Assembly (NCBI GenBank): GCA_002722055.1 | Contig: PBKD01000006.1 | Span: forward strand, 108,233-172,232 | Length of the DNA: 64,000 nt | DNA from: Rhodospirillaceae bacterium | Lineage (GTDB): Bacteria; Pseudomonadota; Alphaproteobacteria; SHVP01 | Direction: 5' to 3' | Part shown: piece by piece, positions 1 to 64,000 of the stretch | Position numbering within the stretch: position 1 is the stretch's first letter | How the letters are laid out: each line of letters starts with the position of its first letter | Notes under the pieces: generated by a model | Databases searched by the model: none | The model's input: only the letters and a program-made list of their open reading frames with translations | Told to the model about the DNA's origin: nothing | Program-made: the position numbers and the translations under genes

Positions 1-2
1 AT

Positions 3-809
3 ATTGCTTTTCACTATGACTTAGGAAACGAATTCTATTCATATTGGCTTGATAATAGTATGACATACTCTTCAGCGATTGAAATTAAAAATTCCCAGAA
101 TCTTGAGGACGCTCAGCAAAAAAAATATTCCAGGATATTAAAATCTCTTGAAATTAAGGAAGATCAACATATTTTGGAAGTTGGCTGTGGATGGGGTGGT
201 TTTGCAATTTTTGCAGCAAAAGAAGGTTTTAAGGTTACAGGTTTAACAATTTCAAATGAGCAATTTAATTATGCAAATCAGCTAGTAGGTAAACTTGGCT
301 TGAGAGAAAAAGTAAGTATTAAACTATGCGATTATAGAGATTTTTCTTCAAAATTTGATCATATTGCTTCAATTGAGATGATAGAAGCAGTTGGTGAAAA
401 TTATTGGCCTAAGTACTTTCAGTCAATTTCTCAAAACTTAAAAAAAGGTGGACGTTTCGCGCTTCAGGCAATTACAGTAAGGGATGAAAAGTTCGAGATA
501 TACAGAAAGCAACCTGATTTTATACAAAAATATATTTTTCCAGGTGGAATGCTTCCTTGCCAAAGAAGCATTAAGGATAACTGTAATGAAGTAGGTATGA
601 ATATAATAAGCGATAAAGGTTTTGGTAAGGATTATGCAAGCACACTGGCAATATGGCGTACTAGTTTTCATAATGCATGGCCAAAGATAAAAAGCCTGGG
701 TTTTGATACAAGATTTAAGAGATTATGGAGTTTTTATCTTGCTAGTTGTGAAGGTTCATTTAGAGGAGAAGGTATAGACGTCCGACAGATTATAATGGAA
801 AATAATTAA
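3..809 (+). CDS. cfa: Cyclopropane-fatty-acyl-phospholipid synthase family protein (5' truncated by window edge)
   Basis: Frame is open upstream of the listed ATG at 60 and reads IAFHYDLGNEFYSYWLDNSMTYSSA, the CFA synthase signature; followed by a SAM-binding motif LEVGCGWGGFA. Confidence 0.9.
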   Translation: MAFHYDLGNEFYSYWLDNSMTYSSAIEIKNSQNLEDAQQKKYSRILKSLEIKEDQHILEVGCGWGGFAIFAAKEGFKVTGLTISNEQFNYANQLVGKLGLREKVSIKLCDYRDFSSKFDHIASIEMIEAVGENYWPKYFQSISQNLKKGGRFALQAITVRDEKFEIYRKQPDFIQKYIFPGGMLPCQRSIKDNCNEVGMNIISDKGFGKDYASTLAIWRTSFHNAWPKIKSLGFDTRFKRLWSFYLASCEGSFRGEGIDVRQIIMENN

Positions 810-820
810 TTTAGAAAAAC

Positions 821-1468
821 ATGCGCCTCATAAAAAATTTATTTTTATTTAAAACATTTTTAATTTTATTGTTTTTCTCTGTGGGAACTAAAAGTGCTGA
901 TCTATCGCAAAATATTGATTTTTTTGTTTCTAGAAATGGAAAAGAATTTGGTTTTCATAAAATAGTATTTAACAAAAAAAATAATAATGATCTTATTGTG
1001 AAAATTAAGATAGAGTTGGAAGTTAAGCTAGGCTTTGTAAAACTTTTTTCATATAAACATTCAAATACAGAGACATGGAGAAATGGAAAATTATTTAAAA
1101 TTAATACTGTAACTAATGATAATGGGAAAAATTTTTTTATTAATGGGAAGTCAACAAAAGAAAGTTTTATAATAAATACTCAAGACGGAACTAAAGTGTT
1201 GCCTTTAGATGTTATCCCAACTAGTTATTGGAATTTTTCGAATATAAAAAACAAAAATTGGTTAGATACTCAAAGAGGTATACTAGTTGATTTAAAGATT
1301 GATTATTATGGTAGTGAAAGTATAGAAGATTTTTATGGAAAAAAAATATTAGCTGAAAGATATGATATCTCTAATGATTTAAATCTATCCTTATGGTATC
1401 ATGATAATTCATTGGTAAAAATAGCATTTGTTGCGAGGGGAAGTAAGATAGACTATCTCATGAGGTAA
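821..1468 (+). CDS. DUF6134-like secreted/periplasmic protein
   Basis: N-terminal signal peptide; FGFHKIVF and TSYWNFSNIKNKNWLDTQRG motifs; sits next to cfa and a DUF3833 gene. Confidence 0.6.
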   Translation: MRLIKNLFLFKTFLILLFFSVGTKSADLSQNIDFFVSRNGKEFGFHKIVFNKKNNNDLIVKIKIELEVKLGFVKLFSYKHSNTETWRNGKLFKINTVTNDNGKNFFINGKSTKESFIINTQDGTKVLPLDVIPTSYWNFSNIKNKNWLDTQRGILVDLKIDYYGSESIEDFYGKKILAERYDISNDLNLSLWYHDNSLVKIAFVARGSKIDYLMR

Positions 1469-1471
1469 ATA

Positions 1472-1906
1472 TTGGAAAAAAATAACTTAAAAATAAATAT
1501 TAATAATTTTGCTAAAATATATGGAGAATTCTTTGAGCAAATTACTAAGGATAATATTGAAAATTTAAATTCTTTATGTTCAAAAGATATATTTTTTAAA
1601 GATCCATTCAATTCTTTTACAGGTATAGAAAAATTTAAAAAAGTTTTTTTTCATATGTACGAGCAATCTTCAAACCCTAGATTTTCGATAATAGATATTT
1701 GTGTAAATGATAATCTAGCATTTATGAAATGGAATTTTTTTAGTGGTAAATTTATAAAGATTGAAGGAATCAGCGAAATAAAATTTAATAGTGAAGGATT
1801 AGTGCTTTCCCATATAGATTATTGGGACTCTTCTTCACAAATTTTTGCTAAAATTCCAATAATCAAATATTTAATTAAATTTATGATCAAGAAATTTTCA
1901 ATATAA
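1472..1906 (+). CDS. SnoaL-like / NTF2-fold protein
   Basis: TTG start; KDPFNSFTGIEKFKKVFFHM and FMKWNFFSG patterns typical of the fold. Confidence 0.65.
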   Translation: MEKNNLKININNFAKIYGEFFEQITKDNIENLNSLCSKDIFFKDPFNSFTGIEKFKKVFFHMYEQSSNPRFSIIDICVNDNLAFMKWNFFSGKFIKIEGISEIKFNSEGLVLSHIDYWDSSSQIFAKIPIIKYLIKFMIKKFSI

Positions 1907-1918
1907 GATATGAGCATA

Positions 1919-2446
1919 TTACTTAATAAAGAAGATTGTTAAATCAGCAAATTTTATTCCAAATTTTTTTATTTTGGCGTTATTAATCAGTACGCCATTT
2001 TTTTGAAGCCACATTTTATCATCTAATTTGACTTTTATCCCATTTTTACCAATTGGGAGTTTCATATGATATTTCCAGCTAAATTTATTTCCAATTATTT
2101 CACCTTTTGCTTCTCCAATAACATCATCAGCGGTCCCAGAATAAGTTTTTTCACCAGTCTTCTTTATTTTCCAAACACGACGGTCTGTCCTTCCAGATGA
2201 ATAAAGAAAGTCTTCTTCAAGTGTAAGTATTTCTCCGTCCCATGAACCGGTAATATCGACTTCAAAGTGTGTAAATTTATTTTTACCAAATCGATTTTCA
2301 ATTATACCCCATGCCTTAGATTTCCCCAAAAAATAGGTTTCTAGACTAAATTTTTTTGTATTTGTATCTATAGGTTCTGCTCCTATTGTTGAGATAAATG
2401 AAAAGAATAAAAAACTAATAAGAATTGTAATAAAACTAAGTTTCAT
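1919..2446 (-). CDS. DUF3833-like protein
   Basis: Signal peptide; LETYFLGKSKAWGIIENRFGK...DITGSWDGEILTLEEDFLYSSGRTDRRVW pattern. Confidence 0.75.
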   Translation of the reverse strand: MKLSFITILISFLFFSFISTIGAEPIDTNTKKFSLETYFLGKSKAWGIIENRFGKNKFTHFEVDITGSWDGEILTLEEDFLYSSGRTDRRVWKIKKTGEKTYSGTADDVIGEAKGEIIGNKFSWKYHMKLPIGKNGIKVKLDDKMWLQKNGVLINNAKIKKFGIKFADLTIFFIK

Positions 2447-2531
2447 AATGGTCCTGCTAAATAATAGAGTTTTACTTTAATCTCAGATATATGTAAATTT
2501 AATTATAGTCAATTTTTTTTCAAGAGGAATA

Positions 2532-4016
2532 ATGAGCAAGATTAACTATAATTTTTTTATTGTTTTCTTTTTATTAGTTAAAATACTAATTATATATAGT
2601 TCTTCCGCTGGTGCTTCTGATTTATCAGAAAGAGCAAAGAAGTTAGATGCAAATAAAAATGGATTTATTGATAAAAATGAGGCAATTGGTCCACTAAAAA
2701 ATGATTTTGATAAAATTGATGCAAATCAAAATGGCCTACTAGATGGAAAAGAAATCTCAAGTTTTTTTCAGAAAAAATTTGGATCCCAGTCAAGTCAAAA
2801 TAAAGATGATAAAAATAATTCAAATATTCTGCCTGCAAGAATAAAGTTTTTAGATACCAATAACAATAACTTAATTGAAAAAAAAGAAGCATCAAAATCA
2901 AGTTTTTTAGAAAACAGATTTGCATCGATAGATAAAAATTCTGACAATATTATATCTCCTGAAGAATTAAGCATTTTTTTTTCGGCAAACCAAACTCCTG
3001 TTTTTGTTGATAAAGTACAATCAAGTAAGTTAAGTCAAACATTTTCAGTAATTGGAAGCTTGGTTGGAAATGCAAATGGACCTATCTCATCTAAGGTTTC
3101 TGGAACAATGGATAAAGTAATGGTAAAGGTGGGAGATGTGGTTAAAAAAAATGATTTATTATTTCAAATACAGCAAGATGATTATGAATTAGAAGCTCAA
3201 AGAAGATTTGCTATAGTAAAGCAAAGACAATCTCAAGTTAAAATAGCCCAGTTAGAGTTAGCTAAATTTATAATGAATCAAAAGAGAATTGATGGGCTTA
3301 AAAATTCCTCAGCATTTTCAAAAAAGAAATCAGAAGATATCAATCAAGATATATTAATTAAAAAATCTGTAGTAAATGAGAGGGAATCTCTGTTAGAACA
3401 AGCTGTTGAGGAACTAAATAAAGCAAACCTAAATCTTAAAAATACAATTATCACATCTCCATTTGATGGGATGGTTACTAAAATAAATAGTGGTATTGGT
3501 TCATTTGTTGCTATTGGGATGACTGTAATAAATATTTTAGATACATCAAATATGGAAATTTCTGCTCAAGTTCCCACTAATATTGTATCTTCCCTTAAAA
3601 ATGGAAAAAGGGTTTTAATTAATTTTGATGGAACAAGAGAATACGAAGCTTTTGTAAGAGCTATTTTATCATCCGAAAATCAATTAACCAGAACTTCAGA
3701 GGTTAGGTTTTCACTGAGCGGTAAGACAGAGGATGAAAATTTAATACTAAACAAGAGTGTAAATATAAATATTCCAGTTTATGCTCAAGATACAGGTTTG
3801 ACTGTTCATAAAGATGCTGTGATTTCGCAAAACAATAAATCTTATGTATTTTTGGTTATTTCAAGAAAATCGATAAAAAGAGAGATAAATATAATTGGAT
3901 CAAATAACGAACGTTTCATTGTCGGTGAAGGTTTGAAAGAAGGAGATTTGGTGGTAATTAGAGGTAATGAATCACTTAGAGATAATCAAAATATAAATAT
4001 AATTAATCCAAATTAG
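2532..4016 (+). CDS. RND efflux periplasmic adaptor with four N-terminal EF-hand loops
   Basis: EF-hand loops DANKNGFIDKNE, DANQNGLLDGKE, DTNNNNLIEKKE, DKNSDNIISPEE, followed by HlyD/MFP core (ISSKVSGTMDKVMVKVGDVVKKNDLL, TIITSPFDGMVTKI). Confidence 0.88.
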   Translation: MSKINYNFFIVFFLLVKILIIYSSSAGASDLSERAKKLDANKNGFIDKNEAIGPLKNDFDKIDANQNGLLDGKEISSFFQKKFGSQSSQNKDDKNNSNILPARIKFLDTNNNNLIEKKEASKSSFLENRFASIDKNSDNIISPEELSIFFSANQTPVFVDKVQSSKLSQTFSVIGSLVGNANGPISSKVSGTMDKVMVKVGDVVKKNDLLFQIQQDDYELEAQRRFAIVKQRQSQVKIAQLELAKFIMNQKRIDGLKNSSAFSKKKSEDINQDILIKKSVVNERESLLEQAVEELNKANLNLKNTIITSPFDGMVTKINSGIGSFVAIGMTVINILDTSNMEISAQVPTNIVSSLKNGKRVLINFDGTREYEAFVRAILSSENQLTRTSEVRFSLSGKTEDENLILNKSVNINIPVYAQDTGLTVHKDAVISQNNKSYVFLVISRKSIKREINIIGSNNERFIVGEGLKEGDLVVIRGNESLRDNQNINIINPN

Positions 4017-4025
4017 GTTTGTTAA

Positions 4026-7000
4026 GTGAATATTATAAAGTTATCAATTGAAAAGCCTATAGCAGTTGTTTCTGTTGTTATTATGGTAATACTCTTTGGG
4101 TGGGTTTCTCTTGAGAGAATACCAATACAAATGTCACCTGATGTAAGACAGCCAATAATTAATATAACAACAAATTGGCCTGGAGCTGCACCTGTTGAGA
4201 TAGAAAAAGAGATAATCAAAGTCCAAGAAGATGTTCTAAGAGGTCTTAAGGGTGTTGTCAAAATACAGAGTACATCTCGTTCTAATCAGGGAAGCATCCA
4301 ATTAAATTTTAAAATTGGTTCAGATATGAACCAAGCTCTTTTACTTGTAAGTAATAGATTAGATTTAATCAGAGAGTATCCTGAAGATGCTCAGCAACCT
4401 TTTTTATCAACAAGTGGTTCAGAGGATAATTCAATAGCCTGGTTTAGTCTTCAAACTTTAAATAAAGGCGATGAATCATCAATGGTTTCTAAAAGTGAAG
4501 TAGTTAATGATATAATTAAAGATAAATTGGAGAGAATAGATGGTGTTTCTTCTTTATTTGCTCGAGGTATATCTGATAAGGAACTAAGGGTAACCATCGA
4601 CCCATATATGTTAGCAAAATACTCACTGACCGTTTCAGATTTAATAAATAAAATTAGGCAATCAAATATATCTATTACTGGTGGACGTATTGAGGAAGGA
4701 AAAAGAAGTTATATTGTAAGAACAGAAGGAGATTTAAAAACTGAAGAACAGGTTAAAAGTATTGTTCTAAGAACTGCAAATCATGGCTCTAACATAGGAA
4801 GAGTTTCTTTAGGTGATGTTGCAGAAGTAAAATTTTCATTCAAAGAAAAGAATTCTTACGCTAGAAGGTTTGGTAGCTCAACGCTTACTATGAGTTTAAC
4901 AGGTGAGACCGGTTCTAATGTAATTGAAACGATGGAGGAAATAAAAAAAGTTGTAAGTGAATTATCCGATAATACATTAAGTCAATTAAATTTAAAATTA
5001 ATACAACTTTATGATGAAACTGATTATATAATATCAGCAATAGATTTAGTCCTTCAGAATATTTTTGTTGGCGGCTTATTCGCAATAGTGATTTTATTAC
5101 TTTTTTTAAAATCATGGAGGGCTACACTAGTTATTTCCGTAGCAATACCTATCTCTGTCGTAGGTTCTTTTGTTGCAATGGCGATGCTTGGTCGCTCACT
5201 TAATGTCATTAGTCTAGCTGGTATTGCTTTTGCAGTTGGAATGGTAGTTGATGCAGCAATAATTGTTTTAGAAAATATTTTTAGGTTAAGACAAACTGGT
5301 AGAACCAGCTTTGAATCAGCATTTATTGGAGCTTCACAAGTTTGGCCAGCAATTTTGGTGTCTTCCTTAACAACAGTAATGGTTTTTATTCCTATATTAA
5401 TTATGGAGTTAGAGGCAGGCCAATTATTTAGAGATATTGCGGTTGCAATTTCGGTATCTGTTTTGCTTTCTTTGATTGTTTCCATAACACTTATACCAGC
5501 TTTATCTAGTTATCTTTTTAACAACAAGTTCGAGAAGAAGATAAATCTTCCATACATTGATAAATTTGGTGCAAAATTTGTAAAATTATGGTCTGATTTT
5601 TCTCTTTTAGTTATAAAAAGAAAATTAATTGCTTGTGTAGTTATAATTGCACTTACTTTATCTGCAATTCTCTTTAGTTTTATTTTGATGCCTAAACTAG
5701 ATTACCTTCCAACTGGAAATAGAAATTTTGTGTTTGGTTTTATTCAAACCCCACCAGGTTATAATTTAGAAACTACCAATAAACTTACTCTTAATGTTGA
5801 AGAGGAGACAAAAAAATATTGGGTGCGAGATAAACCAGAATTTAGTACAAAAATAAAAAAAGGTCAGCCTGCGATAAGTGATTTTTTTGTTGTTGCTCTT
5901 GAAGGAAGGGCATTTATGGGAGGTAAATCTCTAGACTCTAGTAAAGCATCTCAACTCATTCCTGTTATGCAAGCCCCAGCAAACAAGGATCCAGGAACTA
6001 GAGCATTTATGTTTCAGCCTTCACTTTTTGGACGATCTGTTGGTGGTGGAAGGACAATTGACATTGATATCAGTGGTAATGATTTAGAGGTTATACATAA
6101 TATAGCTAAGGAAACATTTGGAAGAGTTGTACAGGTTTTACCTTTTAGTGAAGGGCATAAATCAAGACCTAAACCTAGTCTAGAGCTTGCTGCGCCAGAG
6201 GTAAGAATAATTCCGGACCCAGTCAGATTAGCAGATAATGGGATTTCTGTGAATGAATTAGGTAGAACCATTGATACATTTAACGATGGATTTAAAGTTA
6301 CAGAGATTAATGTAGGAAATAAAAAGTTAGACTTAACACTTAGAGGAAGGTTATTAGAAAAGAAAAATACTCAATCTATTTCCTCAATTCCTGTTGTAAA
6401 TAATAGCGGGAATGTAATCCCAGTAGCAAGTTTAGCTAATGTAATTGTGACTTCTGGCCCAACTGAAATAAGAAGAATAGAAAAATCAAGAACAGTTACA
6501 ATTTCAATAACACCTTCTAGTCAACTACCTTTACAGGCTGCAATGGATAAAATTAATAGTGAAGTAATTGATCCCATGATACAAAATGGCTTGCCTAAAA
6601 ATATAAAATTTAATTTATCAGGAACTGCAGATAAGTTAACAAATACATGGAATGAATTAATAGTAGATTTGTTACTAGCTTTAATTATTGTTTATTTGGT
6701 TATGTCAGTTCTTTTTGGTAGTTTTATTTATCCATTTATAATTTTGTTTTCGGTGCCAGTTGCTGCTGCAGGTGGCTTGGCCGGTCTAACTATTTTAAAT
6801 ATTTGGGTTGACCAGCCTTTAGACATGTTGACTATATTAGGGTTTGTTATTCTGATTGGAATAGTAGTTAATAATGCTATTTTGTTAGTTCATCAATCAC
6901 TTTATAATATCAGAAAAATGGAAATGAATAGCACTGATGCAATTACTAGTGCAACTCAAAATAGAATTAGACCTATATTCATGTCAACTTTAACCTCTGT

Positions 7001-7169
7001 TTTTGGAATGTTACCCCTTGTTCTTTTTCCTGGTTCAGGATCTGAGCTTTATAGAGGTTTAGGTTCTGTGGTAGTTGGAGGTTTATCTCTATCTGCGATA
7101 CTGACAATGGCTATTGTTCCCCCTATGTTATCAATAACGATAGATTATCTAGAAAAAAAAACTAAATAG
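4026..7169 (+). CDS. RND efflux permease (AcrB/HAE1-like)
   Basis: GTG start; 1047 aa; N-terminal SIEKPIAVVSVVIMVILFGWVSLERIPIQMSPDV; GIAFAVGMVVDAAIIVLENI; downstream of the adaptor gene. Confidence 0.95.
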   Translation: MNIIKLSIEKPIAVVSVVIMVILFGWVSLERIPIQMSPDVRQPIINITTNWPGAAPVEIEKEIIKVQEDVLRGLKGVVKIQSTSRSNQGSIQLNFKIGSDMNQALLLVSNRLDLIREYPEDAQQPFLSTSGSEDNSIAWFSLQTLNKGDESSMVSKSEVVNDIIKDKLERIDGVSSLFARGISDKELRVTIDPYMLAKYSLTVSDLINKIRQSNISITGGRIEEGKRSYIVRTEGDLKTEEQVKSIVLRTANHGSNIGRVSLGDVAEVKFSFKEKNSYARRFGSSTLTMSLTGETGSNVIETMEEIKKVVSELSDNTLSQLNLKLIQLYDETDYIISAIDLVLQNIFVGGLFAIVILLLFLKSWRATLVISVAIPISVVGSFVAMAMLGRSLNVISLAGIAFAVGMVVDAAIIVLENIFRLRQTGRTSFESAFIGASQVWPAILVSSLTTVMVFIPILIMELEAGQLFRDIAVAISVSVLLSLIVSITLIPALSSYLFNNKFEKKINLPYIDKFGAKFVKLWSDFSLLVIKRKLIACVVIIALTLSAILFSFILMPKLDYLPTGNRNFVFGFIQTPPGYNLETTNKLTLNVEEETKKYWVRDKPEFSTKIKKGQPAISDFFVVALEGRAFMGGKSLDSSKASQLIPVMQAPANKDPGTRAFMFQPSLFGRSVGGGRTIDIDISGNDLEVIHNIAKETFGRVVQVLPFSEGHKSRPKPSLELAAPEVRIIPDPVRLADNGISVNELGRTIDTFNDGFKVTEINVGNKKLDLTLRGRLLEKKNTQSISSIPVVNNSGNVIPVASLANVIVTSGPTEIRRIEKSRTVTISITPSSQLPLQAAMDKINSEVIDPMIQNGLPKNIKFNLSGTADKLTNTWNELIVDLLLALIIVYLVMSVLFGSFIYPFIILFSVPVAAAGGLAGLTILNIWVDQPLDMLTILGFVILIGIVVNNAILLVHQSLYNIRKMEMNSTDAITSATQNRIRPIFMSTLTSVFGMLPLVLFPGSGSELYRGLGSVVVGGLSLSAILTMAIVPPMLSITIDYLEKKTK

Positions 7170-7175
7170 AAAATT

Positions 7176-7790
7176 TCAAAAATAAATGTAAAGCATCGTA
7201 ATGCCAGCACTAATATTTAGTAAGCCAAAAAAATACGGGGTGTAAGTTTCTTTTTCATTAGAATTAATAAGAAATTTTGCTAGATTAAAAATTATTATGC
7301 ACACTAAAAATTGCACTAAGACTAAACCAATAATATATGATACCTGTATGGGTGCCAATGCTTCTATGATCGTTTTACCAAAAGCGTTTCCATGAAAAAT
7401 ACCAAAAATAATAAATATTAAAAGTAAAATAGAACTTGAGATATTTTTATAAATAAAAAAAGAAACTCCTGTAAGCAATATAGAAATAATTATAGATAGT
7501 TCCAAAATTGGTAGATTAATATTAATTATAGTAAGAAGACTTCCTAGAACAGTTGAAAATATAAATAAAGAAATAAAAAAAATTTTTTTTGATATAAGAT
7601 ATACGATAAGAGTAGTAAAAATTAGAAAAACTAAGTGGTCAATTCCAATTATTGGATGAGCAATTCCTGATATAAGTCCCTGTAAAAAGTTTTCAGGAAC
7701 CTCGCCTTCAATAAAGTGATGGGCTACAGATACATTGGATAAAAATGAGCTAGTTAAAATTATTAATATAAAAAGAACTTTTCTTAACAA
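7176..7790 (-). CDS. HupE/UreJ family membrane protein
   Basis: GEVPENFLQGLISGIAHPIIGIDHLVFLI, multi-TM, GIFHGNAFGK motif. Confidence 0.8.
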   Translation of the reverse strand: MLRKVLFILIILTSSFLSNVSVAHHFIEGEVPENFLQGLISGIAHPIIGIDHLVFLIFTTLIVYLISKKIFFISLFIFSTVLGSLLTIININLPILELSIIISILLTGVSFFIYKNISSSILLLIFIIFGIFHGNAFGKTIIEALAPIQVSYIIGLVLVQFLVCIIIFNLAKFLINSNEKETYTPYFFGLLNISAGITMLYIYF

Positions 7791-7859
7791 AAAGCCTCAC
7801 AAATAGAATATTAGAATTTATTATACTTGACTTAAAGTGTGTTTTTATTAAAGTTAAAA

Positions 7860-8020
7860 ATAACGGTTTTTTTGAAAAATTAAAAGGGAACACGGTAAAT
7901 AATATTCCGTGGCTGCCCCCGCAACTGTATTTGGTTAGCTTTATTTCGTATTTGGCCACTGGGAAACTGGGAAGGCTAGATTTAAAGTGATAACCCATAA
8001 GCCAGGAGACCTGCCGTATA
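7860..8020 (+). promoter_or_regulatory. Cobalamin riboswitch
   Basis: Conserved blocks in order: AAAGGGAACACGGT, GTGGCTGCCCCCGCAACTGTA (B12 box core), GCCACTGGGAAACTGGGAAGG, AGCCAGGAGACCTGCC; upstream of TonB receptor and btu genes. Outer boundaries approximate. Confidence 0.95.
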
Positions 8021-8055
8021 AGTTGCCCAACTAATGAACGGGGTGTTTCATGAGT

Positions 8056-8110
8056 GCGGTTATCCGTAGAGGTAATGATTTTATTAACTATTACCCATGG
8101 ACGGATACGC
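8056..8110 (+). promoter_or_regulatory. Putative RBS-sequestering hairpin (riboswitch expression platform) abutting the btuB start codon
   Basis: GCG(GT)TATCCGT pairs with ACGGATACGC; inner GGTAAT pairs with ATTACC; ATG follows immediately at 8111. Confidence 0.55.
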
Positions 8111-10048
8111 ATGTTCACTAAATTAGCTTACTTCTTATATCAGATAATTTTTATTTCTATCATTTTTTTTAATTTAATTAATTTTGCAAATTCAGAGCAA
8201 TATTTTACAGCTGAAGAAATTTTTGTAACAGCTACAAGAATTAATACACCAGCAAAAAAAATCGGAAGCCCTATTAGTATAATTGATAGTAAAGAAATAG
8301 ATAAAATGCAGTTTATTGATCTATCCGAAGCTATTTCTCATATACCGGGTCTTAATAAAGTTTCTATTGGTAATACAGGCCACCAAACTTCTGTATTTAT
8401 AAGAGGTACCAATTCCAACCATTCACTAACATTGATTGATGGTATTGAGATGGGAGACCCAAGCGCATCAAGTGGCGCATTTGATTACGGAAATATATTT
8501 TTAGGTATGATAGATAGGTTAGAAGTTTTAAGAGGGCCTCAAGCTTCAACATATGGTTCAGAGGCTATAGGTGGGGTTGTGAATATTATTACCCCAGTTC
8601 CCTTTGAAGATTATTTTTTATATCAAATGAATTTGGGAACAAATTCATCACACAGAGAAAAATTAGAAATTGCAAGAGTATTTGATCGAGTAAAGTTTAT
8701 AAGTTCTATAAGTTTTAATGCATCAGATGGAGACTCTATAACATCTCCAAGGTTTAGGGGAGCGGGATCGTTTGATGAAAAAGATTCTTTTGCAAATATG
8801 TCAGGATCATTTAAATTAAATTTAGATTTGTATGATACTACTGACTTAAATTTTATATTTCACTATTTTGATACTAAAGCTGAATTAGATCCCACTGCTG
8901 AAGATCCAGATGCAAATTCTACCGCTACACAATATTTTTCAAAAGTAGAAATTTCATCATTTTTATTTGATGATATAGTTAATAATATTTTATCGTTAAA
9001 TTTAAGTAAAATTAAAAGAGAGTTTTTTAACTACCCTGATGAACTATCTAATACTTTTCAATCAACACTAGATGATGGTGAAAGAATAAAATTTACTTCC
9101 AGGAGTGATATTCTTTATTTTCAAGACCATATTTTAAGTCTTGGTTTTGAATATGAACATGAAAAACAAGATAATACGCAGTTTGCTGATTTTAGTGGGT
9201 TTGTTATTGAAGGTTCTAGCTCAGAAACTTCTGTTACTAAAACAGTTTTTTTACAGGATACTTATAGTTATTCTAATTCTTTTCATGTCATTGGAGATTT
9301 AAGATATGATAAGAATCAAAGATTCGAAGGTGAATTTACCTACAGATTAAGCCCAGTCTTCTATATTAAACCAATTAATACTAGAATAAGGGCTGCATAT
9401 GGGACTGGTTTTAGGGCGCCTGCTCTTTTTGAGCTTTTCGGAAGCTCAACCACTGCTTTTGGCGATAGTTTTAGAGGGAACAGGAATCTTACACCTGAAA
9501 AGTCTAAAACCTGGGAGCTAGGTTTTGATACCCAGCTACTTAAAAATAATTTATTTTTTAGTATGACCTATTTTGATACTGAAATTGATGACTTAATTGT
9601 TGCGTCTGGTTTTCCTACAGTGCCTATTCATTCCCTTAATGCAAAAATAAATGGCATTGAAACTCAGACAACATTAATTCCAACCAAAAAAATTAAAATA
9701 AACTTATCACATACATTTACTTCTTCTGAAAATAAGGAATCCGGCACAGCTCTCTTAAGAAGGCCAAAACACAAATTAGATTTTGATTTACAAATCACGC
9801 CGTCCGAAAAATTAGAAATTATTAATTATGTTCAATATATAGGAAAAACAAGTGATGTAGGATTTAACGGAGGTTCGGTTTACAGAGGAGGTTATATAAT
9901 CTCAAATATTGCAGCAAATTATAAAATAAATAATAAATTAAAATTCTATGGTAAAATAAATAATATTTTAAATAATAAATACGAAGTAGCTGATGGTTTT
10001 AAGGGGCAAGATAGATCTATGCATTTAGGTTTTAAGAAAATATGGTAA
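8111..10048 (+). CDS. btuB: TonB-dependent receptor, probable cobalamin receptor BtuB
   Basis: Plug domain (EIFVTATRI...PGLNKVSIGNTGHQTSVFIRGTNSNHSLTLIDGIEMGDPS), C-terminal beta-barrel; B12 riboswitch upstream. ATG at 8111 gives a signal peptide; ORF-track start at 8054 lies in the leader. Confidence 0.92.
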   Translation: MFTKLAYFLYQIIFISIIFFNLINFANSEQYFTAEEIFVTATRINTPAKKIGSPISIIDSKEIDKMQFIDLSEAISHIPGLNKVSIGNTGHQTSVFIRGTNSNHSLTLIDGIEMGDPSASSGAFDYGNIFLGMIDRLEVLRGPQASTYGSEAIGGVVNIITPVPFEDYFLYQMNLGTNSSHREKLEIARVFDRVKFISSISFNASDGDSITSPRFRGAGSFDEKDSFANMSGSFKLNLDLYDTTDLNFIFHYFDTKAELDPTAEDPDANSTATQYFSKVEISSFLFDDIVNNILSLNLSKIKREFFNYPDELSNTFQSTLDDGERIKFTSRSDILYFQDHILSLGFEYEHEKQDNTQFADFSGFVIEGSSSETSVTKTVFLQDTYSYSNSFHVIGDLRYDKNQRFEGEFTYRLSPVFYIKPINTRIRAAYGTGFRAPALFELFGSSTTAFGDSFRGNRNLTPEKSKTWELGFDTQLLKNNLFFSMTYFDTEIDDLIVASGFPTVPIHSLNAKINGIETQTTLIPTKKIKINLSHTFTSSENKESGTALLRRPKHKLDFDLQITPSEKLEIINYVQYIGKTSDVGFNGGSVYRGGYIISNIAANYKINNKLKFYGKINNILNNKYEVADGFKGQDRSMHLGFKKIW

Positions 10049-10872
10049 AAAATTTTCTATTTGTTTTATTTTTTATTTATTTATTGTTATTAACCAATAT
10101 TTCAAATGCTAAAAATATTAGAGCTGCATCTATAAACTTGTGCACAGATCAGTACTTGTATCTAATTGCAGATAAAAACCAAATCACATCACTTAGTTAT
10201 ATGTCAAAAGATAAAAATATTTCATTTATATCAGATAAGATATCCGATATAATATTAAACAATGGACGTGCGGAAGATATAATTAGACAAAAACCAGATA
10301 TAATTTTTTATGGGCCAGGATCCTCTATATCTACAATTAATTTATTAAAAAAATTAAATTTTAACATTATATATATTCCTGATGCAAAAAATATTAAACA
10401 GCTTAAAGAGCAAATTTTAGTTATTGCTAAATTATTAAATAAAGAGCAAAAGGGATCAGATCTGATAAATAAAATTGATAAAGATATTAATCAATTAATT
10501 AATTATAAGAAAAAAATAAAAAATAAAAAAATTATTATATTAAGCCCAAATGGTTATGTAAAAGGAGATGACACACTTATCGGCGGTATTCTAAAAAAAT
10601 TTGGATATCACAATGTCATTAATGCTTTAAATATTAATTCATATAGTAAAGTAAGTTTAGAAGAAATTCTTTTATTAAATCCTGAAGTGGTTATTTTAGA
10701 AAACAGCTATAGAGACTCCGTTTCATTATCTCAAGAATTTTTAATTCATCCTGTTATAAAACATATTGTACAAAAGGGGCAGTTTCTTAATTTTAATAAA
10801 AAATTATTGAGCTGTAGCGGTCCATACTCTACTGAAATAATAAGAGAATTAATTAGACAAAAAAATGATTAA
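10042..10872 (+). CDS. btuF: ABC transporter cobalamin substrate-binding protein
   Basis: Signal peptide; ASINLCTDQYLYLIADKNQITSLSYMSKD and IRQKPDIIFYGPG typical of BtuF-type proteins; operon context. Confidence 0.85.
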   Translation: MVKNFLFVLFFIYLLLLTNISNAKNIRAASINLCTDQYLYLIADKNQITSLSYMSKDKNISFISDKISDIILNNGRAEDIIRQKPDIIFYGPGSSISTINLLKKLNFNIIYIPDAKNIKQLKEQILVIAKLLNKEQKGSDLINKIDKDINQLINYKKKIKNKKIIILSPNGYVKGDDTLIGGILKKFGYHNVINALNINSYSKVSLEEILLLNPEVVILENSYRDSVSLSQEFLIHPVIKHIVQKGQFLNFNKKLLSCSGPYSTEIIRELIRQKND

Positions 10873-11884
10873 GTTAAGATCTATAAATAAATATAATTCT
10901 TCAAATTACACTTTAACAATAAGTTTAATAATTATTTTACTTTTTCTTATTGTGGCTTCAATTTTTCTAGGCAAGACAAATCTATTAATGTTAATACTAT
11001 CAGAAAAATCTAATGATTTTAGAGAATTAATTAGAATTATAATTCTAGAAATAAGACTTCCTAGAACCTTATTAGCTTTTGTGGCTGGTTTTTCATTTGG
11101 TATCTGTGGAGCGGCAATGCAAGGTTTATTTAGAAACCCTTTAGCTGATCCAAGTATTATAGGAGTTACCTCTTCAGCAAGTTTGGGATCGGTAATTATA
11201 TTTTATTTTGGTATTTCAAATATTTTTTTCTTTGCATTACCATTGGGAGGGATAATTGGGGCAACAATCTCAGTGCTAATAATTTTTTTTATTGTTAAAA
11301 GCAATGTTAGTACCTTAGTTATTATTCTGACTGGGGTAGCAATAAGTTCGTTTTCGTCTGCACTAACATCATTGACATTGAATTTATCTCCTAGTCCTTA
11401 TGCAGCTTATGAAATAATGTTTTGGCTATTAGGTTCATTAGCTGACAAAAACTTAAATAATGTTTTGTTAGTTACGCCAATTGCTATTTTAGGTTGGGTA
11501 ATTATTTTACTTTCAAAAAAATGGTTTACTGCACTTTCTCTGGGAGAAGAGACAGCACAATCAATGGGGCTAGATCTAAGATTTTTTAGAAGTAAAATAA
11601 TAATCGGTACAGCATTATCGATAGGATCAATTGTGTCTATAACTGGTGGAATAGGATTTATTGGTTTAGTTGTTCCGCATTTATTAAGACCTTTATATAA
11701 TTATAACCCTGAAAAATTACTTTTACCTTCAGGCATAGGTGGAGCTATACTGCTGCTGTTAGCAGATATATTTATTAGAATTTTAGATATAAAACCAGAA
11801 TTACAGATCGGAGTTGTGACTGCAATAATTGGGGCTCCATTTTTTATATATTTAATTTTTTACATAAAACGTATACACTCATGA
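10865..11884 (+). CDS. btuC: FecCD/BtuC family ABC permease
   Basis: IRLPRTLLAFVAGFSFGICGAAMQGLFRNPLADPSIIGVTSSASLG motif. Confidence 0.93.
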   Translation: MIKLRSINKYNSSNYTLTISLIIILLFLIVASIFLGKTNLLMLILSEKSNDFRELIRIIILEIRLPRTLLAFVAGFSFGICGAAMQGLFRNPLADPSIIGVTSSASLGSVIIFYFGISNIFFFALPLGGIIGATISVLIIFFIVKSNVSTLVIILTGVAISSFSSALTSLTLNLSPSPYAAYEIMFWLLGSLADKNLNNVLLVTPIAILGWVIILLSKKWFTALSLGEETAQSMGLDLRFFRSKIIIGTALSIGSIVSITGGIGFIGLVVPHLLRPLYNYNPEKLLLPSGIGGAILLLLADIFIRILDIKPELQIGVVTAIIGAPFFIYLIFYIKRIHS

Positions 11885-12627
11885 CTAAAATTATTCTGAA
11901 TAAAATTAATTTTGATATTGGCAAAAAAAATATTTTATCAGATATAAATATATTATTTCGTACTGGCACTTTAACTGGAATAGTTGGTCCAAATGGTTCC
12001 GGAAAAACAACTATATTAAAAATTATTTCAAATATTTTAAATTCTTATTCTGGGACTATTAGTTATGATAATTTGGATTATAGAAAATATAAGAGACTAG
12101 ATTTAGCTAAAAAAATTTCATATCTTCCACAGGAGATGACTATAGCATGGCCACTTTCAGTATACAATATAGTGATGGCTGGACTTACCTCCTTTTCTGA
12201 TATGGAGTTAAATTATAACGAAAGAGATTATCGTATTAACTCTGTTCTAGAAGAGCTAAATCTGAAAGAATTTGCATCTATATCTATCAATAAACTATCC
12301 ACCGGCGAGAGATCTAGAGCATGTTTGGCACGAGCATTAGTTAGCAAACCAAACTTTTTATTAGCTGATGAACCTGTTTCGTCTCTTGATCCGTATTATC
12401 AGTTAAATATACTCAACTTAATTTTAGAAAGAGTAAGGTCTGGAATGGGAGCAATAATTATAATGCACGACTTAGATTTAGCAAGACGTTATTGTGATAA
12501 TATAGTTGTAATACAAGATGGTGTAGTTGTTTCCAATGATAGGCCTGATATATCTCTAGATAATAAAAATCTTAAGAAAATTTTTGCAGTAGAATATGAT
12601 GAAAACAAATTAATTTTGAGTGAGTAA
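11881..12627 (+). CDS. btuD: ABC transporter ATP-binding protein (cobalamin/siderophore type)
   Basis: Walker A GPNGSGKTT, LSTGERSRACLARAL, Walker B LLADEP. Confidence 0.93.
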   Translation: MTKIILNKINFDIGKKNILSDINILFRTGTLTGIVGPNGSGKTTILKIISNILNSYSGTISYDNLDYRKYKRLDLAKKISYLPQEMTIAWPLSVYNIVMAGLTSFSDMELNYNERDYRINSVLEELNLKEFASISINKLSTGERSRACLARALVSKPNFLLADEPVSSLDPYYQLNILNLILERVRSGMGAIIIMHDLDLARRYCDNIVVIQDGVVVSNDRPDISLDNKNLKKIFAVEYDENKLILSE

Positions 12628-13396
12628 AATGCAAAATTTTTTTAAAAATAAATATTTATTATTTTCTTTCTTTATTCATATATTTATTTTATTTATATTT
12701 TTCTATTCATATAAAATTAATAATATCGAACAGGTAAGTTATATGCCTATTACTGTAAATTTAATTGAAAATCAAGAAAAGTCTGATAGTAAATCCAAAA
12801 ATATAAATAAGAAAACTAAAAAAAAATTAGTTAATTCATTCAGTAATAATTTAGTAAAATTAGAATCTAAAAAGAAAAATGTTACTAGTGCCAATGAAAA
12901 ATTACTGAAAGGAAGAAAAATAGACCACTTTTCGAATGTAAAATTTGAAGTTAATCATAAAAAAGACTTGAGTAAAAGCTCTAAAAAAATAGAAAATAAA
13001 ATATTAAAAAATAGTAAAAAATTTTATAATTTTTCTCAAATTAATTATAATAATACTGATGTGGAATTTATCTCAAAAAAAATTGGCCTAAACTCAATAG
13101 ATAGCCATTATTTAAATTATAGGTTTAAAAATTTAAAGGAATTTAAGATTACACCCGAATATCCTAGGATAGCCAGGATGAGAGGAATTGAGGGGAAAGT
13201 AATACTAAGTATAAGTATAGACAGATCAATGAGGGTCATTAAAGTAAGCTTAGATACCTCAAGTGGTCATACAGTTTTAGATTCAGCGGCATTAAAAGCT
13301 GCTAGAAAAATAAAAAATAAAAAATTTCAGGCCTCAGGAATAACTCTGCCTACTATAATAAGAGTGCCAATAACATTTCAATTGAGCTCTGGCTAA
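12620..13396 (+). CDS. Energy transducer TonB
   Basis: N-terminal TM anchor, Lys-rich linker, C-terminal EYPRIARMRGIEGKVILSISID...GHTVLDSAALKAARK. Confidence 0.88.
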   Translation: MSKMQNFFKNKYLLFSFFIHIFILFIFFYSYKINNIEQVSYMPITVNLIENQEKSDSKSKNINKKTKKKLVNSFSNNLVKLESKKKNVTSANEKLLKGRKIDHFSNVKFEVNHKKDLSKSSKKIENKILKNSKKFYNFSQINYNNTDVEFISKKIGLNSIDSHYLNYRFKNLKEFKITPEYPRIARMRGIEGKVILSISIDRSMRVIKVSLDTSSGHTVLDSAALKAARKIKNKKFQASGITLPTIIRVPITFQLSSG

Positions 13397-13397
13397 T

Positions 13398-15710
13398 ATG
13401 ACTTCTTCAATAGGAAAATCTATTCTAAGATTAGAAGATAATAAGTTTTTGAAAGGCTTGGGAGAATATACAGATGATATTTCTTTTTTAGAAATAGCGC
13501 ATATGTATATTATAAGATCTGTGCATCCTGCGGGGATTATAAAAAAAATTTGCTATTCTGATGCATTAAAAATTGAAGGTGTTTTAGGAATTTATACATT
13601 TGCGGATATAAAACAATATTTGCGACCGATACCTTCTTTTGGGAATTATACTAAATCTAGAAATGTGCCAATGTTTAGGCCACAAAGACAAGTACTAGCT
13701 GATGAAAAAGTTGTCTATGCTGGTCAACCGATCGTTTGTATAGTCGCTGAGACTATACAAATGGCAAAGTATGCATCAGATTATGTAAGCATTGAATTTG
13801 AAATTCACGAGGCCGTTATTGATATAAAAGAAGCTTTAAATTCTAACTCTCCTAAAGTATGGAAAGAATGTAAGGATAATATTTCGTTTAATTTTGAGAT
13901 TGGCAATAAAAAAGAAGTGGACCAATTATTTAGCGAAGCTAGATATACATTTGAAATTGAACATGAGATAAGTAGAGTTTATGCGGCTCCCTTAGAGAAT
14001 AGATCAGCTATTGGTAATTATGATAAAAAATTGGATAAATATACTCTTTATTCAGGAACTCAAGCCCCTCATAATTTAAAAAAGATTCTATCCAATGATA
14101 TTTTCAGTATATCAGAATCAAAAATAAGGGTTGTTAGCCCAGATATGGGAGGTGCTTTTGGAATGAGATCAAGTGTTTATCCAGAAATGCCTTTAGTAAT
14201 GTTGTTTTCTAAACTTATAGGTTTACCAATTAAATGGTGTAGTGAGAGGTCAGAGGGTTTTTTAAGTGACGATCAAGCTAGAGACAATCACACTAAAGTA
14301 TCCATAGCGCTAGATGAAAACTATAATTTTCTATCATTAAGGGTAAACACCCTTGCGGCTCTTGGTGCATACATATCATCGGGGGGGTCATCACCTCCAA
14401 CAGCTAATTTAGGAGGTCTAGCAGGGGTATATAAAACAAAATCAATTTATGTAAATGTAAAAGGAGTTTTTACAAATACTATGCCTACTTCTGCTTATAG
14501 AGGAGCAGGAAGACCAGAAGCTAGTTTTGCTATAGAGAGAATAATAGATCATGCTGCTTATAAACTTAATTTAGATCCAGCCTTTTTAAGAAAAATTAAT
14601 ACTATTACTAAAGATTTAATTCCCTATAAAACAGGATTAGTTTTTGAATACGACTCTGGTAACTTTATTGATAATTTAGATAAAGCTCTTTCTTACTCTG
14701 ACTATGATAATTTTGATATAAGAAGAAAAGAATCTGAGAAAAGAAATAAATTAAGGGGTTTCGGTATTGCAAATGTTATAGAGAGATCAGCAGCAATGGG
14801 AGAGGAAGATGCACAGCTTAAAGTTAATTCAAAGGGCAATATAGATCTTTTTGTCGGAACTCATTCTCATGGGCAAGGACACGAAACAGTGTTCAAACAG
14901 ATTATTGCAGAAAAGATCGGAGTAAACATGGAAGATATTTCATTTTATCAAGGAGATACTGATTTAATACAAAAAGGTTTTGGTACTTTTGGTTCTCGGT
15001 CTGTAAGTTTGGCTGGCTCTGCTATAATTAATGCTTCAAAAAAGATAATTGATAAAGGTAAAGAAATAGCAGCCTTTATTTTAGAAGCTAACTCAGATGA
15101 TATTAAATTCGAAAATAAAATATTTTCTGTAGTTGGAACTGATAAGAAGATAAGTTGGTCAGAAGTATCTTCAATTGCAAATACACCTACAAAGCTTCCT
15201 AAAAATATCAAGCCAGGTTTTTCTGAGATAGGAAGTTTTTCTCCTTTGCAGCCTACGTTTCCTAATGGATGTCATTGTGCTGAGTTAGAAATTGATAAAG
15301 AAACAGGCGAAATAAAATTAATAAATTATGTAGTTGTAGATGATGTTGGTCATGTTTTAAACCCTTTACTACTTAAAGGTCAAATACATGGAGGAGTTGT
15401 TCAGGGTTTAGGTCAAATTTTAATGGAAGAAGTAGTCTATGATAAAAAAAATGGTCAGTTAGTTACAGGTTCATTTATGGATTACTGTATGCCAAGAGCT
15501 GCAGATGTACCATTCTTTAAAGTTTATAGCAATCCTTGTCCAACTAAAATTAATCCATTAGGAGTGAAGGGAGCAGGTGAAGCTGGGACGGTAGGGTCAA
15601 TGCCTGCTATTATGAATGCTATATATAATATATTATATAGATTTGGAATAGAATCTATAAAGATGCCAGTTACTTCAGAAAAAATATGGAAAGCATTACA
15701 AAAAAGCTAG
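13398..15710 (+). CDS. Xanthine dehydrogenase / CoxL-like molybdopterin-binding subunit
   Basis: GKSILRLEDNKFLKGLGEYTDDI N-terminus; SPDMGGAFGMR; AYRGAGRPEASFAIER; GVKGAGEAGTVGSMPAIMNAI. Confidence 0.92.
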   Translation: MTSSIGKSILRLEDNKFLKGLGEYTDDISFLEIAHMYIIRSVHPAGIIKKICYSDALKIEGVLGIYTFADIKQYLRPIPSFGNYTKSRNVPMFRPQRQVLADEKVVYAGQPIVCIVAETIQMAKYASDYVSIEFEIHEAVIDIKEALNSNSPKVWKECKDNISFNFEIGNKKEVDQLFSEARYTFEIEHEISRVYAAPLENRSAIGNYDKKLDKYTLYSGTQAPHNLKKILSNDIFSISESKIRVVSPDMGGAFGMRSSVYPEMPLVMLFSKLIGLPIKWCSERSEGFLSDDQARDNHTKVSIALDENYNFLSLRVNTLAALGAYISSGGSSPPTANLGGLAGVYKTKSIYVNVKGVFTNTMPTSAYRGAGRPEASFAIERIIDHAAYKLNLDPAFLRKINTITKDLIPYKTGLVFEYDSGNFIDNLDKALSYSDYDNFDIRRKESEKRNKLRGFGIANVIERSAAMGEEDAQLKVNSKGNIDLFVGTHSHGQGHETVFKQIIAEKIGVNMEDISFYQGDTDLIQKGFGTFGSRSVSLAGSAIINASKKIIDKGKEIAAFILEANSDDIKFENKIFSVVGTDKKISWSEVSSIANTPTKLPKNIKPGFSEIGSFSPLQPTFPNGCHCAELEIDKETGEIKLINYVVVDDVGHVLNPLLLKGQIHGGVVQGLGQILMEEVVYDKKNGQLVTGSFMDYCMPRAADVPFFKVYSNPCPTKINPLGVKGAGEAGTVGSMPAIMNAIYNILYRFGIESIKMPVTSEKIWKALQKS

Positions 15711-15721
15711 CTAAATTTTTA

Positions 15722-16627
15722 TTACTTTATGGCTAAAATATGTGTAGCAAACTGCTCTGATTCAGTCATAGTTGAGTCAAGTTTTTCAATATTTACATGT
15801 CCTTCGTCGAAAGATATATCGAAAAAAATCAGATCTTTGAAACCCACTTGCTTCAAGTTATCAACTATATGGCTTTCACTCATATACAATTGTTTAAGTG
15901 GTTGTTTCATTTCAATTTTACCAACTGTATTGTTACCCTTATCTTTAACTTCAATATTTCTCATTGTTTCAATCATAAGTCCGTTTTTTCTATCATAAAC
16001 ATTTTCTTGCTGAAATGATAAAGAAGCCTTTTCAGTTTTATCTAGGTTAAATTTTTCTCTTAATCCATTATAAATAGGAATTGGAACTTCGTTTTCCTCA
16101 TCATTTTCGCCATCAGATAAGTCAAAAGATAGAGCCTCCCCTTGGGCAGCAAAGCCAAGAAAATAACCACCACCGTCATTTAAATTTTTATAAGCATTTG
16201 TAGACATAGCTCTCATTGCAGCAGGTGATGGATAGCCCTCAGGACCGCTTACACTACTTGCTGAATAATAAAGAGCTAGAACTATATCAGCTTTAAAATT
16301 TGGAAAAATTGTCAATACGTCTCCTACAATCAATTCAGTTCTAGGTTTATCTTGTGCAACAGCATCAATTCCTACATATTTACCTATTTTAAATTGTGCT
16401 TCATCTCGTATATGTTTTTCGAACTCCCCTTTCCCAGACATAAACTCGACTATATCTAAATCTTTATTTGCTAAATCAGGACTTATATTAATTAAATTTT
16501 CAATTGCAAAACACGCTCCTTCTGCTTCAAGTAGTTTTGGTACTTTTGATGGAACGAAAACACAATTATAAAAATCATAGTCTGAGTAAGGATGATCTAT
16601 AACAATTAACTTTTTTGATTTACTCAT
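15722..16627 (-). CDS. Class I SAM-methyltransferase-like protein of unknown function
   Basis: DIVEFMSGKGEFEKHI (motif I-like), YVGIDAVA, LIVGDVLTIFPNFKADIVLALYYS, LNDGGGYFLGFAA. Confidence 0.45.
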   Translation of the reverse strand: MSKSKKLIVIDHPYSDYDFYNCVFVPSKVPKLLEAEGACFAIENLINISPDLANKDLDIVEFMSGKGEFEKHIRDEAQFKIGKYVGIDAVAQDKPRTELIVGDVLTIFPNFKADIVLALYYSASSVSGPEGYPSPAAMRAMSTNAYKNLNDGGGYFLGFAAQGEALSFDLSDGENDEENEVPIPIYNGLREKFNLDKTEKASLSFQQENVYDRKNGLMIETMRNIEVKDKGNNTVGKIEMKQPLKQLYMSESHIVDNLKQVGFKDLIFFDISFDEGHVNIEKLDSTMTESEQFATHILAIK

Positions 16628-16659
16628 TTTATCTCCTTATAAAAAATCATCAATTTACT

Positions 16660-16736
16660 TGGTGCGCCCGGCAGGATTCGAACCTGCGACCCCAGGATTA
16701 GGAATCCTGTGCTCTATCCTACTGAGCTACGGGCGC
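16660..16736 (-). tRNA. tRNA-Arg (anticodon CCT), CCA encoded
   Basis: Reverse complement GCGCCCGTAGCTCAGTAGGATAGAGCACAGGATTCCTAATCCTGGGGTCGCAGGTTCGAATCCTGCCGGGCGCACCA folds as a cloverleaf; anticodon loop TTCCTAA. Confidence 0.97.
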
Positions 16737-16831
16737 ATTCCTAAAATTTAATTTTTAATATTTGAATTGAATCAGTTATCACCTAATATAGTTTTGTAAT
16801 TTGAACTTTTTAATTTGTATACTCGTAAGTC

Positions 16832-18334
16832 ATGAATAAGTCTATAAGCAATATAGTCAAAAAACTAAAAAATAAGAATCTAAATTTTTTTTATATATTA
16901 TTTTTAATATCTTTAATTTTTCTTTCATGTTCAAAAAACCCTTATACTGAAAAAAATGAATTAACTTTGTTCATGAATAAAAAACAAGAACAAAAAATAG
17001 GTGATAATCAGCATAATAAAATAATCAATTACTATGGTGGTGTATATAAATCTCCAATACTTGGTGAATATATAGCTAGTATAGGTGCAAATATAGCTAA
17101 TAGTGCTATGCTGAACGATCAGAATTTTACTTTTACAATTTTAAATACACCAATAGTAAACGCCTTTGCTTCTCCTGGGGGGTATATTTATTTAACAAGA
17201 GGGCTGGTAGCGCTATGCCGTAACGAATCAGAATTAGCCTTTGTTATTGCACATGAAATGGCTCATCTTTTGGCAAGACATACTGCTCAAAGTTACAGTC
17301 GAGATATTTTGGGTAAAATTGGGGCTACAATAATTGGAGCAACCGTTGATTCTCGTGCAGCTGAAGATCTTGGGCATTTAGTAAACAATTTAACTATAGC
17401 GAAGTTTTCAAGATCTAACGAACTTGAAGCAGATAGTTTAGCAATAAAATATTTAGTCAAGAGTGGGTATAATCCGAGGGCATCATCTGACTTTCTATCT
17501 ACTTTAATTAAATTTAAAAAATACAGAAAAAATATTGGCTATCCGGAAACTGACTCTCGAAGTTTATTTGCATCACATCCACCAACAGAGGAAAGGATTC
17601 AATTATCAAAAAAATTAACTATTTCTGAGGATAGTAATAGAGATCATTCAGCATTTTTTAAAAATGTAAGTGGGATTATTTATGGAGATGATCCAGCTCA
17701 TGGTATTTTAGTGGATGAAAACTTTATACACCCATCTCTAAATTTTTCGATGCGGCTTCCTAAAAGTTTTCTTGTTGATAATAGAAGTCAGGCCCTTGTA
17801 GCAATGAAAAAAAACATCGCTATAATAAAAATTGATGTATCATCAAAAAATAGTTTTCATGCAGACCCGCTTACTTATTTAAAAAATATTTGGCAGTCCA
17901 ATAAGAATATGGAGTTAATTGAGAGTTTAAAAATAAATGATTTTAATGCCGCTACTGGATATTTTTTCGCTAATGGTAGAATAAATGACTATTCAGGGAA
18001 AATAAAGGTTCGGTATGTTGCTATTAGGTTAGATAATAGTAAATATTTAAGATTAACATTTATTTCAAGAGAAAATGGAGAAGCTTTTGATGATGAAAAT
18101 TTTAAGTCAATTGCATTCTCAATAAGAAAAATTAATGAAAGAGAAATAAAAAAAACTATACCTTTAAGATTATTTTTTTTAGAAGTAGAGAGAGATATAA
18201 GTTTTGATTTAATTATTAAAAACGAAATGCAGGGACAATATAGATCAGAAAGGTTTGTTCTTTTAAATTCTATTAACCAAAATACCACCGTAAAAAAAGG
18301 AAAAATAATTAAAGTTTTAAAGTATAAGAAATAA
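16832..18334 (+). CDS. M48 family metalloprotease (BepA-like)
   Basis: HEMAHLLARH zinc motif, NAFASPGGYIYLTRGL, NELEADSLAIKYLVKSGYNP, lipoprotein-like FLSCSKNP. Confidence 0.93.
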   Translation: MNKSISNIVKKLKNKNLNFFYILFLISLIFLSCSKNPYTEKNELTLFMNKKQEQKIGDNQHNKIINYYGGVYKSPILGEYIASIGANIANSAMLNDQNFTFTILNTPIVNAFASPGGYIYLTRGLVALCRNESELAFVIAHEMAHLLARHTAQSYSRDILGKIGATIIGATVDSRAAEDLGHLVNNLTIAKFSRSNELEADSLAIKYLVKSGYNPRASSDFLSTLIKFKKYRKNIGYPETDSRSLFASHPPTEERIQLSKKLTISEDSNRDHSAFFKNVSGIIYGDDPAHGILVDENFIHPSLNFSMRLPKSFLVDNRSQALVAMKKNIAIIKIDVSSKNSFHADPLTYLKNIWQSNKNMELIESLKINDFNAATGYFFANGRINDYSGKIKVRYVAIRLDNSKYLRLTFISRENGEAFDDENFKSIAFSIRKINEREIKKTIPLRLFFLEVERDISFDLIIKNEMQGQYRSERFVLLNSINQNTTVKKGKIIKVLKYKK

Positions 18335-18352
18335 AAAGTAGTTAATCAGAGA

Positions 18353-19423
18353 TTATTCTGTTCTATTATTTATTTCATATGTTTCGTCTGACGTATCTCC
18401 ATCATTAAGTGATACATCTTCGGTCACATTTTTTTTTGTATAATTTTTAAGGTTCTTTTCGAGGATAGTTAATGCTTCAGATAAATCAACATTTTCTACT
18501 GCTGCTAGTTCGTTTAATAGTCTGTCTAAAGCACTTTCATATATTTGCCTTTCAGAATAAGATTGTTCAGGTTGGTTAGCATTCCTATGTAAGTCTCTTA
18601 CAACCTCAGCTATTGATTTGGGATCGCCAGAGTTAATTTTATCTTCGTATTCCTTGGCTCTTCTACTCCACATCGCTCTTTTTACTCTAGCCCGACCCTT
18701 TAAAGCATTTAGAGCTTCATTCATTTGTTGTTTTGAAGATAATTTCCTCATACCCGAAGACTCTAACTTTGCAGTTGGAACACTTAGTGTCATTTTATCC
18801 TTTTCAAATTCTACAACATAAAGTTGCAATTTGATGCCTGCAAGTGTTTGATCTTGAATTTCAATAATTCTACCAACGCCATGTGTAGGGTAAACAACTT
18901 GGTCCCCCTTCTCAAATATTAGATCTTTTTTGGGAAGAATAGGAGAACGAACCATTTTTTCAACAACAGCAGACTGAGTTCTTTTCTCGGCAAACTCTGA
19001 ATACTGAATTAAAATATCTTCATCATTACTCTTTATATTGGAAAGATCTGGTTTTTTATTTGCAACAAGTTTAACTTTTTTACTATCAATTAATGTTCTA
19101 ACTAAGTTTTTTTTTGAAACTCTTTTTTTTCTTTTTTTAGGTTTAACTTTAATAACTGATTTTTTATTTACTTTTTTTGACGGGGATTTTTTTGGGGTTT
19201 TTTTCTTTTTAACAATCTTTTTCTTTTTTGGTTTTTTTATGTTTGATTTTTTTGATAATTTTTTTACTTTAGTTTTTGCTTTTGCTTTCTTAGTGAGTTT
19301 TTTTTTAGCAGATTTGCCTTTGGATATTTTCTTTTTTGCTACCTTTTTTTTACTTTTAGAAATTGATTTAGCAATTTTTTTTACTTTTGTCTTTTTCTTT
19401 TTTGAAACTGTTTTCTTTTTCAT
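18353..19423 (-). CDS. CarD family transcriptional regulator with long Lys-rich N-terminal tail
   Basis: FEKGDQVVYPTHGVGRIIEIQ CarD domain with C-terminal helical part; roughly the first 110 residues are lysine-dominated and histone H1-like. Confidence 0.9.
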   Translation of the reverse strand: MKKKTVSKKKKTKVKKIAKSISKSKKKVAKKKISKGKSAKKKLTKKAKAKTKVKKLSKKSNIKKPKKKKIVKKKKTPKKSPSKKVNKKSVIKVKPKKRKKRVSKKNLVRTLIDSKKVKLVANKKPDLSNIKSNDEDILIQYSEFAEKRTQSAVVEKMVRSPILPKKDLIFEKGDQVVYPTHGVGRIIEIQDQTLAGIKLQLYVVEFEKDKMTLSVPTAKLESSGMRKLSSKQQMNEALNALKGRARVKRAMWSRRAKEYEDKINSGDPKSIAEVVRDLHRNANQPEQSYSERQIYESALDRLLNELAAVENVDLSEALTILEKNLKNYTKKNVTEDVSLNDGDTSDETYEINNRTE

Positions 19424-19520
19424 TTTTCAAAAGCCTTTAGGATTACACTATGAAAATTTAAATATTGTTAAGATTATTTACAATATAAAAAAAAAATTAT
19501 ACCAGGATTATTTTAATCAA

Positions 19521-19853
19521 TTATGAAGGCGGGTTTTCGCTAAAATATTTATCAAATTTTCCATCTTCTTCTTTAAAGTCCTCCCAATCAGAAGGAGGGT
19601 CGCCTTTTTCAGTAATATTAGGCCAAATTTCAGAATATTTAGCATTTAGTTCCACGAATTTTTCAGATGCATCATCAGTATCTGGCAGTATAGCTTCAAC
19701 TGGACACTCGGGTTCACAAACCCCACAGTCGATACATTCATCAGGGTGAATAACAAGCATATTTTCACCTTCATAGAAGCAATCTACGGGGCAAACCTCT
19801 ACACAATCTTGCAACTTACATTTTATACAATTTTCATTAACTACATACGGCAT
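19521..19853 (-). CDS. fdxA: 7Fe ferredoxin FdxA
   Basis: [55 protein letters not shown]. Confidence 0.95.
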
Positions 19854-19912
19854 TATCTTCCCTCAATTATGTTCTAGCAGAATTATATAATTATAACAAA
19901 AAAATCAATAAT

Positions 19913-20362
19913 TTATTTACTAGAAATTTCTTTTAGGGCTGTTTTTCTGGCTATTCCTGAGCTCTTATCTGATATGTACAAAAGCCCCGCTATTCTTCTC
20001 ATAAGATTTTGTTCATACATATGCTCTTCCCCGTCCGACAATATGACCTCCCACATCATTTGCACTATATTAATCCTTTGATTTTCTGAGAAATTTTCCT
20101 TAATTGAACGAGTTAGGTGTATTATTTGATTAGAGTTACCCTGAATTTCTATCGCTTCGTTTATTAATTTGGATGTATCATTTTGTGAAAGTTCAAAAAA
20201 ATTTGATAATAATTTGTGAACAGTTTTCTTCTCATCATCGTCTAGGCTCCCATCGGACATTCCAGCTTCAATTAACAAAGCTGAGAAAGCCAACTTAGGA
20301 TTTATTTCATTATTTGAAATAATTTTTTTATCAGAGAAAATTTTTTTTAAATTATGGAGCAT
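19913..20362 (-). CDS. TerB-like tellurite resistance domain protein
   Basis: AFSALLIEAGMSDGSLDDDEKKTVHKLL...MMWEVILSDGEEHMYEQNLMRRIAGLLYISD. Confidence 0.8.
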   Translation of the reverse strand: MLHNLKKIFSDKKIISNNEINPKLAFSALLIEAGMSDGSLDDDEKKTVHKLLSNFFELSQNDTSKLINEAIEIQGNSNQIIHLTRSIKENFSENQRINIVQMMWEVILSDGEEHMYEQNLMRRIAGLLYISDKSSGIARKTALKEISSK

Positions 20363-20494
20363 TTACAATTTTATTTTAGAAATTTATTTTCAATTATGTA
20401 TTATTAATTACAAGAAATCAATATTATATATATGTTTAATGATAACAATGATATATTTATTTTGTTGAGAAATTCAAGTATTGAAAGAAAAATT

Positions 20495-22648
20495 ATGGTT
20501 GGTATTTCAAAGAAATTGTTTGAGGAATGGAAGGAGCTAGCTCAAAGAGAACTTAAGGGCAAGGATTTAGAAAATCATTATTGGATTACACCTGAAGAGA
20601 TTAAAGTTAAACCGTTATACACAAAAGAAGATCTAAAAGATCTAGCGAATCAACTTGAAAATTTGCCAGGATTAGAACCCTTTATGCGGGGTCCACGTGC
20701 AACAATGTATACAAACAAACCATGGACTATTCGCCAATATGCTGGTTTTTCTACAGCTGAGGATTCAAATGAATTTTATAAAAAATGTCTAGAAAATGGT
20801 CAAACAGGTTTGTCAGTTGCTTTTGATTTAGCGACACACAGAGGCTATGACTCTGATCACCCTAGAGTAAGTGGTGATGTTGGTAAAGCTGGTGTAGCAA
20901 TAGACTCTGTAGAGGATATGAAAATTTTATTCAATCAAATACCCTTAGATAAAATGAGTGTATCAATGACTATGAATGGTGCTGTTCTTCCTGTTCTTGC
21001 TGGCTACATAGTTGCCGCTGAGGAGCAAGGAGTGCCTCAAAAGCTTTTATCAGGTACTATTCAGAATGATATTTTAAAAGAATTCATGGTAAGAAATACA
21101 TATATATATCCCCCTAAAGAGTCGATGAGAATAGTATCGGATATAATTTCATTTACTTCGAAAAATATGCCTTTATATAATTCAATTTCCATATCGGGGT
21201 ATCATATGCAAGAAGCTGGATCTACGCTAACTCAAGAATTAGCATATACTTTAGCAGATGGCATTGAGTATGTTAGGGCAGCTCTAGAGGCGGGTTTAGA
21301 AATTGATGAATTTGCTCCGAGACTATCTTTCTTTTTTTGTACAGGAATGAATTTTTTTATGGAGGTTGCAAAACTTAGAGCTGCAAGGTTTATATGGGCT
21401 AATCTTATGAAGCAGTTTAACCCAAAAGATCCGAGATCGCTCTCATTGAGAACACATTGTCAAACTTCGGGAGTATCTTTAACTAGTCAAGACCCTCATA
21501 ATAATATTATAAGAACTGCTTATGAAGCTTTAGCTGCAGTTCTAGGTGGAACACAGAGTTTGCATACTAATGCTTTTGATGAGGCATTAGCTTTGCCATC
21601 TAAGTTGTCGTCTAGAATTGCAAGAAACACCCAATTAATTTTGTCAGAAGAAACTGGTGTCAAAGAGGTAATTGATCCTTTGGCTGGATCATATTACGTA
21701 GAAAGCCTTACTAACCAAGTTATTGAAAAGACTCTTTCATTAATTGAAGAAGTAGAAGAGATGGGTGGAATGACAGTTGCCGTTTCAAAAGGGTTTACTA
21801 AAATTAAGATAGAAGAGTCAGCAGCCAAAAGACAAGCAAGAGTTGATAAAAATGAAGAAGTTATTGTTGGTGTAAACAAATATGTTAATAAAAATTTAAA
21901 TGAAGAGATAGATTTATTAGTAGTTGATAACAAAAAAGTAATCAGTGAACAAATTCAGAAACTTAATAAAATAAAAAAAGAAAGAGATAATAATGCAGTT
22001 AATACCTCTATTGAAAAATTAAGAAACGGAGCTAAGAATAAGGGTAATCTACTTGAGCTATCTATTGAGGCAATTCGGTCAAGAGCAACAGTGGGAGAAA
22101 TATCAAAAGCTCTTGAAGATGTTTTTTCCCGTCATAAAGCTGTTTCACAATCAATCACTGGTGTATATGGTTCAGCTTTTTCAGAGGATACATTGTTTAA
22201 TGAAGCGCAAAATAAAGTAAAAAATTTCGCAAAAAAAGAAGGAAGACAGCCAAGAATTCTTGTGGCTAAACTAGGTCAAGATGGCCATGACAGAGGGGCA
22301 AAAATTATTGCTACAGCTTTCGCAGACATTGGTTTTGATGTTGATATTGGACCATTATTTGCTACTCCAGAAGAAACTTCAAAACAGGCAATAGAGAATG
22401 ATGTTCATGTTGTTGGAATTTCATCCCAAGCTGCAGGGCATAAAACCCTAGTTCCTGAATTAATCAAATCATTAACAGAAAATGGCGGGGAGAAAATTAT
22501 AGTAGTTGTTGGTGGAATTGTTCCGCCAGGAGATATAGAGGATTTAAAAAAAGCCGGAGTTTCTGCAATTTTTGGACCTGGAACTCCAATAACTAATTCA
22601 GCTAATCAAGTTATAGATATTCTTTTGAAGAAAAATCTATTGAGTTAG
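20495..22648 (+). CDS. scpA: Methylmalonyl-CoA mutase
   Basis: [35 protein letters not shown]12-binding motif [10 protein letters not shown]; Met at 20495 ([12 protein letters not shown]) is a better start than 20432. Confidence 0.96.
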
Positions 22649-22664
22649 AAGAATAAGCGAAACT

Positions 22665-23681
22665 ATGAAAAATTTTTTTTCTCTTAGTAATCTTGAAAAA
22701 GAATATGGATCTATCAGGGATTTAAGTAAGAAGATTCTTTCAGGTGATATCAGGACCTTATCAAGATGTATAACTTTGTCTGAGTCATCAAGAGAAGACC
22801 ATCAGTTCTTTTCAAGATCAGTTCTTGAGAAAGTTTTACCAATGACTGGAAAATCATTGAGAATAGGAATTTCTGGCCCACCTGGTGTTGGTAAATCAAC
22901 ATTTATTGAAACATTTGGAACATTTCTTGTTGATAAAGGAAAAAAAATTGCCGTTCTAGCAGTTGATCCAAGTAGTAGTAAGTCCGGTGGATCTATTTTA
23001 GGAGATAAAACGAGAATGGAGCGATTATCTCAAAGTGACAGTGCCTTTATTCGGCCATCCCCAGCTGGAGAGACTTTAGGAGGTGTAAGTAGACACACTA
23101 GAGAAGCTCTATTGCTTTGTGAAGCTTCAGGTTATGATACTATAATTGTTGAAACTGTTGGGGTTGGACAATCAGAAGCAACAGTATCGAATATGATTGA
23201 TATTTTTATATTATTAATTTCCCCAGGCGGTGGAGATGAATTACAAGGAATTAAAAGAGGTATAGTAGAGCTGGCAGATTTAATTATTGTAAATAAAGCT
23301 GATGGTTTGCTTAGGTCTGAAGCAGAAAATATAGCGCGTGAATACAATTCTGCCGTGAAATTACTTAGGCCTAAAATAAACAAATGGAATACAAGAGTAG
23401 TAACATGTTCTGCATTAGAAAACAAAGGTATAGAAGAAATATGGTCAATTACAGAGGAATTTTTTAAGAAATTTGATCAAGAAAGTGATTTATCGGCTCA
23501 TCGAAAAGAACAATTTCAGAAATGGCTTAGAGAAGAAATTACTCAAAATTTAAATAAACAAATATACTCTGATAAGAAAATTAATGATTTAATTACAATA
23601 TATGAGAAAAAAGTTTTGATTGGTGAAGTACTGCCATCAGCAGCAGCTTATGAAATAGTGAAAAATTTTCTAAAAAAGTAA
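22665..23681 (+). CDS. meaB: Methylmalonyl-CoA mutase-associated GTPase MeaB
   Basis: GISGPPGVGKSTFIETFG; VDPSSSKSGGSILGDKTRM; adjacent to mutase. Confidence 0.95.
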   Translation: MKNFFSLSNLEKEYGSIRDLSKKILSGDIRTLSRCITLSESSREDHQFFSRSVLEKVLPMTGKSLRIGISGPPGVGKSTFIETFGTFLVDKGKKIAVLAVDPSSSKSGGSILGDKTRMERLSQSDSAFIRPSPAGETLGGVSRHTREALLLCEASGYDTIIVETVGVGQSEATVSNMIDIFILLISPGGGDELQGIKRGIVELADLIIVNKADGLLRSEAENIAREYNSAVKLLRPKINKWNTRVVTCSALENKGIEEIWSITEEFFKKFDQESDLSAHRKEQFQKWLREEITQNLNKQIYSDKKINDLITIYEKKVLIGEVLPSAAAYEIVKNFLKK

Positions 23682-23770
23682 TTTATTTCTAATTTCTAAT
23701 AAGTGGAGCTTGACGTTAGCTATAATCATAAGTATCAAAGGTATGTTTTTTTGCTATTGGGAGCAATATG

Positions 23771-24055
23771 ATGTCAAGAAGATGTGAATTAACTGGTAAA
23801 GGTGTGATGTCAGGAAATAACGTAAGCCATGCTAATAATAAAAGCCGGCGTCGTTTTTTGCCAAACCTGAATGATGTTACTTTAGAATCAGAGGTTTTAG
23901 GGAGATCAATAAAATTAAAGATTTCAAGAGAAGCTCAAAGGTCTGTTGATCACTCTGGAGGTTTTGATTCATTTATATTGAAGGCTCCAGAAGAAAATCT
24001 AAGTGATAGAGTTGCTAGAATAAAAAGAGACATAAAAAAAGCCATGAAAACTTGA
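23771..24055 (+). CDS. rpmB: 50S ribosomal protein L28
   Basis: [33 protein letters not shown]. Confidence 0.96.
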
Positions 24056-24108
24056 TATCTATCAACTTATTTCTTCAGTTTTAGTGTTGAGGCCTTAAGC
24101 ATATAAAA

Positions 24109-24630
24109 ATGAGTCCTGATAATAAAGTAATTATATTATTAGTATTAGCAATGATATCTGTTCTAGTGCTTTCAAATATTCTGGTTCAGATACCAATAAA
24201 TGATTGGTTGACCTATGGAGCTTTTACTTACCCAATTATTTTTTTAGTAACAGATATATGTAATAGGAAATTTGGTCCAGAAAAATCAAGGAAGCTAGTC
24301 TACCTTGGTTTTATTATGTCAGTGATACTTTCTATTTATTTTGCTAATCTAAGAATTGCAATTGCCTCAGGTTTAGCATTTCTTTCTTCTCAATTATTAG
24401 ATATCTATATTTTTAATAAATATAAAAATAGAGTATGGTGGTTTCCACCGTTAATTTCTTCTTCTTTTGCTTCATTATTAGATTCGCTTATTTTTTTCGG
24501 GTTTGCTTTTTCTTTCCTTTCTTTACCTTGGATTACTTGGGCATTAGGTGATTTTTTTGTGAAAATTTTTATGGCTATAATGTTATTATTACCTTATAGA
24601 TTATATTTAAGAAAAGCACTAATGCTATAA
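24109..24630 (+). CDS. Queuosine precursor transporter (YhhQ/VUT family)
   Basis: [48 protein letters not shown]. Confidence 0.82.
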
Positions 24631-24659
24631 CCTTTATATTTTTTTTTTGGGAATGTTTC

Positions 24660-25304
24660 ATGGGAAAAAAATTTGAAAAACTTATTGTTTTAGATCATCC
24701 ACTGATTACTCATAAACTTTCGTTGATGAGGGACAAAGAAACATCAACAAATCAATTTAGGCTTTTACTTAAAGAAATCGCACTTTTAATGGGCTATGAA
24801 GTAACGAGAGAGTTACCATTAAGAAAACAGGATATTGAAACCCCTGTTGGCCCAACTACCGGGAAGTTTATAGCAGGTAAAAAAATGGTAGTTGTTCCAA
24901 TTCTTAGAGCAGGGCTTGGCATGGCGGATGGTTTATTAGAGCTTGTTCCTTCAGCCCGAGTAGGTCATATAGGGGTGTATAGAGATCCTAACACTTTGTC
25001 TCCTGTTGAATATTTAGCAAAACTACCTGGCATTGATGGAAGAACATTTATAGTGGTTGATCCAATGTTAGCTACTGGAAATTCAGCTGTGCATGCCGTA
25101 GATACATTAGTTTCTCGCGGTGTGCAAATTGAGAATATTAAATTTATGGCTTTAGTTGCTGCCCCTGAAGGTGTTGAAAGATTAGTTTCACAACATCCAA
25201 AAATAAAAATATTTGTTGCAGCTCTGGATGAAAAACTTAATGACCATGCTTATATTGTCCCTGGTCTTGGTGATGCTGGAGATAGATTATTTGGAACTAA
25301 ATAG
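24660..25304 (+). CDS. upp: Uracil phosphoribosyltransferase
   Basis: [59 protein letters not shown]. Confidence 0.97.
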
Positions 25305-25307
25305 TAA

Positions 25308-27119
25308 TTAGTCTTCAAACAAAGATGCAAGTTGATCTATCATTGCTCCTCCGAGTTGTTCTGCATCTATCAAAGTCAGAGCTTTGTTATAATATCTAGT
25401 TACGTCATGCCCTATTCCAATTGCAATAAGTTCAATCATAGAATAATTTTCAATTTTATAGATTACTTCATGCAAGTGTTTGTCTAAATAGTCACCGTAG
25501 TTAACTGATAATGTAGAGTCGTCTACTGGAGCGCCATCAGAGATAACCATCAAGATTTTTCTTTGCTCGTATCTTCTATTAAGTCTATTACAAGCCCAAA
25601 TCAATGCTTCTCCATCAATATTTTCTTTAAGTATTCCCTCTTTTAACATTAAACCTAAATTTTTTTTAGACCGCCTCCAGGGCTGCTCTGCTGCCTTATA
25701 TATTATATGTCTTATATCATTTAGTCTTCCTGGTTTATTAGGTTTATTATTTGTAAGCCATTTCTCCCTTGTTTTCCCTCCTTTCCATGCAACAGTAGTA
25801 AAACCTAGGATTTCAACGTTCACACCGCATCTCTCTAGAGTTCGGGCAAGAATATCTCCACACATTGCAGCAACAGTTATTGGCCTCCCTCTCATTGAAC
25901 CTGAATTATCAATTAGTAGTGTAACTATTGTATCTTTAAAATTAGTTGGGCTTTCCATTTTATAGGATAATGGAAAAGTCGGATTGACAATAACTCTGGT
26001 TAATCTTGCTGCATCCAGAATTCCCTCTTCTAAATCAAAATTCCATGATCTATTCTGTTTCGCTAAAAGTTTTCTTTGTAACTTGTTTGCTAATTTTGTA
26101 ATAGTACTTTGATGGTTTTGCATTTGATCATCAAGCTGGCTTCTTAGTCTGCCTAGCTCTTCTTGATCACATAGGTTTTCAGCATTTTCAATTTGATCAA
26201 ATTCGGAAGTAAAAATTTTATAAAAGGATTCTTCATTGATTTTATCAAATTTATTAAAATTTCTATTATTTTGTTCTTTTGTCTGATCAATGTTTGTATC
26301 AATTGAGCTATCTTCAATTTTTTCTTCAACCTCGTCTGTATCGTGGCCATTTTCATCTAATGTATCTTGTGGTATTAGTTCAGAGTTTTCTTGTTCCTCG
26401 TTTTCTTCGGTAATTTCATTAGGATCTTGTTCTCGATCATTTTCATTAGAGCTATTTTCATTGTCTTCATCATTTATTTCAGTCTTTGTGTTTTCAATTA
26501 AGTTTAACTCAGATAATAGTTTTTTTGAGAGAAGAGAATAACTTTTCTGGTCATAAATATTTTTTGATAAATCTTTTATTGTATTACTTCCATGTTCTTT
26601 AATGAAATTTTTCCATTTTTTATAAATTTTATTTGCTGATTTAGGTGGTTTTGATCCAGTCATTTGTTCTCTTAAAAAGAGTCTAATTGCATCTGAAAGG
26701 GTATTTCTTTCCTCTAGATCATTTTCATTCTTATCAACATTCTCGTATGATTTTTCAAGTGCGAAAGATAAATTATCAGATACTCCTGATAATTTTTTTG
26801 ATCCTATAGATTCATACCTAACTCTTTCTATTGCATTATAAACTTCTATAGCCAAATCTCCTTTAGGAAGATTTTTTAGGTGCAGATCCTTATCATGATA
26901 TTTTATTTTAAGAGCTTTTGAGTCCCCTATTCCTCTTAATTCGAAAATTTCATTATTTTTTGGTTCTCTTGATGGTATTGGAATCTGAACTAAATCACTA
27001 TCTGATTGTTGAGTATTATCAGGGGTAAAAGTTATTTCAATATTTGGATCATTAGATATTGCTCTTACTGAGCTAGACAAAGCCTTTTTTACAAGTTCAG
27101 ATTGACGGTCATTCTTCAA
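25308..27119 (-). CDS. cobT: Cobaltochelatase subunit CobT
   Basis: Acidic linker plus VWA/MIDAS ([33 protein letters not shown]); adjacent to cobS. Confidence 0.95.
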
Positions 27120-27132
27120 TTAATTTCCTCAG

Positions 27133-28131
27133 TTATTGTGAATTTTCAATTACGCTCTCTGGAAGTTCTTTTCCAAAGGCTCTTTGAAAAAATTCAGAAA
27201 TTTGCGGTTTTTCAATATCATCACATTTATTTAAAAATGTTAGTCTAAAAGCAAACCTTACATCATCAAAAATTATTGTATTCTCTGCCCAAGTGATGAC
27301 AGTTCTTGGAGACATCACTGTTGAAATATCTCCTATTTTAAAACTATTCCTTGTCATATCTGCAACTTGAACCATCTTACTAATTAGTTCTTTACCATCT
27401 GAATTATTATATTCAGAGACTTTAGAGAGAATTATTTTTTCTTCCTCACTATTTTTTAGATAATTGAGGGTTGTCACAAGATTCCACCTATCCATTTGAC
27501 CTTGATTAATCTGCTGTGTTCCGTGATAAAGGCCAGTAGTATCTCCTAGACCTATGGTGTTTGCAGTTGCAAATAATCGGAATCCATTATGGGGGTTAAT
27601 GATCCTATTTTGATCTAATAGAGTCATGCTCCCTTCTGCTTCTAGCACTCTTTGGATAACAAACATTACATCAGGTCTACCAGCATCGTACTCATCAAAA
27701 ACAAGCGCAGTTGGGGTTTGAAGTGCCCAAGGAAGAATTCCTTCTCTGAATTCTGTTATTTGCTTTCCATCTTTAAGAACAATTGCATCTTTACCAATTA
27801 AATCGATACGACTAATGTGTGAGTCTAAGTTAATACGGATGCATGGCCAGTTTAATCTTGCTGCTACTTGCTCAATATGTGTTGACTTTCCAGTACCATG
27901 GTAGCCTTGAATTAATACTTTTCTATTATATTTGAAACCTATCAATATGGCTAATGTAGTTTCATAATCAAAATGATAAGTATTATCAATTTTTGGAACA
28001 TATTCAGATTTCTCAGAAAAAGCGGGCACTTTTATTTTTGAGTTAATACCAAAGAGATCTTTTGCTGATATCTCTGTATCAGGAATTTTTTTGTTATTCT
28101 TAGCTTTTTCTAAATTTTTTTTATCATACAT
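27133..28131 (-). CDS. cobS: Cobaltochelatase subunit CobS (AAA+ ATPase)
   Basis: [48 protein letters not shown]. Confidence 0.96.
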
Positions 28132-28152
28132 TCTTAAGTTCCAATAATTTAA

Positions 28153-28707
28153 TTATACATATCCTGACGAAACAAGAAGAGAGTATGCTTCGTTAACTCT
28201 TTTAAGTCTCTCCTCTGCATCTTTTGACCCGGAATTAAGATCCGGATGAAATTTTTTTGCTAATTGTTTGTATCTATCTTTAACTTCTGTGGGGCTTGCA
28301 GAGGGTTTAAGTGACATGACATTAAGAGCCTTTGCAACAGGAGCAGTTGTGGTGGTTCTTCTTGAGTTAGATCTCTCCGTGTTATTATCTGTTTCTCCGT
28401 TGAAAAGACCATATGGTTCTTTTATTTTGAACTGGGAATTTTGGTTTTTGTTCCCTAGATCCCAAGTAGGTCTATGCCAAGTTGCGCTATTATGCCTGTA
28501 AGTTGAAATTTGTTCTTCTGACATATCTTCAAAATAGTTCCATGATTTATTATATTCCCTAACATGTTCTAAACAGAACCAATAATATTCTCTTAGGTTT
28601 TCACGTGACTTAGGTGCTCTATGCTCAGCCACTTTATTACAGTTAACATGGTCACATAACTGTGATTTCTCACTATTTTTTAATGTTTTTCTTGGATCGT
28701 AAACCAT
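28153..28707 (-). CDS. J-domain (DnaJ-like) protein
   Basis: C-terminal J domain ALNVMSLKPSASPTEVKDRYKQLAKKFHPDLN with HPD motif; cobS/bolA synteny. Confidence 0.92.
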   Translation of the reverse strand: MVYDPRKTLKNSEKSQLCDHVNCNKVAEHRAPKSRENLREYYWFCLEHVREYNKSWNYFEDMSEEQISTYRHNSATWHRPTWDLGNKNQNSQFKIKEPYGLFNGETDNNTERSNSRRTTTTAPVAKALNVMSLKPSASPTEVKDRYKQLAKKFHPDLNSGSKDAEERLKRVNEAYSLLVSSGYV

Positions 28708-28794
28708 TAATTATTTTCTTAAATATTAAAATATAATATAGTATTTATATAAGTAGATTTTATAACCTAAATATATTTCAGCAAGGATGTTACT

Positions 28795-29109
28795 TTGTCA
28801 ACTTCTACTGATTCATTTTTTAATCGACCCACAGCAGAAATTATCAATAAAAAGTTATCTGAGGCTCTTAAACCTACCGAATTAGATATACAAGACCAGT
28901 CACACCTTCATAAAGGTCATTCTGGGGCGCCTAAGACTGGCGAATCTCATTTTTATATTCTTATAGTATCACCCTTGTTTGAGGGCAAGACAAGGGTTTC
29001 TAGACAAAAACATGTTTTTGATATTCTTAAAGATGAACTAAAAGAAAAAATTCATGCCCTTTCATTAAAAACACTAACGCCAGAAGAGTTTAATAGCCTG
29101 AAATTTTAG
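28795..29109 (+). CDS. BolA family protein
   Basis: TTG start; LKPTELDIQDQSHLHKGHSGA...ESHFYILIVSPLFEGKTRVSRQKHVFDIL. Confidence 0.93.
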   Translation: MSTSTDSFFNRPTAEIINKKLSEALKPTELDIQDQSHLHKGHSGAPKTGESHFYILIVSPLFEGKTRVSRQKHVFDILKDELKEKIHALSLKTLTPEEFNSLKF

Positions 29110-29146
29110 AAGAAAATATAAATTTTTTTGATCATTTGAAAATTAT

Positions 29147-30415
29147 TTATTTCTCATGTGGAAAAATTTTCAGAAGTGTGATTTGATTTCTATGTCTTTT
29201 TAATATTTCGAATCTGGTATCAAAGAAATTAAATATTTGACCTATTTCAGGTATAGATCTTGATTCGTGAACAACTAGACCAGCAACTGTTACAGCTTCG
29301 TTATGTGGAAGATTCCAACCCAGATCTCTGTTCAAATCTCTGATTGTAACTGTTCCGTCGACAAGGAAAGTTCCATCTTGATTTCTCCTTATACCCTTTT
29401 TAGCTATATCATACTCATCCGTGATTGGTCCTACTATTTCTTCAATAATATCTTCTAGTGTAATAAGGCCCATTAGCGCTCCATATTCATCAACTACTAA
29501 TGCAAAATGTTGGTGCTTGTCTCTAAAAGCTGTCATTTGTTCTAAGAGACTTGTTGATTCTGGAACAAACCATGGTTTTAACATAATCTTTTTTAGATCG
29601 ATATCATTTATATTTTTTGTATTATTAGCAATTTCCCTTAGGAGATCTTTTGCATGGATAACACCTGTAATATTTTCTTTTTCTTCAAACCAAATAGGAA
29701 TTCGAGTAAATTGACTATTTAAAACTTGCTCAATAATTTTTTGATTTTCTTTATTCCCGTCTATCATGACCATATTTTTTCTATGTATCATTGCGTCTGT
29801 CACCCATCTTTCTGATAGATCAAATACCCCTCTAAGCATATCACTCTCATCTTTAACTATGCTCCCTTCTTGAGCATGAAGTTTTATAGCACTAACGATT
29901 TCTTCTTGAGGGGATACTAATTTAGCAACAGCTTGTTTATCAGCTCCAAATATCCGAAGAGCTAGGCCCACTATTGCTTCAATACTAATTACAATTGGAG
30001 ATAAGACTATTACAATAAACTTTAAAATAGGGGCAACTATTAACGCAGATCTTGTTGGGTGTCTTAGCGCATATGTCTTAGGAAGCACTTCAGCAAAAAT
30101 TAGAATTAATGTTGTCATAATAATTGTTGCGTAAGCAACGCCTGCGTCTCCCGTCCAGGATATCAATAAACTGGTAGCAAGAGACGAGGCAAAAATATTA
30201 ACGAGATTATTTCCAAGTAATATAGATCCTATCAGTCTTTCTCTTAGATTTAATAATTGTAATACTATTGTAGCTTTCTTGTTTCCTCCTGCTTCTAAAT
30301 GTGTAAGTCTTGGTCTAGAAGCTGCGGTTAGAGCTGTTTCCGAGCCACTAAAAAAAGCGGAGAAAATAATTAATATTAATACAAAAATAAGTGTTAAAAT
30401 AATATAAGTTTCCAT
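29147..30415 (-). CDS. CNNM/CorC-HlyC family transporter with CBS domains
   Basis: FFSGSETALTAASRPRL, TM domain, FALVVDEYGALMGLITLEDIIEEIVG. Confidence 0.93.
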   Translation of the reverse strand: METYIILTLIFVLILIIFSAFFSGSETALTAASRPRLTHLEAGGNKKATIVLQLLNLRERLIGSILLGNNLVNIFASSLATSLLISWTGDAGVAYATIIMTTLILIFAEVLPKTYALRHPTRSALIVAPILKFIVIVLSPIVISIEAIVGLALRIFGADKQAVAKLVSPQEEIVSAIKLHAQEGSIVKDESDMLRGVFDLSERWVTDAMIHRKNMVMIDGNKENQKIIEQVLNSQFTRIPIWFEEKENITGVIHAKDLLREIANNTKNINDIDLKKIMLKPWFVPESTSLLEQMTAFRDKHQHFALVVDEYGALMGLITLEDIIEEIVGPITDEYDIAKKGIRRNQDGTFLVDGTVTIRDLNRDLGWNLPHNEAVTVAGLVVHESRSIPEIGQIFNFFDTRFEILKRHRNQITLLKIFPHEK

Positions 30416-30423
30416 AATGTACT

Positions 30424-31530
30424 TTATACGAGTTCAGCCAAAATTTGTTTTACCTCTTTTTCTGTAACATTATAATCTGCTACGGCTTTTCCAATTCCGT
30501 TTACAAGGATAAAAACAGTCTTTCCGTCTTTATTTTTTTTATCTTGAAGCATTGGTAAATATAAATCGTCAATCGATAGGTTGTTATCAATATGATTTAA
30601 ATTGATAGGTAGACCAACATTTAAAAGGTGTTTATTAACCCTATCAAGATCTTCTTTTGTACATAAACCCTTATTAAAAGATAGCTGGTATGCCAACTTT
30701 ATTCCTATTGCTACTGCCTCACCATGTTTTAATTTCTCACTATAGTTTAGAGCATTTTCAATAGCATGTCCAAAAGTATGTCCTAAGTTAAGTAATATCC
30801 TTTTTCCACCTTGTTCTCTCTCATCTTCTGATACAATATTTGCTTTAGAATGACAGCATTTATTGATTGCATATTCTAATTCTTCTTTTTGGCAAGAAAG
30901 AACATTTTTGAAGTTATTTTCTAACCATTCAAAAAATTTATAATCATTTATCAAGGCATATTTTAACATTTCTGCATATCCAGATAATAAATCTCTATTT
31001 GAAAGAGTTTTTAAATATTTTATGTCAACTAAAACCATTTTAGGTTGATGATAAATGCCTAATAAATTCTTTCCGTGAATTGTATCAATGCCTGTTTTTC
31101 CTCCTATTGAACTATCAACTTGGGCAATAAGAGTTGTAGGAATATGAATTATATTTACACCTCTCCTTATTACTCCTGCGGAAAAACCTGCTATATCGCC
31201 AACAACTCCCCCTCCCAGGGATAATATAACGTCATCTTTTTGTATTTTAATGTTTAGTAAATTATCATTAATATATTTGAAATACTCTATAGATTTTGAA
31301 TTCTCCCCAGCAGGAATTATGATTTTAAAATTTAAAAATTTATTTTCTGATAGGGCATTTGATAGGTTATCTAAATGTAATTTGGATACGTTATCATCAG
31401 TAATTATAGCTATTTTAGATCTGCTATAATGCTTGATTAAAAAATTAATTAAATCATTTAAATTATTATAGCCGATTACTACTTGGTATGACCTATTATT
31501 ATCAAGATCTACTTTAATTATATTACTCAT
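30424..31530 (-). CDS. aroB: 3-dehydroquinate synthase
   Basis: LGGGVVGDIAGFSAGVIRRGVNIIHIPTTLIAQVDSSIGGKTGID. Confidence 0.96.
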   Translation of the reverse strand: MSNIIKVDLDNNRSYQVVIGYNNLNDLINFLIKHYSRSKIAIITDDNVSKLHLDNLSNALSENKFLNFKIIIPAGENSKSIEYFKYINDNLLNIKIQKDDVILSLGGGVVGDIAGFSAGVIRRGVNIIHIPTTLIAQVDSSIGGKTGIDTIHGKNLLGIYHQPKMVLVDIKYLKTLSNRDLLSGYAEMLKYALINDYKFFEWLENNFKNVLSCQKEELEYAINKCCHSKANIVSEDEREQGGKRILLNLGHTFGHAIENALNYSEKLKHGEAVAIGIKLAYQLSFNKGLCTKEDLDRVNKHLLNVGLPINLNHIDNNLSIDDLYLPMLQDKKNKDGKTVFILVNGIGKAVADYNVTEKEVKQILAELV

Positions 31531-31547
31531 AATTTCCTTGGTTAGTT

Positions 31548-32090
31548 TTATAAATAATCATTTAAATTTACAATAATTTTATCAATTATTTGGTTTTGTT
31601 TCAAATTATTGGTGTCAATAATTAAATTTGCTTCAGAGTAAATAGTATCTCTATGCTTAGATAATTCTTTTAATTTTGAAAACTTATTTTGTCCTTGAAG
31701 TAAAGGTCTCTTTTTTGAATTTTTCACTCTCCTAACAATAGTTGCAATATCAATTTTTAACCATAAAGAAGTTGAGTTTTTTAAAATTAACTCTCTTGTT
31801 TTTTTATGGATAAAAGCTCCACCACCTGCAGAAATTACACATTTTTCTCTTGATAATAGTTTTCGAAGAATATTTAGTTCTTGAATTCTAAAGGCTTGTT
31901 CACCTTCAGACTGAAATATTTCATATATCATTTTATTTAGTGATTTCTCTATTTCTCTATCTGAATCATAGAACAGCATGCCCAGTTTTGAGCTTAATAA
32001 TTTTCCAATAGTCGATTTGCCTGAGCCCATATGACCAATAAGAACAATAGGTTTTTTGATATCCTTATGCAAAATACTTTTATCTATCAT
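31548..32090 (-). CDS. aroK: Shikimate kinase
   Basis: LIGHMGSGKSTIGKLLSSKLGMLFYDSDREIE; adjacent to aroB. Confidence 0.95.
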   Translation of the reverse strand: MIDKSILHKDIKKPIVLIGHMGSGKSTIGKLLSSKLGMLFYDSDREIEKSLNKMIYEIFQSEGEQAFRIQELNILRKLLSREKCVISAGGGAFIHKKTRELILKNSTSLWLKIDIATIVRRVKNSKKRPLLQGQNKFSKLKELSKHRDTIYSEANLIIDTNNLKQNQIIDKIIVNLNDYL

Positions 32091-32224
32091 ATTATTACCA
32101 TTTATTTAATCTTTTTTAGAATAAAGTGAAAGTATTAATTTGATTGACTAGTATGACGAATAATTGCCATATTTCTATAATAAACTATAATTTAATTATT
32201 AATTCTAATATTTGAAGGTTTCTA

Positions 32225-32356
32225 ATGTCTCATCGTAGCAAGATACTAATTCTATTCATTTTAATTTTGCTTACAGCTGGTTTTCTGGCCTTGGTAGCCT
32301 GGGACATCTCTCCGGAGATAAGTGAAGTAGAAAAAGCTATACCATTTGATAAGTAG
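32225..32356 (+). CDS. 43-aa putative single-pass membrane microprotein (not in supplied ORF track)
   Basis: ATG...TAG reading MSHRSKILILFILILLTAGFLALVAWDISPEISEVEKAIPFDK; one TM helix; shortly upstream of the 32365 ORF. Confidence 0.6.
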   Translation: MSHRSKILILFILILLTAGFLALVAWDISPEISEVEKAIPFDK

Positions 32357-32364
32357 TAGGAGCT

Positions 32365-34230
32365 TTGTTGAAATTTATGATGATAAATATTCTTATATAT
32401 ATAAATAAAATTAAATTCTTTTTGTTAATTTTTTTGCTCTGTTATGTAGGAAGCTTGTATGCAGAACCTGTTGATCTGATAGTACCACCTAAGATTAAGA
32501 AAAATGAAAATAATATAATTGACCAAAAGCTTCTTAAGAATAATCAAAAAGAAGAAACTCTTGATGAAGAGAGTGAAATTAGTATTACAACACTTAAACC
32601 GATTGATCCCTCATCTGTAGGGATATATAGGGAAGGTGGTTTAGGTTTAAGTTTAAATATATGGGAAAATTCAGATAGGGAAGTAATTGAAGCTTTGATT
32701 TCAGTCGTCCCAGAGAGTTATTACTCACCTGCTTTAAGGAATCTTTATAAACGGATACTGCTATCTGAAGCGAAAATCTTTAATATATCCAGTGATCCAC
32801 TTAAGTTATTAGAATTAAGAATAAAAAAACTTGCTAGTTCAGGTTTCATTTCTTTAGCTGCTGATCTTGCAAGCCTTGCACCTAAGAATGATATTCTTGG
32901 AAGGTTTGATAACTTATTTATTGAAGAGAAACTACTGGATGGTGACAATTTATCTGCATGCGATAGGGTTGAAGAAATGTTTGAAGGTGGTAAAAGCAAC
33001 CCTTTTTTATTGAAACATCTTAGTTTATGTAAAATATTTATTGGTGACGTAGATGCATCCAGGTTAGTTATTGATCTTTTGCATGAACTGGATCCAAAAG
33101 ACAAAAACTTTTTCTCTTTAGCTTCTACATTGATCGATGGTGAGCAAATCGATTTGTCAGTTTTTGATGTTTTGTCTCCTCTTCACTTAGCGATGATTAA
33201 CGCTGCAAAATTAAAAATACCAGATGGTATTATTTCAAATGTCGATCCAGTTGTGTTAAAGGCTTTAGCCGAGTCTCCAAATACTTCTCTTAGTACAAGA
33301 ATTTATGCAGCTGAGAAAGCTGTTAGTTTAGGAATAATTGGCCCAGAAAAATTATCATCTATATATTCTAATATTGTTTTTGATAAGGACAGAGTAAATT
33401 ATTTATTTGAAGGAGAAATATTTGACCAGATAGACTCAAAAGCATTACTCTATCAAATTGCTAAAACTCAAGTTGTTCCTGAGGCAAAAGCTGAAGTACT
33501 TCATAAATCATCACTTTTAGCATATAAGGAAAACCTTCCAATTACCAACTATTCAGTAAATATTGATTCCTATTTAGAAATATATCCAAATAATAGTCTT
33601 GTTTGGTTTGCTGGTGATGCAATTGCTGCGCTATTATATTCGGATAAAGAATTTGAGGCTATCAAGTGGTACAAACTCATAAATAGTTCAGGAAATATTT
33701 TAGATCCTAGTGTTAGAAGAGCGAATCTAAATTTTTGGCCAATATTTTATATTATAGATCCAAGTATATCTAGTATGGATGTAACTAATTGGGTTGATGA
33801 AATGATTGAAATGAGCGAAAGTAAAAGTAATCAGCAGATTGCAATTACACTTGGATTATTGCAGAACTTTGGCCTTAAAATACCTAATGAAATTTGGGTA
33901 AAGCTTCTAAAAAATAATAAAAGAGTTAATTCTTATTCTGCTCCCTCTATGTATATTGTTAATTTTGAAAATGCTGTAGATGGACTCCAAATTGGGGAAG
34001 TTGTTTTGTATAGCCTTTTAATGCTTGGTAGCACAGGAAAAGATCTCAGTCCTTCTATAGGTTTGTCTGTTGTTAATGGCCTTTCAAAACTTAACTTGTA
34101 TAATGAGTCAAAAAGTATAGCTATAGAAATTCTTTTGTCATATTATAACCCTTTATTAGAAAATGATTTAGTTTATCAAAAAAGAAAATCAAGTGTGCAG
34201 TCAGAACCCACAAGTGATTCCAATGAATAA
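32365..34230 (+). CDS. Hypothetical secreted protein, helical-repeat-like, upstream of xerD
   Basis: N-terminal signal peptide (FFLLIFLLCYVGSLYAEP), long helical body; position next to xerD/accA. Confidence 0.6.
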   Translation: MLKFMMINILIYINKIKFFLLIFLLCYVGSLYAEPVDLIVPPKIKKNENNIIDQKLLKNNQKEETLDEESEISITTLKPIDPSSVGIYREGGLGLSLNIWENSDREVIEALISVVPESYYSPALRNLYKRILLSEAKIFNISSDPLKLLELRIKKLASSGFISLAADLASLAPKNDILGRFDNLFIEEKLLDGDNLSACDRVEEMFEGGKSNPFLLKHLSLCKIFIGDVDASRLVIDLLHELDPKDKNFFSLASTLIDGEQIDLSVFDVLSPLHLAMINAAKLKIPDGIISNVDPVVLKALAESPNTSLSTRIYAAEKAVSLGIIGPEKLSSIYSNIVFDKDRVNYLFEGEIFDQIDSKALLYQIAKTQVVPEAKAEVLHKSSLLAYKENLPITNYSVNIDSYLEIYPNNSLVWFAGDAIAALLYSDKEFEAIKWYKLINSSGNILDPSVRRANLNFWPIFYIIDPSISSMDVTNWVDEMIEMSESKSNQQIAITLGLLQNFGLKIPNEIWVKLLKNNKRVNSYSAPSMYIVNFENAVDGLQIGEVVLYSLLMLGSTGKDLSPSIGLSVVNGLSKLNLYNESKSIAIEILLSYYNPLLENDLVYQKRKSSVQSEPTSDSNE

Positions 34231-34261
34231 GATAAAAATATAACAGCAGATAGTACTTTAG

Positions 34262-35170
34262 ATGAATAAATATACAAATTTTCATATTGAATCTTTTTTA
34301 GAAATGATCAACGTAGAGAGAGGCCTCTCTGAAAAAACCCTTGAAGCATATAAAAATGATATTAATGATTTTCTTTTATTTTTAAGAAAAAAAGTAGATA
34401 TAATTGAAGTAAATGAGAAATTATTAAAAAAGTATATAAAAAACCTCTCTAAAAAAAAATTATCTAAATCATCTATTGCTAGAAAGATTTCTTCGCTTAA
34501 GCAGTTTTATGGTTTTTTATATAGTGAAAAAATAAAAGTTGATAATCCAACAATCTCATTAGAGGCTCCTAAAAAAGATAAAAAACTTCCAAAGAACCTC
34601 TCTGAAGAAGAAGTAGAAATACTATTTTTAGAAGCCGAAAAATTGGTAGGTCCAGAAGGCTCCAGAATGAGAGCGATGTTAGAAATAATTTATGCAGCAG
34701 GTTTACGTGTTTCTGAATTAATTTCCATACCTATTTCAGCTGTGAAAGGTGATAGAAAATTTTTAGTAATACAGGGAAAAGGGAATAAAGTTAGATCTGT
34801 ACCGCTTACAAAGAAATCAATCGATTCTATTCAGTCCTACCTTAAGGACAGAAGTTACTTTCTCAAAGATAGACAAGAATCTGAATATCTATTTCCTTCA
34901 AATAGTCGTAGTGGACACCTTACTAGACAGAGGTTTAGTCAGATGTTAGATAATTTAGCAAAAAATGCAGGTTTTTCAAAAAAATATATCTCTCCACATG
35001 TTTTAAGGCATGCATTTGCTACTCACTTACTTTCAAACGGTGCAGATCTAATAGCTGTTCAAAAAATGTTAGGCCACTCTGATATAAACACTACTCAAAT
35101 TTATACTCATATTGTGGATACTCATAAAAAAGATTTAATTTATTCAAAGCATCCACTTTCAGAAAAGTAA
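34262..35170 (+). CDS. xerD: Tyrosine recombinase XerD
   Basis: SFLEMINVERGLSEKTLEAYKNDI; HVLRHAFATHLLSNGADLIAVQKMLGHSDINTTQIYTH. Confidence 0.93.
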   Translation: MNKYTNFHIESFLEMINVERGLSEKTLEAYKNDINDFLLFLRKKVDIIEVNEKLLKKYIKNLSKKKLSKSSIARKISSLKQFYGFLYSEKIKVDNPTISLEAPKKDKKLPKNLSEEEVEILFLEAEKLVGPEGSRMRAMLEIIYAAGLRVSELISIPISAVKGDRKFLVIQGKGNKVRSVPLTKKSIDSIQSYLKDRSYFLKDRQESEYLFPSNSRSGHLTRQRFSQMLDNLAKNAGFSKKYISPHVLRHAFATHLLSNGADLIAVQKMLGHSDINTTQIYTHIVDTHKKDLIYSKHPLSEK

Positions 35171-35182
35171 GTAATATAAAAA

Positions 35183-36139
35183 ATGAATATAATACTAGAA
35201 TTTGAGAAGCCAATTGTTGAGCTTGAGGGGAAACTAAAAGAATTAAAACATCTTGTTAATTCAGGGGATAGTAAGGCTAGAATAGAATCTTCTAAATTAG
35301 AAAAAAAAATAGATACAACCCTTAAAGAAATTTATAAAAAATTAACACCTTGGGAAAAAGTACTAGTTGCAAGACATCCAGGAAGGCCACATTTTTTAGA
35401 TTATATAAATGGGTTTATAGAGGATTATATACCTCTTTCTGGTGATAGATCTTTTGGTGAAGATACAGCATTAATTGGTGGAATAGGTTTATTCAGAGGT
35501 TTCTCTGTGGTTTTGATTGGCAATGAAAAGGGTCATGATACAAAAACAAGACTTGAAAGAAACTTTGGTATGGCTCACCCTGAAGGTTACCGAAAAGCTT
35601 CTAGACTTATGAATTTAGCTAATAAATTTAACCTACCAGTTCTAACTTTTGTTGATACTGCAGGCGCATATCCTGGTGTAGAAGCAGAGCAGAGGGGTCA
35701 AGCTGAGGCAATAGCTCGATGTATTGAGTCTTGTATTAATTTAAAGACGCCTCTAATTTCTAGCATTGTTGGGGAAGGTGGCTCAGGCGGGGCTATGGCT
35801 CTAGCAGCAGGCAATAAAGTAATCATGTTGGAACATTCAATTTATTCAGTTATTTCCCCTGAGGGTTGTGCTTCAATTTTATGGAGAAATTCTGAGAGAA
35901 GTAAAGATGCTGCAGAGGCTTTAAAACTAACTTCAAAGGACATGTTAGAACTTAATGTTGTTGATAAAGTAGTAAGAGAACCAGTTGGAGGGGCTCATAG
36001 AAAACCATCCGAGGTAATTAATGATTTAGCCACTGTTATAGAAGAACAATTAATTGAGCTTAATTTTGCTGAAAATAAATCCTATAGTGATGATAGAAAG
36101 GAAAAGTTTTTAGCTATTGGAAGAATCACTAATCAATAA
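35183..36139 (+). CDS. accA: Acetyl-CoA carboxylase carboxyltransferase subunit alpha
   Basis: FEKPIVELEGKL; ARHPGRPHFLDYI; FVDTAGAYPGVEAEQRGQAEAIARC. Confidence 0.97.
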   Translation: MNIILEFEKPIVELEGKLKELKHLVNSGDSKARIESSKLEKKIDTTLKEIYKKLTPWEKVLVARHPGRPHFLDYINGFIEDYIPLSGDRSFGEDTALIGGIGLFRGFSVVLIGNEKGHDTKTRLERNFGMAHPEGYRKASRLMNLANKFNLPVLTFVDTAGAYPGVEAEQRGQAEAIARCIESCINLKTPLISSIVGEGGSGGAMALAAGNKVIMLEHSIYSVISPEGCASILWRNSERSKDAAEALKLTSKDMLELNVVDKVVREPVGGAHRKPSEVINDLATVIEEQLIELNFAENKSYSDDRKEKFLAIGRITNQ

Positions 36140-36143
36140 TAAA

Positions 36144-38786
36144 TTAAATTTTTCCACAGCAATGTTTATACTTTTTTCCTGAGCCGCATGGGCAAGGTGC
36201 ATTCCTTCCAACTTTTCCCCAATTTTTATTCTCATCTTTTTGACTTAATTTTTGTTGATTTGAATATGTTTCGTCTGTTCTTTCTTGGGTAGTTTTTGTT
36301 TGTTCAGAAATTGTTTCAAGGTTGATTTCAATATTTGAAAGGAACATAACTAAACTTTCCCTAAGTGAAGATAGCATGTTTTCAAACATACCAAAAGCCT
36401 CAGACTTGTATTCATTTAGAGGGTCTTTTTGACCATAAGCTCTAAGGCCTATTCCTTGCCGAAGGTGGTCAAGACCCAACAAATGATCTTTCCAATGCTG
36501 GTCTAATACTTGTAGTGTTAAGTTTTTTTCAACCATATTCCATACTTCTTTTCCGTACTTATCGATTTTTTGTAACATATAACGATCTGAGTGATCTTTG
36601 ACTCTTTCTCTGATTTCTTTTTCTGCAATACCTTCTTCTTTTGCCCAATCGATAATTGGCAAATCAACTCCAAAAATTTTTTTTATTTCAGTTGATAGTT
36701 CTGAGATTTTCCATTCTTCTGCAAAAGCTTTCTCGGGTATATGTTTGTCTATGACGCCATCTAAAACTTCCTCACGCATATCTCCTACAATTTCTGAGAC
36801 ATTATCCGCTTTCATTATTTCTCTTCTTTGTTCATATATAACCTTCCTTTGATCATTCATTACATCGTCAAATTTTAATAAATTTTTTCTAATATCATAA
36901 TTTCTTGCTTCAACTTTTTGTTGAGCTTTTTGTATTGCTTTATTTACCCATGGATGAACAATTGCCTCATTATCTTTTAACCCTAATTTTTTAAGCATTC
37001 CATCCATACGTTCAGAGCCAAAAATTCTCATAAGATCATCCTCTAAAGATAAATAAAAATTTGATTTACCTGGATCACCCTGTCTACCCGCTCTTCCTCT
37101 TAGTTGATTATCAATTCTTCTACTCTCATGTCTCTCTGTTGCAATAATCGCAAGTCCTCCAAGATCAATAACTTTTTCTTTCTCTGTTTCAAAATCTCTT
37201 TTGATTTTATTTTTATCTAGAGAAACTTTATTTTTGTTATTTTTTATTTGCTCATCTATTATCATTTCTGAGTTTCCGCCAAGTTTTATATCAGTTCCTC
37301 TTCCTGCCATATTTGTTGCAATTGTTACAGCTTGAACCCTTCCTGCCTGAGCAATAATTTGCGCTTCCTGAGCATGATATCTGGCATTTAGCACTCTGTG
37401 ATTAATTTTATTTTTCTTAAGGATTTTTGATAGTTCTTCTGATTTTTCGATTGATACAGTACCAACTAAAACTGGTTGACCACTGTTAATACATTCTTTT
37501 ATATTTTTAATTATTGCGTTAATTTTCTCGTTATTTGTTCTGTATATTTCGTCATCTTCATCGACTCTAATTATTGGTTTATTTGTTGGCATTTCGACTA
37601 CATTTAAATTATATATATCATTAAACTCTTCTGCTTCTGTAATAGCTGTACCAGTCATTCCTGCTAACTTAGGGTACATTCTAAAATAATTTTGAAATGT
37701 AATTGAAGCCAGTGTTTGATTTTCTTGTTGAATAGTAACTTTTTCTTTTGACTCTAGAGCTTGGTGTAATCCTTCAGAGTATCTTCTTCCTTCCAGGGCC
37801 CTACCTGTAAACTCATCTATAATGACGACATTATCATTTTTAACAATATAATCCCTATCTTTCTGAAACATTTGATGGGCTCTTAGTGCTTGATTAGCAT
37901 GATGTACAATGGAAACATTATCTATATCATAGAGGCTTTCACCTTTTAAAAGCCCTGCTTTGGCAAGTAATGTTTCAAGTGTTTCTACACCTGAGTCAGT
38001 AAGATTTATACTTTTTGTTTTTTCATCTTTTTCATAGTCTTGATCATTTAGTTCAGGAATCAATTTATTAAGCGCTTTATATAAGTCAGAGCTTTGTTCT
38101 CCTGGACCAGAAATAATCAATGGTGTTCGAGCTTCGTCAATTAAAATAGAATCTACTTCATCAATGATAGCGTAATTGAAAGGTCTTTGTACCATTGACT
38201 CAAGATCATATTTCATATTATCTCTTAGATAATCAAAGCCTAATTCATTATTTGTTGAATATGTTACATCACACAAATACTGTTGTCTTCTTTGATCGTC
38301 TTCAATTCCAGGTGTGATGCAGCCAACACTTAGCCCTAAAAAATTGTAAATTTCTCCCATCCACTCTGAATCCCTTTTTGCTAAATAGTCATTTACTGTA
38401 ACAACATGGACTCCTTTGCCGCTTAAAGAATTAAGATATACTGCTAAGGTTGAAACTAAGGTTTTTCCTTCTCCAGTTTTCATCTCAGCGATATTACCTT
38501 TATGCAATACTATTCCACCTAATAATTGAACATCGTAGTGTCTTTCATTAAGGGTTCTTTTTGATGCTTCTCTTACAACTGCGTATGCCTCGACTAACAA
38601 ATCATCAAGTTTAGAGCCATTGCTTAATCTTTTTTTAAATTCAAGAGTTTTGCTTTTAATTTCTTCATCACTAAGCTTTTGTATACCTGATTCAATCTTA
38701 TTTATATTGTCAACGATACCTTGTATATCTCTAATTATTCTATCATTAGAAGTACCAAAAATTTTCTTTGCGAAATTAGTAATCAT
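36144..38786 (-). CDS. secA: Preprotein translocase subunit SecA
   Basis: [35 protein letters not shown]-terminal zinc motif [15 protein letters not shown]. Confidence 0.98.
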
Positions 38787-38928
38787 AAAAACATCCTAAA
38801 AACTCATCTAGTCTATATTATTAAGTAAGATAATTATTTAAACATTACTTTCTTAATAAATATATTGTTATATAATAATAAAAATAGATATTTAGTATAG
38901 ATAGTATAATTAGGAAAGAAAAAAAACA

Positions 38929-39783
38929 ATGCCATTGGTAAGTATAGCTAATTCATGCAAATTTTATAGAGAGCTATTCTTATATCTATCTATAATTATA
39001 TCAATCTCAAGCTATTTTTCATCAGAATCATTTAGTAGTGATAAAATTATTGCAATGGTTGGTGGTGAAGAGATTAAATTAAATGAGGTAGAGATATTAA
39101 TGAAAAACTTGTCTGGTCAGGCTTTATCTATGCCAAAAGATCAATTACGCCAAATAGTATTAAAACAGTTAATTAATAATAAGATTATTGCAAATTTAGC
39201 AAGGACTAAGAATTATAATAAGTCTATTGAGTTTCAGGTATTAAAGAGTATATCTGAAGAGAGGATCTTGCACGATATATATATTAAAGAGGAGATAAAT
39301 AAAAGACTTAATAAAAAACTATTAGACCAAAAATATAATAATTTTGTAATTGAATTTAGTGATAAAGTAGAAGTTAGGGCAAGGCATATATTATTAAGTT
39401 CTAAAGAGGATGCTGTCAGAGTTATTAACAATTTGAAGTTAGGTGAAAGTTTTTCAGATTTAGCGAAGAAGAATTCTATTGGCCCATCAGCGAATTTAGG
39501 AGGCGATTTAGGTTACTTTTCAAAAGATGTTATGGTTAAAGAATTTGCTGAAGCTGTATTTAGTTTAAAGATTGGTGAAGTTTCAAGCCCAGTAAAGACA
39601 AAATTTGGTTGGCATGTCATTAAATTGATAGATAAAAGAAAAATTTATCCACCTAAATTAGAAGAAGTTCAAGAGAAGTTAATTGAGAATTTAAAAGAAG
39701 AATTATATCAAGAAATAATATTTATAGGAAAAAGAAAATATAAAGTAATTATCATTGATAAGGAAAAGTTTGCATATGATTAA
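38929..39783 (+). CDS. Parvulin-type peptidylprolyl isomerase (SurA/PpiC-like)
   Basis: VRARHILLSSKEDAVRVINNLKLGESFSDLAKKNSIGPSANLGGDLGYFSKDVMVKEFAEAVFSLKIGE. Confidence 0.92.
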   Translation: MPLVSIANSCKFYRELFLYLSIIISISSYFSSESFSSDKIIAMVGGEEIKLNEVEILMKNLSGQALSMPKDQLRQIVLKQLINNKIIANLARTKNYNKSIEFQVLKSISEERILHDIYIKEEINKRLNKKLLDQKYNNFVIEFSDKVEVRARHILLSSKEDAVRVINNLKLGESFSDLAKKNSIGPSANLGGDLGYFSKDVMVKEFAEAVFSLKIGEVSSPVKTKFGWHVIKLIDKRKIYPPKLEEVQEKLIENLKEELYQEIIFIGKRKYKVIIIDKEKFAYD

Positions 39784-41014
39784 AATAAATTTTAACTCTC
39801 CATTCACACCATTGAATTACCCAAATTTACCTGAAGTGAACGGTGTTAGGCATGCAACAATTTGTTCTAATATCAAAGAGTCAGATTTAGACTTAGCTAT
39901 AATTATTTTTGATGAATTAGCAAATGTTGCAGGTGTTTTTACTAATTCAGAGACATGTTCGGCTCCAGTATCTTGGTGTAGGAGTATAATTAACAATGGA
40001 GTTGCAAAAGCCTTGATAGTTAATTCAGGTAACGCAAATGCATTTACGGGCTATTCTGGAGGAAAAAACGTTACTGCAAAAACAGCTTTAATTTCAAACC
40101 TTCTGGGTTGTAGGGCTGATCAAGTTTTTGTTGCTTCAACTGGTGTTATCGGAGAACAATTGCCTATTGGAAAAATATTAGATTCTATCCCAAAATTAAT
40201 TAATAATACTGATGACAAAAATTGGATCAATATAGCTCAAGCTATAACGACTACTGACACTTATCCAAAACTATTTTCAAAAAAATTTAAAATAGAAAAT
40301 AAAGAGTATATTTTAAATGGCGTTGCTAAGGGTTCTGGCATGATTTGTCCAAATATGGCTACTTTACTTGGATTTTTTTTCACAGATGCAGATATTCCAT
40401 CAAGAGTTTTGGACTTTCATTTAAAGAAAATAAATGAAGTAACTTTCAATGCCATAACAGTTGATGGGGATTCATCTACATCTGATACATTACTATTGTT
40501 TTCAACAGGTCAAGGTCCTTCTCATAGTGATATTGAAGATGAGTTAGATCCTAAATTAGATGATTTTATTATAGCTTTAAAAGAATTAATGCTTAATTTA
40601 TGTCATCAAGTTGTAAAAGATGGAGAAGGAGCAAAAAAATTTATTACTATTGAAGTAATAAACGCATTAACAGATGAATCTGCAAAAATCATTGCAAATA
40701 CTATAGCTAAATCTCCTTTAGTGAAAACTGCTATTGCAGGAGAAGACCCTAACTGGGGAAGAATTATTATGGCATTGGGCAATACCGAACAAAAAATAGA
40801 TAAAAATAAGTTAAAAATTTATTTCGGTGATATGTTAGTTGCAAAAAATGGAAGTGTCAGTGAAGATTATGTTGAGGAAGTAGCAGCAAAATACCTTAAG
40901 AATAGAGAAATATCTATTAAGGTTGATGTTGGATACGGAAATGGGTGCTTTACTGTTTGGACATGTGATTTAACTGAACAATATATTAAAATTAACTCTG
41001 ATTACCGATCATGA
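39776..41014 (+). CDS. argJ: Bifunctional glutamate N-acetyltransferase/amino-acid acetyltransferase
   Basis: IVNSGNANAFTGYSGGKN; VASTGVIGEQLPI; MATLLGFFFTDA; AGEDPNWGRIIMALG. ATG at 39776 preferred over 39755. Confidence 0.96.
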   Translation: MIKINFNSPFTPLNYPNLPEVNGVRHATICSNIKESDLDLAIIIFDELANVAGVFTNSETCSAPVSWCRSIINNGVAKALIVNSGNANAFTGYSGGKNVTAKTALISNLLGCRADQVFVASTGVIGEQLPIGKILDSIPKLINNTDDKNWINIAQAITTTDTYPKLFSKKFKIENKEYILNGVAKGSGMICPNMATLLGFFFTDADIPSRVLDFHLKKINEVTFNAITVDGDSSTSDTLLLFSTGQGPSHSDIEDELDPKLDDFIIALKELMLNLCHQVVKDGEGAKKFITIEVINALTDESAKIIANTIAKSPLVKTAIAGEDPNWGRIIMALGNTEQKIDKNKLKIYFGDMLVAKNGSVSEDYVEEVAAKYLKNREISIKVDVGYGNGCFTVWTCDLTEQYIKINSDYRS

Positions 41015-41036
41015 AAATACTAAGTGGAAATTTATT

Positions 41037-41438
41037 TTGTTAAAAAGAATAGATGTGGTCGTATTAGCTCTTTTAGATTCAGATAACCGGATATTAATTT
41101 CAAAAAGATTAGCGAATAAGCCTATGGGAGGAATGTGGGAATTTCCTGGAGGAAAAATAGAACCTGGTGAAAGCCCCGAAGGGGCGTTAATAAGAGAGAT
41201 TAAAGAGGAGCTATCAATAAGTATAAGCGAAAGTTGTCTAGCCCCATTAACATTCTCAGCAGTCGCATATGATTCTAATCATTTTCTCATTCTTATGTAC
41301 GTCTGTAGAGTTTGGGAAGGTACAATAAATGCAAGAGTTTCATCTGAAATTAAATGGGTTGAAAAATTTGACTTAGGAAAATACAAAATGCCACCAGGGA
41401 ATGAGAGTCTTGTTGGTATGGTTATTGACTACCTCTAG
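41037..41438 (+). CDS. mutT: Nudix hydrolase, MutT-like
   Basis: Nudix box GGKIEPGESPEGALIREIKEEL; MGGMWEFPGGKIE. Confidence 0.93.
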   Translation: MLKRIDVVVLALLDSDNRILISKRLANKPMGGMWEFPGGKIEPGESPEGALIREIKEELSISISESCLAPLTFSAVAYDSNHFLILMYVCRVWEGTINARVSSEIKWVEKFDLGKYKMPPGNESLVGMVIDYL

Positions 41439-41439
41439 T

Positions 41440-42291
41440 CTATTTTAGTATTTTTGATAAAGAAACTTTTCCTGATCCAGGTTTAAGTGGTTTTTGTTGT
41501 GAAGTATGATACTTCCATCCAGATAAGTAAACTACATCAAAAGTTGCTATAACTTTGTTATTATCGGAAAATTTTTTTTCATAAATTTCCATAGCTTTTC
41601 TTAGAATATCTTTTCTCAGAAAACTCTTTTGTCTACTCGATAGTATATTTGTTTCACCCATAGATCTTAATTCATTTAATAAGTCTATTGGGTTATTATA
41701 TTTTATCTGAATTTTATCTAAGTCCGAAACGCAGAGATTAAATCCAGTTCTTTGAAGTAGATCTCCTGATGTTTTAATATCAATAAAAGGAGACACTCTC
41801 TGAAATGATTTTCCAATTATTTCATTTTCAGCCAATTTAAATGACTCTTTTAACTCTATAAGAGTATTTTCTCCAAATAAAGAAGCTAAAAAAAACCCAT
41901 CAGGTTTTAATGTCTGATTTATTTGATATAAAATACCAACTAAGTCATTAGCCCAGTGAAAGGTCAGATTACTTATTACTAAATCAATTGTATTATGCGC
42001 AACTGGAATATACTCTTGATTTATTTCTATGTCGCCATTAATACCTAAAGAAATTAGATTATTAATCTTTTTTGATGAAAAAAAATTATTTTCAACTAGT
42101 ATATTTTTAATTATCTTAGGCTTATTTGTTATCTCTATTACCTTATCAAAATCTCTATTTACATCATTAATTTTGCTCACAAGCCTCTGGCCAATTTCTT
42201 TAAAAAGGAAATTATCATAATTTTTTTTTAAATTTGACTTTTTTTGACGAAGTCTTAGTTTTTTTAAATCAAATATATTATGGTTGTTCAT
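41440..42291 (-). CDS. Class I SAM-dependent methyltransferase (BioC/NDUFAF5-like)
   Basis: HNTIDLVISNLTFHWANDLVGILYQINQTLKPDGFFLASLFGENTLIELKESF. Confidence 0.85.
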   Translation of the reverse strand: MNNHNIFDLKKLRLRQKKSNLKKNYDNFLFKEIGQRLVSKINDVNRDFDKVIEITNKPKIIKNILVENNFFSSKKINNLISLGINGDIEINQEYIPVAHNTIDLVISNLTFHWANDLVGILYQINQTLKPDGFFLASLFGENTLIELKESFKLAENEIIGKSFQRVSPFIDIKTSGDLLQRTGFNLCVSDLDKIQIKYNNPIDLLNELRSMGETNILSSRQKSFLRKDILRKAMEIYEKKFSDNNKVIATFDVVYLSGWKYHTSQQKPLKPGSGKVSLSKILK

Positions 42292-42388
42292 GATGTAATA
42301 AGTTACTATATTATCATTAGATCGTAATAGTTAAACATTAATAAAATTAATACTTAATTTTATAGCGAGATTATGAATAGAGATAATT

Positions 42389-42658
42389 ATGGCAAAAGTT
42401 GAAATTTATACAACATTTTTATGTGGATACTGCTCAAATGCAAAAAATTTATTAAATAAAAAAGGAATTAATTATAACGAAATAGATGTTTCGTATAACT
42501 TAGAAGAAAGAAAAATAATGGAGAATAGAGCCTCAGGAAAAAGCACAGTTCCGCAGATATTCATTAACGGAAACTCAATAGGTGGTTTTGATGAGTTAGT
42601 TGAATTAAATAATCAATCTCTTCTTGAAGATTTAGATGCAAATTTTTTGGAAAAATAG
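42389..42658 (+). CDS. grxC: Glutaredoxin 3
   Basis: VEIYTTFLCGYCSNAKNLLNKKGI; TVPQIFINGNSIGGFDEL. Confidence 0.93.
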   Translation: MAKVEIYTTFLCGYCSNAKNLLNKKGINYNEIDVSYNLEERKIMENRASGKSTVPQIFINGNSIGGFDELVELNNQSLLEDLDANFLEK

Positions 42659-43480
42659 GTGTTTAGAATATCTTGTATTCAGATGAACTCTAATGATGTT
42701 CTTAGAGATAATATGGATAAAGCTCTAGACTTATCTTGTGATGCCATAGATTATGGTTCGGATTTAATTTGTTTTCCAGAGAATGTTTTATTGATGCCAT
42801 CTAGCAGAGAAAATCTTTTTTCTAATTCATTTATTGAGAATCAAAACCCATGTGTTCAATTCTTCATTAACATTGCTAAAAAAAATAATATTTGGGTTTT
42901 GGCTGGGTCAATATCTATAAAAACTAATGATGATAAATTATTTAATAGATCTTATTTAATTAATAATATTGGTGATATTATAGGATTCTATGATAAAATC
43001 CATTTGTTTGATGTTTCAATTCCTGATGGATCTAGCTATAAAGAATCAGACAAATATTTGCCCGGGACTGATGCTCGTATATTTCAAACAACTCTAGCAA
43101 AATTTGGATTAACTATATGTTATGATATACGCTTTCCTAGTTTATATAGAGATATAGCAAAAAATGGAGCAAATGTGATTTTTGTTCCGTCAGCATTTAC
43201 AGAATTTACTGGTAAATTACACTGGCATGTTTTATTAAGGGCAAGAGCTATCGAAACTGGATCTTATATTGTTGCGCCTGCTCAGACTGGAGTACATGTT
43301 GGAGGTAGGAAAACATTTGGTCATTCTATTGTGGTTGCGCCAGATGGTTCTATATTAAATGATGCTGGCACTGATGAAGGAATAATAAACTGCATAATTG
43401 ATATCAAGACAGTTGATAAATATAGAGAACAAATTCCTAGTTTATTTTTAGATCCTGGGTATGATATAGAGTTAAAATAA
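42659..43480 (+). CDS. Carbon-nitrogen hydrolase (Nit family)
   Basis: GTG start; LICFPENVLLM, GFYDKIHLFDVSIPDG, LTICYDIRFPSLYRDIAKNGANVIFVPSAFT. Confidence 0.93.
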   Translation: MFRISCIQMNSNDVLRDNMDKALDLSCDAIDYGSDLICFPENVLLMPSSRENLFSNSFIENQNPCVQFFINIAKKNNIWVLAGSISIKTNDDKLFNRSYLINNIGDIIGFYDKIHLFDVSIPDGSSYKESDKYLPGTDARIFQTTLAKFGLTICYDIRFPSLYRDIAKNGANVIFVPSAFTEFTGKLHWHVLLRARAIETGSYIVAPAQTGVHVGGRKTFGHSIVVAPDGSILNDAGTDEGIINCIIDIKTVDKYREQIPSLFLDPGYDIELK

Positions 43481-43570
43481 ATAATTTCAATTAATTAAAC
43501 TTCTTAACAGGCTTGATTTTTTTTAATTATATAACTAAATACATGGTATTATTTTGTTTGGTGATTAAAT

Positions 43571-44035
43571 ATGATTTCTTTTGATTTAATTTGTGAAAAT
43601 GGCCATACATTCGAGGGATGGTTTTCTAACAGTAAAGATTTTGAAAAACAGTCTAAGGCTAAATCTATAGAATGCCCCTTCTGCTCAAATAATAAAGTTC
43701 AAAAGGCTTTAATGGCTCCAAATGTTTCGACAAAAAATAATAACGCTAATGATGCATCTTCTACTTTGAGCAAAAACAAAACATCAAATTTTACTAAAGG
43801 GAACATGCATAATTCTCCTGAAGTTACAACAGCATTTAAAAAATTGAGGAAAGCAGTTGAAGAAAACTGTGAATATGTTGGAAATAATTTTGCTGAAGAA
43901 GCTAGAAAAATTTCATATGGAGAGTCCGAGTCAAGGGGTATCTATGGAGAAACTTCAGCGGAGGAAGCAAAAGAGCTTTATGATGAAGGGATTGAATTTG
44001 GTGTGCTACCATGGTCGAATAGAAATGATGCTTAG
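43571..44035 (+). CDS. DUF1178 family protein
   Basis: MISFDLICENGHTFEGWFSNSKDFEKQSKAKSIECPFCSNNKVQKALMAPNVS. Confidence 0.93.
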   Translation: MISFDLICENGHTFEGWFSNSKDFEKQSKAKSIECPFCSNNKVQKALMAPNVSTKNNNANDASSTLSKNKTSNFTKGNMHNSPEVTTAFKKLRKAVEENCEYVGNNFAEEARKISYGESESRGIYGETSAEEAKELYDEGIEFGVLPWSNRNDA

Positions 44036-44036
44036 T

Positions 44037-44783
44037 TTATAATTTTCTTTTATTTAGATTTCCAATATAATTTACAGACAGGTCAGAAGTGATAGACCAG
44101 TTATCTTTAATGGGATTGTATGTTATTCCCCTGAAGTCTATATTAATAAAACCAGAGTTTGAACAGTAGTTTCTCAATTCAGATGGTTTAACAAATTTAT
44201 TCCAATCATGCGTTCCTTTTGGAAGCCATCTCAAAATATACTCAGCACCAATTATTGCAAAAAAATAAGATTTTATAGTTCTATTCAAAGTTGCAATAAA
44301 CATTATTCCTCCAGGTTTAATTAGAGAGTAACAGGATGAAATAAATGTCTCTATATTTGATACATGTTCAACAACCTCCATATTAAGTATTACATCAAAT
44401 TTTTCACCCCACTCAACCAGTTGTTCTGCGCTAGAATTTATGTAATCTATTTTTAGTTTGCTTTGGTTAGAATGAGTTTTAGCTATTTTTATGTTTTTTT
44501 CTGATGGGTCCACCCCAACTACCTTACCTCCTAGTCTTGCCATTGGCTCAGAGAGAATACCTCCACCGCAACCAATATCGAGAATTCTTAGATTTTTGAA
44601 AGGTTTTGGATCTTTCGTATCAATATTGTAATAGCTTGTCAGCTTATTTTTTATATAGAGGATTCTTGCTGGGTTTAGGTTATGCAGTGGTTTGAAGGGC
44701 CCATATGGATCCCACCACTTATCAGCTATTGAGCTAAAGTTACTAATTTCGTTTTCATCGATTGTATTGTTATTCATTTCCAT
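44037..44783 (-). CDS. ubiG: Ubiquinone biosynthesis O-methyltransferase
   Basis: FSSIADKWWDPYGPFKPLHNLNPARILYI; LDIGCGGGILSEPMARLGGKVVGVDPSEKNI. Confidence 0.96.
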   Translation of the reverse strand: MEMNNNTIDENEISNFSSIADKWWDPYGPFKPLHNLNPARILYIKNKLTSYYNIDTKDPKPFKNLRILDIGCGGGILSEPMARLGGKVVGVDPSEKNIKIAKTHSNQSKLKIDYINSSAEQLVEWGEKFDVILNMEVVEHVSNIETFISSCYSLIKPGGIMFIATLNRTIKSYFFAIIGAEYILRWLPKGTHDWNKFVKPSELRNYCSNSGFINIDFRGITYNPIKDNWSITSDLSVNYIGNLNKRKL

Positions 44784-44878
44784 GATAATTATTATTATTT
44801 AAATATTAAATTAATTGATTATATTCAAAAGAATTAGTTGTTTACAAATTATTTGTTCATTATGTCAGGTCTTAAATT

Positions 44879-46099
44879 ATGTCAAGGTACTTGCTTAAAT
44901 TTGGTGGTACATCGTTAGCAGATATTAACCAAATACAAAATATAGCTTCTAGAATAAAAGTCATTTCAGATCAAGGGCACGAGTTGGCAGTTGTAGTTTC
45001 CGCTATGTCAGGAAAGACAAATGAGTTGATTTCTATGGTTTCAGAGGTTTCTGCTGATTACTGTCCTGAAGAGTATGATGTTATAGTTTCATCAGGAGAA
45101 CAAGTTAGCGCAGGGTTATTGGCAATTTCACTAAAAAAAATTGGTTTAAACTCCCGAAGTTGGCTTGGCTGGCAAATTCCAATAATTACAGAAGGTGTCC
45201 ACTCATTTTCAAGGATTAAAGATATCAATGTAAATGCCATTAATATAACATTAAAAAAAAGAGAAATAGCTGTTATTGCTGGATTCCAAGGTATTTCCTC
45301 ATCAGGTAGAATTACTACTTTAGGTAGGGGAGGTTCTGATACTAGTGCTGTAGCTCTTGCAGCTGCTTTGAAAGCTGATAGGTGTGATATTTATACGGAT
45401 GTAGATGGTGTATATACATCTGATCCAAGACTAGTTCCTAAAGCGAAAAAGCTGAATAAGGTTACCTACGAAGAGATGCTGGAAATGGCATCCCTAGGAG
45501 CCAAAGTATTACAGACTAGATCTGTTGAATTAGCTAAAAATAAAAAAGTTAGATTGCAAGTTTTGTCTAGCTTTAATAATGTTTCAGGCACAATGGTTGT
45601 AGATGAGGATGAGATATTGGAAAAAGAGATTGTTAGTGGCATAGCCTATTCCCCAAATGAAGCAAAAATTACAGTAAGCGGAGTATCTGACAAACCTGGT
45701 ATTGCTGCTAGAATTTTTGGTCCATTAGCTGATTCTGATATAAATGTAGATATGATTGTTCAAAATATTTCCTTAGACAAAAAAACTACAGATTTAACAT
45801 TTACTATTACTAGAAATCAATTGAAACAGGCTATTAATGTTCTTGAAAAAAATAAAGATAATTTAGGGTACGAAAAAATTATTTCTAATGACAAAGTTGT
45901 TAAAGTATCGGTTGTCGGGGTTGGAATGAGAAGTCATCCAGGAGTAGCACAAAAAATGTTTTCTATATTAGGTGAAAAAAATATTAATATTCATGTTATA
46001 TCTACTTCTGAAATTAAAGTAAGCGTACTGATTGATGAAGAGTATACTGAGCTTGCAGTAAGGTCGTTGCATACAGTATATGGTCTAGATGAAAACTAG
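44879..46099 (+). CDS. lysC: Aspartate kinase
   Basis: LLKFGGTSLADINQI; TLGRGGSDTSAVALAAAL; tandem ACT domains. Confidence 0.96.
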   Translation: MSRYLLKFGGTSLADINQIQNIASRIKVISDQGHELAVVVSAMSGKTNELISMVSEVSADYCPEEYDVIVSSGEQVSAGLLAISLKKIGLNSRSWLGWQIPIITEGVHSFSRIKDINVNAINITLKKREIAVIAGFQGISSSGRITTLGRGGSDTSAVALAAALKADRCDIYTDVDGVYTSDPRLVPKAKKLNKVTYEEMLEMASLGAKVLQTRSVELAKNKKVRLQVLSSFNNVSGTMVVDEDEILEKEIVSGIAYSPNEAKITVSGVSDKPGIAARIFGPLADSDINVDMIVQNISLDKKTTDLTFTITRNQLKQAINVLEKNKDNLGYEKIISNDKVVKVSVVGVGMRSHPGVAQKMFSILGEKNINIHVISTSEIKVSVLIDEEYTELAVRSLHTVYGLDEN

Positions 46100-47108
46100 T
46101 AAATATATTATGTCTGAAAGACTTCGTCTTTTATCAAAAAGAGGGTCCGAATTTTTAGGGGTAGATCATCCAATTTTGGGTGGAGCTATGAGTTGGCTCT
46201 CTGAGTCAAGACTTGTGTCAGCAATTTCAAATGCAGGGGGTTTTGGAGTTATTGCCTGTGGCTCCCTAAACCCAAGTGATTTAGAAAAAGAGATTGAAAA
46301 AACAAAGAAACTAACTGAACACCCTTTTGGAGTGAATCTTATTACAATGCATCCTCAATTGTCTGACTTGATTGACTGTTGTATAAAGCAAAATATTTCA
46401 CATGTTGTTTTAGCAGGAAGTATTCCATCAGCATCTTCAATCTTTAGACTTAAAACTGCTGGTGTTAAGGTCATTGGGTTTGCCCCGGCCCTTTCTTTAG
46501 CTAAAAGATTAATTAAATCTGGTTTAGATGCTCTTGTAATAGAAGGCATTGAAGCTGGAGGTCACGTTGGGCCTGTTTCAACAAACGTTTTAGCTCAAGA
46601 AATTTTACCTAATATAAATGAAGTTCCTATTTTTGTTGCAGGTGGAATCGGTAGAGGGGAAGCAATGTCTTTCTACCTTGAAATGGGTGCGAGTGGAGTT
46701 CAAATGGGGACAAGATTTGTTTGTGCGCATGAATGTATAGCTCATAAAAACTTTAAAAAAGCATTTTTAAAGGCTAACTCAAGAGATGCTATTTTGAGCA
46801 CACAATTAGATGATAGGTTTCCTGTTATTCCAGTAAGATCTCTCAAAAATAAAGGAACAAAACTTTTTTTAAAGAGGCAACAGGAAGTAATAAAAGATTT
46901 TGATAATGGAAAAAAAACTATGCCAGAAGCACAACTTGATATAGAGCATTTTTGGGCGGGTGCTCTGAAAAAGGCAGCTATAGAAGGTGATATTGATACT
47001 GGATCAGTAATGGCAGGGCAAAGTATAGGTTTAATTAAAAAAGAACAGAGTTTATCAGAAATAATTAATGAGTTTATTGTTCAGGCAGATTTTAAATATA
47101 ATAATTAA
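46089..47108 (+). CDS. Nitronate monooxygenase / FabK-like FMN protein
   Basis: LGVDHPILGGAMSWLSESRLVSAISNAGGFGVIACG; VIEGIEAGGHVGPVST; VFAGGIGRG-type motif. Confidence 0.88.
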   Translation: MKTSKYIMSERLRLLSKRGSEFLGVDHPILGGAMSWLSESRLVSAISNAGGFGVIACGSLNPSDLEKEIEKTKKLTEHPFGVNLITMHPQLSDLIDCCIKQNISHVVLAGSIPSASSIFRLKTAGVKVIGFAPALSLAKRLIKSGLDALVIEGIEAGGHVGPVSTNVLAQEILPNINEVPIFVAGGIGRGEAMSFYLEMGASGVQMGTRFVCAHECIAHKNFKKAFLKANSRDAILSTQLDDRFPVIPVRSLKNKGTKLFLKRQQEVIKDFDNGKKTMPEAQLDIEHFWAGALKKAAIEGDIDTGSVMAGQSIGLIKKEQSLSEIINEFIVQADFKYNN

Positions 47109-47169
47109 TTACTTTATAATTATTTTAATAGAAATTTTTTTAGGTTAATAGATGTAATCTAGGTGTTTT

Positions 47170-48309
47170 ATGACTGAAAATGATTCTGATGAATTGAAAT
47201 TTAATAGTAGATTAAAGCTTAAAAATATATCAAATCTATCAGATAGCTACGACGGTGTTGGAGCAGATCTTAAGATAGCCAGAAATAGAAAAGGTCTAAA
47301 AATTGAAGATGTAGCAAATTCAATAAGAATAAGTTCAATTTATATTAAGGCCATAGAGGAAGGCAGATTTGATGATTTACCTGGAGAGACATATATAGTT
47401 GGCTTCATTAAAACTTACAGTAAGTATCTTGGTTTAGATCAAGATATTATTTATGAGCAGTTTAAGAAAGAATCAGTCCGATCACAGAATGTTGCTCTTG
47501 AATTTCCTGTAACACGATATAGAGAAAATTTTCCAACGAAAAAAATTATTTTTTCTTGTCTAGCTTTAATTATATTAGCATATTTTGTATATGTTTATTT
47601 TTTTGGTGGTAGTAGAGAAGTAGTAAAAAATATTGATACAGTACCAGAGACAATACTTAATAGCACTGATAATATTATATCAGATAAAGAACAAAATTTG
47701 TTATCTAAAGTAGAAAATAAATATTTAAACACTAAAGAATCATATCAAAATTTATCTCAGAAAAAAAACTTTCAAAATTCTGATTCTGTTAAAGAAACAG
47801 AGAAAGATATTTTAGTTGAAAATAAAGATATAAAAGAAAAAGAGAATATGACCGAAAAACTGAATTACGAAGAAAAAATTGAAAATAATATGGATAAATT
47901 AAATGAGAATATCTATGAAGATGCATATGAGGAAGAGGAAATTATTGAGGATCCAATAAATATTCAAAATGGATCAGTAGTCTCAAACAATATACAAGAG
48001 ACAAGTGAAAACATGAACGAAGATTTAAATAAAAATGAAGTATCAGAAAACATAGAATTATCAGCTTCAAAAAATTATATTATGGCTAATGAAGATATAT
48101 GGGTTCATATAAATATAATTGATGGAGCAGTTATTTTTTCTGGTATTATTCGTAAGGGAAATAGATTAAACATACCTGAGACAGTTAAATGGAATTTATC
48201 AACAGGAAACGCCGGTTCATTGGAGATATTTATTAATGATAAAAAATTGGCTCCTCCAGGTGGAAAAGGTCAAATACTTAAGAATTTTTCAATTTACCAA
48301 GAAGATTAA
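47170..48309 (+). CDS. RodZ-like HTH/TM/DUF4115 protein
   Basis: N-terminal HTH ([57 protein letters not shown]), TM helix, C-terminal beta domain. Confidence 0.88.
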
Positions 48310-48329
48310 ATTGGGTTAGAGAGAGAATA

Positions 48330-49451
48330 ATGTCAGAAAATTTTTTTCAAAAGATCAAAAGAAAAAAAACAAGAAAAATTAAAGTGGGTGATGTAAGTGT
48401 TGGAGGTGAGAGTCAAATTTCAGTTCAGTCAATGACTAATACTACTACTACAAATATTGGTGCAACTGTAAAACAAATTAATCAGTTAGCTGAGTTTGGA
48501 GCTGATATAGTAAGAGTTTCTTGTCCGGATAAAGAATCAAGTAAAGCAATTAAAGAAATAACTCAAGAAGTTGATGTTCCTATTGTGGCTGATGTTCATT
48601 TTCATTATCAAAGAGGGATAGAATCGATAATTTCTGGTGCCTCCTGCCTAAGAATAAATCCAGGAAATATTGGTTCCAGAGAAAAATTAAAAGAGCTTGT
48701 AAAAGTCGCTAAAGATTATGGTGTTTCAATGAGAGTAGGTGTAAACGCAGGATCTTTAGAGAAAAATTTGCTAGAAAAATATGGCGAGCCATGTCCACAA
48801 GCAATGGTTGAAAGCGCAACTGCGACTGCAAATTTTCTTGAGGATCTAGATTTTAATCAATTTAAAATTAGTGTAAAAGCATCAAATATTTTTTTAGCTA
48901 TTGAATCATATAGAAAATTGTCTCTAGTAACTGATGCTCCTTTGCATCTAGGAGTTACTGAAGCAGGTTCATATACACCTGGTACTATAAAATCATCAAT
49001 AGGTATTGCATCATTACTAATGGATGGTATTGGTGATACTTTGAGAGTTTCGCTATCTTCTAATCCAATAGATGAAATTAAGGTTGGTTTTGAGATATTA
49101 AAATCATTAGGTATAAGAAATAGAGGGCTTACAATTATTTCTTGTCCATCTTGTGCGCGCCAGGGTTTTCCGGTAATTGATACGGTCGCAAAGCTTGAAA
49201 AAAAATTTTCATACCTGACTACACCTTTGACTCTTTCAATAATCGGTTGTGTAGTAAATGGACCTGGAGAGGCAAAAAAAACAGACATTGCTATAACAGG
49301 TGGAAAATCTAATCATATGGTCTATATTAATGGTTTGGCAGATCACAAGGTGTCTGACGATAAACTTTTTGAGCATTTAGTTGAGTTAATTGAAACTAAA
49401 ATTAATGAAATAGAAAATAAAAATTCAAGCTTTATAGCTTCAGTGCAATAA
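48330..49451 (+). CDS. ispG: 4-hydroxy-3-methylbut-2-enyl-diphosphate synthase
   Basis: [52 protein letters not shown]. Confidence 0.96.
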
Positions 49452-49476
49452 TTTATTGTAATATTAGGAAGATTTG

Positions 49477-50733
49477 ATGTCACTTAAATTAGTCAGAGGT
49501 ACTAGGGATATTTATGAGAAAGAAAATGATCATTTTCGTAAAATTATAACCCTTTTCAAAAATGTTTCCGAAAGATATGGTTATAAAGAAATTTCTACAC
49601 CCATAATTGAATATTCAGAAGTTTTTGAGAAAACCCTTGGAGAATCAAGTGATGTTGTTTCAAAGGAAATGTATAAATTTCAAGACAGAAGTGGTAATAA
49701 TTTAACTTTAAGACCAGAAGGAACAGCAGGAATAGCAAGGGCTTTCATCTCTGGTAAAATGAAAAATCAATTACCAATTAGATTTTTATATTATGGCCCT
49801 ATGTTTAGATATGAACGTCCCCAGAAAGGAAGGTTTAGGCAATTTAATCAAATAGGGATAGAACTTTTAGGTATTTCAGATTATCAGGCTGATGTAGAAG
49901 TCATTGCATTAGGATATCATATATTAAAAGATTTAGGCTTAAATGATAAAATTTCACTTTTAATTAACAGCTTAGGCGATTTGGAAAGTAGAGAGAAATA
50001 TAAAAAAGAACTTATAAGTTATTTAAATAATTATAAAAACGAATTGTCTGACGAGAGTTTAATTAGACTAGATAAAAACCCTTTACGAATATTAGACTCA
50101 AAAAATAAAAATGATATAAAAATATTAGAAAATGCCCCAAATTTCCTAAATTATTTAAATGATAATTCAAAATTTTTTTTTGATAAAACCTGCAAAGGTT
50201 TAGAAAACTTAGATATACCTTTTACCATAGAAACAAATCTAGTCAGAGGTTTTGATTATTATTGTCATACTGCTTTTGAGTTTGTTACGAATGAACTTGG
50301 TGCACAAAATGCGATTATTGCTGGCGGTCGCTATGATGGTTTAATCAGTAGCATGGGAGGTGATGATACTCCTGGCATAGGTTGGGCTGGAGGTCTTGAA
50401 CGATTAGGTCTACTTATCCCTGAGGTTGATGATTTAAAAAGACCAGTTTGTCTGCTATCAATTAATAATAGTTCTGATAATTTAATTAGTAAATTGGCGT
50501 ATGAATTACGCAATAGTGGTTTCATTGTTAGTGTGATAAGGGGAGGTAATATATCGAAAAGTATAAACAAATCTAATAAAATTAATTCCAAGTATGTGGT
50601 TATAGTTGGGGAAGAAGAGTTAAAGAGCGGCTTATTTCCTGTCAAAGATCTTGATAGTAGCAAACAAAATAATATTAAATTAGGTGAGATTTGTAATTTT
50701 CTGAAAGGTCTTGAAAATGATAGATCAAAATAA
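49477..50733 (+). CDS. hisS: Histidyl-tRNA synthetase
   Basis: [53 protein letters not shown]. Confidence 0.96.
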
Positions 50734-51787
50734 AATTGATGAAATATTAAAAAAATTTGACTTAATGCAAAATAACTTAAATGAAGAAAAAGATAGTGAA
50801 AAATATGTTTTACTTTCAAAACAATTTTCAGACTTCTCCCCAATTGCCAAAGCAGCTAAAGTTTTAAATGATTTATATTTAGAAATAGAGAGCTTAGATG
50901 AAATTTTAGAGGATGATCAAAGTGAGGAAGAATTTAAAAAACTTGCAGAAAATGAAAAACATCAAATTAAAGATAATATTTTAGAAAATCAGACTAAATT
51001 ATCAATTCTATTACTTCCTAAGGATGAAGCAGATTCCAGGAATGTTATTTTAGAAGTAAGAGCAGGTACCGGAGGAGATGAGGCTGCTATGTTTGGTGCA
51101 GATCTTTTTAGGATGTATCAGAGATATTCAGATATAAATTCCTGGAAATTTGAAATAATGAATTTATCAGAAAATAGTATTGGTGGTTTAAAAGAAGCAT
51201 CAGCAAATATTTCAGGAAAAAATGTATTTTCAAAATTAAAATTTGAGTCAGGTGTTCATAGGGTACAGCGAGTTCCAATTACAGAATCAAGCGGAAGAAT
51301 ACATACATCTGCTGCAACAGTAGCCGTCTTACCCGAAGCGGAGGACGTAGATGTTAATATTGAGGATAAAGATATTAGAATAGATGTTTTTAGGGCTTCA
51401 GGGCCTGGTGGTCAGTCAGTAAATACAACTGATAGTGCAGTAAGAATAACACATTTACCATCCGGTATAGTTGTAACACAACAAGATGAAAAATCTCAGC
51501 ACAAAAATAAATCAAAAGCTCTAAAAATTTTAAGAGCTAGGCTGTTTGAGGTAGAAAGATCTAAAATCAACTCTGAGAGAGCGGAAGCTAGAAGGTCACA
51601 AGTTGGAACTGGAGATAGATCTGAGAGAATACGAACATATAATTTCCCACAAAATAGATTAACAGATCACAGGGTTAATTTAACTATACATAAACTAGAC
51701 AGAATTCTTACAGGTGAGCTTTTAAATGAAGTAATTAATGAATTAATTTTAGTTGATCAGGAAGAACGTTTGAAAAATCTTTCATGA
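50717..51787 (+). CDS. prfA: Peptide chain release factor 1
   Basis: [52 protein letters not shown] at 50717 preferred. Confidence 0.97.
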
Positions 51788-52644
51788 CTAATTATCCTAT
51801 CTCGAAAATTCTTAATGTAGGTACGAAAAAATTGAAATCTTGTGGTATTTTTGGTGCAAGAAGAGATGCAAGGATACTATTATCCAAGGTTTTAGGAATA
51901 GAGTCAGAGTTAATCATTTCTAATCCTGATAGAGTTATCGAAAAGTATTCAGAAGAACTTTTTTTTAAATATATTAGTAGGAGATGTGAAAGAGAGCCTG
52001 TATCAAAAATAATTGGTGAAAAGTTCTTCTGGAAAGAGAAATTCTTTGTTAATTCCTGTGTCTTAGATCCACGACCTGATAGTGAGATTATAATTGAGTC
52101 AGTTTTAAAATATAATAATTTTTTAGATAAAGATGTAAGTATCCTTGATATAGGTACTGGAAGTGGAGCTTTATTATTATCATTATTGGCTGAATTTCCT
52201 CAATCAATAGGATTAGGTATAGATAGATCATTTAAGGCCATTAAAGTTGCTAAGCAAAATTCCAGAAATTTAGGTCTTAATAATAGGGCAAATTTTGCTG
52301 TAATGGATTGGTGCAGTGGAGTTAACACCAAATTTGATATAGTAATCTCAAATCCACCCTATATCCCGACTTCAAATATTCAGACTCTTTCTCCAGAGGT
52401 CAGGTTATATGACCCACAAATTGCTCTTAATGGAGGGAAAGATGGGGTCAAACATATAGAGACAATTCTAAAATCAATCCCAAAAATCTTAAGTATTGGA
52501 GGTTTTGCAGTAATTGAGATAGGTTATAATCAATTATCAATGGTTGAGAAAAAAATTTTGTCAAATCACTTAAGAATAATTGAAATTTTTAGGGACTTAT
52601 CGGGAATTGACCGTTGCATAGTTGTCTCTCTTGTAGGAAAATAG
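51784..52644 (+). CDS. prmC: Release factor glutamine methyltransferase
   Basis: [29 protein letters not shown]; overlaps prfA stop. Confidence 0.95.
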
Positions 52645-52818
52645 AAAATAGTTGTTGGCATATAGTAAAACTCATACTAGGGTCAATATTGAGAATTTTA
52701 TTAATTCACTGAGATTCAGTAAATTGAGAATAACTCAAAATATAAACAAAATTAAAATTTTAATATATAGACCCTGAGGTATTTCTGATGGGTCAAGAAT
52801 AGATTCATTTAAAGATTA

Positions 52819-53307
52819 ATGAGACATAGTAACCCAAGAAGACCAAAATCAAACCGAACTAATGGCAAAAGGTCTTATAACAACGGTCAAAACCGAAGTT
52901 TTGAGAGCAATGGTGCTGGAGCAAAATTGAGAGGGACAGCTTCACAAGTATTTGAAAAGTATATTGCCTTAGCAAGAGATGCTTCCTCAAGTGGTGATAG
53001 AATTTCTGCTGAAAACTTTTTTCAACATGCAGAGCATTATTTCAGGATCCAAAACTTAATTCCACAAGAAAAAAAACCTAAAGAGGGTGAAAAGCTTAGT
53101 GAAGATATTACTAGTCCACAAAAAAATTCAGATGAAGGTGATCATAACTCTTCTAATGAGCCAAATTTAATAAATGGCGATGAAAAAAAAGAGGCTTCCC
53201 CAGAAATTCATGAAAAAGAAGAAAGCTCTAAGCCCAGACAGAGGAAGAAAAGAAGTTCTGCGAATATAAAAAATAATCAAGCCTCTGAGGGTGATACAAT
53301 AAGTTAA
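52819..53307 (+). CDS. DUF4167 domain protein
   Basis: GAGAKLRGTASQVFEKYIALARDASSSGDRISAENFFQHAEHYFRI. Confidence 0.9.
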   Translation: MRHSNPRRPKSNRTNGKRSYNNGQNRSFESNGAGAKLRGTASQVFEKYIALARDASSSGDRISAENFFQHAEHYFRIQNLIPQEKKPKEGEKLSEDITSPQKNSDEGDHNSSNEPNLINGDEKKEASPEIHEKEESSKPRQRKKRSSANIKNNQASEGDTIS

Positions 53308-53411
53308 TTTTTAATTAATTTCATTGAATTAAATTAATTTAATCCCATTTAAATACTTATACTTTATTTTTGTATTAATTTTTTATTAATAAAATTTGAT
53401 AATATAGTTAA

Positions 53412-55958
53412 ATGGAAAACTTTAATAATAATTCAAAACAAATATTTCATGATGCTCAGATATTAGCTTCAAACCTTAGCCATCAAAGGCTAATACCAGA
53501 GCATATTTTAATTTGTATGTTGTCTGAAGAAATAATTGAAAAAATAATCAAATCATCTGGTGGAAATATACTTAATCTTAAACAAGTATTAAATGAATAC
53601 TTAAAAAACTTTCCAAAAGTAATTGAAGATAAGAAAAATACTATTTATCTCGATAAGGAAACTAAAATATTAATTAATTTTTTGGAAAGCCAGGATAAAT
53701 CAAATCAGAAAAAATATGAAATAGATCCCGTAACTATACTTTTAGCAATAATATCTATCCCTGAGTTAAATGTATGCATGTTAATTAAGAAGTCTGGCAT
53801 TGACTTAACAAAGTTAAAAAAAGAAGCTAATAGTAATAAGTTTTTATACACCGAGCCAAATGTAAATAAAAAAACGTTAGATAAGTTTGCTAGAGATTTA
53901 ACTAAGGAAGCCTCAGAAGGGAAATTAGATCCTGTAATTGGCAGAGATGATGAAATAAGAAGATCAATTCAAGTGCTTTCAAGAAGAACTAAAAATAATC
54001 CTATTTTAATTGGAGAGCCTGGAGTAGGAAAAACAGCAATCGTGGAGGGTTTGGCATTAAGAATAGTAAACTCAGATGTGCCTGAAATATTAAAAAATAA
54101 AAAAATAATGTCCTTGGATATAGGTCAACTTATAGCTGGTGCAAAGTTTAGAGGCGAATTTGAAGAAAGATTAAAATCTGTACTTGCTGAAGTATCTAAT
54201 TCAAAAGACTCAATAATATTATTTATTGATGAGATACATACAATAGTTGGTACGGGTGCATCGGAAGGAGCAATGGATGCTTCGAATCTTTTAAAGCCTC
54301 AACTAGCAAGAGGTGATTTACATTGTATTGGTGCGACTACGTTAAAAGAACATTCTAAATATATTGAAAAAGACGCTGCACTTGCCAGGCGATTCCAAAC
54401 AATTTACATCAATGAACCATCTATAGAGGATTCAATATCAATTCTGAGAGGTTTAAAAGAAAAATATGAAATTCATCATGGACTTCCTATTTCTGATAAA
54501 GCAATTATTGCTGCTTGCGAACTATCTGATAGATATATCTCTGACAGGTTTCTTCCAGATAAGGCGATAGACCTTATAGATGAAGCTTCAAGTAAATTGA
54601 GAATGGAAATTGATTCAAAGCCAATAGATTTGGATGAAACTGAAAGAAGACTTACGCAATATAAAATAGAACTAGAAGCTATAAATAAAGAAAATGATGA
54701 CCATTCAAAAAAAAGGATAGATATACTTGAAAGTGAAATAAAAAATCTTTCAGAAAAAAAATCAGTATATGAAAAAAAATGGAAAGATGAAAAGAAAAGG
54801 TTATCAGATAATAACGATCTTAAAGAAAAGATAGATGCATATAAGAATGAGCTTTCGATTGTAAAAAGAAAAGGTGACTTAACACGTGCAGGTCAATTAA
54901 CTTACAGTATTATCCCAGAACTAGAGGTGGCTTTACAGAAAACTGAAAATTCTGAGAATAATAAGGACCTTTTTGAGGCTGTAGATGATGAGGATATAGC
55001 CTCAATTGTTTCAAAGTGGACTGGGATACCAGTGAGTAAAATGCTTGATGAAGAGCAAAACAAAATTTTATCTATTGAAAGTTATTTAAATAATAAGGTT
55101 ATTGGTCAATATGAAGCAATTAAAAAAATTTCTGATACTGTCAAAAGATCTAGGGCAGGTTTGAATGATCCCTCTAAACCTATAGGATCTTTTATTTTTG
55201 TTGGTCCAACAGGTGTAGGAAAAACACAATTAACAAAAGCACTAGCTGATTTCTTATTTGACGATGAGAGGGCACTTGCTAGAATTGATATGGCAGAGTA
55301 TATGGAGAAACATTCAGTAGCACGACTTATAGGATCGCCTCCTGGTTATGTAGGATATGATGAAGGTGGGGTCTTGACAGAATCAATAAGAAGAAGACCT
55401 TACCAGGTTATATTATTTGATGAAATAGAGAAAGCTCATAAGGATGTATTCAATATTTTTCTGCAAATTCTTGATGATGGTAGGTTAACAGATGGTCAAG
55501 GAAGAACTATCAATTTTTCAAATACAATAATTATAATGACTTCAAACCTTGGAGCAAAATACTATTCTAAAAAAAATCTATCCAGCACAATAGAGTTAAA
55601 TAAATTAATTTCTAATGAGGTAAAAAATAATTTTAATCCTGAATTTGTTAACAGACTTGATGATATTATTGTTTTTAACCAATTAGATATAGAAAGTATT
55701 AATAAGATAGTTCTTATAGAACTAAATAGTTTTAAATCTCTACTTGCAGATAAAGGAATTGATTTAGTTTTCGATGATAGAGTGATAGATAATCTCTCAA
55801 GAGAAGGTTACGATGAGCTTTATGGCGCTCGACCAATCAAAAGATTAATACAAACAAAAATTAAAGATAGGGTTGCAACTAAGATACTAGAAGAAAAATA
55901 CCCTAGAGGAAGTTGCATAAAATTATTTTTAGAAAATAATATTTTAAATATAAATTAA
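53412..55958 (+). CDS. clpB: ATP-dependent chaperone ClpB
   Basis: Two AAA+ modules ([34 protein letters not shown]), coiled-coil middle domain; [27 protein letters not shown]. Confidence 0.95.
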
Positions 55959-55983
55959 AATTTGTATGAATTTTCTATGTAAC

Positions 55984-57405
55984 TCACATTTTTTTAACAA
56001 ATTCGAAGCTATTTATTTCTTCTATTTTTTTTGTAAATTTTTTGTATTCAGTTCCAGTAAGTTTTCTACCTGTTGGGAGTTTTAGTGATAAAGGATTTAC
56101 TTGTCTCCCTTTTCGTAAAACCTCATAGTGTAAATGAGGTCCAGTCGAAACACCTGTTGAACCAATATACCCTATTATCTGCCCTTGCTTAACATTTTTT
56201 CCAGGTCTTATATTTCTTGCATATGATTTAAGATGTGCGTAAGCAGTCTTAAAGTTATTTTTGTGTCTTATTCTTATATATTTCCCATATCCACCGTTAC
56301 GGCTTGCTTTTTCAATAGTACCATTACCCGCAGCCATAACTGGAGTTCCATATGGTGCAGCAAAATCAATACCTCTGTGCATTCGTGTATATCCTAGTAT
56401 TGGGTGTTTCCTTTTTCCAAATCTTGAAGAAAGTCTTGCTCCATCAACTGGCGTTTTTAAAAGAGCTTTTTTTGCACTTTCACCTTTTGAATTAAAATAT
56501 TCTGGATATTTACTCTTGGTTGGAAAAAAATATAGTTTATTCCACTTTTTATTAGTTTTTAACGCTGCATATAATATTTTACCGTCTTTGATAAAGTTTC
56601 CTTCTGTATCATAAAAACATTCATATATTACCTCAAATTTATCATTAGGTTTAATGTCTCTTTGGAAATCTACGTCCCAGCTAAAAATTCTTATCATTTC
56701 CATTGTAATATTTGTTGGAACACCTGAATTCTTTGAAGCTAAGAAAAGATTAGATTCAATTATACCAAAAGAACTTTTATTTATTTTATTTAATTCTTTA
56801 ATATCTTCATAATGAAAGAACTGTTTTTCATCTAATTTAGTTGCATAAATACTTTTTACTTTAGTGATAGGTATAATAATTTGAAATAAGTCATTATCTC
56901 TATGAGAAATTTGAATCTTTTGTCCTGCTAAAATATTTTTAGGATTAATTAATTTACTAATTGCATTTACTGCTAATTGTGTATCATATCTATTTATACC
57001 AGAACTAACCAATGTTTGAGAAATATTACCCCCTTTTTTTATCTTTAAAATTGTCTCCTTAAGATCTGTTCTATAAGAAATCTCATTTTTGAATGATAAT
57101 TTTCCCAGTGTTTCTGGTTTCATTGTAACTAATAGATCAGAAAGATTGTTTTTGGAATTTTCAAAAATCAGGCTTGTTGCTCTTGATCGAGCATTCAGAC
57201 TAAATGGTTCAGCTATAATGATAACAATAGTTGCTATTAAAGCGCCACCAATTGCTCCTAATGCAAAATTTGAGCTTCTTTTTTTTTCAGTAATTAGAGT
57301 AGAAGAAAAAAGGAACCAATTTTTAGATTTTTTATCGTAAAAAAATTGTGCTTGTAAAACCAAAAAATCTATTACTTTTTTAGAGGTTTTAAAAAAAATA
57401 TTCAT
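55984..57405 (-). CDS. M23 family metallopeptidase
   Basis: RLSSRFGKRKHPILGYTRMHRGIDFAAPYGTPVMAAGNGTI...YAHLKSYARNIRPGKNVKQGQIIGYIGSTGVSTGPHLHYEV. Confidence 0.95.
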   Translation of the reverse strand: MNIFFKTSKKVIDFLVLQAQFFYDKKSKNWFLFSSTLITEKKRSSNFALGAIGGALIATIVIIIAEPFSLNARSRATSLIFENSKNNLSDLLVTMKPETLGKLSFKNEISYRTDLKETILKIKKGGNISQTLVSSGINRYDTQLAVNAISKLINPKNILAGQKIQISHRDNDLFQIIIPITKVKSIYATKLDEKQFFHYEDIKELNKINKSSFGIIESNLFLASKNSGVPTNITMEMIRIFSWDVDFQRDIKPNDKFEVIYECFYDTEGNFIKDGKILYAALKTNKKWNKLYFFPTKSKYPEYFNSKGESAKKALLKTPVDGARLSSRFGKRKHPILGYTRMHRGIDFAAPYGTPVMAAGNGTIEKASRNGGYGKYIRIRHKNNFKTAYAHLKSYARNIRPGKNVKQGQIIGYIGSTGVSTGPHLHYEVLRKGRQVNPLSLKLPTGRKLTGTEYKKFTKKIEEINSFEFVKKM

Positions 57406-57603
57406 AATTATAGCTCAAAAATTACTAGAGGAAGATTTAAATCCAACAATATTTACCAAAAGTTGATAGATAGCACTGTTTTTTCCTATTGTAAATTAAT
57501 AAAACACTTTAAAACACTGTTTATAATGATTTTTTTAGTAATTATTATATTTATATATAAAATTATAAAGATCTAATTATTTATAAATAAATTTAGCTAA
57601 TTA

Positions 57604-58263
57604 TCAGCTTTTGCCACTATTATTAATATTATATTTAGCTTTTCTCTCGATATACGCTTTTTTAACAGCAGCCCTTTTTTTGTGAGCTTCAATTGACCTA
57701 ACTTTTTTCCAGATTTTATCTACTTTAGACCTGTACTTAAAACTATATTTCGGATTAGATGAGTGATACTTTTCAATTGAACGATGCCAAGATTTCTCAT
57801 TTTTATACAATTTTTTCAAAAATTTTGTTGCATAAAGTATATTTGATCTTGGATCAAATGCTTCTTCTAATGTTTTAAATGCGTTAGGGTGGTATTTCAA
57901 ATTTATCTGCATGCATCCTACATCTATATTACTTATATTCCTTAACTGAAGTCTTTTAACAGCTCTTATTGCATTTTCTTTTGTTTGAAAATAATGTGAC
58001 CACTTCCCTGCAGTTACCGTCCATGGCCAGGTAAAACTTTCCTTTTTTGAATTATCCCATCTACCAGTTTCTTTTAGCGAAATAGCTTTAAGTAAATGAG
58101 GAGGTATACCCATAGAAGTTTCGTGTTCTTTAAAATAATTATCACAAATATCTGAAATATATAGATTTTTCTTTTGCTGTTGAGCATTTGTATAGTTAGA
58201 AAGAAACAATGATAATATAAAGATGATAAATAAAATTAATCTGAAACGTTCTAAAGCAAACAT
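57604..58263 (-). CDS. Lytic transglycosylase (SLT domain) protein
   Basis: Signal peptide; IPPHLLKAISLKETGRW; NIDVGCMQINLKYHPNAFKTLEEAFDPRSNILYATKFLKKLY. Confidence 0.9.
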   Translation of the reverse strand: MFALERFRLILFIIFILSLFLSNYTNAQQQKKNLYISDICDNYFKEHETSMGIPPHLLKAISLKETGRWDNSKKESFTWPWTVTAGKWSHYFQTKENAIRAVKRLQLRNISNIDVGCMQINLKYHPNAFKTLEEAFDPRSNILYATKFLKKLYKNEKSWHRSIEKYHSSNPKYSFKYRSKVDKIWKKVRSIEAHKKRAAVKKAYIERKAKYNINNSGKS

Positions 58264-58270
58264 CGGTTTT

Positions 58271-58303
58271 CTCCGTTATTTGGTATATATACAAATACCG
58301 GAG
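58271..58303 (-). promoter_or_regulatory. Putative SD-occluding 5'UTR hairpin of the lytic transglycosylase mRNA
   Basis: Minus strand CTCCG-G-TATTTG-TATATATAC-CAAATA-A-CGGAG followed by AAAACCG-ATG; CGGAG is the Shine-Dalgarno and the 3' strand of the stem. Confidence 0.5.
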
Positions 58304-58332
58304 CAAAATTTATGCCAAAAAACTAGAAGATG

Positions 58333-58354
58333 TATGTTGTAATATTACAACATA
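58333..58354. repeat. 22-bp perfect palindrome (candidate operator)
   Basis: TATGTTGTAATATTACAACATA equals its own reverse complement. Confidence 0.7.
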
Positions 58355-58388
58355 TGTAGCAATAAAGCATCAAAAAAAGAATTATTTG

Positions 58389-58418
58389 TTGTCTTAGTTT
58401 TTTTTGCTACTATATATA
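58389..58418 (+). promoter_or_regulatory. Candidate sigma70-type promoter for the intergenic sRNA
   Basis: TTGTCT (58389-58394) spaced 16 or 18 bp from overlapping TATATA boxes (58411-58416 / 58413-58418). Confidence 0.45.
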
Positions 58419-58421
58419 GAG

Positions 58422-58514
58422 CTGTAACATCAAACACACACTTGGTGTTACATACCCTTTCTGGGTAATTCCTCCCTAAACTTGGGCCCATTATTAAAAA
58501 GTGGGCCCTTTTTT
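58422..58514 (+). ncRNA. Candidate trans-acting small RNA (about 93 nt)
   Basis: 11-bp hairpin TGTAACATCAA/TTGGTGTTACA (58423-58452), hairpin TACCC/GGGTA (58453-58467), unpaired ATTCCTCCCTAAACTT, then strong terminator; plus-strand signals between two minus-strand genes. Confidence 0.6.
58484..58514 (+). terminator. Rho-independent terminator
   Basis: GGGCCCA-TTATTAAAAAG-TGGGCCC followed by TTTTTT on the plus strand. Confidence 0.88.
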
Positions 58515-58517
58515 AAT

Positions 58518-59423
58518 CTATTCGGCTGCTAGTTGTGAATTTTGATTTTTAAAAAAATCTAAAGTGTTAATTTCACATAAAGCTCTAACTAATTCATGTA
58601 ATGTTTGCTTTAATATTATGAAGCTTTCGTTTAGTTCCATTGTAATTTCATTCATATATAAACTTCTATTAATTTCTATTTGGACTGCGTGGATCTTGTT
58701 AATTGGTCTACCATAGTTCTGAGTTATAAAACCTCCTGAATATGGTTTATTTCTAAGGACACTATAACCCTTTTGGTCAAGAAATTTTTCAATAAAATAA
58801 ATAAGATTGGGGTCGGCACTTTTGCCACAATTGTCTCCTAAAACAAAATCTGGTAATATTTGATTTCTGGAGTTATACGCACCTTGAGAAATGCTCGGCA
58901 TAGAATGACAATCAATTAAAATTGAAAAACCAAATTTAAATTTATTTTTTATAAGCAATTGTTTAAGGTTCATATGAAAAGGAAAATAAAACTTTTCTAT
59001 TCTTTTTTCAGCTTCAAACCAAGATAATTTGTTAGTATATATTTCTGCCCCATTTGAAACAACTCTGGGGATAGTTCCTAAACCTAAAGCAACCTTTTTA
59101 GAGGATGAGTTAATGAACTCCGGAAGCGTTTCATTAAACATCCCTGGGTCTAATTCATACGGCTCTCTATTTAAATCAAGGTATGATCTAGGAAAATTTG
59201 CTTTTATTACACTCGAACCATTTTTTATGGCTAGATTAAAAAAATTATCTAGAAAGAAATCCTCTGAGCTTCTTAAGGTTCTATAATCAAGTTTACTAGA
59301 CTTAACAAAGTCTGGGCAATAATCTCTTCCACTATGAGGTAATGAAAAAACACATGCAGATTTTAGTAGTTCAGGTTCCAAAACAGAAATTAATTTTGAA
59401 TTTTGTATATTTCTTCTATTCAT
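58518..59423 (-). CDS. N-formylglutamate amidohydrolase family protein
   Basis: ACVFSLPHSGRDYCPDF; LIDCHSMPSISQG; HAVQIEINRSLYM. Confidence 0.9.
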   Translation of the reverse strand: MNRRNIQNSKLISVLEPELLKSACVFSLPHSGRDYCPDFVKSSKLDYRTLRSSEDFFLDNFFNLAIKNGSSVIKANFPRSYLDLNREPYELDPGMFNETLPEFINSSSKKVALGLGTIPRVVSNGAEIYTNKLSWFEAEKRIEKFYFPFHMNLKQLLIKNKFKFGFSILIDCHSMPSISQGAYNSRNQILPDFVLGDNCGKSADPNLIYFIEKFLDQKGYSVLRNKPYSGGFITQNYGRPINKIHAVQIEINRSLYMNEITMELNESFIILKQTLHELVRALCEINTLDFFKNQNSQLAAE

Positions 59424-59510
59424 AGATTTGTTTATTCCTTTATTTATATAATGTGTGATTTATATATTCATTTGTCAAATTTATTTTGTTAATATATTTT
59501 ATTAATAGAA

Positions 59511-59585
59511 GGGCGCGTAGCTCAGCGGGAGAGCACTACGTTGACATCGTAGGGGTCGCTGGTTCAATCCCAGCCGTGCCCACCA
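59511..59585 (+). tRNA. tRNA-Val (anticodon GAC), CCA encoded; probable island attachment site
   Basis: GGGCGCGTAGCTCAGCGGGAGAGCACTACGTTGACATCGTAGGGGTCGCTGGTTCAATCCCAGCCGTGCCCACCA; anticodon loop TTGACAT. Confidence 0.96.
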
Positions 59586-59632
59586 TAGAAACCTTAGGGT
59601 TTATTCCATAACACTTTAATGTATGTCTGTGT

Positions 59633-59652
59633 TTGTCACAATGTTGTCACAA
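59633..59652 (+). repeat. Direct repeat TTGTCACAA x2, 11-bp period, upstream of integrase
   Basis: TTGTCACAA at 59633-59641 and 59644-59652. Confidence 0.6.
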
Positions 59653-59668
59653 CAAAAGGACGAATAGC

Positions 59669-60649
59669 ATGGCGAGCATACGAAAACGTCACAATAACTA
59701 TCAGGTGCAAATCCGAAGGAAACACGCCTTACCCTTCAGTAAAACATTTGCTACCAAGAAAGAAGCAACGTCTTGGATCAAAGCAATCAAAGAACACTCC
59801 CAACACGATACTGCAATCCCTGTATTGCAACCCTCGTTGACTTTGCAGGACTTAATTGAACGCTACTTAAAAGAAGTCGTTGTGCATAAACGCAGTTGCA
59901 CCATTGAACAGTATATTTTACGGGCGTGTTTACGGTAGGCATGGGTTAGATGTTCGGTGCATTCCTTACGGTCTTCCACTTTTGCCCAGTATCGCGATGA
60001 ACGGTTGCGATCGGTTAAGCCTGCTACAATTAGTCGGGAGTTAGGATTACTCAGTCATGTGTTTACAATTGCAATGACAGAATGGAATCTTCCTCTTACT
60101 GATAATCCTTTACAGAATGTTCGCCGTCCCACAATTTGTAATACAAGGGATAGACGGTTAACTAAACAAGAAGAAACAATACTCTTTCAAAAAGTGCAAA
60201 CTTGTTCTGTAGAATACATGTATCCCATTCTTGTCCTTGCTTTAGAAACTGCTATGCGCCAAGGAGAAATTTTATCAATGCAATTGAGTCATGTGGATTG
60301 GAACACGCATGTTGTGACTCTTCCTTTAACAAAAAATGGAACCATGCGACGCGTGCCTTTATCACACAAAGCTATAACGATGTTGCGTGAGTATCATAAG
60401 GGGCATACAGATTCATTAGCGGTGTTTACCGTCACGCGTAATGCATTTAAAAAAACATGGCAACGATTAATGAAACGTTGTGGTTTTAAGGATTTACGGT
60501 TTCATGATTTACGCCATGAAGCTACCAGTCGATTGTTTGAAAAGGGCTTAAACGTGATGGAAGTTGCTAGTATTACTGGTCATAAAGATGTGCGTATGCT
60601 TTTTCGGTATACTCATCCAAGGGCAGAAACTCTAGCACAAAAACTCTAA
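59669..60649 (+). pseudogene. Phage-type tyrosine integrase interrupted by an in-frame TAG
   Basis: N-terminal part MASIRKRHNNYQVQIRRKHALPFSKTFATKKEA and C-terminal part with ETAMRQGEILSMQ, HDLRHEATSRLFEKGL, ITGHKDVRMLFRYTH lie in the same frame, separated by TAG at 59936-59938. Confidence 0.85.
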
Positions 60650-60731
60650 TAGGTATTTGATTCGACAGAAAAGGGTGAATTTTGTTATGCTTTTTTAATG
60701 CAAATTACTGATTTGAATTAATGGTGATTTT

Positions 60732-62540
60732 ATGACAGGCAGAATAATTTCTCCTTCAATAGAAGATTTTTCAAAGATTACTCCTCCATTAAATGAAGGT
60801 GAAGAAAAGGTATTCCATTTATTTAATAATAATCTAGACAAAAATTGGGAGATATATACTCAACCTTTCTTTAATGGTAAAAGACCTGATTTTATTTTGT
60901 TAAATCCTAATGTAGGGATAATTATTGTCGAAGTTAAGGACTGGGAACTTAACACGTTAAAAGATCAACAATCACATAACAAACATAATGTGCCGGTTAA
61001 TTATTTAAGAAATTTAAAAGAAAATATATTTGATATGTATTGCCCTACGTTAGCACAAAAAGGCCTTAATGCATTTGCAGCAATTGAAACAGTTTTATTT
61101 TATCCCAAAATTATTGAAGATGATTTAAAAAATATATATTCAAAAATTGCTGAAGAACCACGTGCATATATTTTTAGTAAAGACGATTTAGATTCCAATA
61201 ATTTAGATAAATTAAAGACACATCAATATAAATCAAGTAAATTAATGGCAATTGAAGATGCTGATTATTTGCGGTCATGGTTAGTTGAACCTGAACATTC
61301 AATAGAGCAAAGAACTACAATAAAATTCGACCGTCATCAAAAAGAACTTATAGAAGCCCAAAATTTAAGACGGCGTGTAAGGGGTTCTGCTGGTTCAGGA
61401 AAATCGTTGGTTTTGGTAGCGCGGGCATGTAGATTAGCATCAAAAGGAAAAAATGTTCTTATCGTTCATTTTAATAATGCGCTAAATAGTTATTTAAGAG
61501 ATCTGTCCACTGTTATTGATAGAAAAATAAAGAACAAAATAGAATTTTATCCATTATTTCAAAAGTTCAAGGACATTCTTCTAGAAAATAATTTAGGTGA
61601 TAAGTATGACGAAACTTGGGCAAAACATAAGGTTGACCAAGAATATACAGACACTACTCTAGACACTCCTCTAAATGAGATTGCCAAATTACTTATTAAT
61701 AATTCAGATTATTTGCCAAAACTTTATGATGCAATATTAATTGACGAAGGACAAAATTTTGACCCTTTATGGTGTCAAGCATTAGAAGGTTTATTAAAAC
61801 ATGATGGAGAGATGTTTTTGGCAGGAGATCATACACAGGATATTTATGAAAAGAATATCTTATGGAATAATTATGAGAAAAAGATTAATTCACAGTCAAT
61901 CATCTCTAGAGGGTGGAAAGGTTTTAGAGGTCGTTGGTTTGAGTTAAAAAAATCATACAGGTTAGCGCCTGAGATTGCTGATTTGTGTCAGGTATTTACC
62001 AAAGATTTTTTATTTGAAGATCCCATGCTTACTATCAGTCAGCAAACAGAAATTCCATACCGTTCTGATTTGAAATGGGTTCAAGTGAATAAAGAAGCTA
62101 TTATTCAATATGCTTTTGATGAATTATTTAATTTACATAAAAAATATGAATCTAAAGCTGTATCTATGACTGATATATATGCCTTATGCCAGTACAGACG
62201 AATAGGAATAGAATTAAGCAATAAACTAGAAGAGAAAAATATTAAAACATCAAATACATTTGATGATAATGGATATAAAGAAAGAAAGAAAAAGTATTAT
62301 TTTATGAAAGGTAGTGAAAGAATAAAATTAACAACTTTCCAAAGTATCCAAGGAAGAGAGATTAAGGCAGCAATTGTTATAATCGAACATGCCTCAAGCC
62401 CAATAGATTTTAGAAATATTTACACCGCCCTTACCAGACTAAAGAAAGATGAAGAAGAAGTAAGCAAATTAACAGTTGTTTGCTCAGAACAAAAATTAGA
62501 GTCATTTGGAAAAAAATGGCCTAAATTTGAAACTTATTGA
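60732..62540 (+). CDS. NERD nuclease-related domain fused to SF1 (UvrD-like) helicase
   Basis: NERD-like RPDFILLNPNVGIIIVEVKDW; Walker A VRGSAGSGKSLVLVARA; Walker B AILIDEGQNFDPLW; LTTFQSIQGREIKAAIVI; IYTALTRLKK. Confidence 0.88.
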   Translation: MTGRIISPSIEDFSKITPPLNEGEEKVFHLFNNNLDKNWEIYTQPFFNGKRPDFILLNPNVGIIIVEVKDWELNTLKDQQSHNKHNVPVNYLRNLKENIFDMYCPTLAQKGLNAFAAIETVLFYPKIIEDDLKNIYSKIAEEPRAYIFSKDDLDSNNLDKLKTHQYKSSKLMAIEDADYLRSWLVEPEHSIEQRTTIKFDRHQKELIEAQNLRRRVRGSAGSGKSLVLVARACRLASKGKNVLIVHFNNALNSYLRDLSTVIDRKIKNKIEFYPLFQKFKDILLENNLGDKYDETWAKHKVDQEYTDTTLDTPLNEIAKLLINNSDYLPKLYDAILIDEGQNFDPLWCQALEGLLKHDGEMFLAGDHTQDIYEKNILWNNYEKKINSQSIISRGWKGFRGRWFELKKSYRLAPEIADLCQVFTKDFLFEDPMLTISQQTEIPYRSDLKWVQVNKEAIIQYAFDELFNLHKKYESKAVSMTDIYALCQYRRIGIELSNKLEEKNIKTSNTFDDNGYKERKKKYYFMKGSERIKLTTFQSIQGREIKAAIVIIEHASSPIDFRNIYTALTRLKKDEEEVSKLTVVCSEQKLESFGKKWPKFETY

Positions 62541-62558
62541 TTGATAGAGGGCAGCGAG

Positions 62559-63167
62559 ATGAACGACATCATTTACCTACTGACTAATCCATCTATTCCT
62601 GATTTAGTAAAAATTGGAAAAACTGGTAATCTAGCTGAACGTATTAGATCATTATCGAGACATAGTGGAATCCCTGTCCCTTTTGAATGTTTTTATGCTT
62701 GCGAAGTAGAGAATGCAGATGATGTTGAAAAAAAACTCCATGATGCATTCGGAGATCATCGTGTTAATTCTAAGAGAGAGTTTTTTCGTATTAACCCAGA
62801 ACGTATATTAGCAATTTTAAAGTTACTAGAGTTAAAAGATGTAACTCCTAGTCAAGATTTTGTTGAAGATAAAGAGGACCAAGAAACTTTAGATAGAGAA
62901 AGAGCAAAACGATCTAGATTTAACTTTTCTATGGTAGGTTTAGAGCCGGGCAGTATCCTTACATTTTTAAAAGATGAAAATACTTCTGCTAAAGTTATAA
63001 ATAACAAGGAGATTGAATTTGAGGGTGAAGTAACCTCATTAAGTAATGCAGCTTTAAAAATTGTTAATAGAATGGGATATAATTGGTCTACATTAAGGGG
63101 CCCCCATTATTGGGTTTTTGAAGGTGAGACATTATCTGAACGACGATTAAGAATGGAGTTGGATTAG
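62559..63167 (+). CDS. GIY-YIG (T5orf172/MUG113-type) protein with RAMA/DUF4357-like C-terminal domain
   Basis: IYLLTNPSIPDLVKIGKTGNLAERIRSLSRHSGIPVPFECFYACEVENADDVEKKLHDAFGDHRVNSKREFFRI; C-terminus ...KEIEFEGEVTSLSNAALKIVNRMGYNWSTLRGPHYWVFEGETL. ATG at 62559 preferred over TTG at 62541. Confidence 0.82.
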   Translation: MNDIIYLLTNPSIPDLVKIGKTGNLAERIRSLSRHSGIPVPFECFYACEVENADDVEKKLHDAFGDHRVNSKREFFRINPERILAILKLLELKDVTPSQDFVEDKEDQETLDRERAKRSRFNFSMVGLEPGSILTFLKDENTSAKVINNKEIEFEGEVTSLSNAALKIVNRMGYNWSTLRGPHYWVFEGETLSERRLRMELD

Positions 63168-63171
63168 GCGT

Positions 63172-64000
63172 ATGAAAAAACCAGAGACATTTAATTTGTT
63201 TTTTAGTGAAGCGGAAAGTAAAGAAAAGTCAGCTTGGCTTTCAGGAAAAACAGTTAAAGACGTTGCCTTATATTTGTCGACTGCTTTATCAGCTCCAGAT
63301 GTTGCTTTAAAAATGTCTCGCTGGGCAGGATCACAATTTAACACCCTTAGTAACGACGTAACAAAAGCAATGGATGGAGATTTTGCTCTAGGATTAAGAG
63401 GAGGAGATCAATATATCTCCCCATCGCTTCATCGTTTATTTGAAGGTCACACAATACCAGAGTCACTAGAAGCAGCAAGAGCTGTTTTACCAGATGCAAG
63501 TGATGCAGAAATTGCTTGGGAGGCATTCAAAGCACTTGCGAGTGACATGTCTTCTGTATCAGGTTTGCCAATGGCTACATTTACGAAAGAAGGATATGCC
63601 GAGATTGTATCTAAATTGGAGACCTTAGGATTATCAGAATCTTATGTACGTGATTTTGTGACGTATACCGGTGTCGAGTTGCTTGCGGCAGTTGTGCCAG
63701 CTATTGGTTTTTTATTTTTATGGAAGAAAAAAGATAGGGAATCCTTTAGTCAATTGATTGGTGCTATGGGAGTCAGTGCAATTGTATCAGCTAACCCTTT
63801 ATTAGCAATTGTTACAATTGTAGCATTAGCTGCAGCGTTTAATAAAGATAAGTCAGGATTTAAAACAATTCTACCAGCGTTATCTAAAGGGTCAATACTA
63901 AGCAGTATTGTTCTTCTGTCTTCACATATTATTGCTGGGCCTGCTTGGGTAGGAATTGTAATAGGGATTATTCTTGTTATTCTTCTTCGTAAAAAAATTG
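63172..64000 (+). CDS. Multi-TM protein of unknown function, 3' truncated by window edge (not in supplied ORF track)
   Basis: ATG at 63172, open to 64000: MKKPETFNLFFSEAESKEKSAWLSGKTVKDVALYLSTALSAPDVALKMSRWAGSQFNTL... soluble N-half, hydrophobic C-half (ELLAAVVPAIGFLFLWKKK, LLAIVTIVALAAAF, WVGIVIGIILVILLRKK). Confidence 0.75.
   Translation, partial: MKKPETFNLFFSEAESKEKSAWLSGKTVKDVALYLSTALSAPDVALKMSRWAGSQFNTLSNDVTKAMDGDFALGLRGGDQYISPSLHRLFEGHTIPESLEAARAVLPDASDAEIAWEAFKALASDMSSVSGLPMATFTKEGYAEIVSKLETLGLSESYVRDFVTYTGVELLAAVVPAIGFLFLWKKKDRESFSQLIGAMGVSAIVSANPLLAIVTIVALAAAFNKDKSGFKTILPALSKGSILSSIVLLSSHIIAGPAWVGIVIGIILVILLRKKI

Follow-up and report, generated by a model that had tools for sequence, protein, structure and literature searches.

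Introduction

The αr8 family of trans-acting small RNAs (sRNAs; RF00519) includes MmgR of Sinorhizobium meliloti and SisA–D of Caulobacter crescentus. In S. meliloti, MmgR limits PHB via PhaP1/2 (PMC7143759). The family carries a conserved 10-mer core, and in Caulobacter SisA the same 10-mer pairs upstream of start codons, many mRNAs being repressed with Hfq; the SisA-mRNA pairing has been proven through compensatory mutations (PMC12559287). Linkage to the gene for N-formylglutamate amidohydrolase (FGase) is the typical position of αr8 genes (PMC12559287). Two further groups are of interest for comparison. The AbcR RNAs are about 115–120 nt long and contain two CU-rich motifs (PMC7143759). SmrC9 of S. 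meliloti (αr9) has been experimentally detected and lies in the order SMc01933< smrC9< proS> (PMC2573895); no description of the function of αr9/SmrC9 was found in the literature that we searched.

Here we analyze a region for which an initial annotation, made from sequence alone, had proposed a candidate orphan sRNA with a layout resembling the ar14/suhB type. The features discussed below are listed in Table 1.

Table 1. Features of the sRNA locus, its flanking genes and the second locus upstream of proS
Feature	Position	Strand	Basis and remarks
sRNA of the αr8/MmgR/SisA family, predicted transcript	58422–58515	+	about 93 nt; RF00519 match and fold z −6.33
Promoter of the sRNA, −10 element CTATAT	58410–58415	+	roughly 7 nt upstream of stem 1; in all 9 family genomes compared
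Hairpin 1	58423–58452	+	11 bp (58423–58433/58442–58452), loop ACACACAC, one G-U; fold and covariation
Hairpin 2, UACCC-UUUCU-GGGUA, weak, precedes core	58453–58467	+	pairs 58453–58457/58463–58467; matches RF00519 consensus hairpin
αr8 10-mer core AUUCCUCCCU, anti-SD seed	58468–58477	+	sequence; family consensus UUUCCUCCCU
Single-stranded pairing region AUUCCUCCCUAAACUU	58468–58483	+	unpaired in MFE and centroid
Rho-independent terminator GGGCCCAUU...AGUGGGCCC-UUUUUU	58484–58514	+	terminator scan; aligns with RF00519 terminator stem
SLT-domain transglycosylase-like protein, divergent upstream gene	57604–58263	−	Pfam PF01464, E 6e-6
FGase gene	58518–59423	−	Pfam PF05013, E 1.2e-63; convergent with sRNA
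Candidate αr8 sponge RNA	G000:C5:23527–about 23655 (= L074:2030–2160)	−	antisense core and terminator; intergenic, upstream of proS

Results

The locus matches the αr8 family

The window (the whole stretch of DNA analyzed, 64,000 nucleotides) was searched with Rfam covariance models, as the initial annotation had proposed, and RF00519 (suhB, described as mmgR) was found above its gathering score. The match covers positions 58447–58523 over the full length of the model (1–77 of 77) with 50.6 bits, compared with a gathering score of 41; its E-value is 1.9e-7 when the window is searched and 1.5e-9 in a search of the genome. At the locus all other families stay below their Rfam thresholds, and the matches to Ref84, ncr1241, SorY and others, lying far under theirs, were rejected. 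The suggestion of a suhB-type anti-SD sRNA is thus confirmed by the score, and also by compensatory changes in relatives (see below). The ar14 (NfeR1) type can be dropped, as no ar14 match is present among the Rfam hits up to an E-value of 1 between 58300 and 58620.

RF00519 scores above the cut-off in nine of ten genomes from the GTDB family to which this genome belongs, and across the class it was found in 88 of the 190 genomes sampled. Among 14 control genomes only one exceeds the cut-off, and the strongest is Caulobacter. In the genome from which the window comes, the covariance-model search found no second RF00519 locus above the cut-off, and the remaining matches score at most 18 bits and are implausible as paralogs.

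The 10-mer core, unpaired and downstream of hairpin 2, is identical to the family consensus at nine of ten positions. The one difference is at its first base, which is A where the consensus has U; this change is common to both copies seen in the genus and is confined to this genus.

Every structural element described in the initial annotation, namely the 11-bp stem with one G-U, the TACCC/GGGTA hairpin, the unpaired tract and the strong terminator, was recovered in the sequence, the fold or the terminator scan. The minimum free energy (MFE) of the predicted RNA is −35.2 kcal/mol, compared with −17.9 ± 2.7 kcal/mol for 200 dinucleotide shuffles (z −6.33), none of which is equally stable. The terminator scan gave one site against 0.2 expected; its stem consists of nine pairs (58484–58492/58500–58508) followed by TTTTTT at 58509–58514.

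To follow the conservation of these elements, nine αr8 sequences from the GTDB family were aligned. In hairpin 1, five of the eight consensus pairs have undergone double compensatory changes that keep the pairing, the kind of substitution that the initial annotation had said should be sought among relatives. In hairpin 2 the five core pairs are invariant in the nine genomes, and two pairs are added in other genera. The base of the terminator is nearly invariant, and UUCCUCCCUAAACU is invariant in all nine genomes.

The initial annotation had placed the promoter at TTGTCT/TATATA. An E. coli-type promoter scan found no promoter at this site. Comparison of the promoter regions of nine family genomes revealed the conserved −10 element CTATAT just before stem 1, together with a weak −35 region that could not be assigned with confidence. 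The 5′ end of the sRNA (about 58422) was inferred by reference to the positions of the −10 element and of hairpin 1.

Based on the RF00519 score, the covariation, the invariant −10 element and the FGase neighbor, membership in αr8 is settled at the sequence level. Because the locus is a standard FGase-linked αr8 copy, the sRNA is not an orphan. We conclude that it very probably encodes an independently transcribed, trans-acting αr8 sRNA.

Proposed mode of action and candidate targets

In the mechanism that we propose, RNA polymerase would start near 58422 from the promoter with the −10 element CTATAT and end transcription at 58514, where the terminator lies. The 5′ end is probably steadied by hairpin 1, hairpin 2 would present the single-stranded seed UUCCUCCCUAAACUU, and Hfq probably binds at the terminator and its U tail. 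Pairing of the seed with Shine-Dalgarno regions (GGGAGG and similar) would block translation and leave the mRNA open to decay. Both the Hfq dependence and the anti-SD repression are inferred from Caulobacter SisA, an analogy that makes Hfq-assisted anti-Shine-Dalgarno pairing likely here. An hfq gene is present in the genome (106 bits).

We asked where in the genome such pairing could occur. The sequence GGGAGG is found 4–11 nt before an ATG at 55 sites, compared with 47 for the backward control; genome-wide target prediction is weak because the two frequencies are about the same. Eighteen of the 55 sites are at likely gene starts, and six of these 18 resemble components of ABC transporters, one of them a permease and the other five substrate-binding proteins. 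Strong Shine-Dalgarno sequences are expected in highly expressed genes, and we regard the ABC-transport share as a lead, not as evidence. Our guess is that the targets are transport and metabolic genes, including those for ABC substrate-binding proteins. Perfect-seed targets (AGGGAGGAA-N4-12-ATG) gave two matches, both apparently within coding sequence, and were rejected as candidates.

A second locus upstream of proS

A DNA search returned a weak additional match in the same genome and in both congeners. It lies in the intergenic region between proS and a gene across from it that we take to be DUF1467-like. On the proS strand the locus reads UUUCCUCCCUAAACUUGGGC and lacks a downstream terminator; the opposite (minus) strand reads GCCCAAGUUUAGGGAGGAA and continues into a hairpin and a strong terminator. 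Our best reading of this locus, tentatively held and derived from sequence comparison, is that it encodes a dedicated minus-strand sponge RNA in which GCCCAAGUUUAGGGAGGAA would pair with the αr8 seed and silence αr8. This reading adds to the explanation of the sRNA given above.

The proS-linked element is found in all ten genomes of the window's GTDB family, with a degenerate core in four. In five of them (G000, G002, G005, G008 and G009), 19–20 nt are perfectly antisense to the αr8 of the same genome. The same holds for G001 when judged against the αr8 of a congener; αr8 itself was not found in G001, an 83%-complete genome. In the remaining four (G003, G004, G006 and G007), about 17–20 pairs to αr8 can form, with wobbles, a mismatch or a bulge. 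Furthermore, an αr8 position that varies between genera (AAACU-U/C-GGG) is matched in the proS-linked element. A minus-strand terminator is located 78–105 nt downstream of the antisense core in 10 of 10 family genomes, and a convincing plus-strand terminator is absent in nine of the ten. Within the genus, a loop-enclosing stem (GGCUAGG/CCUAGUC) changes from G-C to A-U in G002, and both this stem and the hairpin GCGCUYGUUC contain G-U pairs that are possible only on the minus strand. These features are all consistent with a minus-strand RNA that pairs with αr8.

The position and strand relative to proS are also those of S. meliloti SmrC9. RF02343 (ar9) matches the candidate sponge strand with 27.5 bits, which is sub-threshold (gathering score 45). 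Across the class RF02343 gave three sub-threshold matches including this one; the other two contain no GGGAGG, have no proS neighbor and were set aside. A degenerate αr9 DNA pattern run over the genome contigs gave 33 chance-like matches, and among the nine inspected none was recognizable as αr9.

Several observations stand against the sponge. In a survey of proS-upstream regions from 107 genomes, the core was found in 19, every time on the proS strand; eight of these 19 carry at this site an ordinary αr8 paralog that ends in a plus-strand terminator of its own. The minus-strand terminator is also located behind the DUF1467-like gene, whose transcript it may end, and folding stability discriminates poorly between the minus and plus strands. 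Given that every core found lies on the proS strand and that ordinary αr8 paralogs occupy this position in eight other genomes, the second locus in the window's family could instead be what is left of an αr8 paralog, decayed and oriented like proS. The paralogs recur in several alphaproteobacterial families (G042, G047, G075, G105, G107, G125, G136 and G171). The proS-upstream element of G003 (L191) has a degenerate core, CCCCCCCUAAACUCAGGCC, and terminator-like hairpins on both strands; it is possibly an intermediate between an αr8 paralog and a sponge.

If the locus does encode a sponge, one way to bring these observations together is that an αr8 paralog once lay beside proS, that its antisense strand gave rise to the sponge, and that the sponge coevolves with the αr8 core, SmrC9/αr9 being perhaps its positional counterpart. 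We regard this history as speculative, and hold it with less confidence than the sponge itself.

Neighboring genes, the terminator and PHB

Both genes flanking the sRNA lie on the minus strand, as the initial annotation had stated and the open reading frame list confirms. The FGase gene and the sRNA are tail-to-tail, with the FGase stop codon 3 nt past the sRNA U tract. Given this distance, the terminator might serve the convergent FGase mRNA or be bidirectional, with no separate sRNA made, but we consider this highly improbable: the U run is on the plus strand, opposite to FGase, the upstream hairpins, seed and −10 element are conserved or covarying, and the covariance model of a known transcribed sRNA fits over its full length.

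Beyond the FGase gene, the interval 59511–60649 contains a tRNA-Val (GAC) and then a tyrosine-recombinase gene that is apparently interrupted, being split over two open reading frames (N-terminal part, 59633–59938; catalytic-domain part, 59957–60649). It is followed by a 602-residue protein (60732–62540) of NERD/helicase-type appearance. The arrangement suggests a tRNA-integrated island starting right after the FGase gene. Elsewhere in the window, a cobalamin riboswitch (RF00174, 111 bits) is located at 7847–8032 on the plus strand.

The sRNA belongs to the family of S. meliloti MmgR, raising the question whether it acts chiefly via PHB granule formation (phasins), as MmgR does. Searches with PhaC_N and Pfam Phasin_2, both positive in Caulobacter, gave no match in this genome, which is 98.96% complete. 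Since neither a PhaC nor a Phasin_2 protein was found, PHB control by αr8 is unlikely here; a role chiefly through PHB is already largely refuted, and we give it very little weight.

Discussion

Taken alone, the sRNA is hardly surprising, as it adds a well-supported member to a known family at the family's usual location. More interesting are its candidate partner RNA and the lack of PHB genes, on which the function that gave the family its name depends. The analysis extends αr8 to a little-studied lineage without phaC or a recognizable phasin, and because such a lineage carries αr8, the core function of the family cannot be PHB control alone. What is new is a family-wide conserved, proS-adjacent locus that looks like an antisense αr8 sponge; no report of an αr8 sponge outside Caulobacter was found in the open-licence literature. 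Should the element beside proS prove to be a sponge, a pairing of sRNA and sponge known only in Caulobacter would be a circuit found more widely in alphaproteobacteria. Such a finding would, in addition, point to a simple way for sponges to originate, with the strand opposite a duplicated sRNA gene becoming transcribed, and would provide a possible role for αr9/SmrC9 that can be tested.

Compared with MmgR of S. meliloti (77 nt) and the RF00519 model, the sRNA has the same three stem-loops, the CCUCCC core after a weak hairpin, and the terminator. It differs in the A that begins the 10-mer, and its host has neither PhaC nor Phasin_2, so that the PHB role published for MmgR cannot simply be carried over. 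With SisA of C. crescentus, for which anti-SD-type repression through Hfq is proven, it shares the family, the FGase neighbor and the seed, whereas Caulobacter has four siblings (SisA–D) and this genome one copy above threshold. AbcR1 and AbcR2 (αr15) are likewise anti-SD, Hfq-type sRNAs partly similar to suhB; the sRNA described here, however, has one motif, and families besides RF00519 are all under threshold at its locus.

The second locus resembles αr9/SmrC9 of S. meliloti in its place and strand relative to proS and in the RF02343 match, although that match remains under the gathering score. Its other proposed counterpart is CrfA, the Caulobacter sponge of SisA–D, to which it is likened from CrfA's description. 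In common with CrfA, the second locus has a G/A-rich complement of the αr8 core, a terminator and a predicted stem-loop around the pairing site; its complementarity is longer, reaching the αr8 terminator arm.

Follow-up and report, generated by a model that had tools for sequence, protein, structure and literature searches.

The window analysed here, a stretch of 64,000 nucleotides, ends together with its contig (termed C6), and its last part carries a tRNA-Val gene followed by a broken recombinase and three closely packed genes, all on the plus strand. The tRNA-Val (anticodon GAC), which ARAGORN places at 59511..59585, is the presumed attachment site, and its counterparts in related genomes are 97-99% identical. 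The tyrosine recombinase (shufflon Rci-like; 59669..60649, 327 codons with one in-frame stop) has its ATG 84 bp beyond the tRNA, at 59669. This agrees with a preliminary description of the locus, which had reported a phage-type integrase in the same orientation about 85 bp past the tRNA. Behind it lie gene 1 (60732..62540; 602 amino acids), which combines a NERD domain with a UvrD-type SF1 helicase according to Pfam and PADLOC, gene 2 (62559..63167), which codes for a GIY-YIG domain of the T5orf172 type and a predicted C-terminal RAMA domain (Pfam, PADLOC, hhalign and fold match), and gene 3 (63172..63999), which belongs to an unnamed family. Gene 3 is incomplete, with 276 residues seen, because the end of the window, which falls inside it, coincides with the end of C6. 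The gaps between genes 1 and 2 (18 bp) and between genes 2 and 3 (4 bp) are those described before. Moreover, the Pfam matches of gene 1 (NERD/UvrD) and gene 2 (T5orf172), together with about four membrane-spanning helices in gene 3, bear out the earlier view of two nucleic-acid-processing genes and a multi-TM third. In G+C content, the recombinase frame (41%) and gene 3 (36-39%) exceed the flanking core DNA (28%; mean of the window 31%), in support of acquisition; the deviation is smaller for gene 1 (30%) and gene 2 (34%). Scans for promoters and terminators gave nothing beyond the level of shuffled sequence.

The recombinase at the tRNA-Val is no longer intact, since a TAG at 59936..59938 (plus strand), codon 90 of 327, interrupts its frame, as is seen in the sequence, the ORF list and the translation. 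It still matches Phage_integrase in Pfam (1e-29), and the catalytic R, H-R, H and Y remain readable when it is aligned to the recombinase of a Pantoea plasmid. This closest plasmid relative is of the Rci type and adjoins pilV. The preliminary description expected an attR, that is a repeat of the tRNA-Val 3' end, further downstream. In the 2.16 Mb assembly the 25-mer from the tRNA 3' end is single-copy with up to 3 mismatches allowed, with the reservation that the unsequenced joint between C6 and a second contig, C4, could conceal one copy. No 12-mer is common to the tRNA 3' end and the end of C4. A long island bounded by attR is rejected on the basis of this pattern search and the synteny described below. 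What stands of the proposed tRNA-Val island is an integrase-associated tRNA hotspot of partly foreign composition, with a broken integrase and no attR seen in the assembly.

The last part of the gene 3 sequence (63656..64000, plus strand) is repeated at the very end of C4 (L004:5949-6299), where the first 109 bp are identical and the copies then diverge, with 85% identity over 351 columns. Past the identical 109 bp, many changes in the membrane domain are silent. That one assembly contains two versions of gene 3 may be due to a mixture of strains, to copies in tandem or to recombination. On C4, the C-terminus of gene 3 (24 further residues in that version) is followed by a 116-residue membrane protein, a methyltransferase and other genes. 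Contig C33 of G386, a genome of the same genus, joins the tRNA-Val side, which matches C6, to the methyltransferase side, which matches C4, the other genes between them amounting to only 3.3 kb. This filling (L108 3129-6438) consists of thermonuclease-like, amidohydrolase-like and radical-SAM-like genes, named by reading their sequences rather than by a family search. Of the same integrase, G386 also retains a remnant, its first ~130 bp; the integrase is decayed in both lineages where it was seen. A third member of the genus, G385, has yet other genes ahead of the methyltransferase. The synteny in G386 and G385 leads us to regard C6 and C4 as neighbours and the site as a hotspot with turnover. 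C4 probably follows C6 directly, the joint itself being placed by synteny, and the element would then span about 5 kb: the broken integrase, the NERD-UvrD gene, the GIY-YIG gene, the membrane protein and the small membrane protein, with core genes behind them. A shufflon was also considered and rejected, as neither an inverted copy nor a long repeat was found and the recombinase is broken. Two hints at a shufflon are left unexplained, namely the Rci-like recombinase with its plasmid relative beside pilV and the two gene 3 versions, which share their start and differ at their end.

Gene 1 matches the Pfam families NERD (PF08378, 3.4e-7) and UvrD helicase (PF00580, 3.3e-7). The nuclease residues D53, E67 and K69, a Walker A motif (GSAGSGKS, residues 218-225) and a DEGQ motif (338-341) are present, and across an alignment of 8 homologues the three residues, the Walker A core and DEGQ are invariant save for one Walker A position. 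The protein corresponds to the PADLOC model C3a187, 'NERD+UvrD' (E 1.9e-84, residues 8-599 of 602 on profile positions 7-556 of 559), from which it shows no essential difference; here it precedes a GIY-YIG-RAMA gene, a neighbour seen at none of the other gene 1 loci examined. RTasNERD-Hel, a PADLOC model from reverse-transcriptase systems, has NERD and helicase in common with gene 1, but it matches far more weakly than C3a187 (2.9e-12), and a reverse transcriptase is absent among the cassette genes here. Nhi-like also bears a NERD domain (PMC10952713) and shares the NERD plus helicase architecture; no PADLOC Nhi match to gene 1 is listed at E up to 1. Gene 1 is rare: a strong homologue occurs in 1 of 384 other genomes of the class, a phylum sample of 399 yielded 3 homologues, and none was found in viral contigs. 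On plasmids as well as in genomes, the homologues are mostly single genes. One in Acinetobacter lies in a type I restriction locus, between HsdS and a helicase gene, and on an Acuticoccus plasmid a different GIY-YIG gene is found 1.5 kb before the gene 1 homologue. Two further homologues look discontinuous: the one in G066 (L102 8447-11380) appears interrupted, with the NERD start ~1 kb from the remainder, and the one on the Methylorubrum plasmid pCMU01 (L130 3950-5895) is split over two frames.

Gene 2 starts at the ATG at 62559, with a TTG at 62541 as an alternative. Its GIY-YIG part (about 62568-62825, plus strand) matches T5orf172 in Pfam (3.3e-17), and the GIY-YIG residues Y12, K24, G26, R34 and E63 are invariant in 20 homologues. 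For the C-terminal ~90 residues (about 62892-63164, plus strand), the Pfam RAMA model gives no match at E up to 1, and across 20 members of the family Pfam consistently finds only T5orf172, MUG113 or GIY-YIG. The AlphaFold model of the protein (pLDDT 90), however, retrieves CcrM (6pbd, probability 1.00, E 2.8e-3) and MPND bound to DNA (7ydw, probability 0.98, E 0.29) in a Foldseek search of the PDB, while in its GIY-YIG part it is similar to Slx1 folds. The RAMA domain of CcrM is the closest structural relative of MPND (PMC9963953). Moreover, hhalign aligned the C-terminus with a profile of 20 RAMA domains, picked from genomes of the class by the Pfam RAMA model, at P 2.6e-7 and a probability of 89%; the controls (GIY-YIG half, gene 3, shuffled columns) reached a probability of at most 0.1%. 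Because of the fold match to CcrM and MPND and this profile comparison, we assign gene 2 as a predicted GIY-YIG nuclease with a RAMA C-terminus, the RAMA assignment being new here. The predicted fold has no long membrane-like helix outside the two domains, as judged from the AlphaFold model alone.

In PADLOC, gene 2 falls into PDC-S57 (3.1e-74, residues 7-206 on profile positions 4-207 of 212). This is a catalogue entry given without a domain reading, whereas here we read its C-terminus as RAMA and find members of the family next to restriction-modification operons of types I and III. The full-length type is found in about a dozen of 385 class genomes. In 7 of 19 other sampled loci, the gene 2 relatives adjoin restriction or defence genes or share a small island with them, and about 12 of 19 are solitary beside other genes. 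They stand directly behind HsdR of a type I system (L065 5077-8639) and behind a type III Res (L066 3034-8615), or adjoin HsdS/HsdM (L094), HsdS/HsdR (L097) and HsdR/HsdM-S (L100). L065 and L066 are contigs from IMG/VR, and serine-recombinase-like genes are found on them as well. In L087 (8270-17001), a GIY-YIG-RAMA gene and helicases of the DruE-like and DpdE-like kinds (DpdE model 3.8e-182) are divergently oriented, and in L082 a relative lies near a Mokosh-like helicase. An apparent 687-residue fusion of gene 2 in L097 was discarded as a probable mechanical extension of the ORF. The type IV enzymes of the wH-GIY-YIG kind likewise fuse GIY-YIG to a candidate reader of adenine methylation (PMC11037411). 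In their characterised members the reader is a winged helix, whereas gene 2 carries RAMA; GIY-YIG-RAMA fusions have been noticed as possible 6mA-dependent type IV enzymes, without characterisation (PMC11037411).

Gene 3 combines a helical, soluble N-terminal part with about four transmembrane helices from residue 161 onwards, as indicated by hydropathy and the family alignment. None of Pfam, NCBIfam, PHROGs and PADLOC has a counterpart of the family, and when its 22 members were all run against Pfam, only scattered weak matches resulted. With the AlphaFold model (pLDDT 73), neither a solved relative in the PDB nor a viral fold match was found. The conserved features are A66, D68, H87-R88, H93 and D125 and the membrane helices. 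Members occur in Acidimicrobiia, Chloroflexota, Gemmatimonadota, Alpha- and Gammaproteobacteria and Pelagibacteraceae, including 3 of 385 class genomes, and none was found in plasmids or phages. Their N-termini vary, and neighbours are not shared outside close relatives. Gene 3 and the 116-residue membrane protein behind it are accessory and need not belong to the same mechanism as genes 1 and 2.

The preliminary description had suggested that the three genes could act together; by its own criteria, both the missing attR and the missing co-occurrence speak against this. In the set of 385 class genomes, strong matches to two of the three genes are combined in no other genome; G140 matches genes 1 and 2, but weakly (about 1e-5) and on separate contigs. 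At the 19 gene 2, 19 gene 3 and 27 gene 1 loci examined, the trio was never seen, and genes 1 and 2 were never adjacent. Only a Pelagibacteraceae island (L082 9851-17466) departs in part from this, holding relatives of genes 3 and 2 about 5.6 kb apart with the Mokosh-like helicase between them. The same island contains a small possible nuclease gene. A conserved trio is therefore rejected, as it was found neither in the 385 class genomes nor in the neighbourhoods examined. Of the suggested anti-phage cassette, what holds is that genes 1 and 2 match the PADLOC defence candidates C3a187 and PDC-S57; the trio as a system is not supported.

The locus is thus a tRNA-site hotspot, small and eroded, whose genes 1 and 2 are catalogued as defence candidates. 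Its content looks like anti-phage cargo of the ordinary sort, and not like a conserved new three-gene system. We think it probable that a tyrosine-recombinase element, now decayed, once opened an accessory-gene hotspot behind the tRNA-Val and that the cargo is independently mobile. Likewise, each member of the genus probably has its own filling at the site, in this case a short operon-like run of genes. A very improbable alternative is housekeeping or DNA repair, in which gene 1 would process DNA ends and gene 2 would act on branched DNA like Slx1, with no role in defence. NERD/UvrD proteins can act as general DNA-processing enzymes, and the Slx1-like fold of the GIY-YIG part would suit such a role, but the patchy spread (a strong gene 1 homologue in 1/384 other class genomes), the recombinase-associated site of partly foreign composition and the plasmid and restriction-locus contexts of gene 1 homologues speak against it.

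We consider it unlikely that the three genes form a dedicated anti-phage system, with gene 1 as nuclease-helicase processor, gene 2 as GIY-YIG nuclease and gene 3 as membrane effector or anchor. Such a system might be an analogue of SNIPE (PD-Lambda-1) split into separate genes, in which the membrane protein would place the nuclease at the site of genome injection. In its favour are the tight packing of the co-oriented genes (18 bp and 4 bp apart) and the match (1e-8) between the nuclease domain of gene 2 and the PD-Lambda-1 models of SNIPE, whose homologous GIY-YIG nuclease is membrane-bound (PMC13190303). A membrane protein is also encoded next door, and L082 holds gene 3 and gene 2 relatives with the Mokosh-like helicase. 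SNIPE, however, has DUF4041 in its nuclease chain where gene 2 carries RAMA (DUF4041 is not among the families that Pfam consistently finds in 20 members), and the membrane part is here a separate gene of another family. Moreover, the trio occurs in no other genome examined, and the relatives of gene 3, in Acidimicrobiia, Chloroflexota, Gemmatimonadota and elsewhere, mostly stand alone. Slightly less doubtful is that gene 2 is a stand-alone homing-type nuclease inserted in an operon, with gene 1 as an unrelated single-gene defence candidate. T5orf172 nucleases are abundant among phage homing endonucleases (PMC10448857), and many gene 2 relatives sit alone between other genes; the roughly 12 of 19 solitary ones would also fit a nuclease of this type. 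Phage homologues, in contrast, match mainly the nuclease domain, with none covering 80% of gene 2, its C-terminus is RAMA instead of the zinc-finger DNA-binding modules of homing enzymes (PMC10448857), and its relatives repeatedly adjoin restriction operons.

Within the decayed hotspot that we favour, genes 1 and 2 possibly form a two-nuclease restriction pair. The most likely action, to judge by their domains, is that gene 2 would bind DNA via RAMA, perhaps sensing adenine methylation, and would nick or cut invading DNA as the first step, whereupon gene 1 would load at the breaks with its NERD domain and SF1 helicase, unwind the DNA and degrade it. Overall, this would amount to restriction followed by processive clearance. 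Cooperation is suggested by the spacing of the two genes here; they were found side by side nowhere else among the loci examined. The mechanism calls for caution because many T5orf172 enzymes are homing nucleases and the reading of 6mA by RAMA is contested, 6mA having had no effect on binding in one study (PMC9963953). We hold it to be improbable, on a par with the SNIPE analogue, that the pair is a two-step methylation-sensing type IV unit in which GIY-YIG-RAMA would cut adenine-methylated foreign DNA, the NERD-helicase would degrade it from that point and a membrane protein would confine both to the envelope. On this reading, several helicase-bearing defence systems would share GIY-YIG-RAMA as a plug-in nuclease.

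PDC-S57, a catalogued but undescribed defence candidate, now has a RAMA reader domain assigned to it. If the plug-in reading were true, a single small nuclease would connect loci of the type I, type III, Dpd/Druantia-like and NERD-helicase kinds and would offer a direct test of whether a bacterial RAMA domain reads adenine methylation. If the locus is more ordinary, it shows a decaying tRNA-site element turning into a hotspot for cargo.
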